The notes beneath the pieces are model-generated. The model searched no databases. It was not told the DNA's origin and saw nothing but the letters and a program-made list of their open reading frames with translations. From Phycisphaerae bacterium (lineage in GTDB: Bacteria > Planctomycetota > Phycisphaerae > Phycisphaerales > UBA1924): a DNA stretch of 64,000 nucleotides. Position 1 is the first letter of the stretch; each line of letters begins with the position of its first letter. Location: assembly GCA_030432905.1 (NCBI GenBank), contig JAUILU010000001.1, positions 1,240,001-1,304,000 on the forward strand, read 5' to 3'. The translations under genes and the position numbers were made by a program. This document shows positions 1-64,000 of this stretch, in pieces.

Positions 1-798
1 CACAAAGAACGCCCACTGGCTCCACCTTTATCTGCCTGATCGACGGGGGCCCTGTGGCCCGCCGCCGGGTTGTTCTCTCTCGATCCGGCCCGGGGCATCC
101 TCCAACGCCGCGAACCGGAAGCTCAATCCGAAGTGCCCGAACGGGCGCACCTCGACCACCAACGACCCTAAAAACTCGCTTTCCGGCCCGGAAAGCCTGT
201 TCGGGTCGATTTACACGCGTCACTCCTGACGCTGGGAACGTTGTAGATACCCTCCACGATCCTTGGCAGCACGCGATGAGTGATGCCGGGTCAGTATGCT
301 ACCACTACACATCGTGTGAGTAGAGCGTTTTGAGCACAAAATATCGTGCTCAACTGTCAACAACCGGCAGAGATTGCGCCCAAGTTCTTGATTGATCGTA
401 GTTTGAGCGCTTTGCTAAATTCGATCCCGATCTATCCACAACATGTAGTGATTGCCCACACAATTACCCTGTTTCAGGTACCACAAGGGGTGTACTCGTT
501 GTCGATAGCTGTCGGTTGGTTGATTTGTCACGCGATCCGAACTGCTTATTTGGTATTTAGTAGTATCACGTTTGGTTTTGCCTGTCAAGCAGAAGTTCTG
601 CCGTAGATGAAGCCTTTGTGTGGGGCCAGAAGCCCGGAGCGGATACCATCAAGAGGACGGCTGAGCGTGACCAATCGTGGGTATCTGGTCGCCTCAAAGC
701 GCTGCCGCCCTGCGGACACGGGCGGCGCCGGCCGATTGCCTCGAACGACATGCACGATCGGCCCCGACGGGGCCTAGCTGTGCGGAGGATTCGCTTCG

Positions 799-2781
799 AT
801 GAAACTCATGCGAGCGGCGGCTGGTTTGACGTTGTGCGGCGCACTGATCGCCGGGTGCAGCAGCAACCCACAAAAAGGTCCACGCGAAGTCAAACCCACG
901 TTCACGGATGCGCCACGCGTCCTGCGCGGCACGATCGGCTACGAGACCAGTCTCCGCAGAGCCGAGCCCGCGTACATCTCGGGCTACGGGCTTGTGGTCG
1001 GCCTCGACGGCACGGGCAGCACGACCGTGCCCGAGAACGTCGCGGCGACGATGGAGAAAGAAATCCTGACGATGGCCAGCGACGAGGTCGGCGCGTTCAT
1101 CAACACGCCGTTCGAGGGCATGTCGCCGCGCGAGGTGATCCGTCATCCCGATACCGCGGTTGTGCTGGTCGAGGGCGTTGTGCCATCGGGCGCACCGGAG
1201 GGCACCCACTTCGACGTGCGCGTGCGAGCGTTGTCCGGCTCGACCGCCGAATCGCTCGAGGGCGGCAAGCTCTGGACCACCCGCTTGCAACTGGGCATGG
1301 CAAGCACGCTCGGCGGGCTCCAGACCAGCACCATCGGCGAGGCCCGGGGCGAGGTCTTCGTCAACCCGTTCGCAGAACCCGGCGCGCCGACAGAGATCAA
1401 CACACGCATCGGCCGAGTGCTGGGCGGCGGTCGCGTGATCGATCCGTTGCCTCTTGAATTGCTGCTCGAAACGCCGCTGCACTCGCGAGCGCAGGCCATC
1501 ACACGCGCGATCAACGAAAGCTACCTCTTTCTCGACGGCCCCAACGGCCAGGGCTCGACCGCCCGAGGCCGGGACGACCAGGTGATCCAGGTCTTCGCTC
1601 CGCCGGCGTACAAAGACCGGTTCGACGAGTTTGTTCAGTTGCTGCTCCACACGCCGGTCAACCAGGACTACCCGGACCAGCTGGCTCGGCGGTACACGCA
1701 GTCGATGGTCGCCGACCCGAGCTCGGTCGATCAGCTGAGCTGGGCATTGCGTGCGATCGGGCCGAGGTCGATCCCGTATGTCCGCGACATGTACGAGTTT
1801 TCCGAGCAGGCACCACGCATAGCGGCGCTCAGAGCAGGCGCGCACCTCGGCGACACTCGCGCCACCGCGTACCTTGAGCAGATCGCTTTCGATGAGCTCT
1901 CTCGCAACCGGATCGAGGCGATCGAGTTGCTTGGCGTGGCATCAGGCCACGGCTCTATCGAACGCACGCTCCACGAACTGCTCGAAGAAGAGGAAGAGCT
2001 GACGATCCGAACCGCGGCTTACGAAGCGCTAATGGAACGCGCCAGGCGGTACAGGCTCGAACGGCTCATCGCATCCAACGCATCACGCCCCGCTAGTCAG
2101 CGTGCTTCGCTTGAACAGCTAGCCTACTACGCCGAGTCAGTAATCCCGCGCGGCAACCCGCAGGGCATCGAACGCATCAACATACGCGACCGCTTCCAGA
2201 TCGACATCGTGCCGTTCGGTGATCCGCTGATCTATGTCACCCAGCAGGGCACGCCGAGGATCGCGATCATCGGCGTGAACACGCAGCTCGTGACGCCGCT
2301 GTTCGTTTCGGCGTGGTCCGACCGTTTCATCATGACCGCGGCGAACCAGGGCGACGAGGTCAGGCTCCGCTACGAGACCTCCGGCAACGGGCCGATCCTG
2401 ACCAACCGGATGGGCACCGAACTTGTCGAACTGATCAAGTACATGGCCCGCGGCGCGTCGGCAACGGATATCAGGCCCGGGCTTGGGTTTACGTACTCCG
2501 AGGTTGTCGGCGCTCTGGCGGCGATCGAGGCCGCCGGCGGCACCCAAGCCGCGTTCGCGACCGAGACCGACCGCCTGCTGGCGACGATCCTGACCGCGAC
2601 GCAGAACACTGCGATCGACCGACCGGCGCTGATCGGCGGCGAGGGCGAAGAGATCGATCTCGATCCTGCAGCGGACCAGACGAACGACGAGCAGCAAAGG
2701 CCCGAGAACGACCCGGGTTATGTTGTGCCTCTGAAACCGAAGACAAACAACTCTACAGGGGGGACAGGCGGCTCAAGGTGA
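799..2781 (+). CDS. FlgI (P-ring)-like lipoprotein with central HEAT-like repeats
   Basis: Lipobox LTLCGALIAGC at the N-terminus; FlgI-like GYGLVVGLDGTGST...; helical repeat region about aa 320-430; SD ggagg upstream. Confidence 0.75.
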   Translation: MKLMRAAAGLTLCGALIAGCSSNPQKGPREVKPTFTDAPRVLRGTIGYETSLRRAEPAYISGYGLVVGLDGTGSTTVPENVAATMEKEILTMASDEVGAFINTPFEGMSPREVIRHPDTAVVLVEGVVPSGAPEGTHFDVRVRALSGSTAESLEGGKLWTTRLQLGMASTLGGLQTSTIGEARGEVFVNPFAEPGAPTEINTRIGRVLGGGRVIDPLPLELLLETPLHSRAQAITRAINESYLFLDGPNGQGSTARGRDDQVIQVFAPPAYKDRFDEFVQLLLHTPVNQDYPDQLARRYTQSMVADPSSVDQLSWALRAIGPRSIPYVRDMYEFSEQAPRIAALRAGAHLGDTRATAYLEQIAFDELSRNRIEAIELLGVASGHGSIERTLHELLEEEEELTIRTAAYEALMERARRYRLERLIASNASRPASQRASLEQLAYYAESVIPRGNPQGIERINIRDRFQIDIVPFGDPLIYVTQQGTPRIAIIGVNTQLVTPLFVSAWSDRFIMTAANQGDEVRLRYETSGNGPILTNRMGTELVELIKYMARGASATDIRPGLGFTYSEVVGALAAIEAAGGTQAAFATETDRLLATILTATQNTAIDRPALIGGEGEEIDLDPAADQTNDEQQRPENDPGYVVPLKPKTNNSTGGTGGSR

Positions 2782-2876
2782 TGTAGACTGCTCACTCTGA
2801 CGAGACCGGCCCGGCAGGATGCCATCCCAAACGGTCTCGGGCACAGTCAAGAGCGGCACGGAGGGCGCTTCGACCT

Positions 2877-5800
2877 ATGCGTTTATCAAAGCTCATTCTC
2901 AACGGCTTCAAGTCCTTCGCCGACCGGACGGAATTCACGTTCGACGACGACATCACCGGCGTTGTCGGCCCCAATGGCTGCGGCAAATCAAACGTCGTTG
3001 ACTCCATCAAATGGGTCCTTGGCGAACGCTCCAGCAAGTCGCTCCGCGGCAAAGAAATGATCGACTGCATCTTCGCCGGTGCCGCGGGCAGGCCGCCCTC
3101 GGGCATGGCTTCGGTGACGCTCGGCTTTGACAACCCGATCATCGACGCCGATGCGGAGCTTGTGGAACTCGAGCTCGGCGACCCGCTCGACGAAGAGCCG
3201 GACATGGCCGAGGACGAAGAACGCCGCGAGAAGCGCCGCTCGGGCCGGCGCCGCCGAGGGCTTCCGATCGAGGCCGACGAGGTCAACGTCGAACGCCGGC
3301 TCTACCGCGACGGCACGAGCCAGTACCTGATCAACGACAAGCGAGTCCGCCTTCGTGACATCCGCGAGTTGTTCATGGACACCGGCATCGGCGCCGACGC
3401 CTACTCGATCATCGAACAGGGCAAGGTCGACGCGATGCTCTTGGCATCGCCCCAAGAACGGCGAACGATCTTCGAGGAAGCCGCTGGCATCGCGCGGTTC
3501 AAGCAGCGCAAGATCGAGGCGACCCGCAAGCTCGACCGGACCGAGGTCAACCTGACCCGTGCGCGCGAGCAGCTCGAGAACACCGAGCGCCGGCTCCGCA
3601 TCGTCAAGGGACAGGCCGCCAAGGCGAAGAAGTTCCAGGCACTCGACGACGAGTACCGCGCGATCCGCACCGCGCTCGCGTTCGATCAGTACAACGACCT
3701 GCGCCAGCGCCTCGACGGGCTGACCAGCGAGCTGACCTCGCTCAGCGGCCAGCGCGACGAATCGCAGGAACGTGTCGCCGAGCTTGAAACCAAGCGTCAG
3801 GACGCCGAGGTCACGCGCCACGAACTCGCAGAGACTGTGCGCCGGACCGACGCCGAGCGCCAGTCCGCAGAGCACGACGCCGAGCGTGCCCAGCAGCGGA
3901 TGAAGATGACGCACGACGCGATCGCCGAGGCGAAGGGTCGTCTCGAATCCGACGCGAAGCAGGTCGAAGAGCTCAAGATCAAACTCGACGACATGACGCG
4001 TATCGAGGGCGAGGCTCGCCACACGATCGAGACCCAGGAATCGAAGCTCGCAGAGACAGAGGCCGCGATGAACCGCGCGACCGAAGCGCGGGCGGCGGTC
4101 CTCGAAAGTGCGGCCGAATCGAAGGCCAAGCTCGCAGAAAAGCAGGCGGCGGTCTCGGGCGTCGAGCGTGAACGCGCGGCCCTTGTCGCGTCGCTCGAAT
4201 CCGACACACGCCGGGCCGAACAGCTCGCCGAGCAGCTGGCGACGATCGACCGCAAAAAGCAGGAAGCGGCGACCGAACAGGACCGCCTCGAAGCCGAGCA
4301 CACCCAGATGATCCGAGCGTGCGTCGCGCACGCGGCGAGCGTCGACGAACTCACCGCGTCGCTCGCGGGCCTCGACTCGAAGGCATCGAGCCTCGCTGAG
4401 GGGCGAAGCGAGCTCGCCGAGCGCGTCAGCGATCAGGACCAGCAGCGCGTGCGTCTTGATTCGCGCCGGCTCACACTCGAAGAGATGGACGCGTCACGCG
4501 AGGGTTTCGGCGACGCGGTCAGGCAGGTGCTCGAAGCACGCGACTCGGGCACGGGCTTTGCCGGCGTGCTCGGCGCTGTCGCGGACCTGATCGAGACCGA
4601 GACCGAGGCGGCAGAAGCCGTCGAAGCGGCGCTTGGACAGTCACTCCAGTCGCTCGTTGTCCGCTCGCAGATGGAACTGCCGAGCACCGAAGAGCTGAAC
4701 ACGCTCGAAGGCCGGGTGACGTTCCTGCCGATGCGCCCGATCGGGACCGAGTCGCACTGCTGCAGCACCCGCGCACCGATGGACGCGGTGCTCCAAGCCG
4801 GGCGCGTGACGTCGGTCAGACCTCTGGTTCGCCTGCGAAGCGATGTGCGTGCCAAACTCGGCGAATCGGGCGAGGCGCTGCTCGATCGTTTGCTCGGCAA
4901 CACCTATCTCGTTGACAACCTTGAAGCCGCGACGATGCTCTCAGCGGGTGTGATCGGCTCGGGCTCGCGTTTCGTCACGAAAGACGGCTCGGTGCTCGAA
5001 GCCGACGGCCGGGTCATCGCGGGACCGAACTCATCAGAAACGGGCGGCGAGGGCCTGCTTCGCCGGAGAGCTGAGCTTGAAAGCCTGCGCGCGAATCTGG
5101 TTGAGATCGAAACAGAACTCGAAGCCAACAAGATCGAGCTTGCCAACACCGACGAACAGGCCGCGGCTCTGAGTCAGTCCCGCGCCGAGGTCCGCACGAA
5201 GCTGGCCGCCAGCGAGCGTGACCTTGCCGCGTCGCACGCACGCTCGGAACGGCTCGAATCCGAACGCCAACGTCATCAGGAATCACTGAGCGCGCTTTCG
5301 CAGGAATCCGAACAGGCATCGGCACGGCTCGAAACGCTCCGCAAGGAAGCCGACGAGCTGCGTGAACGCTCGAGCAAGCTGGACGATCTGCTTCTTGAGC
5401 AGCGGGCGGCGGCGGAATCACTCGACGCCGAAGTGTCAAGGCTTCAGATCCGCGCCGAGCAGGCCGCGGAGCAGGTCACCGCGGCCAGGGTCGATGCGGG
5501 CGCGCTCCGTGAGCAACTCTCTGGCGCACGCCGGGAGCTGGCACGAGCCGTCGAAGAGACCGAGCAAACCAACCGCCGGGTGCGCGAGCTTGAGGAGCAC
5601 GCCGAGCGTGCCCGCGGCGCGATCGATCAGCACAAGCAAACAATCGCCGCAGCCGAAGCCGAGCATGCCGGCGCGCTTGAGAAAGCGCAGCTGCTCGTCG
5701 GCCAGATCGAAGAGGCCAAGGCAAGACTCGAAGAGGCGACCGAGCAGCTCGGCTCACTCAGCGAGCACGTCTCCCGAGCACGCGAAGAGGCCCAGCGGAT

Positions 5801-6773
5801 CGAACGCAACTGGCACTCGCTCGAGGTCGCTCGCCGAGAGGTCGAGGTCAAACGCGAGCACACCGAGGAACGCACGCTCGAAGAACTCGGGCTCGACGTC
5901 AGCGCCGAGTACGAGGAATACCGGCTTATCCTGTCCGTCGGCGATATGCAGCTGCTCGACGTCGAAGAGGCGACGCAGGAATGCGAATCGCTCCGCGCCG
6001 AGATCAAGAAGCTAGGCAACGTCAACCTCGACTCGATCGAAGAAGAAGGCCAGCTCGAGGGCAAGAACGAGACTCTCATCGCACAGGTCGCGGACATGGA
6101 CGAGGCCAAGACGCGGCTCTCAGAACTCATCGAGAAGCTCAACGTTGCGAGTAAGGAACGATTCGAGGAGACGTTCACCGCGGTCCGCGACAACTTCGCC
6201 GGCGCCAACGGCATGTTCCGCCAGCTCTTCGGCGGGGGCAAGGCCGAGGTCAGGCTCATGCCGCTCGTCAAAGAGATCAACGGCGAGAAGGTCCAGACCG
6301 ACGAGATCGACATGCTCGAATCCGGCGTCGAGGTCATCGCCCGCCCGCCCGGCAAGGAACCCCGCTCGATCAACCAGCTCTCGGGCGGCGAGAAGACCAT
6401 GACCGCGGTCGCGCTGCTGCTCTCGATCTTCCAGACCAAGCCGAGCTGCTTCTGCATCCTCGACGAAGTCGATGCGGCGCTCGACGACGCGAACGTCGAT
6501 CGCTACTGCAACGTCGTCCGGTCGTTCGTCGATCGCTCGCACTTCATCGTCATCACGCACAACAAGCGCACGATGGCTGAAGCGGACCGTCTCTACGGCA
6601 TCACGATGCAGGAACGCGGCGTGTCCAAGCGAGTCACCGTCAAGGTTGACGACGTCCACGCGGACGGCTCGATCAAGAAGGACGCGGCGGCGCAGGACGA
6701 GAAGCCGAAGCTCAAAGAAGCACTGGCTGACATGCGTGAAGACGCACGAGCAACCGAAGAAGCCGCGGTCTGA
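2877..6773 (+). CDS. smc: Chromosome segregation protein SMC
   Basis: Walker [10 protein letters not shown], long coiled coil, hinge, signature [18 protein letters not shown], Walker [16 protein letters not shown] ggagg. Confidence 0.96.
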
Positions 6774-6774
6774 G

Positions 6775-7935
6775 TCAGTCGCCCGACTGCGGCGTCGGCT
6801 TCGTGTCGCTGCTTGATTCTGTGTTGAAGTGCCCCACCATCATCCCGATCGCCGCGTCGCACGCGGGCGAACCGGGGTTCGGCGGCACGTTCGAGGCGCA
6901 GAGCAGCACCAGATCTTTCTCCGGCGCGGCCCACGTCACACTGAACCAGTAGGTGTTGCTGCCCGAGTGGTTGAACACCAGGCCGTCGGCCCACGAGCGC
7001 TGGGAGACTCCCCAACCGAGCGCGTACGTGTCGCCGTCGTTGTCTGCGATGATCGCTTTGTAGGTGTCGGTCTTGAGGAGCTTGCCCGCGCCGTCGAGGC
7101 CCTGCTCGAAATCATCGACGAACTTGCCCCAGTCGATGATGTTGGCGTGGACGGTTCCCGCCGGGCCGAAGTTTGCCGGGTTGTCGGGCATGCGCTGCCC
7201 CTCGACCAGATTCATCGGCTGCCACTCGTCGCGTTTGAGATGGCCGACCGGCTCGGTCAGTTTACCGACCTCGCCCGGAGGCCCAAAGCCCGCCGAGTCC
7301 ATGCCCAGCTTCTCGAAAATCCGCTCACGCATCAGCTCTTCCCACGACGTGTCGTAGTGCGCTTCGAGGATCGCACCGGCGAGTATGTAGCCGTGGTTCG
7401 AGTAGGCAAACTCGCCCTCGTCGCCGCCGGGCAGCTGTGGTTCGTTCGACAAAATCCACTCCGCGATCTTTCGGCGTTGCTCGCGGAGCGTGAGTGGATC
7501 GGCTGCAAGCGAGAGCATCCCGGGCAGGCTCATGAGCGCCCGGTTCCTGTTTGCGTCAATGCCAGCGCGGTGTCCAAACAGATCTCGGATCGTCACCGTA
7601 CCCCAGTGTTCGTTCGGCTCTTCGACGATGCCAGGTAGCGCATCGGCGATCGGCGTGTCCCAAGCCAGCGCGCCCTCGTCGACCATCATGCCCATGAGCA
7701 CCGCGGTCATCGCTTTCGTGCACGAGCCGATGTGGTACTTGCTTTCAACCGTGACGGGCGTGGTGTCCTCGTAGCTGTACCAGCCCGCGGCTCCGGCGCC
7801 GAGAAGCTCGCCATCGCGGTACGCGGCGCAGACCATCGACGAGACATCGTTGTTCCGGCGGATCTGCTCGAGGTCCGCCGACAGGTCCTTGGGTTCGGCG
7901 ATCGCCGCCGCGACGAACAGACTCGGTAGAAGCAT
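6775..7935 (-). CDS. Exported serine hydrolase, beta-lactamase class C/PBP-like family
   Basis: Signal peptide; SCTK (SxxK) and YSN motifs. Confidence 0.85.
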   Translation of the reverse strand: MLLPSLFVAAAIAEPKDLSADLEQIRRNNDVSSMVCAAYRDGELLGAGAAGWYSYEDTTPVTVESKYHIGSCTKAMTAVLMGMMVDEGALAWDTPIADALPGIVEEPNEHWGTVTIRDLFGHRAGIDANRNRALMSLPGMLSLAADPLTLREQRRKIAEWILSNEPQLPGGDEGEFAYSNHGYILAGAILEAHYDTSWEELMRERIFEKLGMDSAGFGPPGEVGKLTEPVGHLKRDEWQPMNLVEGQRMPDNPANFGPAGTVHANIIDWGKFVDDFEQGLDGAGKLLKTDTYKAIIADNDGDTYALGWGVSQRSWADGLVFNHSGSNTYWFSVTWAAPEKDLVLLCASNVPPNPGSPACDAAIGMMVGHFNTESSSDTKPTPQSGD

Positions 7936-7958
7936 CGGGATTCTCCTTCACTCTCGGC

Positions 7959-8912
7959 TTAGCCGGGCAGAATGACCTGCCCGACAAGATCTTTGATGCT
8001 GTCCACGCGGTGTGTGTTCAGCCAGCGTGAAATGTGCTTGGTGATCTTCACGGGTATCTTCGGGTCGGCAAAGAGAGCCGAGCCGATCTGGAACGCGCTC
8101 GCGCCGGCGAGCACCATCTCAGCCGCGTCATCCCACGCCGTCACGCCGCCCACACCGATGATCGGCACGTTGGCCTTGTGCGCAATGCCCTGATAAACGG
8201 TGTGCACGAGCCGAACCGCGATCGGGTGGACCGCCGGCCCCGAGAGCCCGCCGGTCACGTTCGAGAGCACCGGCCTGCGTGTGCGCACATCGATGCCCAT
8301 CGCGGGAACCGTGTTGGCGATTGTCAGCGCCTCGGCCCCGGCTTCGATCGCAGCCTGCGCGACGTCCACCATGCTCGGCTGACCGACGGCGATCGGGCTG
8401 AGCTTGACGAACAGCTTTGTGTGTTTGAGTTCGTCGCGGACGGCGGTCACAAGGTCGGCAAGCGCGACCGGGTCGGTTCCAAACTCGGTCCCGCCGTGGA
8501 CGTTCGGGCAGCTCACGTTGAGCTCGACCGCGGGGATGGCATCAACGGTGTCCATGTGCCGGGCGACCTCGGCGTAGTCGGCGATGCTCGTCCCGGCGAT
8601 CGAACCGATGACAACCGTGGGTGTGTCGGCGAGCCTCGGCGCGATCTCGGACATGAAGCGTTCGATGCCCGGGTTGGCTAGACCGATGGCGTTGAGCATG
8701 CCCACCTTGCTCGGCAGGATCCGCCAGGTCTGGTTGCCCTCGCGGGGTTCTTTGGTGATCGATTTACTAACGACCGCGCCGATGTGCGAGAGATCCAAGA
8801 CGTCGGTGAGTTCGTCTGAGAAGCCCGCGGTGCCCGCGGCGAGGATGACGGGGCTTTTGAGCCGGAGGCCGGCCAGGTCGATCGAGAGCCTTGGGTCTGG
8901 TTCGCGTGCCAC
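7959..8912 (-). CDS. pyrD: Dihydroorotate dehydrogenase (class 1-like), GTG start
   Basis: ELNVSCPNVHGGTEFGTDP and GVGGVTAWDDAAEMVLAGASAFQIGSAL motifs. Confidence 0.9.
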   Translation of the reverse strand: MAREPDPRLSIDLAGLRLKSPVILAAGTAGFSDELTDVLDLSHIGAVVSKSITKEPREGNQTWRILPSKVGMLNAIGLANPGIERFMSEIAPRLADTPTVVIGSIAGTSIADYAEVARHMDTVDAIPAVELNVSCPNVHGGTEFGTDPVALADLVTAVRDELKHTKLFVKLSPIAVGQPSMVDVAQAAIEAGAEALTIANTVPAMGIDVRTRRPVLSNVTGGLSGPAVHPIAVRLVHTVYQGIAHKANVPIIGVGGVTAWDDAAEMVLAGASAFQIGSALFADPKIPVKITKHISRWLNTHRVDSIKDLVGQVILPG

Positions 8913-8987
8913 GGGTGAAGACTAGCCGGGCCGCCGGGGCGCTGCGCCGGGTTCCGCCCCCTATCGTCTTTCAACGGAGGCACACGC

Positions 8988-9635
8988 ATGGATATCGAGA
9001 CCCGGATCGCGCAGTTCGAGAAAATGGCGACCGACGACCCGACCAACGACATGGCCCACTTCTCGCTCGGTGGGGCGTACCAGCAGGCGGGCCGATTCGC
9101 CGACGCCGCCGAGAGCTATCTCAAGTGCGTCGAGCTGAACCCGGGCATGAGCAAGGCCTACCAGCTCGCCGGGGCGGCTCTGATCGCGACGGATCAGCCA
9201 GACCGAGCGGGCGAGATCCTGCTCGCGGGCTACACCGAGGCCGCCAAGCGGGGCGATCTGATGCCGAAGCGCGCCATGGGCGACATGCTCGAACAGCTCA
9301 ACATCGAGATCCCGCAGGTCGAGGAGCAGAAAGCCGGCCCCGCGCCCGATGGCTCGTTCATCTGCCGAAAGACCGGCAAGCCCGGCAACCAGATGAAGGC
9401 CCAGCCTTTCCGCGGCAAGATCGGCGAATGGATCTACCAGAACATCTGCCAGGAAACATTCGACGCGTGGATCGGGCAGGGCACCAAGGTCATCAACGAG
9501 CTCAGGCTCGATCTCTCGCAGGACAAAGACTCGGACATGTACGACGCGCACATGCGCGAATTCCTTGGCATCGACGATCTTCTCTACGAACAGATCACCG
9601 GCGAGAAGCCCGCGGCGTCCGCAACCCCGATGTGA
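8988..9635 (+). CDS. TPR domain fused to YggX-like Fe(2+)-trafficking domain
   Basis: N-terminal TPR (DMAHFSLGGAYQQAGRFADAAESYLKCVELNPG); C-terminal FICRKTGKPGNQMKAQPFRGKIGEWIYQNICQETFDAWIGQGTKVINELRLDL resembles YggX; SD ggagg. Confidence 0.75.
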   Translation: MDIETRIAQFEKMATDDPTNDMAHFSLGGAYQQAGRFADAAESYLKCVELNPGMSKAYQLAGAALIATDQPDRAGEILLAGYTEAAKRGDLMPKRAMGDMLEQLNIEIPQVEEQKAGPAPDGSFICRKTGKPGNQMKAQPFRGKIGEWIYQNICQETFDAWIGQGTKVINELRLDLSQDKDSDMYDAHMREFLGIDDLLYEQITGEKPAASATPM

Positions 9636-9636
9636 T

Positions 9637-10608
9637 CTAGTGGCTCGCGAGCAGACCGATCCGGCGGAACGTGCTGAGCATGAGTTCGTCGATCGGTGAA
9701 GCCGTGCTGACAAGCGTGTGCTTCATCCGGCGTGATCTGCAAAAGTGCGCCAGCTCGTCGCAGTAGTTCCCGACACCCCGCTTGTAGCTCTCGAGCAGTT
9801 CCGCAGAGACCGTGATCTCCGCGCCCTGCCCGGTTTCGTTGTCGGTCAGGTGCAGATCGCCCGCGACCTTGCCCTCTTCAGCTGACGGATCCAGCTCGCC
9901 CGGGCTGAGGATCTGGATGCACGTTGTGTCGAAGCCGCCCTTGCCCGTGTCCGCGAGCAACCCGAGCCCGTCCTTGTAACCCTCGCGGATGAGAAAGTCG
10001 CTGAGCACAACGACAACGCCCTTGCCGACCCGGCGCGACGCGAACTGGCGGAGCGCGCCGTTGAATCCCTCGCCCTTCGACTGGCTCGGGCCGTCGGGCG
10101 CTTCTTCGAGGTTTTTGAGCAGGAACTCGCTAAGCTGGGCCACGCTCTTTCGCCCCCGCATCGGGGCCAGGTGCCTGACGCCGACTCGGCTTGCGAACGT
10201 GCTCATGCCGACGCGGTTGTTGCTGACGAGCCCGAGATAGCCGAACGCCATCGCGAGCCGGTGCGCGAAAACGAGCTTGTTCGGCTTCCCCGCATCCATC
10301 GAGGCGGAGGTATCGAGCAGGACGTGCACCGCGAGGTCTTCTTCTTCTCGGAACAGCTTGATGAACAGCCGATCGAGCCTCGCGTAGACGTTCCAGTCGA
10401 TGTGGCGGAGGTCGTCGCCCGGCGAGTAGTTGCGGTAGTCGTCGAACTCGACGGATCGGCCCCGACGCTTGGATCGGCGTTCTCCGGGCAGCGCTCCCGG
10501 GAACACCTTCCGGCTTCTGACGTCGAACCTGTCGAGGCGAGCCGCCAGTTCAGGGCTGATAAGCTCGTCACGGGAGGCCGGGCGTGATTCTGTGGTTCCT
10601 GCGATCAT
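9637..10608 (-). CDS. DUF58 domain-containing protein (start uncertain; ORF is open to 10701)
   Basis: GERRSKRRGRSVEFDDYRNYSPGDDLRHIDWNVYARLDRLFIKLFREEEDL is characteristic of DUF58. Confidence 0.88.
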   Translation of the reverse strand: MIAGTTESRPASRDELISPELAARLDRFDVRSRKVFPGALPGERRSKRRGRSVEFDDYRNYSPGDDLRHIDWNVYARLDRLFIKLFREEEDLAVHVLLDTSASMDAGKPNKLVFAHRLAMAFGYLGLVSNNRVGMSTFASRVGVRHLAPMRGRKSVAQLSEFLLKNLEEAPDGPSQSKGEGFNGALRQFASRRVGKGVVVVLSDFLIREGYKDGLGLLADTGKGGFDTTCIQILSPGELDPSAEEGKVAGDLHLTDNETGQGAEITVSAELLESYKRGVGNYCDELAHFCRSRRMKHTLVSTASPIDELMLSTFRRIGLLASH

Positions 10609-10700
10609 CGTTCCGTCCGCGGCTTCAATCTCTCGGCGCGGTACAGTGTACATGGACACCCGCCCGGAGATGCCCCGAGCAAGAAACAAGGACCAGTCCA

Positions 10701-11552
10701 ATGCGTGTGCTCATGCCGACCCGCTCGATCGTGATACTGCTCTCGTTGCTCGCCGCCGGTGCAGCGGAGGCCCAGGACCGCACACGCACCGAGTTGCAGG
10801 AAGAAAACCGGGCGCTCCGCGACGAACTCGAGAAGCAGACCTCACGCGCCAATGAACTCGAATCCAGAGTCGATCAGCTGCTGAGCGAGCGGCGTTCGCT
10901 CATGGGCACGCTCCGCCAGACGGAGAACCTCATCTCGTCGCTCCGCCGGCAACTCGGCGCGACCGACGCCCCGCCGCCCGCGAGACTGATGGCGCAGGTC
11001 CCCTCCGACCCGCTCGCCTCGCCCGCGTCGATGCTGCGCGAACTCAAGAGCATGTACCGGGTTGAGATGCTCAACGTCAAGAACGAGACCGAAGCCGAGA
11101 AGGCCGAGTACATCAAGAAGCTCAAGCTCTGGTGCCGACTGACCCACCAGAAGCTCCGCGGCAAACGCACATGGGTCGTCAAGCTCGAAGACATGGCAAG
11201 GCTCGGCAAAGACTCGCTCGTCGTGCGGATGACCGTCGTCGATGAGAACACGGGCCTGCCGATCGGCGAAGCGTTCGACGTCCAGTTCCCGAAGCGGTTC
11301 CAGGAACAGTTCAACCGCGGCTCGCGCACCGACCGCTGGGAGCTGACCTCGCTTGTGATCGCAAAGCCTGTCTTCAACGAGAACCACGTGTCGCGGGGCG
11401 TGTTCGAGTTCCCGACGCTCGTTGGGCCGATGGTCGAATTCGACTTCGAGCTTAACTGGGAGGGGCTGCGAGCCTGGGAACCAGAGCCAAAGGACGATCA
11501 GCCAGCGGAAGACGCGGAGCCAGCAGAGGCTTCGGCGGAACCGAACGCGTAG
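10701..11552 (+). CDS. Exported coiled-coil protein of unknown function
   Basis: ATG at 10701 followed by a signal peptide (LLSLLAAGAAEAQ) and Glu/Leu-rich coiled coil. Confidence 0.7.
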   Translation: MRVLMPTRSIVILLSLLAAGAAEAQDRTRTELQEENRALRDELEKQTSRANELESRVDQLLSERRSLMGTLRQTENLISSLRRQLGATDAPPPARLMAQVPSDPLASPASMLRELKSMYRVEMLNVKNETEAEKAEYIKKLKLWCRLTHQKLRGKRTWVVKLEDMARLGKDSLVVRMTVVDENTGLPIGEAFDVQFPKRFQEQFNRGSRTDRWELTSLVIAKPVFNENHVSRGVFEFPTLVGPMVEFDFELNWEGLRAWEPEPKDDQPAEDAEPAEASAEPNA

Positions 11553-12229
11553 TCGCCGAGCCCCTTGGGCGGGTACTTCCCGCCTGACTTTCGGCGGAGT
11601 TCTTTGCGGAGTTGCAGCCGCATCGTGTCGATCTCGCGCTGGAGCTTTGCGTTGGCGTCTCTGCCTTTGAGCTGCTCGAACGGGATGGGATGACCGAACA
11701 TGACCATCGTCCGTCCGCCTCGGCGTGGGAGTTTCTCAGTCCTTGGCCACGCATCGAACGCGCCCTCGACCGCGACCGGGATCACCGGGCACTTGGCGCG
11801 GCGCATGATGAGCGAGGCACCGTCGCGGAACGGGACCATCTGGCCGTCGTAGGTCCGCGAGCCCTCCGGGAAGATCAGCACGGTCTCGCCCTTGTTCAGC
11901 CTCTCGATAATGTCGCGGATCGCCTGGACGTCGCCCTCGCCGTCACGGATCGGGACGACATTGATGCGTTTGAGAATTGCCCCGAGGATCGGGTTCTTGA
12001 ACAGGCTTGCCCGCGCGAGGTAGGTGATGTCACGCTGCGTGATGTCACAGCCGATCAGCGGCGGATCGAGGAACGACTGGTGATTGGCGACGATCAGGTT
12101 CGCGCCGGTCGCGGGCACGCGGTCTGAATGCAGGAACACCGCGCGGGTCGAGAGCTTGTGGTAGATCCAGCACAGCCGACGGATCGTGGAATAGGTCAGG
12201 TTGCCCCGGCTGGGCTTCTTCTCGCTCAT
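11498..12229 (-). CDS. plsC: 1-acyl-sn-glycerol-3-phosphate acyltransferase
   Basis: NHQSFLDP (HxxxxD-like) and FPEGSRTYDG motifs; start overlaps cmk stop (ATGA). Confidence 0.88.
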   Translation of the reverse strand: MSEKKPSRGNLTYSTIRRLCWIYHKLSTRAVFLHSDRVPATGANLIVANHQSFLDPPLIGCDITQRDITYLARASLFKNPILGAILKRINVVPIRDGEGDVQAIRDIIERLNKGETVLIFPEGSRTYDGQMVPFRDGASLIMRRAKCPVIPVAVEGAFDAWPRTEKLPRRGGRTMVMFGHPIPFEQLKGRDANAKLQREIDTMRLQLRKELRRKSGGKYPPKGLGDYAFGSAEASAGSASSAG

Positions 12230-12975
12230 GACGAAGCAGCAGCCAGCTTGACGCGGACCTTGACGACCAGAAGATCGACGACCTCGTCGATCGTGATCGG
12301 GCTGGTGTCGATCCGCATGGCATCGTCGGGGCAAATCAGCGGGCCGTCGGCGCGGGTCGAGTCTCGCGAATCGCGGAGCAGGATGTCCTGCAAAAGAACG
12401 TCTTCGCTCGGCGCGTCGATTCCGGCTTCGAGCATCTGCTCACGCCGGCGCCGGGCGCGAACCGCGGGGTCGGCATCAAGATAAAACTTCACCGCGGCAT
12501 CGGGGAACACAACCGAGCCCTGGTCTCTGCCTTCGGTGACAAGACGCGGGTGCTGCTGACCGATTAGCCGCTGCTTGCGCACCATGTGCTCGCGGACCTT
12601 GCCGATCGCAGCGATCTGCGAGACAGCCTTGGTCACATCAGTATCACGGATGCGTTCGTTCAAGGGCTTGAGCCAGGCAAGGATCGCGGGCGGGTCGGTC
12701 GTCCAGTCGAAGTGCAGATCCGCATCGACCACCCTCTCGAGCACGGCCGGCACGTCGGCGAGGTCGATTTTGTGATCGAGTGCGATCGCCGCTGCGGCTC
12801 GGTACATCGCGCCGGTATCGAGAAAGTCCAGCCCGAGTCGGGCGGCGAGCAATCGGGCGACCGTTGATTTGCCCGTGCCCGCTGGGCCGTCGAGCGTGAC
12901 AACGATCGGGCCCTCGACCGGGATCCCGGCGTCGTTGGTCAGGGTGGTCTTCTGGTCGTCGGTCAAAGTAGTCAC
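12226..12975 (-). CDS. cmk: Cytidylate kinase (GTG start)
   Basis: DGPAGTGKSTVARLLA P-loop; DFLDTGAMYRAAA; EGRDQGSVVFPDA. Confidence 0.93.
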   Translation of the reverse strand: MTTLTDDQKTTLTNDAGIPVEGPIVVTLDGPAGTGKSTVARLLAARLGLDFLDTGAMYRAAAAIALDHKIDLADVPAVLERVVDADLHFDWTTDPPAILAWLKPLNERIRDTDVTKAVSQIAAIGKVREHMVRKQRLIGQQHPRLVTEGRDQGSVVFPDAAVKFYLDADPAVRARRRREQMLEAGIDAPSEDVLLQDILLRDSRDSTRADGPLICPDDAMRIDTSPITIDEVVDLLVVKVRVKLAAASS

Positions 12976-13009
12976 GTGCTCTTCGCCTCGGAAACGGTCT
13001 GCTGCCAGT

Positions 13010-14017
13010 TTACTTCTTCGCGGTCGCTACACCAACCGCGTGTTCGAGCGCCCAGCGGGAGAGATCGGTCCCCTTCGACGCATCGCCCTGTCCTATATAC
13101 CGCACGGCGATCGTCCCGTCGAATCCGACAGCAGCGACGGTGCTGACCAGCGGCTGGAGCTCGTAGGGCGAGTGGACGGGCGGATCGGGCTCTTCGTCCT
13201 CGAAGTCGTCGTCGCCCCCGAGCACCGCGTCGAGAAGGCCCTTGAGACCGTCGCCGCCGAACTCGGCGTCGTCAGCGTCGTCGAGGCTCTCTTCGGTCTC
13301 TTCTTCTTCAACATCAGCCGGTGCGGGCTTCTTCTTTTCTTCTTTCGGTTCTGGCTCCGGCGGGTGCTCGGGCATCTCGGGCTCGGTCAGGTCCATCGTC
13401 GTGGCGCTGATGACCGACGCGTACGGCACGAGCTTGCGGAGGTACGCCTCGGGGTCCTGCGACGTGATCGCGGCCGCGAAGTCCGGGAACGTGCCCACGC
13501 GGAAGCCACCGATCTTCTTGATGAGCTCGGTCACACGCTCCGGCTTCTCAGTCAATCCCTTGGTGGGCGAGATGAGCACGTTCATGTCGAGCTTGTCTGC
13601 GGTATCAACGATCTGACGGAACCGATCGACGGTGAAGTCGAGGAAGTCGTCGGAGTCTTCACTGTCGATCGAAATCGCGGCGGCGTTGCATCCGAGGATG
13701 TGAGCCGCACGAAGCACCTTGCGGATCCGGTCCACGCCCGCGTTGCCGACGGTGTCGCTCTCGTGCGCCAGCTTCATCGGTTCTGGCTCGATGAGCAGCA
13801 GGCACGAGCACCTTTCCTTGTCGGCTCGCTCGCGGAACTTCTCGAGCCGAGAGGGCGTCGCGCCGGCGAGCAGGTCGGTAGTGATGTTCAGGCCGTTGAG
13901 GTCCAGCGTCTGCCTGGCGTATGAGGGCAGATCGTCGAAGGCGAGCTTCGGCTTGGCACCCTTTCGGGAGGGCCTGATCATCGACGCAACGGAATCGGTA
14001 TGGAGGGTCAGCAGCAT
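13010..14017 (-). CDS. Sugar phosphate isomerase/epimerase-like TIM-barrel protein with acidic insertion
   Basis: TIM-barrel-like pattern (HTDS, LLIEPEPMKLAHES, VGTFPDF); start assigned at MLLTLHTDS. Confidence 0.6.
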   Translation of the reverse strand: MLLTLHTDSVASMIRPSRKGAKPKLAFDDLPSYARQTLDLNGLNITTDLLAGATPSRLEKFRERADKERCSCLLLIEPEPMKLAHESDTVGNAGVDRIRKVLRAAHILGCNAAAISIDSEDSDDFLDFTVDRFRQIVDTADKLDMNVLISPTKGLTEKPERVTELIKKIGGFRVGTFPDFAAAITSQDPEAYLRKLVPYASVISATTMDLTEPEMPEHPPEPEPKEEKKKPAPADVEEEETEESLDDADDAEFGGDGLKGLLDAVLGGDDDFEDEEPDPPVHSPYELQPLVSTVAAVGFDGTIAVRYIGQGDASKGTDLSRWALEHAVGVATAKK

Positions 14018-14165
14018 GGGTTGAGTCAGCGTATAACCCACAGAGCGCGGTGGCCAGCGTGCGGGCCAAAGCGGCCAGGTCATTCCCAAGACACCAAGGC
14101 CCCATCCCGCTAGTATGGCCCGATCCGGCCGATGACCGGCCCTAGACAAGCATGGAGCGACGAAC

Positions 14166-14546
14166 ATGGCAGTTCCCGACGACCGACGCTACGCCGAATC
14201 TCACGAATGGCACATGCCCCACGGGGACCTGATCGTAATCGGGCTGACCCAGTTCGCCGTTGACCAGCTGACAGACATCACCTTCGCAGAGCTCAAGGAC
14301 GAGGGCACCGTTGTTGAGGCGGGCGACGAGATCGGCGAAGTCGAGTCCGTCAAGACCTCTAGCGACGTCTACTCGGGCGTCGCGGGAGAGATCGTTGAAG
14401 TGAACCCCGCGCTCGCCGACGACCCGGGCCTGCTCAACACCGACCCGTTCGGTGACGGCTGGCTCGTCAAGCTCCGCCCCTCGGACCCGAGCGAGATGGA
14501 CTCGCTCATGGACGCCGAGGCCTACGAGCAGAAGAACCCCAGCTGA
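14166..14546 (+). CDS. gcvH: Glycine cleavage system H protein
   Basis: Lipoyl-lysine motif GEVESVKTSSDVYSGVAGEIVEVN. Confidence 0.94.
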   Translation: MAVPDDRRYAESHEWHMPHGDLIVIGLTQFAVDQLTDITFAELKDEGTVVEAGDEIGEVESVKTSSDVYSGVAGEIVEVNPALADDPGLLNTDPFGDGWLVKLRPSDPSEMDSLMDAEAYEQKNPS

Positions 14547-14587
14547 GCGGGCATGAAATCGGCTCGGCACAACACGCAACTACTGGC

Positions 14588-15322
14588 ATGATCACCTGCA
14601 ACGCAGTCACGAAGTCGTACGACCTCGGCGATCGGTCCGTGCAGGCGCTCCGCGGCGTGGACATGTCGATCGAAGAGCCCGGCTTCTACGCGATCATGGG
14701 CCGATCCGGCAGCGGCAAGAGCACGCTGCTCCACCTGCTCTGCGCACTTGACCGACCAGACTCGGGCGAGATTCATATCGCGGGCCGGGCGATCCATTCG
14801 CTCAGCGAACGCGACGCCACGACCTTTCGCGGCAGCGAGATCGGGATCGTGTTCCAGCAGTTTAACCTGATCTCGACACTCAGCGCACGAGAGAACGTGA
14901 GCCTGCCGGGCGATCTTCGCGGGTTTGAGAGCAAAGAGCTGCGCCGGCGGAGCGAAGAGCTTCTCGATCGGCTCGGACTCGGCGACCGCATGGACCACCT
15001 GCCCCAAGCGCTCTCGGGCGGCGAGCAGCAACGCGTCGCGATCGCGCGGTCGCTCCTGTTCAAGCCGCCCGTGCTTTTCGCAGACGAGCCGACGGGCAAC
15101 CTAGATTCAGGCTCGAGCGCCAAGCTCTGGGCACTGCTCGGCGAGATCGCAACCGAAGACAACATGACCGTGGTCATGGTGACGCACGAAGCCACCGCAG
15201 CAGCGCACTGCCAGCGCGTCTTCGTGCTCGTGGACGGCAAAATGACCGGAGACTTTGAGGTGGAGGGTGCCGATGGGCTCGGCGTCGCGGCTCGCTATTC
15301 GGAGCTTACTGGCCAGGCGTAA
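14588..15322 (+). CDS. ABC transporter ATP-binding protein, LolD/MacB type
   Basis: [41 protein letters not shown]. Confidence 0.92.
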   Translation: MITCNAVTKSYDLGDRSVQALRGVDMSIEEPGFYAIMGRSGSGKSTLLHLLCALDRPDSGEIHIAGRAIHSLSERDATTFRGSEIGIVFQQFNLISTLSARENVSLPGDLRGFESKELRRRSEELLDRLGLGDRMDHLPQALSGGEQQRVAIARSLLFKPPVLFADEPTGNLDSGSSAKLWALLGEIATEDNMTVVMVTHEATAAAHCQRVFVLVDGKMTGDFEVEGADGLGVAARYSELTGQA

Positions 15323-18035
15323 CAGGACGGCTCTGCTCGTTCTCGCTGTGGCTCTGTCGGCGCTGCTCATCGCGGCGGTGTCGACCGCGATGACGTCGAT
15401 CCAGGGCTCACTCACCGAACGCATCGCCTCGACCATCGGCAAATCCGACGTCGTCATCAAACCCCGCGGCACGGGCCAGACCATATTCGAGCAGTGGATC
15501 GACCAAGCCAAAACGTGGGAAGGTGTTGAATCCGTCGCGGGCCGATTCGAGAGCCCGCTCTCACTCCGCGCGACGATCGAGCTGTACAAACCAATAGAAG
15601 ACGAAAACGGCGAGCACCGGCTCATCCGCACGCAGTCGATGGTCACATCGATGGGCAACGGGTTCGAGGTGGGCACCACCGACCGGATCCGCCCGCTGCC
15701 GATCGTCGAAGGTCGGCTGCCCCGGAACGACAACGAGATCGCGATCGACACCCTGCTCGCCGACCGGCTCGCGGGGCGCAAGGGCGACTCGGGCGCGATG
15801 GGCGGTGCGATCACCATGCGTGATGTGCTGCTCAACCAGAACGAAGAGCTCGATGCTCCGAAGCTCGGCAAACGAGAAGCCGACGAGTTCAACGACAACG
15901 TGCAGATTAAAATCGGCGACACCATCGAACAGGTCACAGGTTTGGCCAGACGGACCGGCGCGATCCTGACGGTGGTCGGCATCGTCGAGCCCCCACCGCT
16001 GGGTGGCAGGCCTCAGGCGTACATGACGCGGTCGGCGCTCGCGAATCTGTCGGGTCAGCCGGGCAAGGTCACCGCGGTCGAGATCCTGCTGAACGAAGAC
16101 ACGGAGGCCGCGGCGTTTGTCGAACGCACCGTCGCGTCGCTCTCCGAGGACGCCGAGCGGCGTGTGATCATCCAGACAACCGCGAAGGTGACCTCGGGCC
16201 TGCACAAGAACATGCGCGCAAGCCGGATCGGGATGGTCCTAGCCTCTGCGATCGCGTTCCTGTCAGCGTCGTTCATCATCATGACCGGGCTGACCGTTGA
16301 CGTCGCCCAGCGCCAGCACGAACTGGCGGTCCTGCGTTGCATCGGCGGCCGAAAGCTCCAACTCGCAAAGAGCCAGATCCTCAGCGGGCTCATCATCGGC
16401 GGGCTGGGCGCGATCATCGGCACGCCGACGGGCATCTTCCTCTGCGGCGTCCTGATGCATCTGCTCCGCGACCAGCTCCGCGCGGGGCTCATCCTCACTT
16501 GGTGGCCCGTCGTGCTCGCGGGCACAGGCTCGATCCTGGCGGGCTTGGTCGGTGCGCTCTGGCCCGCGTGGAAGGCATCGAGCACGAGCCCGCTCCGGGC
16601 GCTCAGCCCGCGCGTCACAGCGGTTAAAGGAAAATCAATCGCGATCGTCGGCGTGCTGGGTCTGGCGGGCCTTGCCATTCAGTTTGCGACCGTTCGCCTG
16701 CCGACGAGCGGCGACGCTGTCTTCTTCTTGTACATCTTCATCGGGCTGCCCGCGATGTTCGTTGGCTACTTCATGCTGGGCGTGCCCGCGGTGGTGCTTG
16801 GGTCGAGGCTGCTCGGGCCGACGATCTCGAAGCTGCTGGGTCTCCCGCCCAGGATTCTTGAGCGGACGATCGCGCAGACCCCCTACCGCTTCGGCTTTAC
16901 AGCGGGCGCGATGATGGGCGGGCTGGCGCTGATGATCTCGATCTGGACACAGGGCGGCTCGGTCATGCGTGACTGGCTGGGCAACCTCAAATTCCCCGAT
17001 GCGTTCGTCAGCGGGCTCTCGCTCTCGCCCGAGGCGCAAACAACGCTCGAAGAACTCCCGTTCGTAACCGGCACGTGCGCGATCACGCTTCACCCAGTCG
17101 AGACCGACGTGTTCGGCGTGTCGGGCATGACCAAATACCGCTCGTCGTTCATCGCGTTCGAGCCCGAGGTGTTCTTCGACATCGCGGAGCTTCAGTTCGT
17201 CGAGGGCGACGCGGAGACCGCAAAGCGCAGGCTCATCGAGGGCGGTGCGATCATGGTCGCCCGCGAGTTCAAGGTCGCCAAGGGCCTCGGTGTCGGCGAC
17301 ACGTTCGTCTGCACCGACAACGGCGAGCAGCACGAATTCGAGATCGTCGGCGTCGTCACCAGCCCGGGACTCGACATCGTCAGCAAGTTCTTCAACATCG
17401 GCGAGGAGTACACCCAGCAGGCTATCCACGCTGTGTTCGGCTCGCGTGACGACATGATCGAGCACTTCGGCAACACCTCGATCAACCTCATCCAGATCGA
17501 TCTCGACCAGAGTTTCGACGACGCCGAGGCCATCGAGATCATCCGCACAGCTCTGTTCAACCACGCCATCATGGACGCCGGAAGCGGGCGCGCGATCAAG
17601 AGCCAGCTCCGGTTCGTGCTAGGCGGCGCGATCGGCGCCTCGACCATCGTCGGCGTGTGCTCCATGCTTGTCGCGTGTTTCGGTGTCGCGAACCTGATCG
17701 CAGCGGGCATCGAAGCAAGGCGTTTCGAGTTCGGCGTGCTCCGGGGCGTGGGCGCTCAGAAAGCGCTGCTGCTCCGGCTCGTGATCGGTGAAGCGCTCAT
17801 CATCGCCGCGGCGGCGTGCGTGCTCGGGTCAGCGATGGGGTTGCAGGGCGCGTGGGCAGGCCGACGCATGAACTCGCTGATCATGGGGCTGGAACTCAAG
17901 CCGCACATCCCGGCGATCGGGATCAGCCTGGGATGGGTCATGGTGATCGTCATCACCGTCGCGGCTGCGGTGCCCGCGGGTTACTTCATCATGCGAACGA
18001 GCCCGAGAGCGCTGCTGCAGAGCAAGTCCGGCTAG
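15273..18035 (+). CDS. ABC transporter permease with two FtsX-type units
   Basis: FtsX-like TM blocks and MacB periplasmic-like core; overlaps the 3' end of the ATPase gene. Confidence 0.88.
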   Translation: MGSASRLAIRSLLARRNRTALLVLAVALSALLIAAVSTAMTSIQGSLTERIASTIGKSDVVIKPRGTGQTIFEQWIDQAKTWEGVESVAGRFESPLSLRATIELYKPIEDENGEHRLIRTQSMVTSMGNGFEVGTTDRIRPLPIVEGRLPRNDNEIAIDTLLADRLAGRKGDSGAMGGAITMRDVLLNQNEELDAPKLGKREADEFNDNVQIKIGDTIEQVTGLARRTGAILTVVGIVEPPPLGGRPQAYMTRSALANLSGQPGKVTAVEILLNEDTEAAAFVERTVASLSEDAERRVIIQTTAKVTSGLHKNMRASRIGMVLASAIAFLSASFIIMTGLTVDVAQRQHELAVLRCIGGRKLQLAKSQILSGLIIGGLGAIIGTPTGIFLCGVLMHLLRDQLRAGLILTWWPVVLAGTGSILAGLVGALWPAWKASSTSPLRALSPRVTAVKGKSIAIVGVLGLAGLAIQFATVRLPTSGDAVFFLYIFIGLPAMFVGYFMLGVPAVVLGSRLLGPTISKLLGLPPRILERTIAQTPYRFGFTAGAMMGGLALMISIWTQGGSVMRDWLGNLKFPDAFVSGLSLSPEAQTTLEELPFVTGTCAITLHPVETDVFGVSGMTKYRSSFIAFEPEVFFDIAELQFVEGDAETAKRRLIEGGAIMVAREFKVAKGLGVGDTFVCTDNGEQHEFEIVGVVTSPGLDIVSKFFNIGEEYTQQAIHAVFGSRDDMIEHFGNTSINLIQIDLDQSFDDAEAIEIIRTALFNHAIMDAGSGRAIKSQLRFVLGGAIGASTIVGVCSMLVACFGVANLIAAGIEARRFEFGVLRGVGAQKALLLRLVIGEALIIAAAACVLGSAMGLQGAWAGRRMNSLIMGLELKPHIPAIGISLGWVMVIVITVAAAVPAGYFIMRTSPRALLQSKSG

Positions 18036-18622
18036 AACTCGTCGTGCGAGAGCGCGGCCCGCTCTTGTCTGAGCGCCTTGGCGATCAGCACCACAACACC
18101 GAAGAGAAACAGGACGATGCCAATCCCGGAACCGATCTGCACTATCGGGAGCATGGTTGCCACCCAGTCACGCACGCTCGGCGCAACCCGGTACACCTGC
18201 GGATGCTCGAAGGAGCCTTGGATGCTGATCGAGACCTCGCCGTGGGCTGGCGAGGTGAAGACCGCCAGCGCGCGCCGGGATCGCTCGAAGCCGGGCATGA
18301 TCTTCTGCCGGACACGCCAGTCCATGGATTCTGTTTCGATTAACTCGCCCGTCTTGCGATCTGTAACCGTGACCACAAGGTCGTCGGGTGCTGGCAGCAG
18401 AGGTTGATTGACGGTGATGTGCGTGCCGGCGAGTTCTCTCCAGATCGCGATTTCTTTGTCTGGAGCGACGTCGAGTTCAACCGAGGCGGGCACCGTGATG
18501 CCGTGGCCCGTGGCCATGATCTGTGTCCAGGACACCATCATCGTGGCGAACGAGCCAATGAAAATCACGATCCCGAGCAGGATCGCGAGAATTGCGATGA
18601 TTGTCAGCCGTCTGATCCGCAT
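18032..18622 (-). CDS. Membrane protein of unknown function
   Basis: N- and C-terminal TM segments (LTIIAILAILLGIVIFIGSF; IGSGIGIVLFLFGVVVLI). Confidence 0.6.
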   Translation of the reverse strand: MRIRRLTIIAILAILLGIVIFIGSFATMMVSWTQIMATGHGITVPASVELDVAPDKEIAIWRELAGTHITVNQPLLPAPDDLVVTVTDRKTGELIETESMDWRVRQKIMPGFERSRRALAVFTSPAHGEVSISIQGSFEHPQVYRVAPSVRDWVATMLPIVQIGSGIGIVLFLFGVVVLIAKALRQERAALSHDEF

Positions 18623-18671
18623 GCCGGCACGAGTGTAACTCGAAACTCATCTTGGCGACCGACACGCGGAC

Positions 18672-19463
18672 TCACGCCTCAACCAACGCCTTGAGTTTCT
18701 GCAGCCCGTCGAGCCAGCCTTCTTCAAAGCCAGCGGGCAGGTCGTCATCGAACTCGCCCGACATCCGGTGGTCCACCTTCACAGTCGTGACGCCGGCTTC
18801 CTCTTCGAATGTGATGGTCATGTTGATGACCATCGCCGAGGGGATGGTGCAGTCGCCCCGCATACGGATTGACTTGTTCGGCTTGATCATCGTGATCTCG
18901 GCGAGCGAGTTGAAGCCGCCGTCGGGGAGTTCCATGTAGAAATGTCCACCCAGTTCGCGGTCACACCGGGCCGGCCTTTTCGTGATGTCGTCCTCAGTCT
19001 CGAAGAACCACTTGTGCGTGTCCTCGAACCACGCCTCGAAAACGGTTTCTTTCTTCGCGTTGATATCGATCTGTGTCTGAACCGTCGCGATGCGCGCCGG
19101 GCGGTCTGAAATCTTGGCGGACATGCCGAGCTCCTTCTGTTCTGCGAGGCGCTTGAGCGAGAGCAACGAGCCCGCCCATGAGTCCTCGTATTTGCTGACC
19201 CACCGCTCATAGATCTGCCGGAGCGGGACGGCATTGAGATGGTTAAACCTCTGCCGACCCTCCTTGGTCGCGACAAGCAAGCCCGCTTCTTCCAGCACGC
19301 CCAGGTGCTTCATCACACCGAACCGGCTCATCGCGGGCACAGCATCAACGAGCTGGCTCGTGGTCTTCGGGCCGGTGCGGAGCTGGTCGAGCAGGTCCCG
19401 GCGTGTCGGGTCCGACAGCGCACGCCACACCAGATCCAACGGGTTGGCTTGGTCATCATCCAT
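18672..19463 (-). CDS. ArsR-family HTH regulator fused to SRPBCC (AHSA1-like) domain
   Basis: N-terminal LVWRALSDPTRRDLLDQLRTGPKTTSQLVD wHTH; C-terminal VFEAWF...GGHFYMEL...VDHRMSGEFDD...GWLDGLQKLKAL. Confidence 0.85.
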   Translation of the reverse strand: MDDDQANPLDLVWRALSDPTRRDLLDQLRTGPKTTSQLVDAVPAMSRFGVMKHLGVLEEAGLLVATKEGRQRFNHLNAVPLRQIYERWVSKYEDSWAGSLLSLKRLAEQKELGMSAKISDRPARIATVQTQIDINAKKETVFEAWFEDTHKWFFETEDDITKRPARCDRELGGHFYMELPDGGFNSLAEITMIKPNKSIRMRGDCTIPSAMVINMTITFEEEAGVTTVKVDHRMSGEFDDDLPAGFEEGWLDGLQKLKALVEA

Positions 19464-19471
19464 GATTCAAA

Positions 19472-19482
19472 CTGTCTGACAG
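19472..19482. promoter_or_regulatory. Perfect palindrome CTGTC-T-GACAG just upstream of the ArsR-SRPBCC start
   Basis: Read directly; 9 nt upstream of the start codon. Confidence 0.35.
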
Positions 19483-19504
19483 AACGCTCCGTGCGGTCTG
19501 AGGT

Positions 19505-20014
19505 TTAGAAAATCGGGGGCAGGCCTGTAGCGCGGCGGGTGGCGCTGATCTGGGCGGCGTGGAAGCCGTCGTGGAACGAAAGCGAAGCGCCGAGCTGCGC
19601 AAGAGTGCTGGCAAACTGTGCGAGATCACCCTCGATCGGGCGCATGAGTTCTTCGTCGGAAAGCGATCCGAGCCAGGCCTCGAGTTTCTCGCGGCGCTCG
19701 TTCATCGCAGCAATCAGTTCATCGCGCGACGGGTAGTCGCCGGCGTCGGTTTTCGGGGTTGAGTTCATGCCGAAGAGTTCGTCCCAAGACTCGGGCAACG
19801 CCCCGGCGTCGCCCGCCAGCGCCTTGAGAAAGTAGTTGTCGGTCGACGCAACATGCCCCACCACCCAAGCGGCGTTGTTAGCGCCCTCGAATGCGGGCTT
19901 GTGGAACAGTTCGTCCGGCGTCTTCTCGAGCATCATGTTGAGAAAGTTCCTGCCGAATCGGAGCGAATCGAGCGTGACCTTACGGAGACTGGAATCAGTT
20001 GTTGCGTTCGACAT
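19505..20014 (-). CDS. DinB-family protein
   Basis: LRFGRNFLNMMLEKTPDELFHKP...NNAAWVVGHVASTDNYFL...LSFHDGFHAAQISATRR. Confidence 0.82.
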   Translation of the reverse strand: MSNATTDSSLRKVTLDSLRFGRNFLNMMLEKTPDELFHKPAFEGANNAAWVVGHVASTDNYFLKALAGDAGALPESWDELFGMNSTPKTDAGDYPSRDELIAAMNERREKLEAWLGSLSDEELMRPIEGDLAQFASTLAQLGASLSFHDGFHAAQISATRRATGLPPIF

Positions 20015-20081
20015 GGTCTTTGCGTCCTTGTGTGATGCTCTGCTGCCAGCCGAGCGCCCATCGCCCGGATCCGTGTGATAT

Positions 20082-20117
20082 ATATGTGACTATACAGTCA
20101 CATATCATGCCTGTCAA
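20082..20117 (-). promoter_or_regulatory. Sigma70-type promoter with embedded operator palindrome for the dinB/arsR-SRPBCC operon
   Basis: Minus strand TTGACA (20117-20112), 17 nt, TATAGT (20094-20089); perfect inverted repeat ATATGTGACT-ATAC-AGTCACATAT at 20082-20105. Confidence 0.75.
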
Positions 20118-20211
20118 TCGGATTGAACCATCAGAACCTCAAAATCGCCGTACGATGCCGAGGTGAGACGGCTCAATCCGCCTACTATCAACCTAACGAA
20201 AGGCGGCGGCG

Positions 20212-20775
20212 ATGGCAACTGCACAAAAGAAGAAAGCGGCGAAGATCACCGCCGGCGGCGTGTTGCTCGTCGTGGTCGTCATCACAGCGAAGCTGATCTT
20301 CGGCATCGACCTGCTTGAGTCTTCCGACACGCAGACGCAGAGCAGCCAAGCACAGCCCGCCGCGACGGTCTTGGAGCCGCCCAAGCAATCGGCTACGCCC
20401 GAGACACAACGCGACGAGCAAGAAGTCTCGCAGGACAGCAGCAACGAGGACGCGATCCGCCTCCTGATCGACAACGAGATCTCGGGCGAGATGGTGCTCT
20501 TCGAGAACGCGGAGATCGTCAAACTGCTGCCCGACGATAACGAAGGATCACGCCACCAGAGGCTGCTGCTCAAACTCGAAACCGGCGGCACCGTCCTCGT
20601 CGCACACAACATCGACCTCGCGCACCGCGTCCCCGCGGATGAGGGCGACAGGATCACGGTCTACGGCCAGTACGAATGGAACGACCGCGGCGGCGTGCTG
20701 CACTGGACACACCACGCCCCGCGCAACAATCGCGAGGGCGGCTGGATCGAGTTCGATGGGAAGCGATACCAATAA
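20212..20775 (+). CDS. DUF3465-like protein with N-terminal membrane anchor
   Basis: TM segment; HQRLLLKLETGGTVLVAHNIDLAHRVPADEGDRITVYGQYEWNDRGGVLHWTHH. Confidence 0.65.
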   Translation: MATAQKKKAAKITAGGVLLVVVVITAKLIFGIDLLESSDTQTQSSQAQPAATVLEPPKQSATPETQRDEQEVSQDSSNEDAIRLLIDNEISGEMVLFENAEIVKLLPDDNEGSRHQRLLLKLETGGTVLVAHNIDLAHRVPADEGDRITVYGQYEWNDRGGVLHWTHHAPRNNREGGWIEFDGKRYQ

Positions 20776-20778
20776 ACG

Positions 20779-22983
20779 ATGCCCAGCAACCCGTTCAAAG
20801 TCGTAAGCCCCTTCAAGCCGACCGGTGACCAACCGACGGCGATCGCGCAGCTCGAAGATAGCATCCGGGGCGGGGCGAAGCATTCCTGCCTGCTCGGCGC
20901 AACTGGCACGGGCAAGACGTTCACGATGGCCAACCTCATCGAGCGTTTGCAGAAGCCGACACTCGTGCTGAGCCACAACAAGACGCTCGCGGCGCAGCTC
21001 TTCGAAGAGTTCAAGGAGCTCTTCCCGAACAACAGCGTCAACTACTTCGTCAGCTACTACGACTACTACCAGCCCGAGGCGTACATCCCCCAGCGGGACA
21101 TCTACATCGAGAAAGACGCGGGCCGCAACGACGAACTCGATCAGCTGCGACTCGCCGCGACGAGCAACATCCTGAGCCGGCGCGACACGATTGTAGTGTC
21201 CAGCGTGTCGTGCATCTTCGGTCTCGGCTCGCCCGACGCCTACGGCAACAAGGTCCTGACCATCACCGCGGGCGACACGATCGATCGGCGTGAGTTCTTC
21301 CTCGCGCTCAACGACATGCAGTACAAGCGGGCCGACATCGAGTTCCAGCGCGGCATGTTCCGCGTCCGGGGCGACACCATCGACGTATTCCCCGCGTACG
21401 AGCAGTTCGCGGTGCGCATCAACCTGTTCGGCGACGAGATCGAGAAGGTCGAGCTGATCAACCCGACATCGGGCGAGTTGCTCGCGGAAGAATCGCAGTT
21501 CTTCCTGTTCCCCGCGGTGCACTATGTGATGCCCGAGGACCAGATGAAGGCCGCCCTCGACGGCATCAGGACCGAGCTCGACGAACGAGTGATGCAGCTC
21601 CGCAACGGCGGGCATCTCATGGAAGCCCAGCGTCTGCTCGCGCGCACGAAGTACGACCTCGAGATGATGGAAGAGGTCGGGTTCTGCTCCGGCATCGAAA
21701 ACTACAGCCGGTACATGGACGGGCGCATGCCGGGCGAGCCGCCCTACACGCTCATGGACTACTTCGACTTCGCCCCGCCTTCGCATGAAGAGGCGGGCGC
21801 ATCGATGGGCGCGCGGTACACGGGCGAGATCCCGCCAACCGTGCGCCCGACGAGCGACGAGGCGCGCGCGCTGCGGGTCAACTGCAAGGACTGGCTGCTG
21901 ATCATCGACGAGAGCCACGTGACACTGCCTCAGGTTCGCGCGATGTTCAACGGCGACCGCGCCCGCAAAGAAGTTCTGGTCAACCACGGCTTCCGCCTGC
22001 CCTCGGCGCTCGACAACAGGCCGTTGCGGTTCGAGGAATTTGAGCGGTTCGTGCCACAGATCGTTCACGTGAGCGCGACGCCCGGGCCGTACGAGCTCGA
22101 GATGACCGGGGGCGAGATCGCCGAGCAGGTCATCAGGCCGACCGGTCTCGTTGATCCCGAGATCCAGATCAAACCCGCCAAGGGTCAGGTGCCCGATCTG
22201 CTTGAGCAGTGCAGGGAACGCATCGAGCGGGGCGAGCGTGTGCTCGTGATCGCGCTGACGAAGAGACTGTGCGAGGATCTCGCGAGCTATCTCGATCAGC
22301 AGGGCATCGCATCCAGATACATGCACAGCGACATCACCACGCTCGAACGCACCGAGATCCTGACCGATCTCCGCAAGGGCGAGTACAACGTGCTCGTTGG
22401 TGTAAACCTGCTGCGTGAGGGCCTCGACCTGCCCGAGGTCTCGCTCGTTTGCATTCTCGATGCGGACAAAGAAGGCTTCCTTCGGAGCCCGACGAGTCTG
22501 ATCCAGCAGATGGGCCGCGCCGCGCGGAACGTGAACTCGACGGTCATCATGTACGCCGACAAGATGACGCCCGCGATGCAGACCGCGATCGACGAGACCG
22601 ACCGTCGGCGCGAGAAGCAGATCGCGTTCAACAAAGAGCACGGCATCACTCCCAAGACTGTCGAGAAAGCCATCCGACAAGGCATCGAGATGGAACTCAA
22701 AGCACGACGGACCGCGCGCGACGTCATCGGGAACGACGACGAGGCTTACGAGGCCGAGGAACTGGTGCGGCAGCTCGAAGAGGACATGCTTGCCGCGGCG
22801 GAGAAGACCGAGTTCGAAAAAGCCGCCCAGCTGCGCGACCAGATCAAGCTCATCCGCGAGGGCAAGGTCGGCTCCGACGGCAAAGTCCGCAAGTCAGAGC
22901 TCGCCAAGAAAACGGGCAAGAAGGGCCAGGGCAAGTCCGCGGGCATGCCCGGCGTTCACGCCAAGAAGCGAAAGAAGCGCTAA
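20779..22983 (+). CDS. uvrB: Excinuclease ABC subunit B
   Basis: LLGATGTGKTFTMANLI, SYYDYYQPEAYIP, GVNLLREGLDLPEV, C-terminal UVR motif. Confidence 0.97.
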   Translation: MPSNPFKVVSPFKPTGDQPTAIAQLEDSIRGGAKHSCLLGATGTGKTFTMANLIERLQKPTLVLSHNKTLAAQLFEEFKELFPNNSVNYFVSYYDYYQPEAYIPQRDIYIEKDAGRNDELDQLRLAATSNILSRRDTIVVSSVSCIFGLGSPDAYGNKVLTITAGDTIDRREFFLALNDMQYKRADIEFQRGMFRVRGDTIDVFPAYEQFAVRINLFGDEIEKVELINPTSGELLAEESQFFLFPAVHYVMPEDQMKAALDGIRTELDERVMQLRNGGHLMEAQRLLARTKYDLEMMEEVGFCSGIENYSRYMDGRMPGEPPYTLMDYFDFAPPSHEEAGASMGARYTGEIPPTVRPTSDEARALRVNCKDWLLIIDESHVTLPQVRAMFNGDRARKEVLVNHGFRLPSALDNRPLRFEEFERFVPQIVHVSATPGPYELEMTGGEIAEQVIRPTGLVDPEIQIKPAKGQVPDLLEQCRERIERGERVLVIALTKRLCEDLASYLDQQGIASRYMHSDITTLERTEILTDLRKGEYNVLVGVNLLREGLDLPEVSLVCILDADKEGFLRSPTSLIQQMGRAARNVNSTVIMYADKMTPAMQTAIDETDRRREKQIAFNKEHGITPKTVEKAIRQGIEMELKARRTARDVIGNDDEAYEAEELVRQLEEDMLAAAEKTEFEKAAQLRDQIKLIREGKVGSDGKVRKSELAKKTGKKGQGKSAGMPGVHAKKRKKR

Positions 22984-23019
22984 ACCGGGGCACGCCCCGC
23001 CCCCGCCTAGGATGACCCT

Positions 23020-23211
23020 GTGAAGCTCAACAAGCGGACCATCTCGAACATCGCGACCTATCTGATGGGCATCGCGATCGGCATCATGCTCGTCGGGCTG
23101 ATCATGCAGATGAAGCAGCGGGTCTTCAAGGACCATCAGGCCGGCCAGCAAACGCAGGCCCCGGCGACGAACCAAGACCCGCAGCACGCCCGGCCTGCAT
23201 CCGGGGAATAA
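23020..23211 (+). CDS. 63-aa single-pass membrane protein of unknown function (GTG start)
   Basis: [31 protein letters not shown] segment; sits between uvrB and uvrA. Confidence 0.55.
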
Positions 23212-23231
23212 ACACGGCTACCATCGCCTGC

Positions 23232-26200
23232 ATGACCCAAGCAGCCCCCAAAAATACGACCAAGAAGTCCGGCTCGAAAAAGACGGCAAAGAAGGTCGCC
23301 AAGAAATCGACCAAGAAACGCCAGACCAAAGCCGCGGGGGCACCAACGCCCGAGCGCAGCCAACCGATCCGCACGATCCGTGTCCGCGGCGCCAAAGAGC
23401 ACAACCTCAAGAACGTAGATCTCGACATCCCGCGCGACCGGCTCGTCGTCATGACGGGTCTCTCGGGCTCGGGCAAAAGCTCGCTCGCGTTCGACACGAT
23501 TTTCGCCGAGGGCCAGCGCAAGTACATGGAATCGCTCTCGGCGTACGCGAGACAGTTCCTCGATCAGCTCAAGAAGCCGGACGTCGAAGAGGTCGAAGGC
23601 ATCCCCCCAACGATCGCAATCGAGCAGCGCTCGTCGTCGCACAACCCGCGTTCGACCGTAGCGACGACTACCGAGATCTACGACTACCTGCGACTCCTCT
23701 TTGCCCGCTGCGGCACGCCGGTCTCTTGGGCGCCAACCAAAGAGAAGAAAGACGGCACGGTGCTCGAACGTTCGGGCCGACCCATCACCGCGACGCCGAG
23801 TTCGCAGATCGTTGAGGCGATCATGAAGCTCGACGAGGGCACGCGGCTCATGGTCATGGCGCCCGTCGTGCGAGGCAAGAAGGGGCACCACAAGGACACA
23901 CTCGAAGAACTCCAGCAGCAAGGCTGGGGCCGGGCTCGGGTCAACGGTGAAGTAGTGGAGCTGCGCGATGCGCTCAAAGCGGGCGGCGAGAACCCGCTCA
24001 ACCTCGGCCGATACCACAAGCACGACATCGAAGCTGTTGTCGATCGCATCGTGATCCGCGCCGACGTCAGGCAGAGGCTCGCCGAGTCGGTTGAGTCCGC
24101 GCTCAAGCTCGCCGGCGGCACGGTGTTCGTCTCGATCAACGACCCAGACGACCGCGCGAAGTGGACCGACCGGACATACTCGACCAGCTTCGCCGACCCC
24201 GACCACCCGGAGTGCGCGCTCGAAGAGATCAGCCCAAGGCTTTTCTCTTTCAACTCGCCGTTTGGCGCCTGCCCAACGTGCCACGGCCTCGGCGCGATCC
24301 TTGAGTTCGACGAAGACCTCGTCGTGCCAGATGAGAGCAAGTCGCTCAACGCCGGCGGCATCGCGCCCTGGAAGAAGAACGGCCCGGGCGGCATGATCTA
24401 CCCGAGACTTCTCAGACGCTACTGCCGAAAAGAAGGCATCAACATCACCTCGCCCATCTCCGAGCTGTCGCAGACGCAGTACGACAAACTCATGTTCGGC
24501 GGCGAACGCAAAAACGCGGCGTGGGCGGGTGTCATGCCCATGCTCGAGGCGTGGTTCCACAAAACAGAGAGCCAGTGGGTCAAGGACCACCTGCACCAGT
24601 ACCAGTCCGAGCACACCTGCCCGACATGCTGCGGCGACCGGCTCCGCGTCGAGGCGCTGCACATCCTGATCACGTCGAGCCACAAGGCTGACACCTCCCG
24701 CGCGATGAGCACCAGCGTCATCGGCAGAGACACGAACGACGGCAGCAAGCTCAACGTCTCCGAACTCGCAAGGCTCAACATCAACGACGCGATCGACTTT
24801 GTCGAGGGTCTGAAGCTCTCGAAAGAGCAGGAACAGATCGCCGAGCCGATCATCCGCGAGATCGGGAACCGGCTCCGGTTCCTTTCGAGTGTCGGCCTTG
24901 AGTATCTCTCGCTCGACCGCCGAACCGCGACGCTCTCGGGCGGTGAATCGCAGCGCATCCGGCTCGCATCGCAGGTCGGCTCGGGTCTTGTTGGCGCGTG
25001 CTACGTGCTCGATGAGCCGACGATCGGCCTGCACCAACGCGACAACGACCGACTCATCCGCACCCTGCGCCACCTAACCGACATCGGCAACACCGTGCTT
25101 GTCGTCGAGCACGACGAGGACATGGTCCGCAGCGCCGACCACGTCGTCGACATCGGCCCCGGCCCGGGCGTGCACGGCGGCGAGGTCGTCGCGCAGGGAA
25201 CCGTCGAAGAGATCTGCAAGGTCAGCCGGTCCATGACCGGGCAGTACCTTTCGGGCAAGAAGAAGATCGAGGTGCCGAAAAAACGCAGGCCGATGAGCGA
25301 GAAGAAGGCGCTCGTCGTCAAAGGCGCCCGCGCAAACAATCTCAAGAAGGTCGACGCCGCGTTCCCGGTCGGAGGCATCGTCTGCGTGTCGGGCGTTTCG
25401 GGCAGCGGTAAATCAACGCTTGTCAACGAGATCCTGCTCAAGGCTGTCCGCAGAGAGATCCTCGGCAGCAGAGAGAAACCGGGCGAGCACACGCGCATCA
25501 CCGGGCTGAGCAAGATCGACCGGATCATCGAGGTGGACCAGTCGCCGATCGGCCGAACGCCCCGCTCCAACTCAGCGACGTACACCGGCATTTTCGACGA
25601 GATCCGCAAGATCTTCACCGCGACCAAAGAAGCCAAGATCCGCGGCTACAAGCCGGGCCGGTTCAGCTTCAATGTCTCCGCGCAGAACGGCGGCGGACGC
25701 TGCGAAGAATGCCAGGGTCAGGGCCTCAAGAAGATCGAGATGCACTTCCTGCCCGATGTCTTCGTCGAGTGCGAAACATGCCGGGGCAAACGCTACAACC
25801 GCGAAACACTCGAGGTCATGTACCGCGACAAGAACATCGCCGACGTCCTGGGCATGACCGTCGAGGACGCGTGCGGCTTCTTCGAGAATCACCCCAAAAT
25901 CCTGCGATTCACCGAATGCCTACGCGACGTCGGGCTCGACTACATCACGCTCGGCCAACCCTCGACCACACTCTCGGGAGGCGAGGCGCAGCGCGTCAAG
26001 CTCGCAACCGAACTCGGCAAGGGCGTCCGCCACGACGGCACCGCCTCGCAGGAACACACGCTCTACATCCTCGACGAGCCGACCACTGGCCTGCACTTCG
26101 AGGACATCAACAAGCTCATCGGCGTGCTCAACCGGCTCGCCGACGCGGGCAACACGCTCGTCGTTATCGAGCACAACCTCGACGTCATCAAGTGCGCCGA

Positions 26201-26330
26201 CTGGATCATCGACCTCGGCCCCGAAGGCGGCGACGGCGGCGGCACCATCGTCGCCTCCGGCACGCCAGAGGCTGTGGCCAAGAGCAAGAAGAGCCATACG
26301 GGGATGTATCTCAAAAACATGCTACCCTGA
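23232..26330 (+). CDS. uvrA: Excinuclease ABC subunit A with Lys-rich N-terminal extension
   Basis: Two ABC modules ([28 protein letters not shown]), Zn-finger CxxC motifs, [12 protein letters not shown]. Confidence 0.97.
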
Positions 26331-26351
26331 GCAAATCTGCAGGAGAGCTTC

Positions 26352-26981
26352 GTGGGATACAGCTATTCGCTCATCGCAATCAACTCGAGCAAGCTTGAGC
26401 AAGTCGCAACCTTGTTCGCCTCGAAGCCTTCAATTACACGAGAAGCTGCGACTGGATGGTATCAAGCATTCGGATGTACACCCGACACCGGTTTGTTGGA
26501 AGAAATCGACTACCTAGAGCACGAAGACGAATACTTCAATGAATCCATTGCCCACACGCTCATGTACTCTCTCGTCACCGATGCCGAGTGGGCGCTTGGC
26601 AAATCACTTCACCCCAACCTACTCGGCTACGCCTTCAAACATATTCCTGCATTAAGAACTATACCGTTTTTTTGTAAGGTGTCGTCTGATGTCAAACTCC
26701 CCAAATGGCCGAAAGCAATCGAACAAGGGGTCTACCAGGCATGGTCAGCCGATGCGGTAGCAGAATGGGCATCACCTATCCTGAAATTCAATTCTCTCGA
26801 CGCCGTCCGAGCCTACAACCCCAAGCCACGCCTGTTCGGTAGGTACAAGAAGAAGTATCTGGATATTGCGTTTAAAAAATGGACTGAAGAGCATAACTGG
26901 GAGTGCTGGCTCGAAATGCTGGAGGCAATACACTACTGTGCTGCCAACAGAACACACCTCGCATGTGTCTTAATTCCATAG
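26352..26981 (+). CDS. Hypothetical protein, low-GC outlier gene (GTG start)
   Basis: SD aggagag upstream of GTG; visibly lower GC than neighbours. Confidence 0.6.
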   Translation: MGYSYSLIAINSSKLEQVATLFASKPSITREAATGWYQAFGCTPDTGLLEEIDYLEHEDEYFNESIAHTLMYSLVTDAEWALGKSLHPNLLGYAFKHIPALRTIPFFCKVSSDVKLPKWPKAIEQGVYQAWSADAVAEWASPILKFNSLDAVRAYNPKPRLFGRYKKKYLDIAFKKWTEEHNWECWLEMLEAIHYCAANRTHLACVLIP

Positions 26982-27024
26982 GCAGATCCTGCTAAATCGA
27001 AATACATCCCGAACTAAGAAACAT

Positions 27025-27717
27025 CTAACCTGCCATCTGGGCCACACTCTTCGACCCAAACCACCCATGCAGCGTCCACTCAACATCTCCTGGAAGAAAT
27101 TCTTCCGCGGCCTCGGCATCCTCCGCGTCGAGCCACAACAAGAGCTCGTCGGATTTCTCCGGCCCCGAACCGTGGAGTTTGGCGGCGATGAGCACCCCCT
27201 CAGTCTCTTTCGCAGTCTCAAGCAGCGACTCGTCGAACGGCGCGGTCGCGAGCATGTAAGGGCGTGCGTTGGCGCCGGGCTGGGCGTTCTCGCCGAGCTT
27301 CTCGGCGGCTTCTTTATCAAGCTCGACCAAGTCCAGAAGCGGTGCATCCGTCGTCAGCGTGTGCGAGGTCATGACGAACACGCCCATCTCAACGGTCGGG
27401 TCGGTCTCGGCAAGCTTTTGCCCTACTTCGATTTCGGTCTCGTCGAACACGAACAAGCCGCGGTGATCGGGATCAGACAACGGCCTGCCCAGAGGGCCGG
27501 CGATCAAGAGCTTGCCCTCCTCAGCGAGCCGCTTCATGTTACCGAAGTGCCCCGCGAACGCCTTGTTGCGGTCCTCGTCGGACAGATCGGTCACCGGGCC
27601 GGTGGTGATGAACACGAACACGTAGTCCCGCTCGACCAACTCCCGTTCCTCCTGTGCCGCAGCTCCGAAAGCAAGCGTGGACACAATGACAACGAGCAGT
27701 GTAAGAAGCTGTTTCAT
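27025..27717 (-). CDS. Exported protein with YciI-like domain(s)
   Basis: Signal peptide LLTLLVVIVSTLAFGAAAQ; FAGHFGNMKRLAEEGKLLIAGPLG is YCII-like. Confidence 0.7.
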   Translation of the reverse strand: MKQLLTLLVVIVSTLAFGAAAQEERELVERDYVFVFITTGPVTDLSDEDRNKAFAGHFGNMKRLAEEGKLLIAGPLGRPLSDPDHRGLFVFDETEIEVGQKLAETDPTVEMGVFVMTSHTLTTDAPLLDLVELDKEAAEKLGENAQPGANARPYMLATAPFDESLLETAKETEGVLIAAKLHGSGPEKSDELLLWLDAEDAEAAEEFLPGDVEWTLHGWFGSKSVAQMAG

Positions 27718-27761
27718 GCGGTCAGCATAACGCGAACGCCGTCGGCTGCATACATTCAGGC

Positions 27762-28205
27762 ATGGCAGGCCCCATCTCATCTCGAGTTGAACGCATCGCC
27801 TCCGAGGGCGACCCGGCGTTGGTCGCTGCTCTGCCCTCGGGCTACGCGATTCTCAACGACAACCAGCCGGACGCGATCGCGGGGTGCTGCGTGCTGCTGC
27901 CCAAGCGGGTGGTCCCGAGCATCAACGACCTCAATGAGATCGAACGTGCAGTGTTTATGAGTGACCTGCTCCGGCTGGGTGATGCCGTGCTCTCGGCGAC
28001 CGGCGCGGAGCGGATCAACTACCTGATCCTGTGCAACATGGCCCCCGAGCTTCACGCGCACGTGATCCCTCGGTTCGCGCACGAAGACCCTGCCAAGCGC
28101 AGGCTCGGGCCGTTCGAGGCGTATGAGTTCTCGTCAGCGCGCAAGGCCGAGCCCAAAGGCCGTCACGCCGAGCTGCTGGCGAAGCTGCAAGCCGAGCTGA
28201 GTTAG
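27762..28205 (+). CDS. HIT-family-like protein
   Basis: NYLILCNMAPELHAHVIPRF resembles the HIT HxHxxP-type motif. Confidence 0.6.
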   Translation: MAGPISSRVERIASEGDPALVAALPSGYAILNDNQPDAIAGCCVLLPKRVVPSINDLNEIERAVFMSDLLRLGDAVLSATGAERINYLILCNMAPELHAHVIPRFAHEDPAKRRLGPFEAYEFSSARKAEPKGRHAELLAKLQAELS

Positions 28206-29438
28206 CCGGCTACTCTGCGCGCGCGCGGTCTGGATGAGCACGGAAACATCGCCCGAGTCGTAGTTGCCGGTGACAATGTCGGGCAGCCCGTCGCCGTTCA
28301 TGTCGCCGATCGCCGGGCTGGGCGAGTCGCCCCCGGTCTGCATCGGGAACGAAGTCTCGAACGTGCCGTCGCCTTTGCCGAGCGTGATCGAGATGCGCGA
28401 CTCGCGGCCCATACCGACACCGCCTGTGATCAGATCCGCGATGCCGTCGCCGTTCAGATCGCTGAGCGCCAAGCTCGTGGTTGCCACAGCGAGGCGGATC
28501 GGTCGGCTTCCCCGCTCGACGAATCTGCCCTCGCCCTGATTCAGCAGCACCGTCGCCTCCGGGCTTTCATCGCCGATGGCAACCACATCAAGATCGCCGT
28601 CGCTATCCAGATCCGCGAGTTGCAGAGCCATAGGTCGCTCGAACGCCACCACCTCTGTGTGCGGCCCGAGGTGGAAGCCGTTGCTTGTCAGAAACGCGCC
28701 GTTGCCCACGCCTGCCAGAACGGTAATCGCACCGCCCCGCATATCGGTCATGCACGCGTCAGGGTTGCCGTCGCCCGTGACGTCCGCAATCTCGAGCTGC
28801 GCGTAGGGGTGCTGATGCGCGAAGTACGGCTGATGCGGAGCGGGCTTAAACCCGCCCTTGCCGTTGCCGAGCAAGACCGCGAGCGCATGGTCCTCGACGA
28901 GCGTTGCCAGCGCGTCGAGATGGCCGTCGTTGTTGACATCGGCGAGCACGACCGAGTGGACGTGCGCTTCACCGGTCTCTTTCACCGCGACGTAGGTCGG
29001 CGGTGCGAAGGTGCCGTCGCCCTTGCCGAGCAGGAACGCGAGGTCGTACGAGCTGTGCTGGTAGCAGGCCAGATCGATGATGCCGTCGTGGTTGATGTCG
29101 CCAGCCGCGGCTCCGAGCGAAGTCTCTCCGATCTTAATCGAATGCCCCGCGTAACCGAGCCGACCAGAGCCGTCGTTGAGCAGAACCCGGAGGTGGCCCG
29201 ATTCCGGGTCTGGGTCACGCCCGCAGCACGGGCCGCAGACGACCGCGACGTCGAGGTCGCCGTCGTTATCGAAGTCTTCGAGCACGGGCGTGCCCGCCAT
29301 CGGTCCGACGGGGATCGGCTCGCCGACCTGCGTGAAATGGACCGGCGAGGCGGCGTCCTGGCCGCAGCTTGGAACGAGCGAGAGTGTCAGTGCAAGGGTT
29401 GCGATGTGCATGCCGAGTCTCCGTGAAGGGGTGTTCAT
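28134..29438 (-). CDS. FG-GAP/VCBS repeat-containing lipoprotein or exported protein
   Basis: Repeated DxNxDGxxD motifs (DFDNDGDLDVAVV, DVNNDGHLDALAT, DLNGDGIADLITG, DMNGDGLPDIVTG); lipobox-like LVPSC. Confidence 0.88.
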   Translation of the reverse strand: MNTPSRRLGMHIATLALTLSLVPSCGQDAASPVHFTQVGEPIPVGPMAGTPVLEDFDNDGDLDVAVVCGPCCGRDPDPESGHLRVLLNDGSGRLGYAGHSIKIGETSLGAAAGDINHDGIIDLACYQHSSYDLAFLLGKGDGTFAPPTYVAVKETGEAHVHSVVLADVNNDGHLDALATLVEDHALAVLLGNGKGGFKPAPHQPYFAHQHPYAQLEIADVTGDGNPDACMTDMRGGAITVLAGVGNGAFLTSNGFHLGPHTEVVAFERPMALQLADLDSDGDLDVVAIGDESPEATVLLNQGEGRFVERGSRPIRLAVATTSLALSDLNGDGIADLITGGVGMGRESRISITLGKGDGTFETSFPMQTGGDSPSPAIGDMNGDGLPDIVTGNYDSGDVSVLIQTARAQSSRLTQLGLQLRQQLGVTAFGLGLAR

Positions 29439-29532
29439 CGGAGTGAGATACCACGACGGGTGCCGCAGGAAACGCCCTTTAAGCCCAGTGGCGCGGGTTG
29501 AAGGCCCAGCGGCGCGACTTTGTCAGCGTTGA

Positions 29533-30441
29533 TTACCCGCTGAGCATCGACACCAGCTCCTCACGCCGACGCCTGCTGACCGGAATGACATCGCCCGAAT
29601 CGAGCTTGGCCTCTGCCTCGCGGTGTGCGCCGCCGACGACCTCGGTCACGCGGGAGAGATTTGCAAGTCGTGAGCGGTGGACCCTGAAGAAGCCGTGCTC
29701 GGCGAGGAGTTCTTCGATCTCGGCCAGCGAGCCTCGCGCGCGGATATCGCCCGCGTCCGATTTGAGGACGCACCCCCCACCGGCGTCGGGCTGAACCCAG
29801 CGGATCTCAGCGGGCGCGATGACAGACTTGCCCACGCGGGTTTCGATGATCAGTCTTGCTGGTGCTTTCGCCGCTGCCTGCTCGGGCTCGGCTTCAACAC
29901 CACTCGAATCCTCGGTCAGAAGCCGAAGCCTGGCGCGCGTGTCAAGGAGTGTCCCGATCAGCAAGAGCAAGCCGTACGCGAACACGCCGACAGCCACGAA
30001 CTGCGGCCCAGACTTAAAGTAAGGCACACCAAAGAATTCCCAGACCACCGGCTTCGGATGTACCAGATTTCGCGCGGGCACCGACACGATCAGAAACGCA
30101 ACGCCAAAGCACAGCGCCAAACCGAGGTGCAGCGCGATCCTCAATGATTTTTGCCCTGATTCGATCGGCCAGCGTTTGACGGCGAGCAAGACAAGCGGAG
30201 TCGCGAGCCAGAGCAAGAGCCAGCTCGGAGCCTGATACAGGAACGCCGCGATCCACGACATGTGCTTGGGCGTGTCGAGAAGCTGCGCCCACTGCTGTGT
30301 GCTGCTGAGCAGAGCAGGCACGAGCCACACCATACTCGTCGCCAGCACCAGCAGCCCGGGCCTGTTCTTCTGTGTTGATTGGGTGGCGGCTTCGAGACTC
30401 ATTCGGTCATGCTCTACCGGCGGGCGACGGATCAGTGCCAC
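29533..30441 (-). CDS. Membrane-anchored LytTR-family DNA-binding protein
   Basis: Four TM segments then LytTR domain (EIRWVQPDAGG...HGFFRVHRSRLANLSRVTEV...VSRRRREELV). Confidence 0.8.
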   Translation of the reverse strand: MALIRRPPVEHDRMSLEAATQSTQKNRPGLLVLATSMVWLVPALLSSTQQWAQLLDTPKHMSWIAAFLYQAPSWLLLWLATPLVLLAVKRWPIESGQKSLRIALHLGLALCFGVAFLIVSVPARNLVHPKPVVWEFFGVPYFKSGPQFVAVGVFAYGLLLLIGTLLDTRARLRLLTEDSSGVEAEPEQAAAKAPARLIIETRVGKSVIAPAEIRWVQPDAGGGCVLKSDAGDIRARGSLAEIEELLAEHGFFRVHRSRLANLSRVTEVVGGAHREAEAKLDSGDVIPVSRRRREELVSMLSG

Positions 30442-30737
30442 GAGCCGCTGCGGAGAGCCCGGTCGATCTCGGGCATCCAGCGCCTCGCGGTGGACGCATC
30501 GAATTTTTCGGGCAACGGGCTTGGCACCTTGGAGCCCTCCTCGGCGCCAAGCAGGCTCTCGATCAGCGATTCGGTGACGCGCTCAGGCGGGCGGCTGCCC
30601 CCGGACCAGTACTCATAGTCCTGAAAGCAGAGGGTCACGGTTAGTGTCTGGATCTTCCCATCGCTGTGGGTAATCGTGACGCTGTGCGTCCAGCCGGTCG
30701 GCGAGTCAGATTCCTCGGTCACATGAATCGTGGTCAT
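30432..30737 (-). CDS. Hypothetical protein upstream of the LytTR gene
   Basis: MTTIHVTEESDSPTGWTHSVTITHSDGKIQTLTVTLCFQDYEYW; 10-nt overlap with the LytTR ORF. Confidence 0.5.
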   Translation of the reverse strand: MTTIHVTEESDSPTGWTHSVTITHSDGKIQTLTVTLCFQDYEYWSGGSRPPERVTESLIESLLGAEEGSKVPSPLPEKFDASTARRWMPEIDRALRSGSWH

Positions 30738-30836
30738 CGGGTGACCCCGATCCGCCACCGGAACTTCATTTGGCGGTAGCATCCCCAAGCCGGGCGGTGT
30801 CTTCTATAACACTGACCAAGGGGGACACTCGATTCG

Positions 30837-32165
30837 ATGACGTTCTTGCTCGAAACCATCCGGCTAGGTCTTTCCAATCTCCGCCTGCACCTCTTGCGGT
30901 CGTTCCTGACCGCCCTTGGCATTATCATCGGCGTCTCAGCGGTCGTCACGATGGTTTCTGTCGGAGAAGGCTCGAAACAAGAGGCCCTGCTCCAGATCGA
31001 GAAGCTCGGGGCCAGGAACATCATTATCCGGTCCCAGAAGCCGCCCCAATCCAACCAGCAGCAGGGCCAGCAGCAGGGTTTCATGAGCAAGTACGGGCTG
31101 ACCCGCTCGGACTTTGCGGTCATCGAGACCTCGTTCCCGGACGCTACGGCGATCGTCCCACTCAAAGAAGTCGGCGCCCAGATCATCCGAGGACCCAATC
31201 GCAAAGTCAGCCAGACCTACGGCACAACCCCCGAGATGCAAGAAGTCGCGCAGCTCAAGGTCGCACGCGGGCGATACCTCACGCAGGCGGACATCGACTC
31301 CCGCGCCATGGTCTGTGTGATCGGCGCCGAGATCGCCAAAGAAATGTTCCACCTCGAGGACCCGCTCGAGGAGACGCTGCGCATCGACCAGAAAACGCTC
31401 AAGGTCGTCGGCGTGCTCTCGCCGATCGGCTTGTCCGGCGGCGCGGGCGCAGCCCTCGTCGGGCGTGACCTTAACCTCGACGTGCACATCCCGCTCTCAA
31501 CCGCGAGAGCATCGTTCGGCGACATGATCGTACGCCGAGGATCAGGATCGACCGACGCGTTCGAGGTGGAGATCGCCGAGGTCTACGTGCAGAGCCCGAG
31601 CCGAGAACGAGTGATCGATGACTCGGAGGTCATGCGCCGGATCCTTGCGGTCCGCCACCCGGAGATGAACGACATCGGGCTGATCGTCCCCTACGAACTG
31701 CTCGAAGAAGCCAGGCGTCAGGCGCTGGCCTGGACCGTGACACTCAGCGCGATCGCGGGCATCTCGCTCCTCGTCGGCGGCATCGGCATCATGAACATCA
31801 TGCTCGCCAACGTCACCGAGCGCACGCGCGAGATCGGTATCCGGAGATCACTCGGGGCAACACAGAAGCACATCATCTGGCAGTTCCTCGTCGAGACCGG
31901 CGTACTCAGCATGATCGGCGGGCTGGTCGGCATCGCCGTCGGTGTCGGCGGCAGCCTCTTTATTGGCTGGGTCACCCCACGCCTGCACAAGGTGTTCATC
32001 ATCGGCGAGTTCGTCCCGCCCGACGTCAACGCACCGATCCAGATCACGCCCTGGTCGATGATCGTCGCGTTCGGCGTCGCCTCGCTGACGGGCTTGGTGT
32101 TCGGGCTCTACCCCGCGATCAAAGCTTCGAAGCAGGACCCGATCGTCGCGCTCCGCCACGACTAG
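30837..32165 (+). CDS. MacB-like ABC transporter permease
   Basis: LLRSFLTALGIIIGVSAVVTMVSVGEG; FtsX C-terminus NIMLANVTERTREIGIRRSLGAT; ALRHD end. Confidence 0.92.
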   Translation: MTFLLETIRLGLSNLRLHLLRSFLTALGIIIGVSAVVTMVSVGEGSKQEALLQIEKLGARNIIIRSQKPPQSNQQQGQQQGFMSKYGLTRSDFAVIETSFPDATAIVPLKEVGAQIIRGPNRKVSQTYGTTPEMQEVAQLKVARGRYLTQADIDSRAMVCVIGAEIAKEMFHLEDPLEETLRIDQKTLKVVGVLSPIGLSGGAGAALVGRDLNLDVHIPLSTARASFGDMIVRRGSGSTDAFEVEIAEVYVQSPSRERVIDDSEVMRRILAVRHPEMNDIGLIVPYELLEEARRQALAWTVTLSAIAGISLLVGGIGIMNIMLANVTERTREIGIRRSLGATQKHIIWQFLVETGVLSMIGGLVGIAVGVGGSLFIGWVTPRLHKVFIIGEFVPPDVNAPIQITPWSMIVAFGVASLTGLVFGLYPAIKASKQDPIVALRHD

Positions 32166-32182
32166 CACTTCTCAATGCCAAA

Positions 32183-32211
32183 CAAAAAAACCGGCCCCAA
32201 ACAGGACCGGT
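32183..32211 (-). terminator. Intrinsic terminator downstream of infC
   Basis: Minus strand ACCGGTCC-TGTTTG-GGGCCGGT-TTTTTTG: 8-bp stem (one G-U) plus T tract. Confidence 0.8.
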
Positions 32212-32237
32212 CTTGAGTGTTGCTGATTCAGATTGGC

Positions 32238-33038
32238 TTACTCGCCGAGCAGTTCCGCGATCTCATCATCGACGGGGTTGCCGCCGCGGGTGTCGCGCTG
32301 CTTGCCCTTCTTGGTCTTGGCGGCTTTCTTCTCGGCCTTGGTCTCTTGCTCGACCTCAGTCTCGTGCTCGTCGTCCGACTCGGCTTCCTCGGCGTCGCGG
32401 GCGTCAAGCTCGGCGATCTGCGCATCGAGCTTGGCCTGCTCCTCGGCGAGTTCTTCCGCAGCCTTCTTGGCGAGGCGGTTCTTGGCAGACTCGACCCTGG
32501 GCTTGTCGGGCGAGAGCAGCATCGTGAACTGCCTGCCGAACGGCTTGGGCGGCTGCTCGACCTTGGCGATGTCCTCGAGCTCCTCGAAGAACTGACGCAG
32601 GTTGGTCAGCCCGAGATCCTTGTGCGCAAACTCCCGGCCCTTGAACCGCTGGATCACCTGCACCTTGTGGCCCTCCATGAGGAACCGGCGCGCCTGATCC
32701 GTGCGGATCTTGATGTCGTGCTTGTCGATCTTGATCGATCGGCCAAGACGGATTTCCTTGAGCTCGTTGCCCTTGCTGGTCGGTTGCTTCTTCTTCGACA
32801 GCTCGTACTTGTGCTTGCCGTAGTCCATGATCTTGCAGACCGGGGGCCTGCTGTCCGACACAACCTCGACCAGGTCGAGCCCCTGCTCCTCCGCCATGCG
32901 CAGAGCTTCATGCGTCTCGATCACGCCGATCTGCTCGTTCTTGGACCCGATGAGCCTGATGGGGCTGATGCGGATCATGTGGTTCACGCGTGTGCGGTTG
33001 ACGGGGCCTGTATCTCGAAAGAATCTTCTGCGGGCGAT
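32238..33038 (-). CDS. infC: Translation initiation factor IF-3, AUC start, long charged C-terminal extension
   Basis: IARRRFFRD...NRTRVNHMIRISPIRLIGSKNEQIGVIETHEALRMAEEQGLDLVEVVSDSRPPVCKIMDYGKHKYE; ATC codon at 33038-33036 has GGAG 8 nt upstream. Confidence 0.9.
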   Translation of the reverse strand: MARRRFFRDTGPVNRTRVNHMIRISPIRLIGSKNEQIGVIETHEALRMAEEQGLDLVEVVSDSRPPVCKIMDYGKHKYELSKKKQPTSKGNELKEIRLGRSIKIDKHDIKIRTDQARRFLMEGHKVQVIQRFKGREFAHKDLGLTNLRQFFEELEDIAKVEQPPKPFGRQFTMLLSPDKPRVESAKNRLAKKAAEELAEEQAKLDAQIAELDARDAEEAESDDEHETEVEQETKAEKKAAKTKKGKQRDTRGGNPVDDEIAELLGE

Positions 33039-33376
33039 AAGTGGAACTCCGATTTTAGTCGCGGAATGGATTTTTAGCAGCGAGGGCGTGCGACCGGTTC
33101 GCCCTGCCGAGTGTGCCTCGGGTAACAACAGATTTCAGGTTCATCCAATCGCATCCACAGATCCGGGCCGAGGCGCCCGTGAGGAAGCGGCTAGAACTTC
33201 TTTCGACATAGACACAAGCAGGGATCATGAAGAGTGATGAAGAGCACAACCAAACCCCACACGCGACAGAACGCGGCTTGGCTTGGTCGGTCTTTGTTCC
33301 TGCGAGAGACGTGTCATCACCCCAAGCGTAAGCCCCGACAGGGCAGCCGACAAGGGAAAATCCGCTTTGGTAACGA

Positions 33377-34735
33377 TCATTGCACGAATTGGATGACGTT
33401 GACCAGGATGCTCACGATCGCCACAACGAGGGTGACCACGAACGCGGACATGATCCAAGGGCGGACATCCTGAGACCGGTACTGATCGACCTGGATCTCT
33501 GATTCGGCTGTGACCTCGGCCGCCGCGACGGCTGCCAGATCCTCTTCCCCGAACATGTCCTTGTGCGCCAGCGGCGGCGACTCGCCCTTGTGCACCGCCC
33601 GCAGGTCCAGTAGCAGGTCCTTGCAGGTCTGGTACCGCTTGGTCGGGTCCTTGGCCATCATCATCTCGATGATCTCGGACACACCACCTGAGAGCTTCGG
33701 ATTCACATGATCCGGGGGGACCAGGTCAGCCTTGAGGTGCTTGTGCATGACCGCCGAGGGGTTCTTGCCCTCGTAGGGCACGGCTCCGGTGACCATGTGG
33801 TAGAACGTCGCGCCCAGCGAGTAGATATCAGCAGGCGGGCCGATCTGACGCTCGCCGCGGATCTGCTCGGGCGAGATGTAGTACGGCGTGCCGAACGCCT
33901 TGCCTGCCTCTGCCTCCGCGGCTTCTTTGTCTGAAACCGCGCGGGCCAAACCCATGTCGGCGAGTTTGACCACGCTGTCCTTGGTGATCATCACGTTCTT
34001 GGGCTTCACGTCGCGGTGGATCAGGCCCTTCTCGTGAGCGTGCTGGAGCGCCTCGGCGACCTGCATGATCACCTCGACCGCGTCGGTCTCGGCGAACCGC
34101 TTCTGCTTGACGATGTCGTCGTAAACAGTTCGGCCGTCCACGTACTCCATCACGAAGTAGTGGAACTCGCCCGCCTTGCCCACGTCGAACGCCTGCACGA
34201 TGTTGGGGTGGTTCAGCGTCGCCGCGGCCCGGCCCTCGGCGTAGAAACGCTCGATGAACTGAGGGTTGTCGCTGAACTTGCGCGGCAGCACCTTGATCGC
34301 GACCGTCCGATCGAGGCTGAGCTGGTTGGCCTTGAACACGGTCGCCATCGCGCCGGCGCCGAGCTTCCCAAGGATCCTAAAGCCCGGGATCTTCTGGCCC
34401 GAGCGTTCGGCTTCGATGATCTTGCGGAGCCGGGCGATCTGCCGCTGGGTGACGTACTGGTTGTCGACGAGGATCTGGACGAGCGAGGCCTGGTTGGCTT
34501 CTTCTCGCACGGTCTTGGCCTGCTCGAGACAGTGCTGGACCTCATCGGAGGTGGCTAGGCCTTGGTCGATGACGAGCCGACCGACAAGGGTGTCGATGTT
34601 TGTCCCACCCTTGGCAGCGTCCTGGATCGCTTCCTCGGCCTGAGCGGTCGTAGGCGATGGCACCGGGCGCGTTTTACCGGCCGAGTCTTTCATCGGAGAG
34701 GTATCTTCCATGTTGCTGTTGCCGGGTGCTGCCAT
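33377..34735 (-). CDS. Ser/Thr protein kinase with N-terminal GspE_N-like region and C-terminal TM
   Basis: LGKLGAGAMATVFKA, VAIKVL, HRDVKPKNVMI, DMGLAR, GTPYYISPEQ; C-terminal TM. Confidence 0.93.
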   Translation of the reverse strand: MAAPGNSNMEDTSPMKDSAGKTRPVPSPTTAQAEEAIQDAAKGGTNIDTLVGRLVIDQGLATSDEVQHCLEQAKTVREEANQASLVQILVDNQYVTQRQIARLRKIIEAERSGQKIPGFRILGKLGAGAMATVFKANQLSLDRTVAIKVLPRKFSDNPQFIERFYAEGRAAATLNHPNIVQAFDVGKAGEFHYFVMEYVDGRTVYDDIVKQKRFAETDAVEVIMQVAEALQHAHEKGLIHRDVKPKNVMITKDSVVKLADMGLARAVSDKEAAEAEAGKAFGTPYYISPEQIRGERQIGPPADIYSLGATFYHMVTGAVPYEGKNPSAVMHKHLKADLVPPDHVNPKLSGGVSEIIEMMMAKDPTKRYQTCKDLLLDLRAVHKGESPPLAHKDMFGEEDLAAVAAAEVTAESEIQVDQYRSQDVRPWIMSAFVVTLVVAIVSILVNVIQFVQ

Positions 34736-34886
34736 CGGTACTCGGATTGTAGTGTGTCAATACGGGTGAACACGCTACCTCGGGCAAGAATGGCTGTCAA
34801 AGTGGTCACATGGCCTCCCCAGCCGGGGCCGAGCGCCCCGCTGTCCTATACTCCGGCCCAACCTTCCGAAAGGTTCCACGCAGCCC

Positions 34887-36806
34887 ATGCTTGTCAGCGA
34901 TTCCAGGCCGAGAAACCTCAAATGGATCCACGCGGGGCCGCTGCTCTACGGCGACTGGGGCACAAGCCGCCTCTACGTCCTCGGGCTCGCATTCCTCTAC
35001 ACCGCGCATACAAGCGTGCTCTACCTGGCCGCCATTGGTCTGCTGATGATCGCGGTAAGCTGGGCCTACACCATTGTTTGCAAGAGCTTCCCCGACGGCG
35101 GCGGCGTCTACACCGCGGCCCGCCAGCTCAGCCCGACCCTCTCGGTCATCGGCTCGACGCTCCTGCTCTCGGGTTACATCATGACCGCCGCGATCAGCGT
35201 GGTCGAAGCGTTCCACTACTTCGGGACATCCCACAGCCTGACCGTGCCGCTGGCATTGGCGACGCTTGTTTTCGTCGGGTTTATTAATTGGTTCGGCGCC
35301 CGAGCCGCGGGCCGATTCGCGCTGATCGTCGCGATGACCGCGCTCGGCGTGTCGGCGATCATGTTCGTTTTCAGCGTGCCCTTCTTCCTCAAGGGCATCC
35401 AGACGATCGACTTCGACTACCTCAAACACACAAGCCCCGGCAACGCGTGGGTCGCGTTCACGGGCATCTGCCTCGCGCTGGCGGGTGTCGAGGCGGTCGC
35501 GAACATGACTGGCCTGATGACCCACCCGGTCGAGAAAACCGCTAAACGCACCATCTGGCCCGTGACTCTTGAGGTCGTGGCGCTCAACATGTTCTTCGGC
35601 CTAGCCCTCGCGGGCCTGAGCTTCACGGTCGGCGACACTTCGCTCGCCGAGACGCACGCGCCGCACATCGAGCAGCTCGCCGAGATGCAGGCACAGGTCG
35701 ATGCGGGCACGATGTCCGCGGAGCACTTCGCCGAGTTCGAGCACGAGGTCGAGCAGTACACCAACGCCTCGATGCGTGTGATCGCCCAAGAGTCCGGCGA
35801 ACACATGTTCGGCGAATCCTTCGGCGCAGTCTCGGGCAACGTCGCGGGCATCGCGTTCGGGCTCCTTCTTCTGAGCGCTACGAACACCGCGGTTATGGCG
35901 ATGGTCTCCGTGCTCTTTGCGATGGCCAAGGACAAAGAGCTGCCCGGCAAGCTGACGAACCTCAACTACTCGGGTGTGCCGTGGGTCGGGCTTCTCGTCT
36001 CGGTCGCGATCCCCGCGGGCGTGATTATCATCGAGCAGGACGTGACCGTGCTGGCCAAGCTGTATGTGCTCGGCGTGTGCGGCGCGATTACCGTGACGCT
36101 TCTGTCAGTCGCGGTCAACAAGAAGCTCGAGATCGGCAACCTCAGCCGAGCCGGTCTCTGGGTGCTCGGACTGTTCCTGCTCTCGATTACGGTCACGATC
36201 GGTGTCACACAGCTCGTTTCCACCGCGTTCAGCGGCACGCTCATCGCTCTGGCGCTCGGGTCCCGATGGGTCATGGCGAGGGTTCAGAAGGAAGCGCCCG
36301 AACCGCTGGCGGTGCCCGAACAGGGCTGGCTCGCAGAGCTCAAGAAGCCGACAATCCAGATCGACCCGACCAAGCCGGCGATCATGCTCGCCGCTCGTGG
36401 TCGCAACCAGTCGGACTTCGCGGTGGACCTCGCCAAGCGGCGCGGCGCCACGCTGTACGCGATCTTTGTCCGCTCGCTCCGCGTGATGGATGTCATCCCC
36501 GGGCAGGTGCCCGACGTCGAGCACGACCCGGACGCGCAGGAAGCACTCGGCACCACCGCGGCGCTGGCGGCAGAAGCCGGCGTCCCGTTCGTCCCGATCT
36601 ACGTCACCAGCCCCGAGATCGTTGACGAGATCCTCGACTACACCGTCACGCACCTCTGCGACACGCTGATCATGGGTAAGACGCGCCGGTCGTTCTTCGC
36701 ACGCAAGCTCGACGTCGATGTGGTCGGCAGGGTCGCCTCGCTTCTGCCCGAGAGCGTGGCGTTGATTACGCGTTCTGCGAGCACGCCGCACGTCGCAAAG
36801 AGCTAA
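34887..36806 (+). CDS. APC-family amino acid permease with C-terminal UspA-like domain
   Basis: Multiple TM segments, GGGVYTAARQL; C-terminal PAIMLAARGRNQSDFAVDLAKRRGATLYAIFVRSL...DTLIMGKTRRS. Confidence 0.85.
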   Translation: MLVSDSRPRNLKWIHAGPLLYGDWGTSRLYVLGLAFLYTAHTSVLYLAAIGLLMIAVSWAYTIVCKSFPDGGGVYTAARQLSPTLSVIGSTLLLSGYIMTAAISVVEAFHYFGTSHSLTVPLALATLVFVGFINWFGARAAGRFALIVAMTALGVSAIMFVFSVPFFLKGIQTIDFDYLKHTSPGNAWVAFTGICLALAGVEAVANMTGLMTHPVEKTAKRTIWPVTLEVVALNMFFGLALAGLSFTVGDTSLAETHAPHIEQLAEMQAQVDAGTMSAEHFAEFEHEVEQYTNASMRVIAQESGEHMFGESFGAVSGNVAGIAFGLLLLSATNTAVMAMVSVLFAMAKDKELPGKLTNLNYSGVPWVGLLVSVAIPAGVIIIEQDVTVLAKLYVLGVCGAITVTLLSVAVNKKLEIGNLSRAGLWVLGLFLLSITVTIGVTQLVSTAFSGTLIALALGSRWVMARVQKEAPEPLAVPEQGWLAELKKPTIQIDPTKPAIMLAARGRNQSDFAVDLAKRRGATLYAIFVRSLRVMDVIPGQVPDVEHDPDAQEALGTTAALAAEAGVPFVPIYVTSPEIVDEILDYTVTHLCDTLIMGKTRRSFFARKLDVDVVGRVASLLPESVALITRSASTPHVAKS

Positions 36807-36835
36807 TCCCGCGGTAGGCAACCTACGCTCTTTGC

Positions 36836-39214
36836 ATGACGGAAACGCCCGAACAGACTCAGCCAGAATCCCCGCTTCTTTCGGGCCTGACCAACTCGCA
36901 GCGAGAAGCGACGACCGCGCTCGAAGGCCCGATCCTCGTGCTCGCCGCGGCTGGTTCTGGCAAGACCCGAGTCATCACCCGCCGCGTCGCGTACCTCATC
37001 GAGCAGGGCGTGCCCGCGTGGTCGATTTTGGCGCTGACCTTTACGAACAAGGCCGCCGCCGAGATGCGCGAGCGTATCGACGCGATCCTCGGCTCGGGAC
37101 AGGCGCGAGGTCTGGTCGTCACGACGTTCCACAGCCTCTGCGCCAGACTTCTGCGCCGGTACGCCGAGGTGATCGGGCTGAACCCGGACTACTCGATCTA
37201 CGACACCGCCGACCAGATGGCGCTCGTCAAACGCATCCTCAAGAATCTGGATCTCTCGACCAGCAACTTCCCGCCGAGGTCCGTGCTGAGCGCGATCAGC
37301 AACGCCAAGAACGAGCTGATCGACGCCGAGGCGTTCGCGGCTCAGGCGATGGACTTCTCCACGCGCAAGATCGCGGACATCTACACCGAGTACCAGAAGG
37401 GCCTGAAGAAAGCCGGCGCGGTGGACTTCGACGACCTGCTTGTGCTCACGGTGAAGCTGCTCAAAGACCACGCCGAGGTGCGCCGCGAGTGTCAGGAACG
37501 CTGGCAGTGGCTCATGGTTGACGAGTATCAGGACACCAACGGCGCGCAGTTCGCGATCGCGTCGCTCATCGCGGGCACAAAGGAAGAACGAGGGGCGGCC
37601 CCGAACATCTTTGTCGTGGGCGATCCCGACCAGGCGATCTACGGTTGGCGCGGCGCGGACATCACCAACATCCTCGACTTCGAGGACCGATTCAACGGTG
37701 CTCGCGTGATCGCGCTGGGCGAAAACTTCCGATCGACCGCCCCGATCCTGTCGATCGCCGACACGCTCATCCGCAACAACAAGCAGCGCCGACACAAAGA
37801 CCTGTACACCTCCAAGCCCGGCGGCGATCGCGTCACCGTCACGCTCTGCCGGGATGAACGCCACGAAGCCGAGATCGTCACCGACTGGGTCCGCGACCTC
37901 GTGAACAACAGCGGCGACGGTGACCAGGAACTCTCATGGAATGACGCGGCGGTCTTCTACCGAACCAACGCCCTCTCTCGCGTCGTCGAAGACCAGTTCC
38001 GTAGAGCCGGCATCCCCTACGTCGTCGCGCGGGGCACGGCGTTCTACCAACGCGAAGAGATCAAAACCTCGCTCGCGTACCTGCGCGTCGTCGCAAACAC
38101 GAGCGACGACATCTCGCTCATGCGAGTCATCAACACTCCGACGCGGGGCATCGGAAAGGCGGCGCTCACCGGCGTGCAGATCTTCGCAGCCGACCGTGGC
38201 TTGCCGCTGTTCGAGGCGCTCGGGCAGGCCGACCAGGTCTCGACGATCACCGCGCGAGCGAAGAACTCGATCCGCACCTTTGTTGAATCGGTCGACGCTT
38301 GGAACGGCCGGGGCACGTTCATGGGCGCGAGCGTCTCGAGCTCGCTTCGCGATCTTGTCGAGCGTGTGATCGTCGAGTCGGGGCTTGAGAAGCACTACAA
38401 AGCTGCAGCCGCGAAGAACGAGGCGGAAGAAGACAGGCTGGACAACCTCGCCGAGCTTGTGTCGTCCGCTGCGGAGTTCGAGGAGAACTACGACCCTGCC
38501 GACGATCCGATGCAGTTCGACGCGGCGGTCGCGGGCGGCGAATCCGACGAGCCTCACATGCTCGCGCTGCTCCGTGCGTATCTCGAATCGGTCACGCTCG
38601 TCGCGGACGCCGACGCCGCGGAATCGGACAACGGCGCGGTCACACTCATGACGCTGCACGCGGCCAAGGGTCTCGAATTCCCGATCGTCGCGATGGTCGG
38701 CCTCGAAGAGAACGTGCTCCCCCACTCACGCGCCAACTTCGCCGACAGCGAACTCGAAGAAGAACGCCGGCTCTGCTTCGTCGGCATTACGCGCGCGATG
38801 AAGCTCCTGCACATGACCTCCGCGAAGTACAGGACCGTTAGAGGAATCTCTGAACGCACGATCCCCAGCCGATTCATCGACGAGATCGGCAGCGAGCACG
38901 TCGATATCGTGGACCGCGCCGACTCGCTCGGCGGGTACTCACCGAGCACGGGCACCGACGAGAACTGGGACGATGTGCAGCCCGTGCCGCAGATCCGAAC
39001 ATTCGACTCGGCGCGCGAGGCACAAAAAGCCCGCGAGGGCAACATCATGGCGGCGTCGCTCAAAGAGGGCAAAGCCGTCCGCCACCCGCGGTTCGGCGTC
39101 GGCAAGATTGTTTCGGTGACCTCGGGCGCCAACGCGCGTGCAAAGATCAACTTCCGAAGCGTGGGCGTCAAGACACTCGTGCTTGAGTACGCGAGGCTTG
39201 AGCTTGCCGACTAG
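36836..39214 (+). CDS. ATP-dependent DNA helicase UvrD/PcrA family
   Basis: VLAAAGSGKTRVITRR, MVDEYQDTN, VGDPDQAIYGWRGAD, LMTLHAAKGLEFPIV. Confidence 0.95.
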   Translation: MTETPEQTQPESPLLSGLTNSQREATTALEGPILVLAAAGSGKTRVITRRVAYLIEQGVPAWSILALTFTNKAAAEMRERIDAILGSGQARGLVVTTFHSLCARLLRRYAEVIGLNPDYSIYDTADQMALVKRILKNLDLSTSNFPPRSVLSAISNAKNELIDAEAFAAQAMDFSTRKIADIYTEYQKGLKKAGAVDFDDLLVLTVKLLKDHAEVRRECQERWQWLMVDEYQDTNGAQFAIASLIAGTKEERGAAPNIFVVGDPDQAIYGWRGADITNILDFEDRFNGARVIALGENFRSTAPILSIADTLIRNNKQRRHKDLYTSKPGGDRVTVTLCRDERHEAEIVTDWVRDLVNNSGDGDQELSWNDAAVFYRTNALSRVVEDQFRRAGIPYVVARGTAFYQREEIKTSLAYLRVVANTSDDISLMRVINTPTRGIGKAALTGVQIFAADRGLPLFEALGQADQVSTITARAKNSIRTFVESVDAWNGRGTFMGASVSSSLRDLVERVIVESGLEKHYKAAAAKNEAEEDRLDNLAELVSSAAEFEENYDPADDPMQFDAAVAGGESDEPHMLALLRAYLESVTLVADADAAESDNGAVTLMTLHAAKGLEFPIVAMVGLEENVLPHSRANFADSELEEERRLCFVGITRAMKLLHMTSAKYRTVRGISERTIPSRFIDEIGSEHVDIVDRADSLGGYSPSTGTDENWDDVQPVPQIRTFDSAREAQKAREGNIMAASLKEGKAVRHPRFGVGKIVSVTSGANARAKINFRSVGVKTLVLEYARLELAD

Positions 39215-40750
39215 CTAAGCCGGGCCGATGCCGCGGTAGAGCTGCTGCACACGGTCGGCCTGCTGTCGGCGGACCGATTCGAGCACGAGCCTGGGCACGC
39301 GGAACGACTGCTCCGTCGAGGTCACGTTCGAGCAGTGCTCGTTCAGGCACGCGTACAGGAATTTGAACGCGTCGCGGGGCTGGTGCATCTGATCCAGCGC
39401 ATCGACCAGGTCCTGACGTGTCACGTCCTCGGCGAAGAGGTCCAGCAGCGAAACGTCCTCGGAACCGTCGGCCCTGCACGCGGCGAGGCGCGCCTCACAC
39501 AAGTCATACAGTGTCGGGCCCGACCATGTCAGCCGTTCGACGAGGTTCTGCTTGTCGAGGCGTGCTTCCTGGAAGAAGCTGGTCGATTCCTTGAACAGCG
39601 CGTGGCGAAGCTCGATCGGCAGGAGCATCTTAATGCCGAGGCCCTCTTGCTGGAGGAACTTGTTGTTGAGCATGGGCCAGACGACCGCGCGCATGCGGTC
39701 AGCGTCGCCGTTGATGAGCGTGGGCTCGTCGACGCGGTCGAGAATGACGATGATCGATGAATAGCCGAACCCTGAGATCGCCTGCTTGAACTTGGTCAGG
39801 AGCGCGTACCGGGTGTCATCGGAGTCGGTCAACGGGAGCACGCCGCTCTGTCTGAGCGCGGGGTCGAGCTGCCTGAGCGACTCGGAGTAGCTGAGGTCGG
39901 AACGCGTGCTGCCGCGGATCTGCCGGCGGACCTTGCGGGTCAGCCTGCGGAGCGCGAGGTTGTCCCACGCGACTTTCTTGAGCAGCAGCCCGAGCCAGAC
40001 CGCGACCGCTCCGAAGAAGAGCGACATCCACACAACGTTCTGCGGGTCACCATCGAGAACGAGGAACACGACAAGGACTGCCGCGGGCAGCACCCAGCCG
40101 CCGTAGCCGAGCAAACTCCAGAGCAGAACCGAACCGGGCAGACCGAGCCGGAGCGACTTGCGCAGCTTCGTGGTGCGCTCGTGCGCGCGGTCGGGTCTGT
40201 CGTAGAGCATCTGCAGAAGCAGCAGATCTTTCTTGCTCGTCGGATCGAGCGCACGCGCGGTTCGGCGGACCGACTCACCGAGATCGGTGGACCGACCGGA
40301 AGCGGTCTCGCCCACGATCGCATCGACAACGCCCGGCACAACTCGCATCAGGATCCCGTCAACGTGATCAACGAGCCGGATGCGGTTGAGCGAATCGAGC
40401 ACATCGCCCGCGCCGCAGCGCTGGTGGAACTGATCCAGCAGCGTGTTCAGCTCGTCGTACGCGACGAGCATGACCTTCTTCTCCGGATTGGCCTTGTTGT
40501 GCTCCGCGATTCGGCCCGCGATCTGCATGCGGATCGCCGTCTTGCCCGAGCCCTTCTCGCCGAACACGATCGAGGTCGAGGGGAACTCGAGTTGGCCGAT
40601 GATTTTCTCGAAGTCGGAGTGCGCAGCTCTGGGCCTGCCCTCGGCGTCGGCCTGCGACAGCCGCGAGAACACCGCGTCCTGCCGGGCTTCCTCGCCGCGG
40701 AAAGGGTTCTCGGATATGGACCAATGATCAAAGAACTGCTGCAGATTCAT
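39215..40750 (-). CDS. P-loop ATPase with TM hairpin inserted in the NTPase domain (KAP-like architecture)
   Basis: Walker A VFGEKGSGKTAI, two hydrophobic segments (PGSVLLWSLLGYGGWVLPAAVLVVFLVL; MSLFFGAVAVWLGLLL), Walker B-like SIIVILDRVDE. Confidence 0.65.
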   Translation of the reverse strand: MNLQQFFDHWSISENPFRGEEARQDAVFSRLSQADAEGRPRAAHSDFEKIIGQLEFPSTSIVFGEKGSGKTAIRMQIAGRIAEHNKANPEKKVMLVAYDELNTLLDQFHQRCGAGDVLDSLNRIRLVDHVDGILMRVVPGVVDAIVGETASGRSTDLGESVRRTARALDPTSKKDLLLLQMLYDRPDRAHERTTKLRKSLRLGLPGSVLLWSLLGYGGWVLPAAVLVVFLVLDGDPQNVVWMSLFFGAVAVWLGLLLKKVAWDNLALRRLTRKVRRQIRGSTRSDLSYSESLRQLDPALRQSGVLPLTDSDDTRYALLTKFKQAISGFGYSSIIVILDRVDEPTLINGDADRMRAVVWPMLNNKFLQQEGLGIKMLLPIELRHALFKESTSFFQEARLDKQNLVERLTWSGPTLYDLCEARLAACRADGSEDVSLLDLFAEDVTRQDLVDALDQMHQPRDAFKFLYACLNEHCSNVTSTEQSFRVPRLVLESVRRQQADRVQQLYRGIGPA

Positions 40751-40802
40751 CTGACTCCGCCTCCGTCACTGAGTGACCGGCCCCGCGCTGACTACAGCCT
40801 AC

Positions 40803-42236
40803 CTAGTGAGCGACCTTCACGCCGAGCATGGGCTCGATCATCGCCAGCGTCTTGGCGAGCGTTTCCGGGTCCTTCGCCTCGGCGTTGAGCCTGAGCAGCG
40901 GCTCGGTGTTGCTCTTGCGGATGTTGCACCACCAGCCCTCGCGCTCGAAGCAATCGAGCGTCACGCCGTCGAGTTCTTCGATGTCCGCGTCGATCTCCGA
41001 GCCCGGCCCGATCTCTTCGATCAGAGCCGCGATGGCCTCGTCCTTCTCCTCGTTCTCGAAGTTGATCTCACCCGATTGGGCGTAGCGCGCGACCGGCGCG
41101 ATGAGTTCGCTCATCTTCTTGCCGCTCTTGGCGAGCATCGAGAGCACCGCGACCATGGCGATCGCGCCCGAGTCGGCGTTGAAGTTGTCGCGGAAGTAGA
41201 AGTGGCCCGAGAGCTCGCCGCCGAAGATGCCCTTCTCTTCCGCGAGCTCCTGCTTCATAAAGACATGCCCGACGCGCCCCTTGATCGGGATGCCGCCCGC
41301 CTTGACGATCTCTTCCTCGACCGCCTTGCTCGAACGCAGGTCGTAGACAATCGCCGAGCCCGGGTCTTCCTTCAGGAAGTACGGCGCCATGACCGCGGTC
41401 AGGTGGTCGCACCCGACGATCTGGCCCTTCTCATCGACAACAACACACCGGTCGGCGTCGCCGTCGAAGCAGATGCCCAGATCCGCGTTGTTCTTGATGA
41501 CCTCTTCCTGAAGCTGCACAAGGTTCGACGCGACAAGCGGGTTCGGCTCGTGCACGAACTCGCCCTTGGAGTTGTCGTAGTTGAGCTCGATAATCTCGAG
41601 GCCCTCGACGTTCTCGCCGTTCTTTCCGAAGATCTTGGGCGACATCGTGCCCGCCATGCCGTTGGAGGCATCGACAACGACCTTGAGGTTCTTGCCGTCG
41701 AGGTCGCAGAAGCTCAGGACGTGGTTAGCGTACTTGTCCCAGAGGTCGCGTTTCTCGGATCGGCCCGCGGTTGGGAGCGAGGGCGCAGTCGCCTTGGTGC
41801 GGTCGACCATCGCGGCGTGCTTGCGGATGAGACCCAGCCCGGTCGATTCGCCCGCGGGCTTGGCTTTGCGCTTCGAGATCTTAAAGCCGTTGTACTGCGG
41901 CGGGTTGTGGCTCGCGGTGACCATGACGCCGCCGGCGCAGTCGTAGTAGTTGATCGCGAAGTAGATCATGGGCGTGTCGCAGAGGCCGAGGTCGATCACG
42001 AACCCGCCCTGGTCGTTGATGCCCTTGATGAGGCGCTCGACGAGTGTCGGGCTTGAGAGCCGCATGTCTCGGCCGACGACGATGTTCTTCATCATCGGCG
42101 TGGTGTCGCCGTCGGCAGCCGCGTCGCTCAGCAGGAACTGCGAGGAGCCGAAGCCGATCTGCCATGCCATCTGGTCCGTGAGGAGATCCGGGTAGGTACC
42201 GCGAACGTCGTACGCTTTGAAGACTCGACCGAGCAT
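40803..42236 (-). CDS. Phosphomannomutase/phosphoglucomutase
   Basis: VTASHNPPQYNGFKI, CFDGDADRCVVVDE, GGELSGHFYFRD; SD ggagg. Confidence 0.94.
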   Translation of the reverse strand: MLGRVFKAYDVRGTYPDLLTDQMAWQIGFGSSQFLLSDAAADGDTTPMMKNIVVGRDMRLSSPTLVERLIKGINDQGGFVIDLGLCDTPMIYFAINYYDCAGGVMVTASHNPPQYNGFKISKRKAKPAGESTGLGLIRKHAAMVDRTKATAPSLPTAGRSEKRDLWDKYANHVLSFCDLDGKNLKVVVDASNGMAGTMSPKIFGKNGENVEGLEIIELNYDNSKGEFVHEPNPLVASNLVQLQEEVIKNNADLGICFDGDADRCVVVDEKGQIVGCDHLTAVMAPYFLKEDPGSAIVYDLRSSKAVEEEIVKAGGIPIKGRVGHVFMKQELAEEKGIFGGELSGHFYFRDNFNADSGAIAMVAVLSMLAKSGKKMSELIAPVARYAQSGEINFENEEKDEAIAALIEEIGPGSEIDADIEELDGVTLDCFEREGWWCNIRKSNTEPLLRLNAEAKDPETLAKTLAMIEPMLGVKVAH

Positions 42237-42365
42237 GAAGCAATTCCTCCGAGTTTGGCCGGCCCGCGATTCGAGCCGAGGACCGCAGGGTAGCGCCCGC
42301 GTGTCAAGATTTCACACTTGTTAGGATATTGATAGTAAAGATCAACCGAGTCTTCGCCTATCCCG

Positions 42366-44582
42366 TCAGAACGGCAAATCATCCGGGTCGAACGACTCGT
42401 GCTCGGGCCGCTCTCTTGGTTCGATCGGCTCGACTCTCTGGGTCGCGAGGCTGATCGGCTGGCTGCCGTCGATCTTTCTGATCTTGACACCCTCGGGCAG
42501 TGCCGCGACGAAGTACCGCCCGTAGCCCGTCGTCACAATCCGCGGGTCGAGAACCACAACCCGGCCCGAGTCCGACTTGCTCCGGATGAGCCTGCCGAAT
42601 CCTTGCTTGAAACGGATCACCGCGCGCGGGATCGACTCCTCGCGGAACGGGTCCCTGCCGCTTTCTTTGATTCGTTCGAGCCTCGCCTCGGTCAGTGGCC
42701 TGCCCGGAGGATCGAAAGGCAGACGCGTGATGATCACGTTCCGCAGCCCCTCGCCCTGCACATCCACACCCTGCCAGAAACTCGCGGCACCAAGCAGCAC
42801 CGACCGCGGGTCATCCTTGAACGCGGCGAGCATCTCCGAACGCGATGCGCCCCGGCCCTGCACAAACAGCGGGATGCCCTGCTCTACCAGATCGAGCTTG
42901 ATCGCGTCGGCGACCGCGTAGAGAGCCGCGAAACTCGTGAACAGAACGAACGCCCCGCCGTCGGTGTGCTCGATGTGCGAGAGCACTCGCTTGGCAAGCT
43001 CGGCGTGGTACGTCGCGCCCTTGCTGGTCATGCCGCCTGTGCCGAAGTTCTGGGGCGAGGGCATCGTGGTATCGACAACGAGTTCTGTCTGCGCCGCGTG
43101 ATCGAACGGGCTGCCGAGCTGGAGCACATCCGCGTTCTCGCACCCCAGCCGATCGATCAGGTGCGCAAACGCGGTCTCCTGTCGCTCTCTCGGTTCTTCT
43201 TCGCCGACGCTCCTGGTCGTCAGCGTCGCGCTCGCAAGCACCACCGACCTCGGTAACGGCGAGTGCTCCTCGTCGAGGTCACGCTTGAACAGCTCGTCAC
43301 GCAGGATCGGCGCCACCTCGATCGGCGAGCACTGGATCTTGACGCTCGGCGTCCTGTACCCCTGCGACCGGCTCACCTCGACCCAGTACGCGCAGCCCTC
43401 GAGCGTCTGCTCGATGATGATGTGCGCCGAGTCTGAGATGTCCGAAGCCCGCTCGGCGTAGGACTGCAGCTCGAACTTGTCCGCCTCGTACAGGCACATG
43501 TCCTTGAGCAGTCGGAGCCGAGTCGCGAGCTGACTAAAGATCGGGGAGATGATGTTGTCCACGACCGCCCGCTCACGGACCCGGCCACCGGCGTTCTTGT
43601 TCTGGTCGTGCCAGAAGATGAGCGACTCGAAGAACGCGCCGCTGGCGTCGCGCGCGTCCTGCACCGCAGCCACCGCTTTCTGGACGTGCTGGGTCTCGTT
43701 CGAGTTAAGCTGCAGCTGAGGCAGGAACCCCTTAAGCCCCTTCTCGACGAACAGCTGACGCAGCAAGTGCTGCACGCGTCCCTCGGTGAGCGACACGCCG
43801 AAGTGCTCGCTGGCGACGTCCTCGATCATGTGCGCCTCGTCGAGCACGACGTGGTCGTACCTCGGCAAGAACCCGACGCCCCGGCTGCGAAGCGCGAGAT
43901 CGCTGAAGAACAACGCGTGGTTGCAGATGAGCAGGTTCGATCGCTCCATCTTCCGCCGCGAGCGCTGGTAGAAACAGATGTCGTGGTTCGGGCAGCGTCG
44001 GCCCATGCAGTTGCCCGAGTCAGAGCGGACGCTGTCCCACACACCGGGCCTTTCGAGCTGCGGGAGTGTCGATCTCGTCCCGTCGCGTGTCTCGCGCGCC
44101 CAGTCCTCAACGATGTGCAGCGACCCGCGCGCACTGGCGTCAACAAAGAGCTTGTCCTGACGCTTGCTCGCGAGTTCGAGCCTGCGCAGACTGAGGTAGT
44201 TGCCGCGACCGATGACGATCGCGGGCCTGAGCAGCGCCGTCGGGTCGTGCTCCTGCAGCGCTTCGCCCGAGAGCTCGCCAAGGTCGAGCGCTTTCATGAG
44301 CATGGGCAGGTCTTTGCGGACGATCTGCTCCTGAAGCGCGATGGTGTTGGTTGCGATGACGACCGTTTCGCCGTGGGCAACGCACCTCTGGATCGCCGGT
44401 AGCAGGTACGCGTAGCTCTTTCCGACGCCGGTTCCTGCTTCCGCGAGCAGCCTGCCGCCCGAATGCATCGCCTTGGTGACGGCAGCCGTCATCTGGATCT
44501 GCTCTTGGCGTGGTTCGTAGCCCTCGCCGAGCATGGCCGCGATCGGGCCGGCTTCTGATAGTGCTTCTGTTGGGCTGATCAC
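42366..44582 (-). CDS. DinG/XPD-family ATP-dependent helicase (GTG start)
   Basis: LLAEAGTGVGKSYAYLLPA, YDHVVLDEAHMIED, Fe-S-type Cys spacing, GFGRLIRSKSDSGRVVVLDPR. Confidence 0.88.
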   Translation of the reverse strand: MISPTEALSEAGPIAAMLGEGYEPRQEQIQMTAAVTKAMHSGGRLLAEAGTGVGKSYAYLLPAIQRCVAHGETVVIATNTIALQEQIVRKDLPMLMKALDLGELSGEALQEHDPTALLRPAIVIGRGNYLSLRRLELASKRQDKLFVDASARGSLHIVEDWARETRDGTRSTLPQLERPGVWDSVRSDSGNCMGRRCPNHDICFYQRSRRKMERSNLLICNHALFFSDLALRSRGVGFLPRYDHVVLDEAHMIEDVASEHFGVSLTEGRVQHLLRQLFVEKGLKGFLPQLQLNSNETQHVQKAVAAVQDARDASGAFFESLIFWHDQNKNAGGRVRERAVVDNIISPIFSQLATRLRLLKDMCLYEADKFELQSYAERASDISDSAHIIIEQTLEGCAYWVEVSRSQGYRTPSVKIQCSPIEVAPILRDELFKRDLDEEHSPLPRSVVLASATLTTRSVGEEEPRERQETAFAHLIDRLGCENADVLQLGSPFDHAAQTELVVDTTMPSPQNFGTGGMTSKGATYHAELAKRVLSHIEHTDGGAFVLFTSFAALYAVADAIKLDLVEQGIPLFVQGRGASRSEMLAAFKDDPRSVLLGAASFWQGVDVQGEGLRNVIITRLPFDPPGRPLTEARLERIKESGRDPFREESIPRAVIRFKQGFGRLIRSKSDSGRVVVLDPRIVTTGYGRYFVAALPEGVKIRKIDGSQPISLATQRVEPIEPRERPEHESFDPDDLPF

Positions 44583-44625
44583 GCAGAGAGTGTACGATGC
44601 ACCACCCCTACTGAAAGGACCAAAC

Positions 44626-46119
44626 GTGCGCAAGTTTGCAGCGATACTCGGATTTCTCCTGACAACCTGCGCCATGGCCCAGTCCGAGCGATTCACCGTG
44701 GTGATCGACCCGGAAAGCCACGCCGAGCCATTCACCGGCAGGATCTACATCGTCTTCGGCGACGGAAGCTACGAGCCCCGCACCCGGCTCAACGCTTGGT
44801 TCAACCCGCCCGCCGCGGTCGCGTGGGACGTCGTCGATGCGAAACCGGGCGACACGATCGTCCTCGAAGGCTTCGACATCTTCCACGCGCCGGCGAACCT
44901 CGGCGATTCGTGGAAGACCGGCGAGCGGAACCTGCAAGCCGTCGCGCGCGTGAGCAAGGACTCACCGAAACCCGGCGAGGGAGCGGGCGATCTGTTCTCG
45001 GCGCCGGTGGCTGTCGATCTCGATGCCGTGGGCGAAGGAAGCTCGATCGCGGACTTCACGCTCGACGGCGTGGTCGAACCGCGAGAGTTTGTCGAAACCA
45101 CCAACACGTTCCTGTTCACACACGAGAGCAAACTGCTCAGTGAGTTTCACGGCAGACCCGTCGAGATGCGCGCCTCGGTCACCGTTCCCGACGCCTGGCA
45201 CGACAACCCGGAACAGACCTACCCGATCGTGTACTACATCACCGGCTTCGGCGGCAACGAGACCGAGGTCATGCGGTACTTGGAGGGCATACCCCACCAG
45301 GACCTCATCGGCGACACGATCATCGTCGGACTCGACGCGACCAACTTCTGGGGCCATTCCGTGTTCGCCGACAGCGCGATCACCGGGCCCTGGGGCGAAG
45401 CGCTGACGACCGAGCTCATCCCCGAACTCGAAGCAGAATTCCGAGGCCCGGAATCGGCAGAGCACCGGTACGTCACGGGCATCAGCTCGGGCGGCTGGGG
45501 CAGCCTGTGGGTTCAGGTCGAGTACCCCGACGTGTTCGCGGGCACGTGGAGCCATGTGCCAGACCCGGTTGACTTCCGCGCGTTCCAGACCGTCGATATC
45601 ACCGCGGACGGCGCGAACATGTACACAGACGAAGACGGCAACCGCAGGCCGGTCGGAAGGCGCGGCGACCAGGTCATGTTCTGGGCCGACGAGTTCATCG
45701 CACGCGAACAGATGCTCGGTCCAGGCGGGCAGATCCGCTCGTTCGAAGCCGTCTTCAGCCCTGCCTCCGAGGACGGCACACCGGCGCGCCTGTTCGATGT
45801 TGAAACCGGCGCCATCAACCCCGACATCGCAGACGCGTGGAAGAAGTACGACATCCGGCTCAAGCTCGAAGAAGAGCTCCCAGAAACGGGCGAAGCGCTC
45901 GCGGGCAAGTTGCACGTCTTCGGCGGATCGATGGACAACTTCTATCTGGGTGAAGCCGTCGGCATGCTTAAAGATTCGCTCGACGAGCAGAACTTCGACG
46001 CGGAGATCGTCGTCATCGATGGGATGACGCACACGTTCTACTGGGAAGGCGACAAGGCGATGTGGGAGACCATCCACAAACGCTGGGACGAGTACGGCCC
46101 GGATCACAAGAACAAGTAA
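44626..46119 (+). CDS. Exported alpha/beta-hydrolase (esterase D-like)
   Basis: Signal peptide KFAAILGFLLTTCAMAQ; YPIVYYITGFGGNE; nucleophile elbow GISSGGWGS. Confidence 0.8.
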   Translation: MRKFAAILGFLLTTCAMAQSERFTVVIDPESHAEPFTGRIYIVFGDGSYEPRTRLNAWFNPPAAVAWDVVDAKPGDTIVLEGFDIFHAPANLGDSWKTGERNLQAVARVSKDSPKPGEGAGDLFSAPVAVDLDAVGEGSSIADFTLDGVVEPREFVETTNTFLFTHESKLLSEFHGRPVEMRASVTVPDAWHDNPEQTYPIVYYITGFGGNETEVMRYLEGIPHQDLIGDTIIVGLDATNFWGHSVFADSAITGPWGEALTTELIPELEAEFRGPESAEHRYVTGISSGGWGSLWVQVEYPDVFAGTWSHVPDPVDFRAFQTVDITADGANMYTDEDGNRRPVGRRGDQVMFWADEFIAREQMLGPGGQIRSFEAVFSPASEDGTPARLFDVETGAINPDIADAWKKYDIRLKLEEELPETGEALAGKLHVFGGSMDNFYLGEAVGMLKDSLDEQNFDAEIVVIDGMTHTFYWEGDKAMWETIHKRWDEYGPDHKNK

Positions 46120-46131
46120 CCCGCCCGAGAA

Positions 46132-46857
46132 TCAGCCCAGCGGCGCACGCTTGGGTTCGCCGTCGCGGCGTGGGTACTTCTTCGGTGTCTTGCGCGTTTT
46201 CTCGAGGATCACGATCTTGCCGGTCGGCGTGTCGATCGTGCCTGTGTGGCCGACGTGGAGCATGTGCATCGCGTTCTTGGCCTCGGCGAGTTCTTCCTCG
46301 GCTTTCTGCCCCTTGATAAGCGCGATGATGCCGCCCTCGCGTGCCAAGGGCACGCACAATTCCGACGCGACCGTGATCCGCCCGAGTGCTCGCGCGGTGA
46401 CGAGATCGAACTGTTCACGCATCTCGCCCGTCTCGAACGCGCCGACACGCTCGGCTCTGGCGTTGACGACCCGGATGTTCTTCAGTCCGAGCTGCCCGAT
46501 GAACCCATCGAGCAGCGCTGTCTTCCTGCCCGTCGCTTCGAGCATGGTGAAGCTGACATCGGGTCGGACGATGGCGAGCGGGATCGCGGGCACGCCGCCG
46601 CCCGAACCCACATCGCACACGCGGACTTGCTCTCCATCTGCTGGCTCGAGCTCGGCGATGACGGGCAGGAGCGTGAGCGCATCGAAGATGTGCCGCATCC
46701 ACGCCTCTGATTCGTCGCGGATCGCGGTGAGGTTGGTTGTTTCGTTGGCCTCGTAGAGCACATCGAGAAACGCATAGAGCTGCTCGGGCTCGCCGAGGTC
46801 GAGCTCGATGCCGAACTCGGCGCAGGCCTGCTTGAATTCATCGGTCGCTGGGATCAT
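46132..46857 (-). CDS. rsmG: 16S rRNA (guanine527-N7)-methyltransferase
   Basis: [37 protein letters not shown]-type motif; start overlaps rodA stop. Confidence 0.9.
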   Translation of the reverse strand: [241 protein letters not shown]

Positions 46858-48071
46858 TCGGGGATTTCCAAGTCGTCTCTCATCATCGAGCTGTCGGGTC
46901 TGCGTAGCCCGGCGTTAAGGATCAGCCCGGCCATGAGCCAGCTGGTCAGCATGCTCGACCCGCCGTAGCTGACAAAGGGTAGGGTCACGCCGATGATGGG
47001 AACCAGCCCGACGGTCATGCCGATGTTGATCATGACCTGCACACCGATAAACGTCGTCAGCCCGACGATCATGACGCGCCCGAACGGGTCCCGGCAGCAC
47101 CACGCCGTCGCCAGCGCCGCGACCGCCCAGATCAGATAGAGCAGCAGCACGAGCCCGCCGCCGACAAGACCGAACCGCAGGCAGATGACCGCGAACACCA
47201 TGTCGTTGTGCGCTTCTGGCAGTTTGTTGTACTTCACGAGCGCACGTGTGCTGTGGTCCGAGTTCCCGAAGTATCTGCCCGCGCCGACGAGCCGCTGCGC
47301 GGTGAAACTTTGGTAGTTGATGTCCTGGGCGCCCTCGTCGCTGCCGAGCATCTGCTGAAAAATCGCGACGAAACGGCGTTTTTGGTGGTCTCGGAGGATG
47401 GGCCACGACGCTGGCGCCGCGGCGGTCGCGATGATCACAATCAGCACCAAGTGCCGGAGCCGAGCACCCGCGGCCAGCAGCATCGCGAACAGGCTCGGCA
47501 CGAACAGCGATGCCGAGCCAAGGTCGGGTTGGAGTGTGATCAGCCCGACGGGAACCGCCGCGATCAGCCCCGGCGCGATTAAACCTCGGAGCTGCGTGTG
47601 TTCTCTGCGGTACCGCAGAAAGCCCGACATCGTCAGCACGAACGCGATCTTGGCGACCTCCGCGGGCTGGAAATCCGCGACGCCCATGTTGATCCATCCT
47701 CGCGCACCGTTGCGCGGCGTCACGATCGACTCGGGCACGAATGGCACCAGCAAGAAAACCAAAAGCGCGATGCTCACCAGATAGCTCGGCCACGCGATGA
47801 ATCGAAGCAGCCGGTAGTGCGGAGCCGCGGCGAACATCGCGGCCCCCATCCCGACACACAGAAACACCGCTTGCCGAATCGTCGTGCCCGACGGACTCCG
47901 CTCGATCGTCGAAGCCTCGGCGAGATCGATCGCGTAGAGCCCCACCACCGACAACGCCAGCGACGCGGCGAGTGTGATCCATGCCCAGTTGATGATCGAG
48001 AAATTGCGAGAGAGCGGACCGGACCCGCCGTAGCCCCCACGGATGATCGACTCGAGGAACGCGAGGTTCAC
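46854..48071 (-). CDS. rodA: Rod-shape-determining SEDS protein RodA (GTG start)
   Basis: SEDS TM pattern; QPDLGSASLFVPSLFAML; PLPEAHNDMVFAVICLRFGLVGG-like; GVTLPFVSYGGSSMLTSW. Confidence 0.92.
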   Translation of the reverse strand: MNLAFLESIIRGGYGGSGPLSRNFSIINWAWITLAASLALSVVGLYAIDLAEASTIERSPSGTTIRQAVFLCVGMGAAMFAAAPHYRLLRFIAWPSYLVSIALLVFLLVPFVPESIVTPRNGARGWINMGVADFQPAEVAKIAFVLTMSGFLRYRREHTQLRGLIAPGLIAAVPVGLITLQPDLGSASLFVPSLFAMLLAAGARLRHLVLIVIIATAAAPASWPILRDHQKRRFVAIFQQMLGSDEGAQDINYQSFTAQRLVGAGRYFGNSDHSTRALVKYNKLPEAHNDMVFAVICLRFGLVGGGLVLLLYLIWAVAALATAWCCRDPFGRVMIVGLTTFIGVQVMINIGMTVGLVPIIGVTLPFVSYGGSSMLTSWLMAGLILNAGLRRPDSSMMRDDLEIPE

Positions 48072-50482
48072 AGATAGCCCTCGGCAACGAGCGCGTGCAC
48101 GACCTGGTTCGCGATCGGCCCGGAGACTCGGCCGCCGGAACCCGCGTACTCGGCGACGACCGCGATCGCGTACTGAGGCCGACCCCGGCCGCAGAGCAGC
48201 ACGAACCACGAGTGGTCACCCCGGCGGATGACCCGGCCCTCAAACCTCAGCTCGGGCGCGGTCGCGGTGCCGGTCTTGCCCCAGATGTTGACGCCCGGCA
48301 CGTCGAACATGAGGAAGCGTTCGCCGTTGTCGAGCGGGACGTGGTGCGCGGTGCCGTCGCTGTCGTTGACGACCATCGAAAGCCCGTGCAGCGCTTCGTC
48401 GACGATGGCAGGATCGAACCCGAGATCGACCGCTTCAGGTGCGCCGCCGTCGGCGATGATCTTTGGTTTGATCTTGACCCCGCCTCGCGCGAGCGTGGCG
48501 AAGCTGTCAGCCGCGTGCACGGGCGTCCAAGCGACCGGGCCCTGACCGATGCCCATCAGGATCGACTCGCCCTCGGTGATTGTCTCGGGCTGGTTTCGCA
48601 CGCCGAGCCAGCCGCTAAGCATCTGATCGAGGTGCAGATCCAGCGGCTCGCCGACACCGATCGAGCGGTACAGATCGACAATCCCCTTCGGACCGAGCCG
48701 CTGGCCGAGGGTGTAGAAGTAGATGTTGCACGAACCCTTGATCGCTTCCGATCCGTTGATCACGTGCCCGAACTGCACGTCGTGCGTTGTGCCGAACTGC
48801 TTGTAGATCCAGCAGCGGAGCATCTCTTTCTCGTGCGGGTAGAAGTGCCCGGTGCAGGAGATGCGTTCGCCGAGCTCGACCACGCCGCGCGAGTGCGCAC
48901 CGCAGAGCACCAACGCCTTGACGATCGACCCCGGCGGCAAAGGCACCGAAACCGCGCGGTTGACCCAGGGCTGACGCGTGTGCCTGTACAGCTCGCGCTC
49001 TTTCGGGTCCGCGGGCAGGTCGCCTCCGGTCGGGGTCGAAACGAGCGACAGAATCTCACCCGTATCGACGTCGAGCACAACGACCGCCGCATCAAGAGGC
49101 GTGCCGACGGGCATGACCAGCGGGCTGTTCGGGTCCTCGGGGTCGAGTCGTTCTCTGTTGTGGTGCCAGGTCTGCATGCGCGCAAGCCCGAGGTCCGGCT
49201 CAAGCAGCGCCTGGATCCGTGCTTGAAGCATGATGTCGAGCGTGAGATGGACGTCGTTGCCGAACTCGCGTTGCCTTTCGATCTGTTCTTCTTGGTCGAT
49301 GCGTCTGATGCGGATGCCGCGCATACCTCGGAGTGTGCTCTCGAGATTGCGTTCCAGTCCGCGATTGCCGACCATGTCGCCGATGTCGTACCTACCTCGA
49401 TCTATAAGTTCGCTCGGCCCCTGTAAAAGCGACCGATTGGCGAGCGACTCGTTCTGTTTGAGTTCCTCGGCCCGCCGCTCTTGATCCTCCCGGTACACGC
49501 GACGACGAACACCGCCGAGTATGTGTGATGCGACACCCGAAACTGTCACCAGTTGCTTGTCCGGGAACGAAAGCGGACCGGGCAAAAGTGAACGGTCGAT
49601 CTCGACGTCGATCGTTGTCAGCGGATACTCGCGCTGGCCCGAATCGAGCACGGCTAGCCCCGGCAGGTAAGGGATCGTCGGATCGTTCGGATCAGACTGC
49701 TCGGCGAGCCTGCGGAGACGGAAGCCCGTGTCATCATCAACCTCGGGAACGATCACGCTCGGCTGGCGTTCCTCGACCATCTCGATGTCCGAGGCTTTGT
49801 CGATCTGGCGTTGTACCTCGACCGTGATTTCCTGAGCGAGCACCTCGCGCAGGAGTTCCGCTGTGGATTCGAGGTCGGGGCGATCGAGTTCTGCGAGTCG
49901 TTGCTCGAGTTCGACTTCGGTGATGCCGTGGTTCTGCGCAAATTCTCGCAGCTCGCGCTCGGCTCGGATCCGTCGCACGGCGTTCGCCATAGAGTTGACC
50001 TGCTCGGTCACGTCCATGCGCCGCCCGTCGATCTCGGCCCGGCTCAGCCCAGTCTCCTCGGCGAGCACGTTCCACATGCGATCGACCGCGGCACGGTACG
50101 CGGGCTTAGCGTCTTCGATGAGCTGTTCGCGAAGCTCCCGGCTGAGCTTTGACCATTCTCGTCCCCGGTCGAGCCGAGCACGATCCGCGGCTTCACGCTC
50201 GATCCATTCACCCGTCATCACGGGGTAGTCAACAGCGATATCGAAGCTCGGGCGATCGTGCGCGAGCACACGCCCCTTGCGATCAAGGATCTTTCCTCGC
50301 ACAGTCGGCGACCAGTCCAGCCGGACCAGCTTGCTTTGCGCGACTTTAAGAAGTTCATCACCCTTGATCGCTGTCAGATGAGCCGTTTTGCCCGCGAGAA
50401 TGAGCAGCCCAAACCCGAGCAGGCACACGATCAGCATGAGCCGACGCGCGATTCTGCTCCGAACTATCCTGCTGATCGCCAC
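48068..50482 (-). CDS. mrdA: Penicillin-binding protein 2 (transpeptidase), expanded pedestal (GTG start)
   Basis: N-terminal TM, RGKILDRKGRVLA, SIVK, SCN and KTG motifs. Confidence 0.92.
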   Translation of the reverse strand: MAISRIVRSRIARRLMLIVCLLGFGLLILAGKTAHLTAIKGDELLKVAQSKLVRLDWSPTVRGKILDRKGRVLAHDRPSFDIAVDYPVMTGEWIEREAADRARLDRGREWSKLSRELREQLIEDAKPAYRAAVDRMWNVLAEETGLSRAEIDGRRMDVTEQVNSMANAVRRIRAERELREFAQNHGITEVELEQRLAELDRPDLESTAELLREVLAQEITVEVQRQIDKASDIEMVEERQPSVIVPEVDDDTGFRLRRLAEQSDPNDPTIPYLPGLAVLDSGQREYPLTTIDVEIDRSLLPGPLSFPDKQLVTVSGVASHILGGVRRRVYREDQERRAEELKQNESLANRSLLQGPSELIDRGRYDIGDMVGNRGLERNLESTLRGMRGIRIRRIDQEEQIERQREFGNDVHLTLDIMLQARIQALLEPDLGLARMQTWHHNRERLDPEDPNSPLVMPVGTPLDAAVVVLDVDTGEILSLVSTPTGGDLPADPKERELYRHTRQPWVNRAVSVPLPPGSIVKALVLCGAHSRGVVELGERISCTGHFYPHEKEMLRCWIYKQFGTTHDVQFGHVINGSEAIKGSCNIYFYTLGQRLGPKGIVDLYRSIGVGEPLDLHLDQMLSGWLGVRNQPETITEGESILMGIGQGPVAWTPVHAADSFATLARGGVKIKPKIIADGGAPEAVDLGFDPAIVDEALHGLSMVVNDSDGTAHHVPLDNGERFLMFDVPGVNIWGKTGTATAPELRFEGRVIRRGDHSWFVLLCGRGRPQYAIAVVAEYAGSGGRVSGPIANQVVHALVAEGYL

Positions 50483-50555
50483 TGGGCTGCCGCTCCGATC
50501 CCGCTGCTGTCATTTTACAGAGCGTAGAACCTCACCGCGAGCAGAGCCCTGCGGG

Positions 50556-51365
50556 TTACGACTTGTCGCGCGTGATTTGCGCGTACGCGTTGTGCGAGTG
50601 GATCGACTCGAAGTTCTCAGAATCGATCTCGTACCAGCTGATCCGGTCGTCCTTGTCGAGTGCCAGCGCCAGATCGCGGATGATGTCCTCGACGAACTTC
50701 GGGTTGTCGTAGGCGGCCTCGGTCACGAACTTCTCGTCGGGCCGCTTGAGCACCGCGTACACGGGCGAGCTGGCCGCCGATTCGAGCGTCTCGACGAGGT
50801 CCTCGATCCAGAGCGTGCCCTCGAACTTCACCCGCGCCGAGATTCGGCATCGCTGGTTATGAGCGCCGTATTCCGAGATCTCCTTGGAACAGGGGCACAG
50901 GCTGGTCGCGGGAGCCGCGACACCGATGATGAAGCTCGAGGTCTCGGGCGAGCCGTTGGCCTCGCACTCGAACGTGACTTCGTAGTCCATCAGGCCCTTC
51001 ATCTCGGTAACCGGGGCCTTCTTGCACATGAAGTAGGTAAACGAGGCCTCGAAGTGCGCGGTCTCGGCATTCAGCCGATCACGAATCGCGGCGGTCACCT
51101 CGGGGATCCGGTCGGGCGTCAGCGGCTCGCTCCGGTGGTCGTTGAGCACCTCCAGGAACCGGCTCATGTGCGTGCCCTTCTGGTGGTGCGGGAGCGCGAC
51201 GTACATGTTGACCTTGGCGACGGTTGACTGCGAATCTCCGTCGCGGGTTTTGAGTGTCATGGGGTAGGTGACGTTTTTGACGCCGACCTTGTCGATGGCG
51301 ATATGCCGCTCATCTTCGTAGCCCTGAACATCAACAATCGAATTCGGATCTGAGGCGGTCTGCAT
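50556..51365 (-). CDS. folE2: GTP cyclohydrolase FolE2 (type IB)
   Basis: VGVKNVTYPMTL, QKGTHMSRFLEVL, CPCSKEISEYGAHNQR. Confidence 0.93.
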   Translation of the reverse strand: MQTASDPNSIVDVQGYEDERHIAIDKVGVKNVTYPMTLKTRDGDSQSTVAKVNMYVALPHHQKGTHMSRFLEVLNDHRSEPLTPDRIPEVTAAIRDRLNAETAHFEASFTYFMCKKAPVTEMKGLMDYEVTFECEANGSPETSSFIIGVAAPATSLCPCSKEISEYGAHNQRCRISARVKFEGTLWIEDLVETLESAASSPVYAVLKRPDEKFVTEAAYDNPKFVEDIIRDLALALDKDDRISWYEIDSENFESIHSHNAYAQITRDKS

Positions 51366-51485
51366 GGTGGTCAACTTTCGGACAGAAGGCCGAAGGTCGG
51401 CCTCGCGCTTGCGTCTTGGTGAGGTCTCTACCGGCACAAACCCCGGATATCAGGCTCTGATTCCCGGTTCGTGCAAGCCGAGCCT

Positions 51486-52313
51486 TTAGATGCTAGGCGA
51501 GGGGGGATCGGCGCGATCTATCTGCTGCTGGACCACGCCATCGGTCCAGGCCAACCCCAATGGGATGCCCAGAAGCGCACCGGCGGCCCAATCCATGGGC
51601 ATCAGCCAGCCGAGCCGAAAGATCGAACGCTCGAATACCGCGTCGACCACATCACCCGCCATGGCCTGCGTCGCGAGCGGACCGAGCACGACCAAGGCCG
51701 CGGGGATGCAGACCGCGGACCAGCCTGGGAGCCTGAGGAACACAAGCCGAGCCGTGGCGGCGCCGACCAATCCCGCGACGAACGCGGCTCCGATAGTCTG
51801 CCCCTTGAGCGGTTCGATCGCGACAACCCACGCCGCGGTGGCGCTGATCGCAAGACCCGCGGTCAGCGCGACCGCGATGGCAGATGCGCCGACCTCGGTT
51901 TCAAGATCAGGCTCGTCGCTTGAGAATCTGCGGACGACCCAGACGATCCCGCCGAGCATGAGCGAAACAAGCAGACCTTCAAGTATGAGCGCCGGCATCG
52001 GTGATTCGCGCGAGACCGCGACCATCTCATCGAGCTGCCCAGAGAGCCATGCCGCCCACGAGAGCACGAGCCCGGCGCAGCCGAGCCCGACGTTCAGCCC
52101 CGCCGCCCTGCTGCCCGCAGCGCCCGCCAACGCCGCGAACCCGAACGCGAAGAGGCCCGAGATGATCCCGACGATCGGGCTCTGCCCGACGAGCAGAGTC
52201 GCCTGCGTCCCGCCATCGGTGCCCCGAAGTGAACCAATGAGCAGCCCCGCGATCGGACCGATCACGGCAAAGGCAACAGCAAGCGCAATAAGTCCACGGA
52301 GAGGCCTCGGCAT
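51486..52313 (-). CDS. Multi-pass membrane protein of unknown function
   Basis: Many hydrophobic segments; same strand as neighbours. Confidence 0.6.
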   Translation of the reverse strand: MPRPLRGLIALAVAFAVIGPIAGLLIGSLRGTDGGTQATLLVGQSPIVGIISGLFAFGFAALAGAAGSRAAGLNVGLGCAGLVLSWAAWLSGQLDEMVAVSRESPMPALILEGLLVSLMLGGIVWVVRRFSSDEPDLETEVGASAIAVALTAGLAISATAAWVVAIEPLKGQTIGAAFVAGLVGAATARLVFLRLPGWSAVCIPAALVVLGPLATQAMAGDVVDAVFERSIFRLGWLMPMDWAAGALLGIPLGLAWTDGVVQQQIDRADPPSPSI

Positions 52314-52355
52314 CAGCTTCTACATCGGCTCATCCGGGGCGTGTCTCTACAACGA

Positions 52356-53648
52356 TCAGCGCGCCAGCGCCATCAGCCTCGCGATGCGCTCCTCCACCGG
52401 CGGGTGAGAGCTGAACATCGACTTGACGCTCTGGTGAGACTTCCGCATCTTGCGGAGCGGGTTCATGATGAACATGTGAGCCGTCCCTCGGTTGGCAAGA
52501 TCGACCAGCGGCTCCTCGTCGTGCGAGAGCTTGCGGAGCGCGCTGGCCAGCCCCTCGGGGTTTCGCGTCAATTCGACAGCCCCCGCGTCGGCGAGGTACT
52601 CGCGCTGGCGCGAGTAAGCCATCTGGATGAACCTGGCCAGGATCGGCGCGATGATCGAGAGCAGAATCGCGACGACGACGAGGATGATCTGTGCGCCACT
52701 GCCGCCCTTGGAGTCACGCCCGCGTCGGCCAGCGCCGCCGTAGAGCGTGATGCGCAGGAAAAAATCGCACGCCATCACGATCAGACCGACCATCGTCGCC
52801 ATGAGTAGGCTGAATCTGATGTCGAAGTGGCGGATGTGAGCCATCTCGTGGGCGATGACGCCTTGTAATTCGTCGCGGTTGAGCTTGGCGCGGAGGCCTG
52901 TGGTGATCGCGACAACGCCGTTCTCCGGGTTTCGGCCCGTCGCGAATGCGTTGAGCGCGCTCTCTGGGATGAGGTACACCTTAGGCATGGGCAGCCCCGC
53001 GGCGATCCGCATCTCATCGACCACGTTGAACAGCTCCTGATCCAGCTCGGGCGTGATCTCCTGCGCGTGAACCATCCGCAGAATCGCGTTGGCGCCCTGG
53101 AAATAGCTCCAGATCGCGCCGCCCGCGCCGATCACCAGCGCCACGCCCGCGCCGAGCAGGAGCGATGGCAGATACACAGCCGCGTCGCCCAGCACCGAAA
53201 CGTCCGCGCCCAGCACGCGAGTTGGTTTGGCGCGATCGACAATGTCATCGGTGGAATCGGCGAATTCATCGGACATCGGGTCGCGGTCGGCGAGCTTGGC
53301 ATAGTCGGAAGTCGCGGCGCTGGCTGCATCGATCGTTCCCATGCCCACCGGCAGCACAACGCCGCCGATGATCGCGCCGATCGCCACGCCCAGCGCGATC
53401 ATCAGCACGATGAGCAGCGCGCTGTCGCGCTTGTTCTTGCGGATCAGGTCGTGGAACGTGATCGTGCCCGGGTAGGCCTTGATGCGTTCGCGGACTCGTT
53501 CGTCGAGGTTGGGCGTGCGCGACCCGCCGGGCGCCGCCGCGTGCATGCGGGGGCCGGGGCCTCTTGAGGACTTGCCGGATGGTCTTGGCCTCTTCGGGCC
53601 ATCAGAACCACCCGGCGCCGGCCTTGGATGTGGTCGGTGCTTGCTCAT
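52356..53648 (-). CDS. M48 family metalloprotease (HtpX-like)
   Basis: GVIAHEMAHIRHFD zinc motif; AFATGRNPENGVVAITTGL; adjacent LemA gene. Confidence 0.92.
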   Translation of the reverse strand: MSKHRPHPRPAPGGSDGPKRPRPSGKSSRGPGPRMHAAAPGGSRTPNLDERVRERIKAYPGTITFHDLIRKNKRDSALLIVLMIALGVAIGAIIGGVVLPVGMGTIDAASAATSDYAKLADRDPMSDEFADSTDDIVDRAKPTRVLGADVSVLGDAAVYLPSLLLGAGVALVIGAGGAIWSYFQGANAILRMVHAQEITPELDQELFNVVDEMRIAAGLPMPKVYLIPESALNAFATGRNPENGVVAITTGLRAKLNRDELQGVIAHEMAHIRHFDIRFSLLMATMVGLIVMACDFFLRITLYGGAGRRGRDSKGGSGAQIILVVVAILLSIIAPILARFIQMAYSRQREYLADAGAVELTRNPEGLASALRKLSHDEEPLVDLANRGTAHMFIMNPLRKMRKSHQSVKSMFSSHPPVEERIARLMALAR

Positions 53649-53669
53649 ACAGAAGTCGATCGCCCCTGC

Positions 53670-54257
53670 TTACGAGAAGCTGACCGTGGGAGCCGCCTTC
53701 TCCGCCTCGTTCTCGATCACGAAGTAGTCGCGCTTGTTGAAGTTGAACACGCCGGCGATGATGTTCGACGGGAAGCTCATACGGAACTCTTCGTAGCGAC
53801 CGACCGTGTCGTTGTAGTGCTGGCGCGAGAAACCGATCTTGTTCTCGGTGCTGGTCAGCTCTTCTTGCAGCGCCATGAAGTTGGTGTTGGCCTTGAGATC
53901 CGGGTACGCCTCGGCGACCGCCATGAGCCTGCCGAGCGCCTGGGTCAGTTCGCCCTCGGCCTGGCCCATCTCCTTCGCGCCGGTGTTTGACGCGTCGTGG
54001 GTCTGGACCGCCTTGGCGCGCGCCGAGATCACCGCATCGAGGGTGTCTTTCTCGTGGGAGGCGTAGCCCTTGACGGTTTCGACGAGGTTCGGGATGAGGT
54101 CATACCGGCGCTTGAGTTGGACATCGACCTGCGCCCAGCCGTTGTCGGCTTCGACGCGGAGGCGGACAAACTTGTTGTAGATCGCGATGAGCCAGAGCAG
54201 CAGCAAGACCGCGACCGCTGCGAATACGCCGAGAAAGATCCAGAGTCCGATTCCCAT
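53670..54257 (-). CDS. lemA: LemA family protein
   Basis: N-terminal TM; YNKFVRLRVEADNGWAQVDVQLKRRYDLIPNLVETVKGYASHE. Confidence 0.94.
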   Translation of the reverse strand: MGIGLWIFLGVFAAVAVLLLLWLIAIYNKFVRLRVEADNGWAQVDVQLKRRYDLIPNLVETVKGYASHEKDTLDAVISARAKAVQTHDASNTGAKEMGQAEGELTQALGRLMAVAEAYPDLKANTNFMALQEELTSTENKIGFSRQHYNDTVGRYEEFRMSFPSNIIAGVFNFNKRDYFVIENEAEKAAPTVSFS

Positions 54258-54449
54258 TGTTTCATTTCCTCCCACTGCTGCCAGTCTGTGCCGATCTACG
54301 TCGGCCACGCTGCGAGCATGGTACCCGAAGGGCCGGGACTGACAATGAAACGATAGAATGCCCCCGCCGACGATGTATTGGGAATTCTCGACACCCGATT
54401 CCGATGCCCCAGACGGGGTAGCATCTGCAAGCAAGCAGGAGCAAAGGCC

Positions 54450-55688
54450 ATGACCAGCCACGACAGCAGCACCGAAACCGGAACCAGCACCCGCGAGCCG
54501 GACTTCGGCAGGCCCTTCCGCCTGACCGCGGGCGACCTGATCGGGGACCTGCTCTGGCCCAAGCTGCTTCGCGTCCCGAGTCTGGCGCTCCGCCCCGACC
54601 GGATCGGGCTTGCGATCCTGATCGTCCTGCTCATCGGGCTGATCGACCAGACCCTGGCCGCGATCGCCAACACCGAGGACTCCCCCGCGACACCCGTCGT
54701 CGAGATGCTCAGCACCCGCTTCGCGCAGGGCCAGGCCCAGGCGTTCGAGTCGGTCGCGCAGCTGGCGGTCGGCGATGCGCTGATCATCGGCTGGAACGGC
54801 ACATGGCGCGCGATCACCTCGACCTTCAGCGATGCGCCGTGGCGTGCGTCGTTCGTGCTCCCGGTTGCTTTCCTTATTTACATCACGTTCGCCGTCGGCA
54901 TCTCGCGGATGGCGGTCGATGACTTTGCAAGAGGCAAGTCAACAAAGTGGACCGAGGCGCTTGCGTGGTCGTTGCAGGGCTTTGTCAGCACGCTCGTGGC
55001 GCACCTGATCCCGATATTGGTCTTGCTGCTGATTGTCGGCGTGCTCTCGGTCGGCGGGCTGGTCCTGCTGGGTGTGCCCTACCTGAACATGGTCGGCTCG
55101 CTCTTTACGATCCTCGGCGTGCTGCTAGCGTTCGTCGGCGTGCTCGTGCTCATCGGTTTCGGGCTCGGTGCCCCGATGCTCTCGCCCGCGATCGCCTCCG
55201 AGGGCTTCGACGGCTTCGACGCGATGCAGCGCGTCGGCAGCTACATCTTCTCCAAGCCGGGCCGATTCGCGATCTACGCGTTCATCCTGTTCGTGCAGTT
55301 CGCGGTCGTGGCGTCGATCGCGGCAGCCATCGCCGGCGCCACCTCGGGCCTTGCCGCGTGGAGCATGGGGCTGATCATGGATTGGACCAACAACCCAGAC
55401 GGTGTAGCGGTCGCGGCGGGCGCAACCTCAGAGGGCCGCGGCTTTGCCGGTGACTGGGCGGCGCGGGTCGTCGAATTCATGCTCAAGCTCCCGGCGCTGG
55501 CCGCGGGCGGGTTCCTGCTCTGCTACTGGATCAGCGGCTGGAGTGTGCAGTACCTGCTGCTCCGTCAGGCCACCGACGGCCAGGACGTCACGGACATCTT
55601 CGTCCCGGGCGAGATGGAGGCACGCATCGACCGAGCGCTCGCCTCGCGCGTCGCGGGTATCGATGCGAATCAGTCCGACGAGGACTGA
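54450..55688 (+). CDS. Multi-pass membrane protein of unknown function
   Basis: Multiple TM segments; ATG at 54450 with upstream aggagc. Confidence 0.65.
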   Translation: MTSHDSSTETGTSTREPDFGRPFRLTAGDLIGDLLWPKLLRVPSLALRPDRIGLAILIVLLIGLIDQTLAAIANTEDSPATPVVEMLSTRFAQGQAQAFESVAQLAVGDALIIGWNGTWRAITSTFSDAPWRASFVLPVAFLIYITFAVGISRMAVDDFARGKSTKWTEALAWSLQGFVSTLVAHLIPILVLLLIVGVLSVGGLVLLGVPYLNMVGSLFTILGVLLAFVGVLVLIGFGLGAPMLSPAIASEGFDGFDAMQRVGSYIFSKPGRFAIYAFILFVQFAVVASIAAAIAGATSGLAAWSMGLIMDWTNNPDGVAVAAGATSEGRGFAGDWAARVVEFMLKLPALAAGGFLLCYWISGWSVQYLLLRQATDGQDVTDIFVPGEMEARIDRALASRVAGIDANQSDED

Positions 55689-56416
55689 CCTAGCAATCCC
55701 TGCGGGATCGGCAGCAGGTCGTCCTGTGTCATCTGCTCGGGCAGGTCGTCGGGTGCGACCGAGTCTTTGATATCGAAGCCGCCCACGCGTGTCCGGCGGA
55801 GGCTGTGGAGCATGCCCCCGGTGCCGAGCGCTTGGCCTATGTCGCGCGCGAGCGAGCGGATGTAGGTGCCCTTGCCGCAGGTGACGGTCAGCGTCAGCAT
55901 CGGCCACTCGAAACTTTCGATCGTGATGTCGTCGATGCGGATGGGCCTCGGCTCCATCTTGGGCATCTGCGATTCGTCCTCGGCCTTGCGCGCGATGTCA
56001 TACGCGCGCCGGCCCCCGATCTTCATCGCGCTGTACGAGGGTGGGCTCTGCATGATCGTCCCGATGAACCCGGGCAGCACCTCCCGCACCCGTTCGATCG
56101 TCACCGGCTCGCACTCAACCGCTTCGATCGGCCCCTCGCGGTCGTCAGTCCGTGAGATGTGCGCGAGATCGATGCCCGTTTCGTACACCTTCTGCCCGAC
56201 CATGACTCGGTCTTGCAGCTTGGTCGCTTTGCCGACGAGCACAACAAGCACACCAGAGGCGAGCGGGTCGAGCGTGCCGCCGTGGCCGACCTTGATGCGT
56301 TTCGGCGCGCCGGCTTGGCGGAGTCGCCAGCGGATATTGCCGCAGATATCCATCGAGGTTTTGCCGAGCGGCTTGTCAATGATGAGCACGCCTATTGGCG
56401 TCGGTGCGTCAGTCAC
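55670..56416 (-). CDS. truB: tRNA pseudouridine(55) synthase (GTG start)
   Basis: GVLIIDKPLGKTS, KVGHGGTLDPLASGVLVVLVGKATK, GTYIRSLARDIG. Confidence 0.94.
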   Translation of the reverse strand: MTDAPTPIGVLIIDKPLGKTSMDICGNIRWRLRQAGAPKRIKVGHGGTLDPLASGVLVVLVGKATKLQDRVMVGQKVYETGIDLAHISRTDDREGPIEAVECEPVTIERVREVLPGFIGTIMQSPPSYSAMKIGGRRAYDIARKAEDESQMPKMEPRPIRIDDITIESFEWPMLTLTVTCGKGTYIRSLARDIGQALGTGGMLHSLRRTRVGGFDIKDSVAPDDLPEQMTQDDLLPIPQGLLGQSSSD

Positions 56417-58124
56417 GGGCGTTCTCCACGATGTCGATCGTAACCATGCTGCCGCGTGCGAACTGGAAGCCCTCGAGTGTTTCAACCACGACAAGCCCGT
56501 CATCCAAGCCATCCCGGTCGCGTGGCCTGCAGATCAGGAGGCCGTCGTCGTGCTCGCGGAGCCAGTCGAACGCCTCGTCGCGATCGAGTTTAAGAATCGA
56601 GCCGCGTGTGAGGAACACAAGACTGTCTTCTCTGTAGCCCGTGCACGCGATGGGTCTGTTCTCGCCGAGCCGAACGATCGAGTCGTGGATCTTCGGCGAG
56701 AGCGATGTGAGGTTCGGCATGACGAGGCCGTGCACGAGCAGCGCGAGCGGGACGATGCCCGACAGCGCGATCATCGCGCCGCTCCGTGTGCGTCCTCGCC
56801 AGACGTGAGTTGTCGCTACGCACGTGGGCACCACAATCAGCAGCGCGAGCGGCGCAACGAGCCAGATCGAAGGGAAGAGTTCGGGTATCATCGCTGCGCC
56901 GACGACAACAGCAACCGGCGCCAGCACGCCGAACGCCGCGAAACCGACGACACTGATCCGTGCGGGCCAGCGTCTGACGATCGCGGGCGACGCCAGCGCA
57001 GCGCGGGCGGCGAGCAATGCGAACGCCGGGTACACGGGCAACGTGTAGTGTGGCAGCTTCGTCGAGTACACCTCGAAGAACACCCACATCGGCACGAGCC
57101 AGCTCAGCAGAAACAACTCCGCGGGCCTGCCGACGCGCCGGCCCTTCCACCGGCTGCCCTTGGGGCCGAGCGTGATCGCACGGCTTGCCCCCCACCACAC
57201 GCCCAGGATCGCGAACAGCGACGCGGGCCAGAACGCGACACCCGCGAGCAGGAAGTGATACCCCGGCGGCCCCGAGTGCCCCTCCTTGGCCTCCTGACCC
57301 CGAGCGATGACCTCGTCGTACAGAATCGAGCGGTACGTCTCGAACCCGACATGATCAGCAACCGCGTACACCCACGGCGCCACGACCGCGACTAGCACCA
57401 GCAAACCGAGCATCGGCTTCGCGGCGCGCCACGCCCACCATCGGCCTGCAAGCACGCCCATCGAGACGAGCGTCAGCAGCACAACCATCGGCGTCAGCCC
57501 CTTGGTCAGCACGCCCAGCCCGACGACGGACCAAAGCAGCAGCCAACGCCACACCCCAACGCGCTTGCCCGCGTGGGCGCGCTTCAGCACCCACCACAGA
57601 AGCGCCATCGACCATGTCGTCACACCCAGCAGCAGCTGATCCGAGCGAGCCTGGTGCGCATCGAACACGACGACGACGCTTGCGCCAAGAAAGGATGCAC
57701 CGAGCCAAGCCGCCCTGTGGTCGTACATCAGCAGGCCCAGCCACCACACGCCGAGCACCGCCGCGATCGAGCCCAGCACCGAAGGCACGCGGTACATCCA
57801 GATCGCGTCGGTGAGCGCATCACTGCCCGTAAACACGAACGCGCTGGCGGTCTGCAGCCAGTACACCATCGGCGGTTTCTTGAGCCGGGGCTTGCTCTGG
57901 ACCATCGGCACCGCCAGCCCGCCCGAGTGCAGGGCAGGATCGAGCTGTTCGTCCGGGAATGTTTGCGATTCGAGCATCTGCCTGCTCGCTTGGGCAAAGC
58001 GTGCCTCGTCGCGGTCGATGGGAGGCGTAGAACGCAGCCCGGGCAGATAACAAATTAAACACAGCACAACCAAGAGCAAAGCGTGGGCCGCTAGGATCGC
58101 TCGCGTGGGCCTGATGTGCTTCAT
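56409..58124 (-). CDS. Glycosyltransferase family 39 / ArnT-like membrane protein
   Basis: PPIDRDEARFAQASRQML, multiple TM segments, HYTLPVYPAFALLAARA. Confidence 0.88.
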   Translation of the reverse strand: MKHIRPTRAILAAHALLLVVLCLICYLPGLRSTPPIDRDEARFAQASRQMLESQTFPDEQLDPALHSGGLAVPMVQSKPRLKKPPMVYWLQTASAFVFTGSDALTDAIWMYRVPSVLGSIAAVLGVWWLGLLMYDHRAAWLGASFLGASVVVVFDAHQARSDQLLLGVTTWSMALLWWVLKRAHAGKRVGVWRWLLLWSVVGLGVLTKGLTPMVVLLTLVSMGVLAGRWWAWRAAKPMLGLLVLVAVVAPWVYAVADHVGFETYRSILYDEVIARGQEAKEGHSGPPGYHFLLAGVAFWPASLFAILGVWWGASRAITLGPKGSRWKGRRVGRPAELFLLSWLVPMWVFFEVYSTKLPHYTLPVYPAFALLAARAALASPAIVRRWPARISVVGFAAFGVLAPVAVVVGAAMIPELFPSIWLVAPLALLIVVPTCVATTHVWRGRTRSGAMIALSGIVPLALLVHGLVMPNLTSLSPKIHDSIVRLGENRPIACTGYREDSLVFLTRGSILKLDRDEAFDWLREHDDGLLICRPRDRDGLDDGLVVVETLEGFQFARGSMVTIDIVENARD

Positions 58125-58174
58125 CGCGTTAGGCTCATGCTGAAACTGCGGTGCTCGCCGCTGGATCGCACCCC

Positions 58175-58948
58175 ATGATGAATCGGTACACAGCCCACGC
58201 GATCGATCATAACCGCGGGCTGATCGCGCCGGTTCGGGCATCCCACTTCGTCGCATCGCTCTTCCGCTCGCGCAGGTTCTGCTACACAGCCATCGCGGCG
58301 TTGTTCGTGGTGCTCTTGCCGATCGATCTGTGGCTCTCTGACTCACTCAAAGAGTTCAACCAAAGCCTCGGCGGCGACATCCGCAGAGAGATCAACCTCG
58401 TCCAGCAGTTCGGCGGCCCCACCTCGATCGTCCTCGTCGCGTATCTCATCTTCAGACTGGACGCGAGCAAACGCAGACGGATCTGGGATCTGCTCATGAC
58501 CATGGCCGCCACGGCGGCGGTCTCAACCTGCCTGAAAGTCCTGATCGGCAGGATCCGCCCGAGGTTCAACATCGACGAGCCGTATGTGTTCCTCGGACCT
58601 TTCCGTTCTCACCACACTTCGGTGAGCGATGGACCTCTGTACTCATGGAATCTGCTCACGCCCGGCGCCAGCCAGCTCCAATCGATGCCCTCGAGCCACA
58701 CCTCGGCTGCGTTTGCCATCGCGACGTTCATCGCGATCGTGTACCCGCGGGTCCGGGTGCTCGTCTATGTGCTCGCGGTGATCGTGGGCATCTCGCGGGT
58801 CTTGCACGGCGCCCACTGGCCCACAGACGTGCTTGCGGGGGCTCTTGTCGGGTACTGGGTCGCCAAGTTCGCCGTCCGTCGACGGCTCGGACAGGCGGTG
58901 ATCGACAAGCTCACCCCGAGGGCTGACCGCCCGAGCACAGCGGGCTAG
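58175..58948 (+). CDS. PAP2 (phosphatidic acid phosphatase type 2) membrane protein
   Basis: KVLIGRIRPRF, SMPSSHTSAAFA, SRVLHGAHWPTDVLAG motifs. Confidence 0.92.
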   Translation: MMNRYTAHAIDHNRGLIAPVRASHFVASLFRSRRFCYTAIAALFVVLLPIDLWLSDSLKEFNQSLGGDIRREINLVQQFGGPTSIVLVAYLIFRLDASKRRRIWDLLMTMAATAAVSTCLKVLIGRIRPRFNIDEPYVFLGPFRSHHTSVSDGPLYSWNLLTPGASQLQSMPSSHTSAAFAIATFIAIVYPRVRVLVYVLAVIVGISRVLHGAHWPTDVLAGALVGYWVAKFAVRRRLGQAVIDKLTPRADRPSTAG

Positions 58949-58966
58949 AATCGCCCCGCACGTCAC

Positions 58967-59053
58967 GGAGCGGTGGCCGAGCGGTTGAAGGCGCACGATT
59001 GGAATTCGTGTGGAGGTGCAAGCCTCTCGTGGGTTCGAATCCCACCCGCTCCG
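58967..59053 (+). tRNA. tRNA-Ser (anticodon GGA)
   Basis: Acceptor GGAGCGG/CCGCTCC, anticodon stem CACGA-TTGGAAT-TCGTG, long variable arm, GGTTCGAATCC T-loop, discriminator G. Confidence 0.95.
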
Positions 59054-59062
59054 CTTTGAACA

Positions 59063-59097
59063 AAAAACGGCTCTCGCACACCGCGAGAGCCGTTTTT
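59063..59097. terminator. Bidirectional intrinsic terminator between tRNA-Ser and the convergent ADH gene
   Basis: AAAAACGGCTCTCGC-ACACC-GCGAGAGCCGTTTTT, perfect 15-bp inverted repeat with A/T tracts on both sides. Confidence 0.93.
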
Positions 59098-59119
59098 GTG
59101 CTTATTGAGTGAGTCAGAA

Positions 59120-60127
59120 CTAACGATCGAGCACGATCCGGTACCTCGCCTTGCCCGCGTGCAGGTGCTCCATGGCGTCGTTGACGTTCGCCATCGGGAA
59201 GTGCTCGGTCTTGGGTTCGATGCCGTGGCGGGCGGCGAAGTCGAGCATGGTGGCGATGGTCGCCGGGCTGCCCACGGGCGAACCGGAAACCGCCTTCTGG
59301 CCCATGATGATGGGCATCGCGCCAAGGTCCATCGGTTCGAGCGTCGCGCCGACAACGTGCAGCCTGCCGCGCGGCTTGAGCGTGCCGATGTACGCGTTCC
59401 AGTCGAGCTTCACGTTCACGGTCGAGATCAGCAGATCGAACTGACCCGCCGCGGACTCGAGCTCGCCGGCGTCGCGTGAGTTGATCGTTGTGTGCGCGCC
59501 CATCTCGATGGCTTCCTGCTTCTTCGACTCGCTCGAGGTGAACGCGGTGACGTGGCAGCCCCACGCATTTGCGAACTTGATCGCCATGTGGCCGAGCCCG
59601 CCGATGCCGATGACTCCGACGCGCGAGGTCGGCGAGATGTCGTACTGAACGAGCGGGTTGAAGACGGTGATCCCGCCGCAGAGAAGCGGGCCCGCGGTCT
59701 TGGCGTTCATGCCATCTGGAATCTTGATCGCGCTTGCGGCCTGCGCACGGACGGTGTCGGCGAACCCGCCGTGGTGCCCGACGATGACACCCTGCGCCGT
59801 GGCGCACATGTTGTGATCACCGCTCAGACACGTCTGGCAGTCCATGCAGTAGCCCGAGTGCCAGCCAACACCGACGCGATCGCCGGGCTTCAGGTTCGAG
59901 ACGTGAGCGCCGGCTTCTTTGACGGTGCCGATGATCTCGTGACCGGGCACGAATGGGTAGCTGGTCATGCCCCACTCGTTGTTGAGCATGCTGAGGTCTG
60001 AGTGGCAGATGCCGCAGGACTCGACGGCGATATCGACGTCGTGGTCACCGAGCGGGCCGAGTTCGTACTGGTAGGGCTCGAGTTTTCCGCCGGCTTCTGA
60101 TGCTGCGTATGCGTTGACAGTGGTCAT
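59120..60127 (-). CDS. Zinc-dependent NAD(P) alcohol dehydrogenase (YahK/cinnamyl-ADH-like)
   Basis: [58 protein letters not shown]. Confidence 0.93.
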
Positions 60128-60389
60128 TGGTTGAACTCCCAGGAGATGAATGCGTGCAAAACGCTACGCCGGCGGCGAGGGCACCGCGAGTTGGGCGATC
60201 AGTTCTTGCGCACTGTTCAGTACACGCCCACCGCCGGGGAAGTCAGAACGCTCACCTCAAGTTCCAAAGCCACGGCATTTTTGTTTGGATATTGTTATAT
60301 ATCGAGTGCATATCTGTACTCAATTAGCAGAATCTCGCCGATTTTTGCAATGTTAGTAGGCTATTATTCGTATAGTATATATACACGAT

Positions 60390-60962
60390 ATGGACCGACG
60401 GATGCTGCACAACCGGGAAGTGATCATCGACGCCCTTCGTGCGCTCGGGGAGCACCCCGAGGTCGCGGGCATGGCGCAGACTACGGTCGTGCTGGCGGGG
60501 CGAGCCGCGGCGCTGCTGACCAATCACGCACCGGGGTTGGCCGCCACGCAGGACTGCGATGTTGTTGCCTGGCCCGCCGGGTTCTCAAATTCTGGGCGAA
60601 TCGAGCAGTGTGCGCAGTCGATCGCCGGCAAGCTCGGCCTGAGCCCGGGCTGGTTCAACAGCGATTGCTACCAATCGGCGCGCTGGAAACTGCCAGCAGA
60701 CTTTCAGGATCGGTGGGAGCACGTCGGGCGTTTCGGGCCGATGGACATCTACTGCATCAGCAGGCTGGATTTCATCGCGATGAAATTCCTGGCCACACGC
60801 GACCGGGACATGGCAGACCTCAGACAACTCAATCCAACCGCGGAAGAACGGGCGTGGTTCGAGAAACGTCTCGATGAGATTGAAGCCCAGCACCCGCGCG
60901 AGAAGTTCACGATCGCGATAGCAAGAGCCCGGCTGAAAGACCTCAACGAGAGCGATGAGTAG
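60390..60962 (+). CDS. Putative nucleotidyltransferase-fold protein (AbiEii/DUF6036-like pattern)
   Basis: VVLAGRAAALLTNHAPGLAATQDCDVV plus RLDFIAMKFLATRDRDMADLRQL resembles the G(G)xA...TxDxD...K..A.R.kD..D pattern. Confidence 0.6.
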   Translation: MDRRMLHNREVIIDALRALGEHPEVAGMAQTTVVLAGRAAALLTNHAPGLAATQDCDVVAWPAGFSNSGRIEQCAQSIAGKLGLSPGWFNSDCYQSARWKLPADFQDRWEHVGRFGPMDIYCISRLDFIAMKFLATRDRDMADLRQLNPTAEERAWFEKRLDEIEAQHPREKFTIAIARARLKDLNESDE

Positions 60963-61719
60963 CCAGATGAGCACCGAGACGATCAACATCCTCAGACAGA
61001 AATGGAGACGAGCCGGGTATCTGTTCGCTGAGCAGAGCTGGCGGGGTGAGGTCTGCCCGGCAGAGCTGATCGCGGGGACGCTGGATCATGTGCGCACCGA
61101 CCCGGACCTGTTCGAAGCCGCGACGACTTGGCTGAGTCGGTTTGGTTACCTGCTCCCATGGCGTTACCTGCTCGGGCAGCTGAAGCGCCGGGGCTGCTCG
61201 CCCTTGCAGTATGCAATCCTCGGCCACATGCTCGAGTCATCTGATGCATTCTCAGGCGACAACAAGTTTACGCGCGCGTGCAAGAAGCTGCAGACGCTGT
61301 GCACAGAACACCGAGACGCTGTGCCGTTGTCGCGTGAGTCCGAGTCGATGACCGAGTACGTCAGCGTACTCCGTGACTTCGCGGACCCGATCAGTCTCCG
61401 GTGGAACGTGCTTGTGGGCGATGTAAAGCCTAGGTACGACGCGCTGGAACCCAACCGCTCCGTGTTCGAGCACAACCCCGGCTGGCTCGAGGTCGAGTTC
61501 ATGGGCAAAGGCAAAGAGATCGACAAGTCGATCCTGAGCTTCCTCTCGGACGAGCCGGCGGGCATCAGCAAGTCCAAACTCGCCGGCTTGTGCGGCGTAA
61601 CGCGAGCCGCGATCCATGCACCGGTTGAACGCCTCATCAAACTCGGCAAGGTCCTTCAAACCGGCAAGACTCGTTCGTCCAAGCTCAAACTCGTGGCAGC
61701 CGCCGCGGGCGCATCATGA
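60955..61719 (+). CDS. Protein of unknown function with C-terminal winged-helix-like region
   Basis: SILSFLSDEPAGISKSKLAGLCGVTRAAIHAPVERLIKLGKVLQTGKTRSSKLKLV is wHTH-like; 8-nt overlap with preceding gene. Confidence 0.55.
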   Translation: MSSQMSTETINILRQKWRRAGYLFAEQSWRGEVCPAELIAGTLDHVRTDPDLFEAATTWLSRFGYLLPWRYLLGQLKRRGCSPLQYAILGHMLESSDAFSGDNKFTRACKKLQTLCTEHRDAVPLSRESESMTEYVSVLRDFADPISLRWNVLVGDVKPRYDALEPNRSVFEHNPGWLEVEFMGKGKEIDKSILSFLSDEPAGISKSKLAGLCGVTRAAIHAPVERLIKLGKVLQTGKTRSSKLKLVAAAAGAS

Positions 61720-63144
61720 CAATTCTTTGAACGCCTCGATCGCAGCCTTCCTGGTTTCATAGCAATCGACGATTGGATCCGGGTAGTCCAACTGCGAGCG
61801 GAGCAGGCCCGGGATCTGGCTCGGGTCGTGTATGTCCTTGCTGTCAACGTCTTCCAGTTCTGGCACGAACGTCCTAATGAACTCGCCCTCGGGGTCGAAC
61901 TTTTTGGACTGCGAGTAGGGGTTGAAGATGCGGAAGTACGGGGCCGCGTCTGTGCCGGTCGAGGCGGACCACTGCCACCCGCCGTTGTTCGCCGAGAGAT
62001 CCCCGTCGATCAGGTGCTGCATGAAGAACCGTTCGCCCCGGCGCCAGTCGAGGAAGAGGTTCTTGGTGTAAAACATCGCGGCGATCATCCGCAGCCGGTT
62101 GTGCATCCACCCAGTCTGCACGAGCTGCCTCATCGCGGCATCAACGATCGGCACACCCGTCCGCCCCTCGCACCACGCGCTGTGCAGGTCGTCGCTGTCG
62201 TTCCACTCAAGTGATTCGGTTTCGAGTTTGAAGGCTCGGTGACGCGACAGACGCGGGAACGCGACCAGCAGGTGCTTGTAGAACTCGCGCCAGATCAGCT
62301 CGCTGATCCAGCAGACCGCGCCCGCATCGCCCGAATCGGCTTTGCCGTCGTTTGCGGAGATGGCTGCGTGGTAGCACTGACGGATCGGGATCACCCCCGA
62401 CGCGAGGTATGGCGAGAGCGCGCTCGTCCCATCGCGGCCCGGGAAGTCGCGATCCTTCTTGTAGTCACCCAACCCATCGGCGAGGAACCGCTTGAGCCTG
62501 TCGTGGGCGGCTTTCTCACCCGCGGGCCAGAGATCGGCGATCTTGCCCGGCACATCGAACCCACTAGCCGACGTCGGCACCTTGTCCGGCTTGCCCACCA
62601 TCTCCGAAAGCTTGCGGGGCTTCTTCAACGGTTCGAGCCGATCCGGCTCATCGATGAACGCCTGATACCACGCCTTCTTGAAGGGCGTGAACACGGTGTA
62701 GAACGTGCCCTTGCCGGTGCGGAGCTCACCCGGCGCAAACGCGCACTGGTCGGTGAACCGGTTCACGCCAAGATCGGCGCCCTCGAACGCCTCGACGACC
62801 CGGTCGTCGCGCTCCTTCTCGTTGACCTCGTACTGACGGTTAAAATAGATCGCATCGCACTCGTTGTCTCGGGCGAGCTTGAGCAGAGCCTTGGGCACGC
62901 CCTCGAATGAGTCGGTCTGGAGAATCCGGAGCGCGATGTTCTTCTCGGCGAGATCCTGCGAGAGCTGTTTCAGGTTCCGGAGCCAGAAATCCACCTTGCA
63001 CCCGGCATCGTCGTGCTGCTCCCACTGATCCGGGCAGACGGCAAAGACCGCGACTACGCCCCGGTCCGCGTCTTGGCACGCGTGGTGAAGAGCCGGGTTG
63101 TCTTTGAGCCGAAAATCGGACCTGAACCACACCATTGCCCGCAC
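61714..63144 (-). CDS. phrB: Deoxyribodipyrimidine photolyase (class I/cryptochrome family), GTG start
   Basis: MVWFRSDFRLKDNPALHHA, GRTGVPIVDAAMRQLVQTGWMHNRLRMIAAMFYTKNLFLDWR..., WQWSASTGTDAAPYFRIFNP. Confidence 0.95.
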   Translation of the reverse strand: MRAMVWFRSDFRLKDNPALHHACQDADRGVVAVFAVCPDQWEQHDDAGCKVDFWLRNLKQLSQDLAEKNIALRILQTDSFEGVPKALLKLARDNECDAIYFNRQYEVNEKERDDRVVEAFEGADLGVNRFTDQCAFAPGELRTGKGTFYTVFTPFKKAWYQAFIDEPDRLEPLKKPRKLSEMVGKPDKVPTSASGFDVPGKIADLWPAGEKAAHDRLKRFLADGLGDYKKDRDFPGRDGTSALSPYLASGVIPIRQCYHAAISANDGKADSGDAGAVCWISELIWREFYKHLLVAFPRLSRHRAFKLETESLEWNDSDDLHSAWCEGRTGVPIVDAAMRQLVQTGWMHNRLRMIAAMFYTKNLFLDWRRGERFFMQHLIDGDLSANNGGWQWSASTGTDAAPYFRIFNPYSQSKKFDPEGEFIRTFVPELEDVDSKDIHDPSQIPGLLRSQLDYPDPIVDCYETRKAAIEAFKELS

Positions 63145-63293
63145 GTTGACCCCTCCCAGCGGGCGATAGCACCCGAAAGCCCATGTTAATCTGTGTTCGA
63201 GCGTATCCGCCGGTCTGGATTCAGCGAAGCAGAGTGTGTGGGCCGGCGGCCCGATGGAAGGAATAATCCACGCCGACCAGAGGTTGAATCCGC

Positions 63294-64000
63294 ATGAAGC
63301 ACGCGCAGCTCCTGATTATCTCGATCCTCATCGGCATGGGCCTCGCCCTGTTCGCGTACGCCAAGTACACCGAGGCTCGGCACTCGCAAATGACCGACTA
63401 CACAAGAAGCGTCAGCCACCAACCCGAAACCAAGGAGTCACCGTTGGGCAAGGTCTCAAGAACCGGATACGACATCACCCCTTACTCGCGCGACAGAGTC
63501 GAAGAGCTCGCGAGCACCCTCGACGCCGAGACGTACCGCATCACACAGAAAGCCGGCACCGAGCCCGCGCACTGCGGCACGCTCCTCGACAACAAGCTCG
63601 AAGGCACGTACACCTGCGTCGTGTGCGGCTTGCCGCTCTTTTCGAGCGAGCACAAGTTCGATTCTGGATCGGGCTGGCCCAGCTTCTACCGCGAGTTCGA
63701 CCCACAGCACGTGACACGGAAAGCGGACGATTCCATAGCGTTCATGCCCCGCGTCGAGATCAACTGCGCGAGATGCGATGCGCACCTCGGGCACGTCTTC
63801 AACGACGGGCCGGCCCCCACCGGCGAGCGCCACTGCCTCAACTCCGCATCGCTCGAGTTCTTCAGCAACGACGAGGGACTGCCCGAGCGATCGAAGCCTG
63901 ACGCGACCGCGGTTCAAACCGAAACCGCGTACTTCGCGGGCGGCTGCTTCTGGGGCATCGAGCACTACTTCCAGAAGGGCGATGGTGTGATCGACGCTGT
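63294..64000 (+). CDS. MsrB-MsrA bifunctional methionine sulfoxide reductase, truncated by window end
   Basis: Signal anchor then MsrB (CVVCGLPLFSSEHKFDSGSGWPSF, CARCDAHLGHVFNDG) followed by MsrA start (AYFAGGCFWGIEHYFQ); open frame absent from the ORF track because it has no in-window stop. Confidence 0.9.
   Translation, partial: MKHAQLLIISILIGMGLALFAYAKYTEARHSQMTDYTRSVSHQPETKESPLGKVSRTGYDITPYSRDRVEELASTLDAETYRITQKAGTEPAHCGTLLDNKLEGTYTCVVCGLPLFSSEHKFDSGSGWPSFYREFDPQHVTRKADDSIAFMPRVEINCARCDAHLGHVFNDGPAPTGERHCLNSASLEFFSNDEGLPERSKPDATAVQTETAYFAGGCFWGIEHYFQKGDGVIDA

Follow-up and report, generated by a model that had tools for sequence, protein, structure and literature searches.

Results and Discussion

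A consensus promoter whose -10 element lies inside a perfect palindrome raises the question of which protein acts at that palindrome, and with what effect on the genes behind it. We addressed this for one such locus in a 64-kb stretch of DNA (the window). The palindrome, ATATGTGACT-ATAC-AGTCACATAT (20082..20105, unstranded), is an inverted repeat with two arms of 10 nt that match at 100% across a gap of 4 nt, and its letters, the inverted-repeat listing and its conservation in homologs mark it as a candidate operator. The predicted promoter, TTGACA-N17-TATAGT, runs from 20117 to 20089 on the minus strand, agrees with the sigma70-type consensus at 11 of 12 positions and is the sole 11/12 site of this type on either strand of the whole 64 kb. 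Its -35 element TTGACA (20112..20117, minus strand) has counterparts in the four nearest fusion relatives (TTGCTA, TTGAGA, TTGCCG and TTGAAC), and its -10 element TATAGT (20089..20094, minus strand) lies wholly within the palindrome. In the window clade TATAGT is formed by the operator's own centre, and the register TTGNNN-N17-TATAGT is fixed in all five clade members, the window's copy included (5/5). Transcription is predicted to start at about 20082. The letters together with the inverted-repeat and promoter listings confirm the preliminary description of this promoter and of a perfect 10-4-10 palindrome holding its -10 element.

Block-shuffled windows are expected to hold about 0.1 palindromes with perfect 10-nt arms and a 4-nt gap. 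With up to three mismatches allowed, the palindrome pattern matched once in the 64-kb window and in none of 100 shuffles, and this remained the single match across the 3.4-Mb genome. A regulon search of the same genome returned one exact site, the remaining matches listed carrying two mismatches, and its total of 70 against 44 with a reversed-pattern control was little excess. The lone genomic site shows local control.

Genes of the operon and domain architecture of the fusion

The first gene after the promoter (19505..20014, minus strand) encodes a DinB_2-superfamily protein of 169 aa (PF12867, 7e-17), a four-helix fold that is distinct from the dinB polymerase IV gene. Its putative metal ligands are H54 and H148-x3-H152, a pattern that resembles metal-dependent thiol transferases; the H148-x3-H152 pair is incompletely kept in the DinB_2 protein of locus L010. 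The second gene (18672..19463, minus strand) encodes the proposed autorepressor, also a putative sensor: a 263-aa fusion in which an ArsR winged-helix domain (PF12840 and PF01022, above cut-off) is followed by an SRPBCC/AHSA1 domain of helix-grip fold (PF08327, 7e-15). These Pfam domains uphold the gene calls behind the earlier claim that the promoter drives a DinB gene and then an ArsR-SRPBCC fusion. Just downstream on the same strand is a membrane-protein-like gene with no Pfam match (18032-18622), which has a counterpart in L034 and may be co-transcribed with the operon.

The AlphaFold2 model of the fusion (mean pLDDT 85) gave an ArsR winged-helix fold with the recognition helix at residues 47-59 and the wing at 63-76, and PDB ArsR proteins matched this part by profile; with a pTM of 0.53, the model leaves it uncertain how the two domains sit relative to each other. 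The stretch S46-R47-F48-G49-V50-M51-K52-H53-L54 was invariant across 27 fusions, and the recognition helix has Phe48 as its second residue (codon at 19320..19322, minus strand, by counting from the start of the gene). Cysteine is absent from residues 1-112 (the ArsR domain) of the window protein, which makes cysteine-metal sensing unlikely, and no cysteine is invariant among the 27 fusions. For the C-terminal domain, Foldseek returned AHSA1-like and START-type structures (E 4e-9 to 1e-6), including Ms6760 of M. smegmatis, while its profile relatives in the PDB included CalC, CalU16 and TxnO9; the fold search identified the superfamily and indicated no ligand. CalC and TxnO9 are small-molecule (antibiotic) self-resistance proteins, and such relatives make a hydrophobic small-molecule inducer at most a fair guess. 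An SRPBCC/AHSA1 domain was fused (90) or adjacent (20) to the regulator in about 110 of 112 loci, and from this linkage and the cysteine-free ArsR domain it is plausible that the SRPBCC domain is the ligand sensor.

Conservation of the candidate operator across phyla

We gathered fusion homologs from the window's phylum and from a broad genome collection (112 loci) and searched up to 250 bp upstream of each regulator with the dyad model TGTnACY-N4-RGTnACA, which is the family consensus of the candidate operator (short form TGTnAC-N6-GTnACA). This model was used in place of an earlier unbiased best-palindrome scan, which was noisy in GC-rich DNA and had missed operators upstream of DinB. The preliminary description had proposed looking for the palindrome upstream of homologous operons, and it was found there: the model matched upstream of arsR in 85/112 loci against about 0.6 expected (mean 0.57 and maximum 3 loci in the shuffled control), and matches were 142 times as dense there as in the remainder of these loci. 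The operator loci span at least five phyla, namely Planctomycetota, Bacillota (Paenibacillus, Cohnella and Bacillus), Chloroflexota, Actinomycetota and Pseudomonadota, with other groups represented by single loci. Some homologs, for example L009, L040, L041 and L074, had no recognisable operator, which the end of a contig explains in some cases.

L034 and L035, the closest relatives (82-83% identical), have an operator that differs by one base, occupies the same kind of syntenic gap, adjoining a divergent DUF3465 gene in L034, and is followed by the gene order SRPBCC-DinB-fusion. The additional SRPBCC-type gene that separates operator and DinB there (L034:2038-2472 and its equivalent in L035) is absent in the window genome, where the operator is retained. 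At L010:968-2390 the operator precedes individual genes for SRPBCC, ArsR and DinB, possibly an unfused form of the same operon. The divergent genes of L054 encode an NADPH-dependent FMN reductase and a SnoaL-like protein, and Paenibacillaceae loci such as L052, L058 and L060 carry a third operator copy at about -740 to -790 from arsR, beyond the divergent gene. The divergent oxidoreductase gene in Paenibacillaceae (the NADPH FMN reductase in L054) thus has operators on both sides.

We also compared DinB relatives drawn from 31 near genomes. The operator was present at all three DinB loci with the fusion (window copy counted) and absent at all 12 examined DinB loci that lack it, of which two belong to the same genus; threshold matches in L185, L193 and L195 were GC-rich and without the TGTnAC form. 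Many ArsR-SRPBCC loci that have no DinB still keep the operator. It is the regulator, rather than the target, that the operator follows.

Position of the operator relative to the promoter

The sequence TTGAC occurred within 25 nt upstream of 57/81 operators against 1.0 expected. Outside the window clade most cases fell into two placements, one some 17 nt ahead of the operator (24 at -16 to -18) and one overlapping the operator's left end (26 at -3). Reading these loci by eye, we found that at -3 the operator takes up the spacer between -35 and -10, and that in many loci of this register its last TAT begins a TATNNT at a spacing of 18. Paenibacillaceae have two operators at a distance of 27 or 36 bp, and a TTGACA frequently stands on the other strand. 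As each of these registers places the operator over core promoter elements, they point to occlusion. The direct occlusion of RNA polymerase suggested in the preliminary description has strong comparative support at the level of promoter geometry, by the -10 overlap at a fixed register in the window clade and by core-promoter overlap in the other registers.

Covariation of residue 48 with operator base 7

The relation between the recognition helix and the operator was examined in 108 proteins (a set less than 90% identical), with operators located by a model that treated all bases at position 7 alike. Operators of Phe48 proteins had G or T at base 7 in 50/51 cases, the lone exception (L110) being a GC-rich match 783 bp upstream. 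Thr48 or Val48 went with C (10/10), Ile48 with A (12/12) and Gln48 with A plus a C at base 6 (9/9), such that overall the prediction of base 7 from residue 48 held for 81 of 82 operators. None of the ten Pro48 proteins fitted the operator model, and these lie outside the code. When the helix columns are left out, the tree requires seven residue changes and six base changes; three contrasts fall on strongly supported, independent branches and all agree with the code, three firm contrasts being too few for a formal sign test to reach significance. On this tree, at least three independent switches lie behind the covariation of residue 48 with base 7, and this covariation provides the strongest evidence that the fusion itself would read the palindrome.

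Two further ArsR loci of the same genome carry palindromes of their own. L003 (G000:C2:98147), an ArsR paralog, has Ile48 and the palindrome ATATGTAAC-CTATAC-GTTACATAT (locus 1467-1490), centred 10 bp before the arsR start, which is the same layout with another base 7, as the code predicts. L004 (G000:C11:303179) encodes a Pro48-type ArsR and has a different palindrome, AATACTTAGGTC-TTGACCTAAGTATT; the Pro48 helix, MALPSF or MALPTF, is found in L004, L166 and L169 and represents a second operator class outside the code. In L018 and L124 (G016:C35), Thr48 is combined with Arg52 in place of Lys52 and the operator is TGTCAG-N6-CTGACA, a change of the neighbouring base that hints at a second code position.

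Proposed mechanism and alternative explanations

Conservation of the site across phyla in company with the regulator, its absence at DinB loci that lack the regulator and its covariation with the recognition helix together indicate that the fusion is very probably an autorepressor acting by promoter occlusion, and they lend support to its earlier nomination as repressor of the palindrome. With high confidence we propose that the ArsR-SRPBCC fusion, the product of the operon's second gene, has the palindrome as its operator. A homodimer would place one recognition helix on each TGTGAC half-site. The operator would cover roughly -24 to +1, and because this span contains the -10 element, bound repressor would exclude RNA polymerase, so that the operon of DinB_2 protein and repressor would be autorepressed. 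A small molecule, probably held in the SRPBCC cavity, would detach the repressor from the operator and thereby induce the DinB_2 protein, which is presumably a metal-dependent enzyme of detoxification or thiol transfer.

It is possible, at a decidedly lower probability, that the fusion binds the site as a constitutive autorepressor that holds its own level constant, the SRPBCC domain being an enzyme or a partner binder and not a sensor. Covalent coupling is not needed, as SRPBCC is a separate adjacent gene in 20/112 loci, and Rv2034 is autorepressive and bound its own operator in vitro (PMC3338718); the near-universal ArsR-SRPBCC linkage and the presence of CalC and TxnO9 among the SRPBCC profile relatives argue for a sensor instead. 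That the fusion is a mere passenger and another repressor, for example of CRP/FNR type, binds the palindrome is improbable. The half-sites TGTGA and TCACA do resemble a CRP site, and repressors need not be encoded beside their own operators, but the half-sites here are separated by N8, whereas CRP sites have N6 spacing (TGTGA-N6-TCACA). Moreover, the site accompanies the ArsR subfamily and is missing at DinB loci without the regulator, its letters change in step with the ArsR recognition helix, which strongly disfavours this reading, and the genome has a single site and no regulon.

A role in RNA, as a hairpin of the 5' leader or a terminator, is suggested by a strong inverted repeat near the transcription start; we regard it as very improbable, since the palindrome lies upstream of or on the predicted start and contains the -10 element, and so would not be transcribed whole. 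The palindrome is moreover not among the listed terminators, and its bases covary with a protein residue. As for a functionless chance palindrome, nothing beyond the AT-richness of promoters speaks for it; with 0.1 expected in the window and the site kept in a comparable position across phyla, its probability is negligible, and the cross-phyla conservation (85/112 loci) refutes it.

Comparison with known systems

The closest characterised system is Rv2034-Rv2035-Rv2036 of Mycobacterium tuberculosis, in which Rv2036 is a DinB/DUF664-type protein. The DinB_2, ArsR and SRPBCC types all occur in the window operon, as in the Rv2034-type operon, and as three separate genes in L010. Rv2034 autorepresses with a footprint from -30 to +3 over the promoter, and its operator CCGTAAGT-N4-ACTTACGG consists of two inverted repeats 4 nt apart (PMC3338718). 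The two systems thus have in common an ArsR autorepressor (proposed here), an SRPBCC-type gene (Rv2035, polyketide_cyc2) and a palindrome with a 4-nt gap. They differ in that the mycobacterial genes are separate with the regulator first, whereas in the window the ArsR-SRPBCC fusion is the second gene; in the half-site, CCGTAAGT against ATATGTGACT here, the window being without CCGTAAGT-N4-ACTTACGG; and in reach, as Rv2034 reportedly acts on phoP and dosR too and only one genomic site is present here.

The ArsR/SmtB metalloregulators (SmtB, CzrA, NmtR, CmtR) share the winged-helix fold with the fusion; in them the operator lies over the promoter and a signal lifts repression, as is proposed for the fusion. 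Unlike them, the fusion has no cysteine in its ArsR domain and carries an extra C-terminal SRPBCC domain, and its score of 48 is below the NCBIfam metalloregulator cut-off of 55. In Frankia, ArsR genes occur in a potential operon with AHSA1 genes, a link said not to have been elucidated (PMC4531530). This pairing is common to Frankia and the window, and the passage concerned gives no operator or mechanism (PMC4531530); in our set, Frankia locus L103 has the operator at the arsR start. For the LacI family, the cited passage associates amino acids with operator bases from local gene regulation (PMC2978694), and that code likewise links repressor residues to operator bases, in a different fold and family (PMC2978694). 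Among the matches listed in our literature search, no ArsR recognition code appeared by title, and the search, with subscription journals mostly outside its coverage, found no mechanism for ArsR with SRPBCC or AHSA1, no operator of an ArsR-SRPBCC fusion and no residue-48 code; the operator letters gave unrelated matches only.

Significance of the ArsR-SRPBCC family

ArsR genes paired with SRPBCC/AHSA1 genes occur in many bacteria, and their operator, its promoter position and a one-residue specificity code have now been read out across phyla, which makes it possible to test binding, a change of specificity (F48T to prefer TGTCAC) or candidate ligands in a single experiment each. We give an even chance to the broader view that these proteins form a widespread, experimentally undescribed one-component class that combines an ArsR reader, an SRPBCC ligand cavity and a code between residue 48 and base 7. 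If this is true, operators, and so target genes, would be predictable from protein sequence across phyla, and the ArsR-SRPBCC family could supply sensors with predictable operators.
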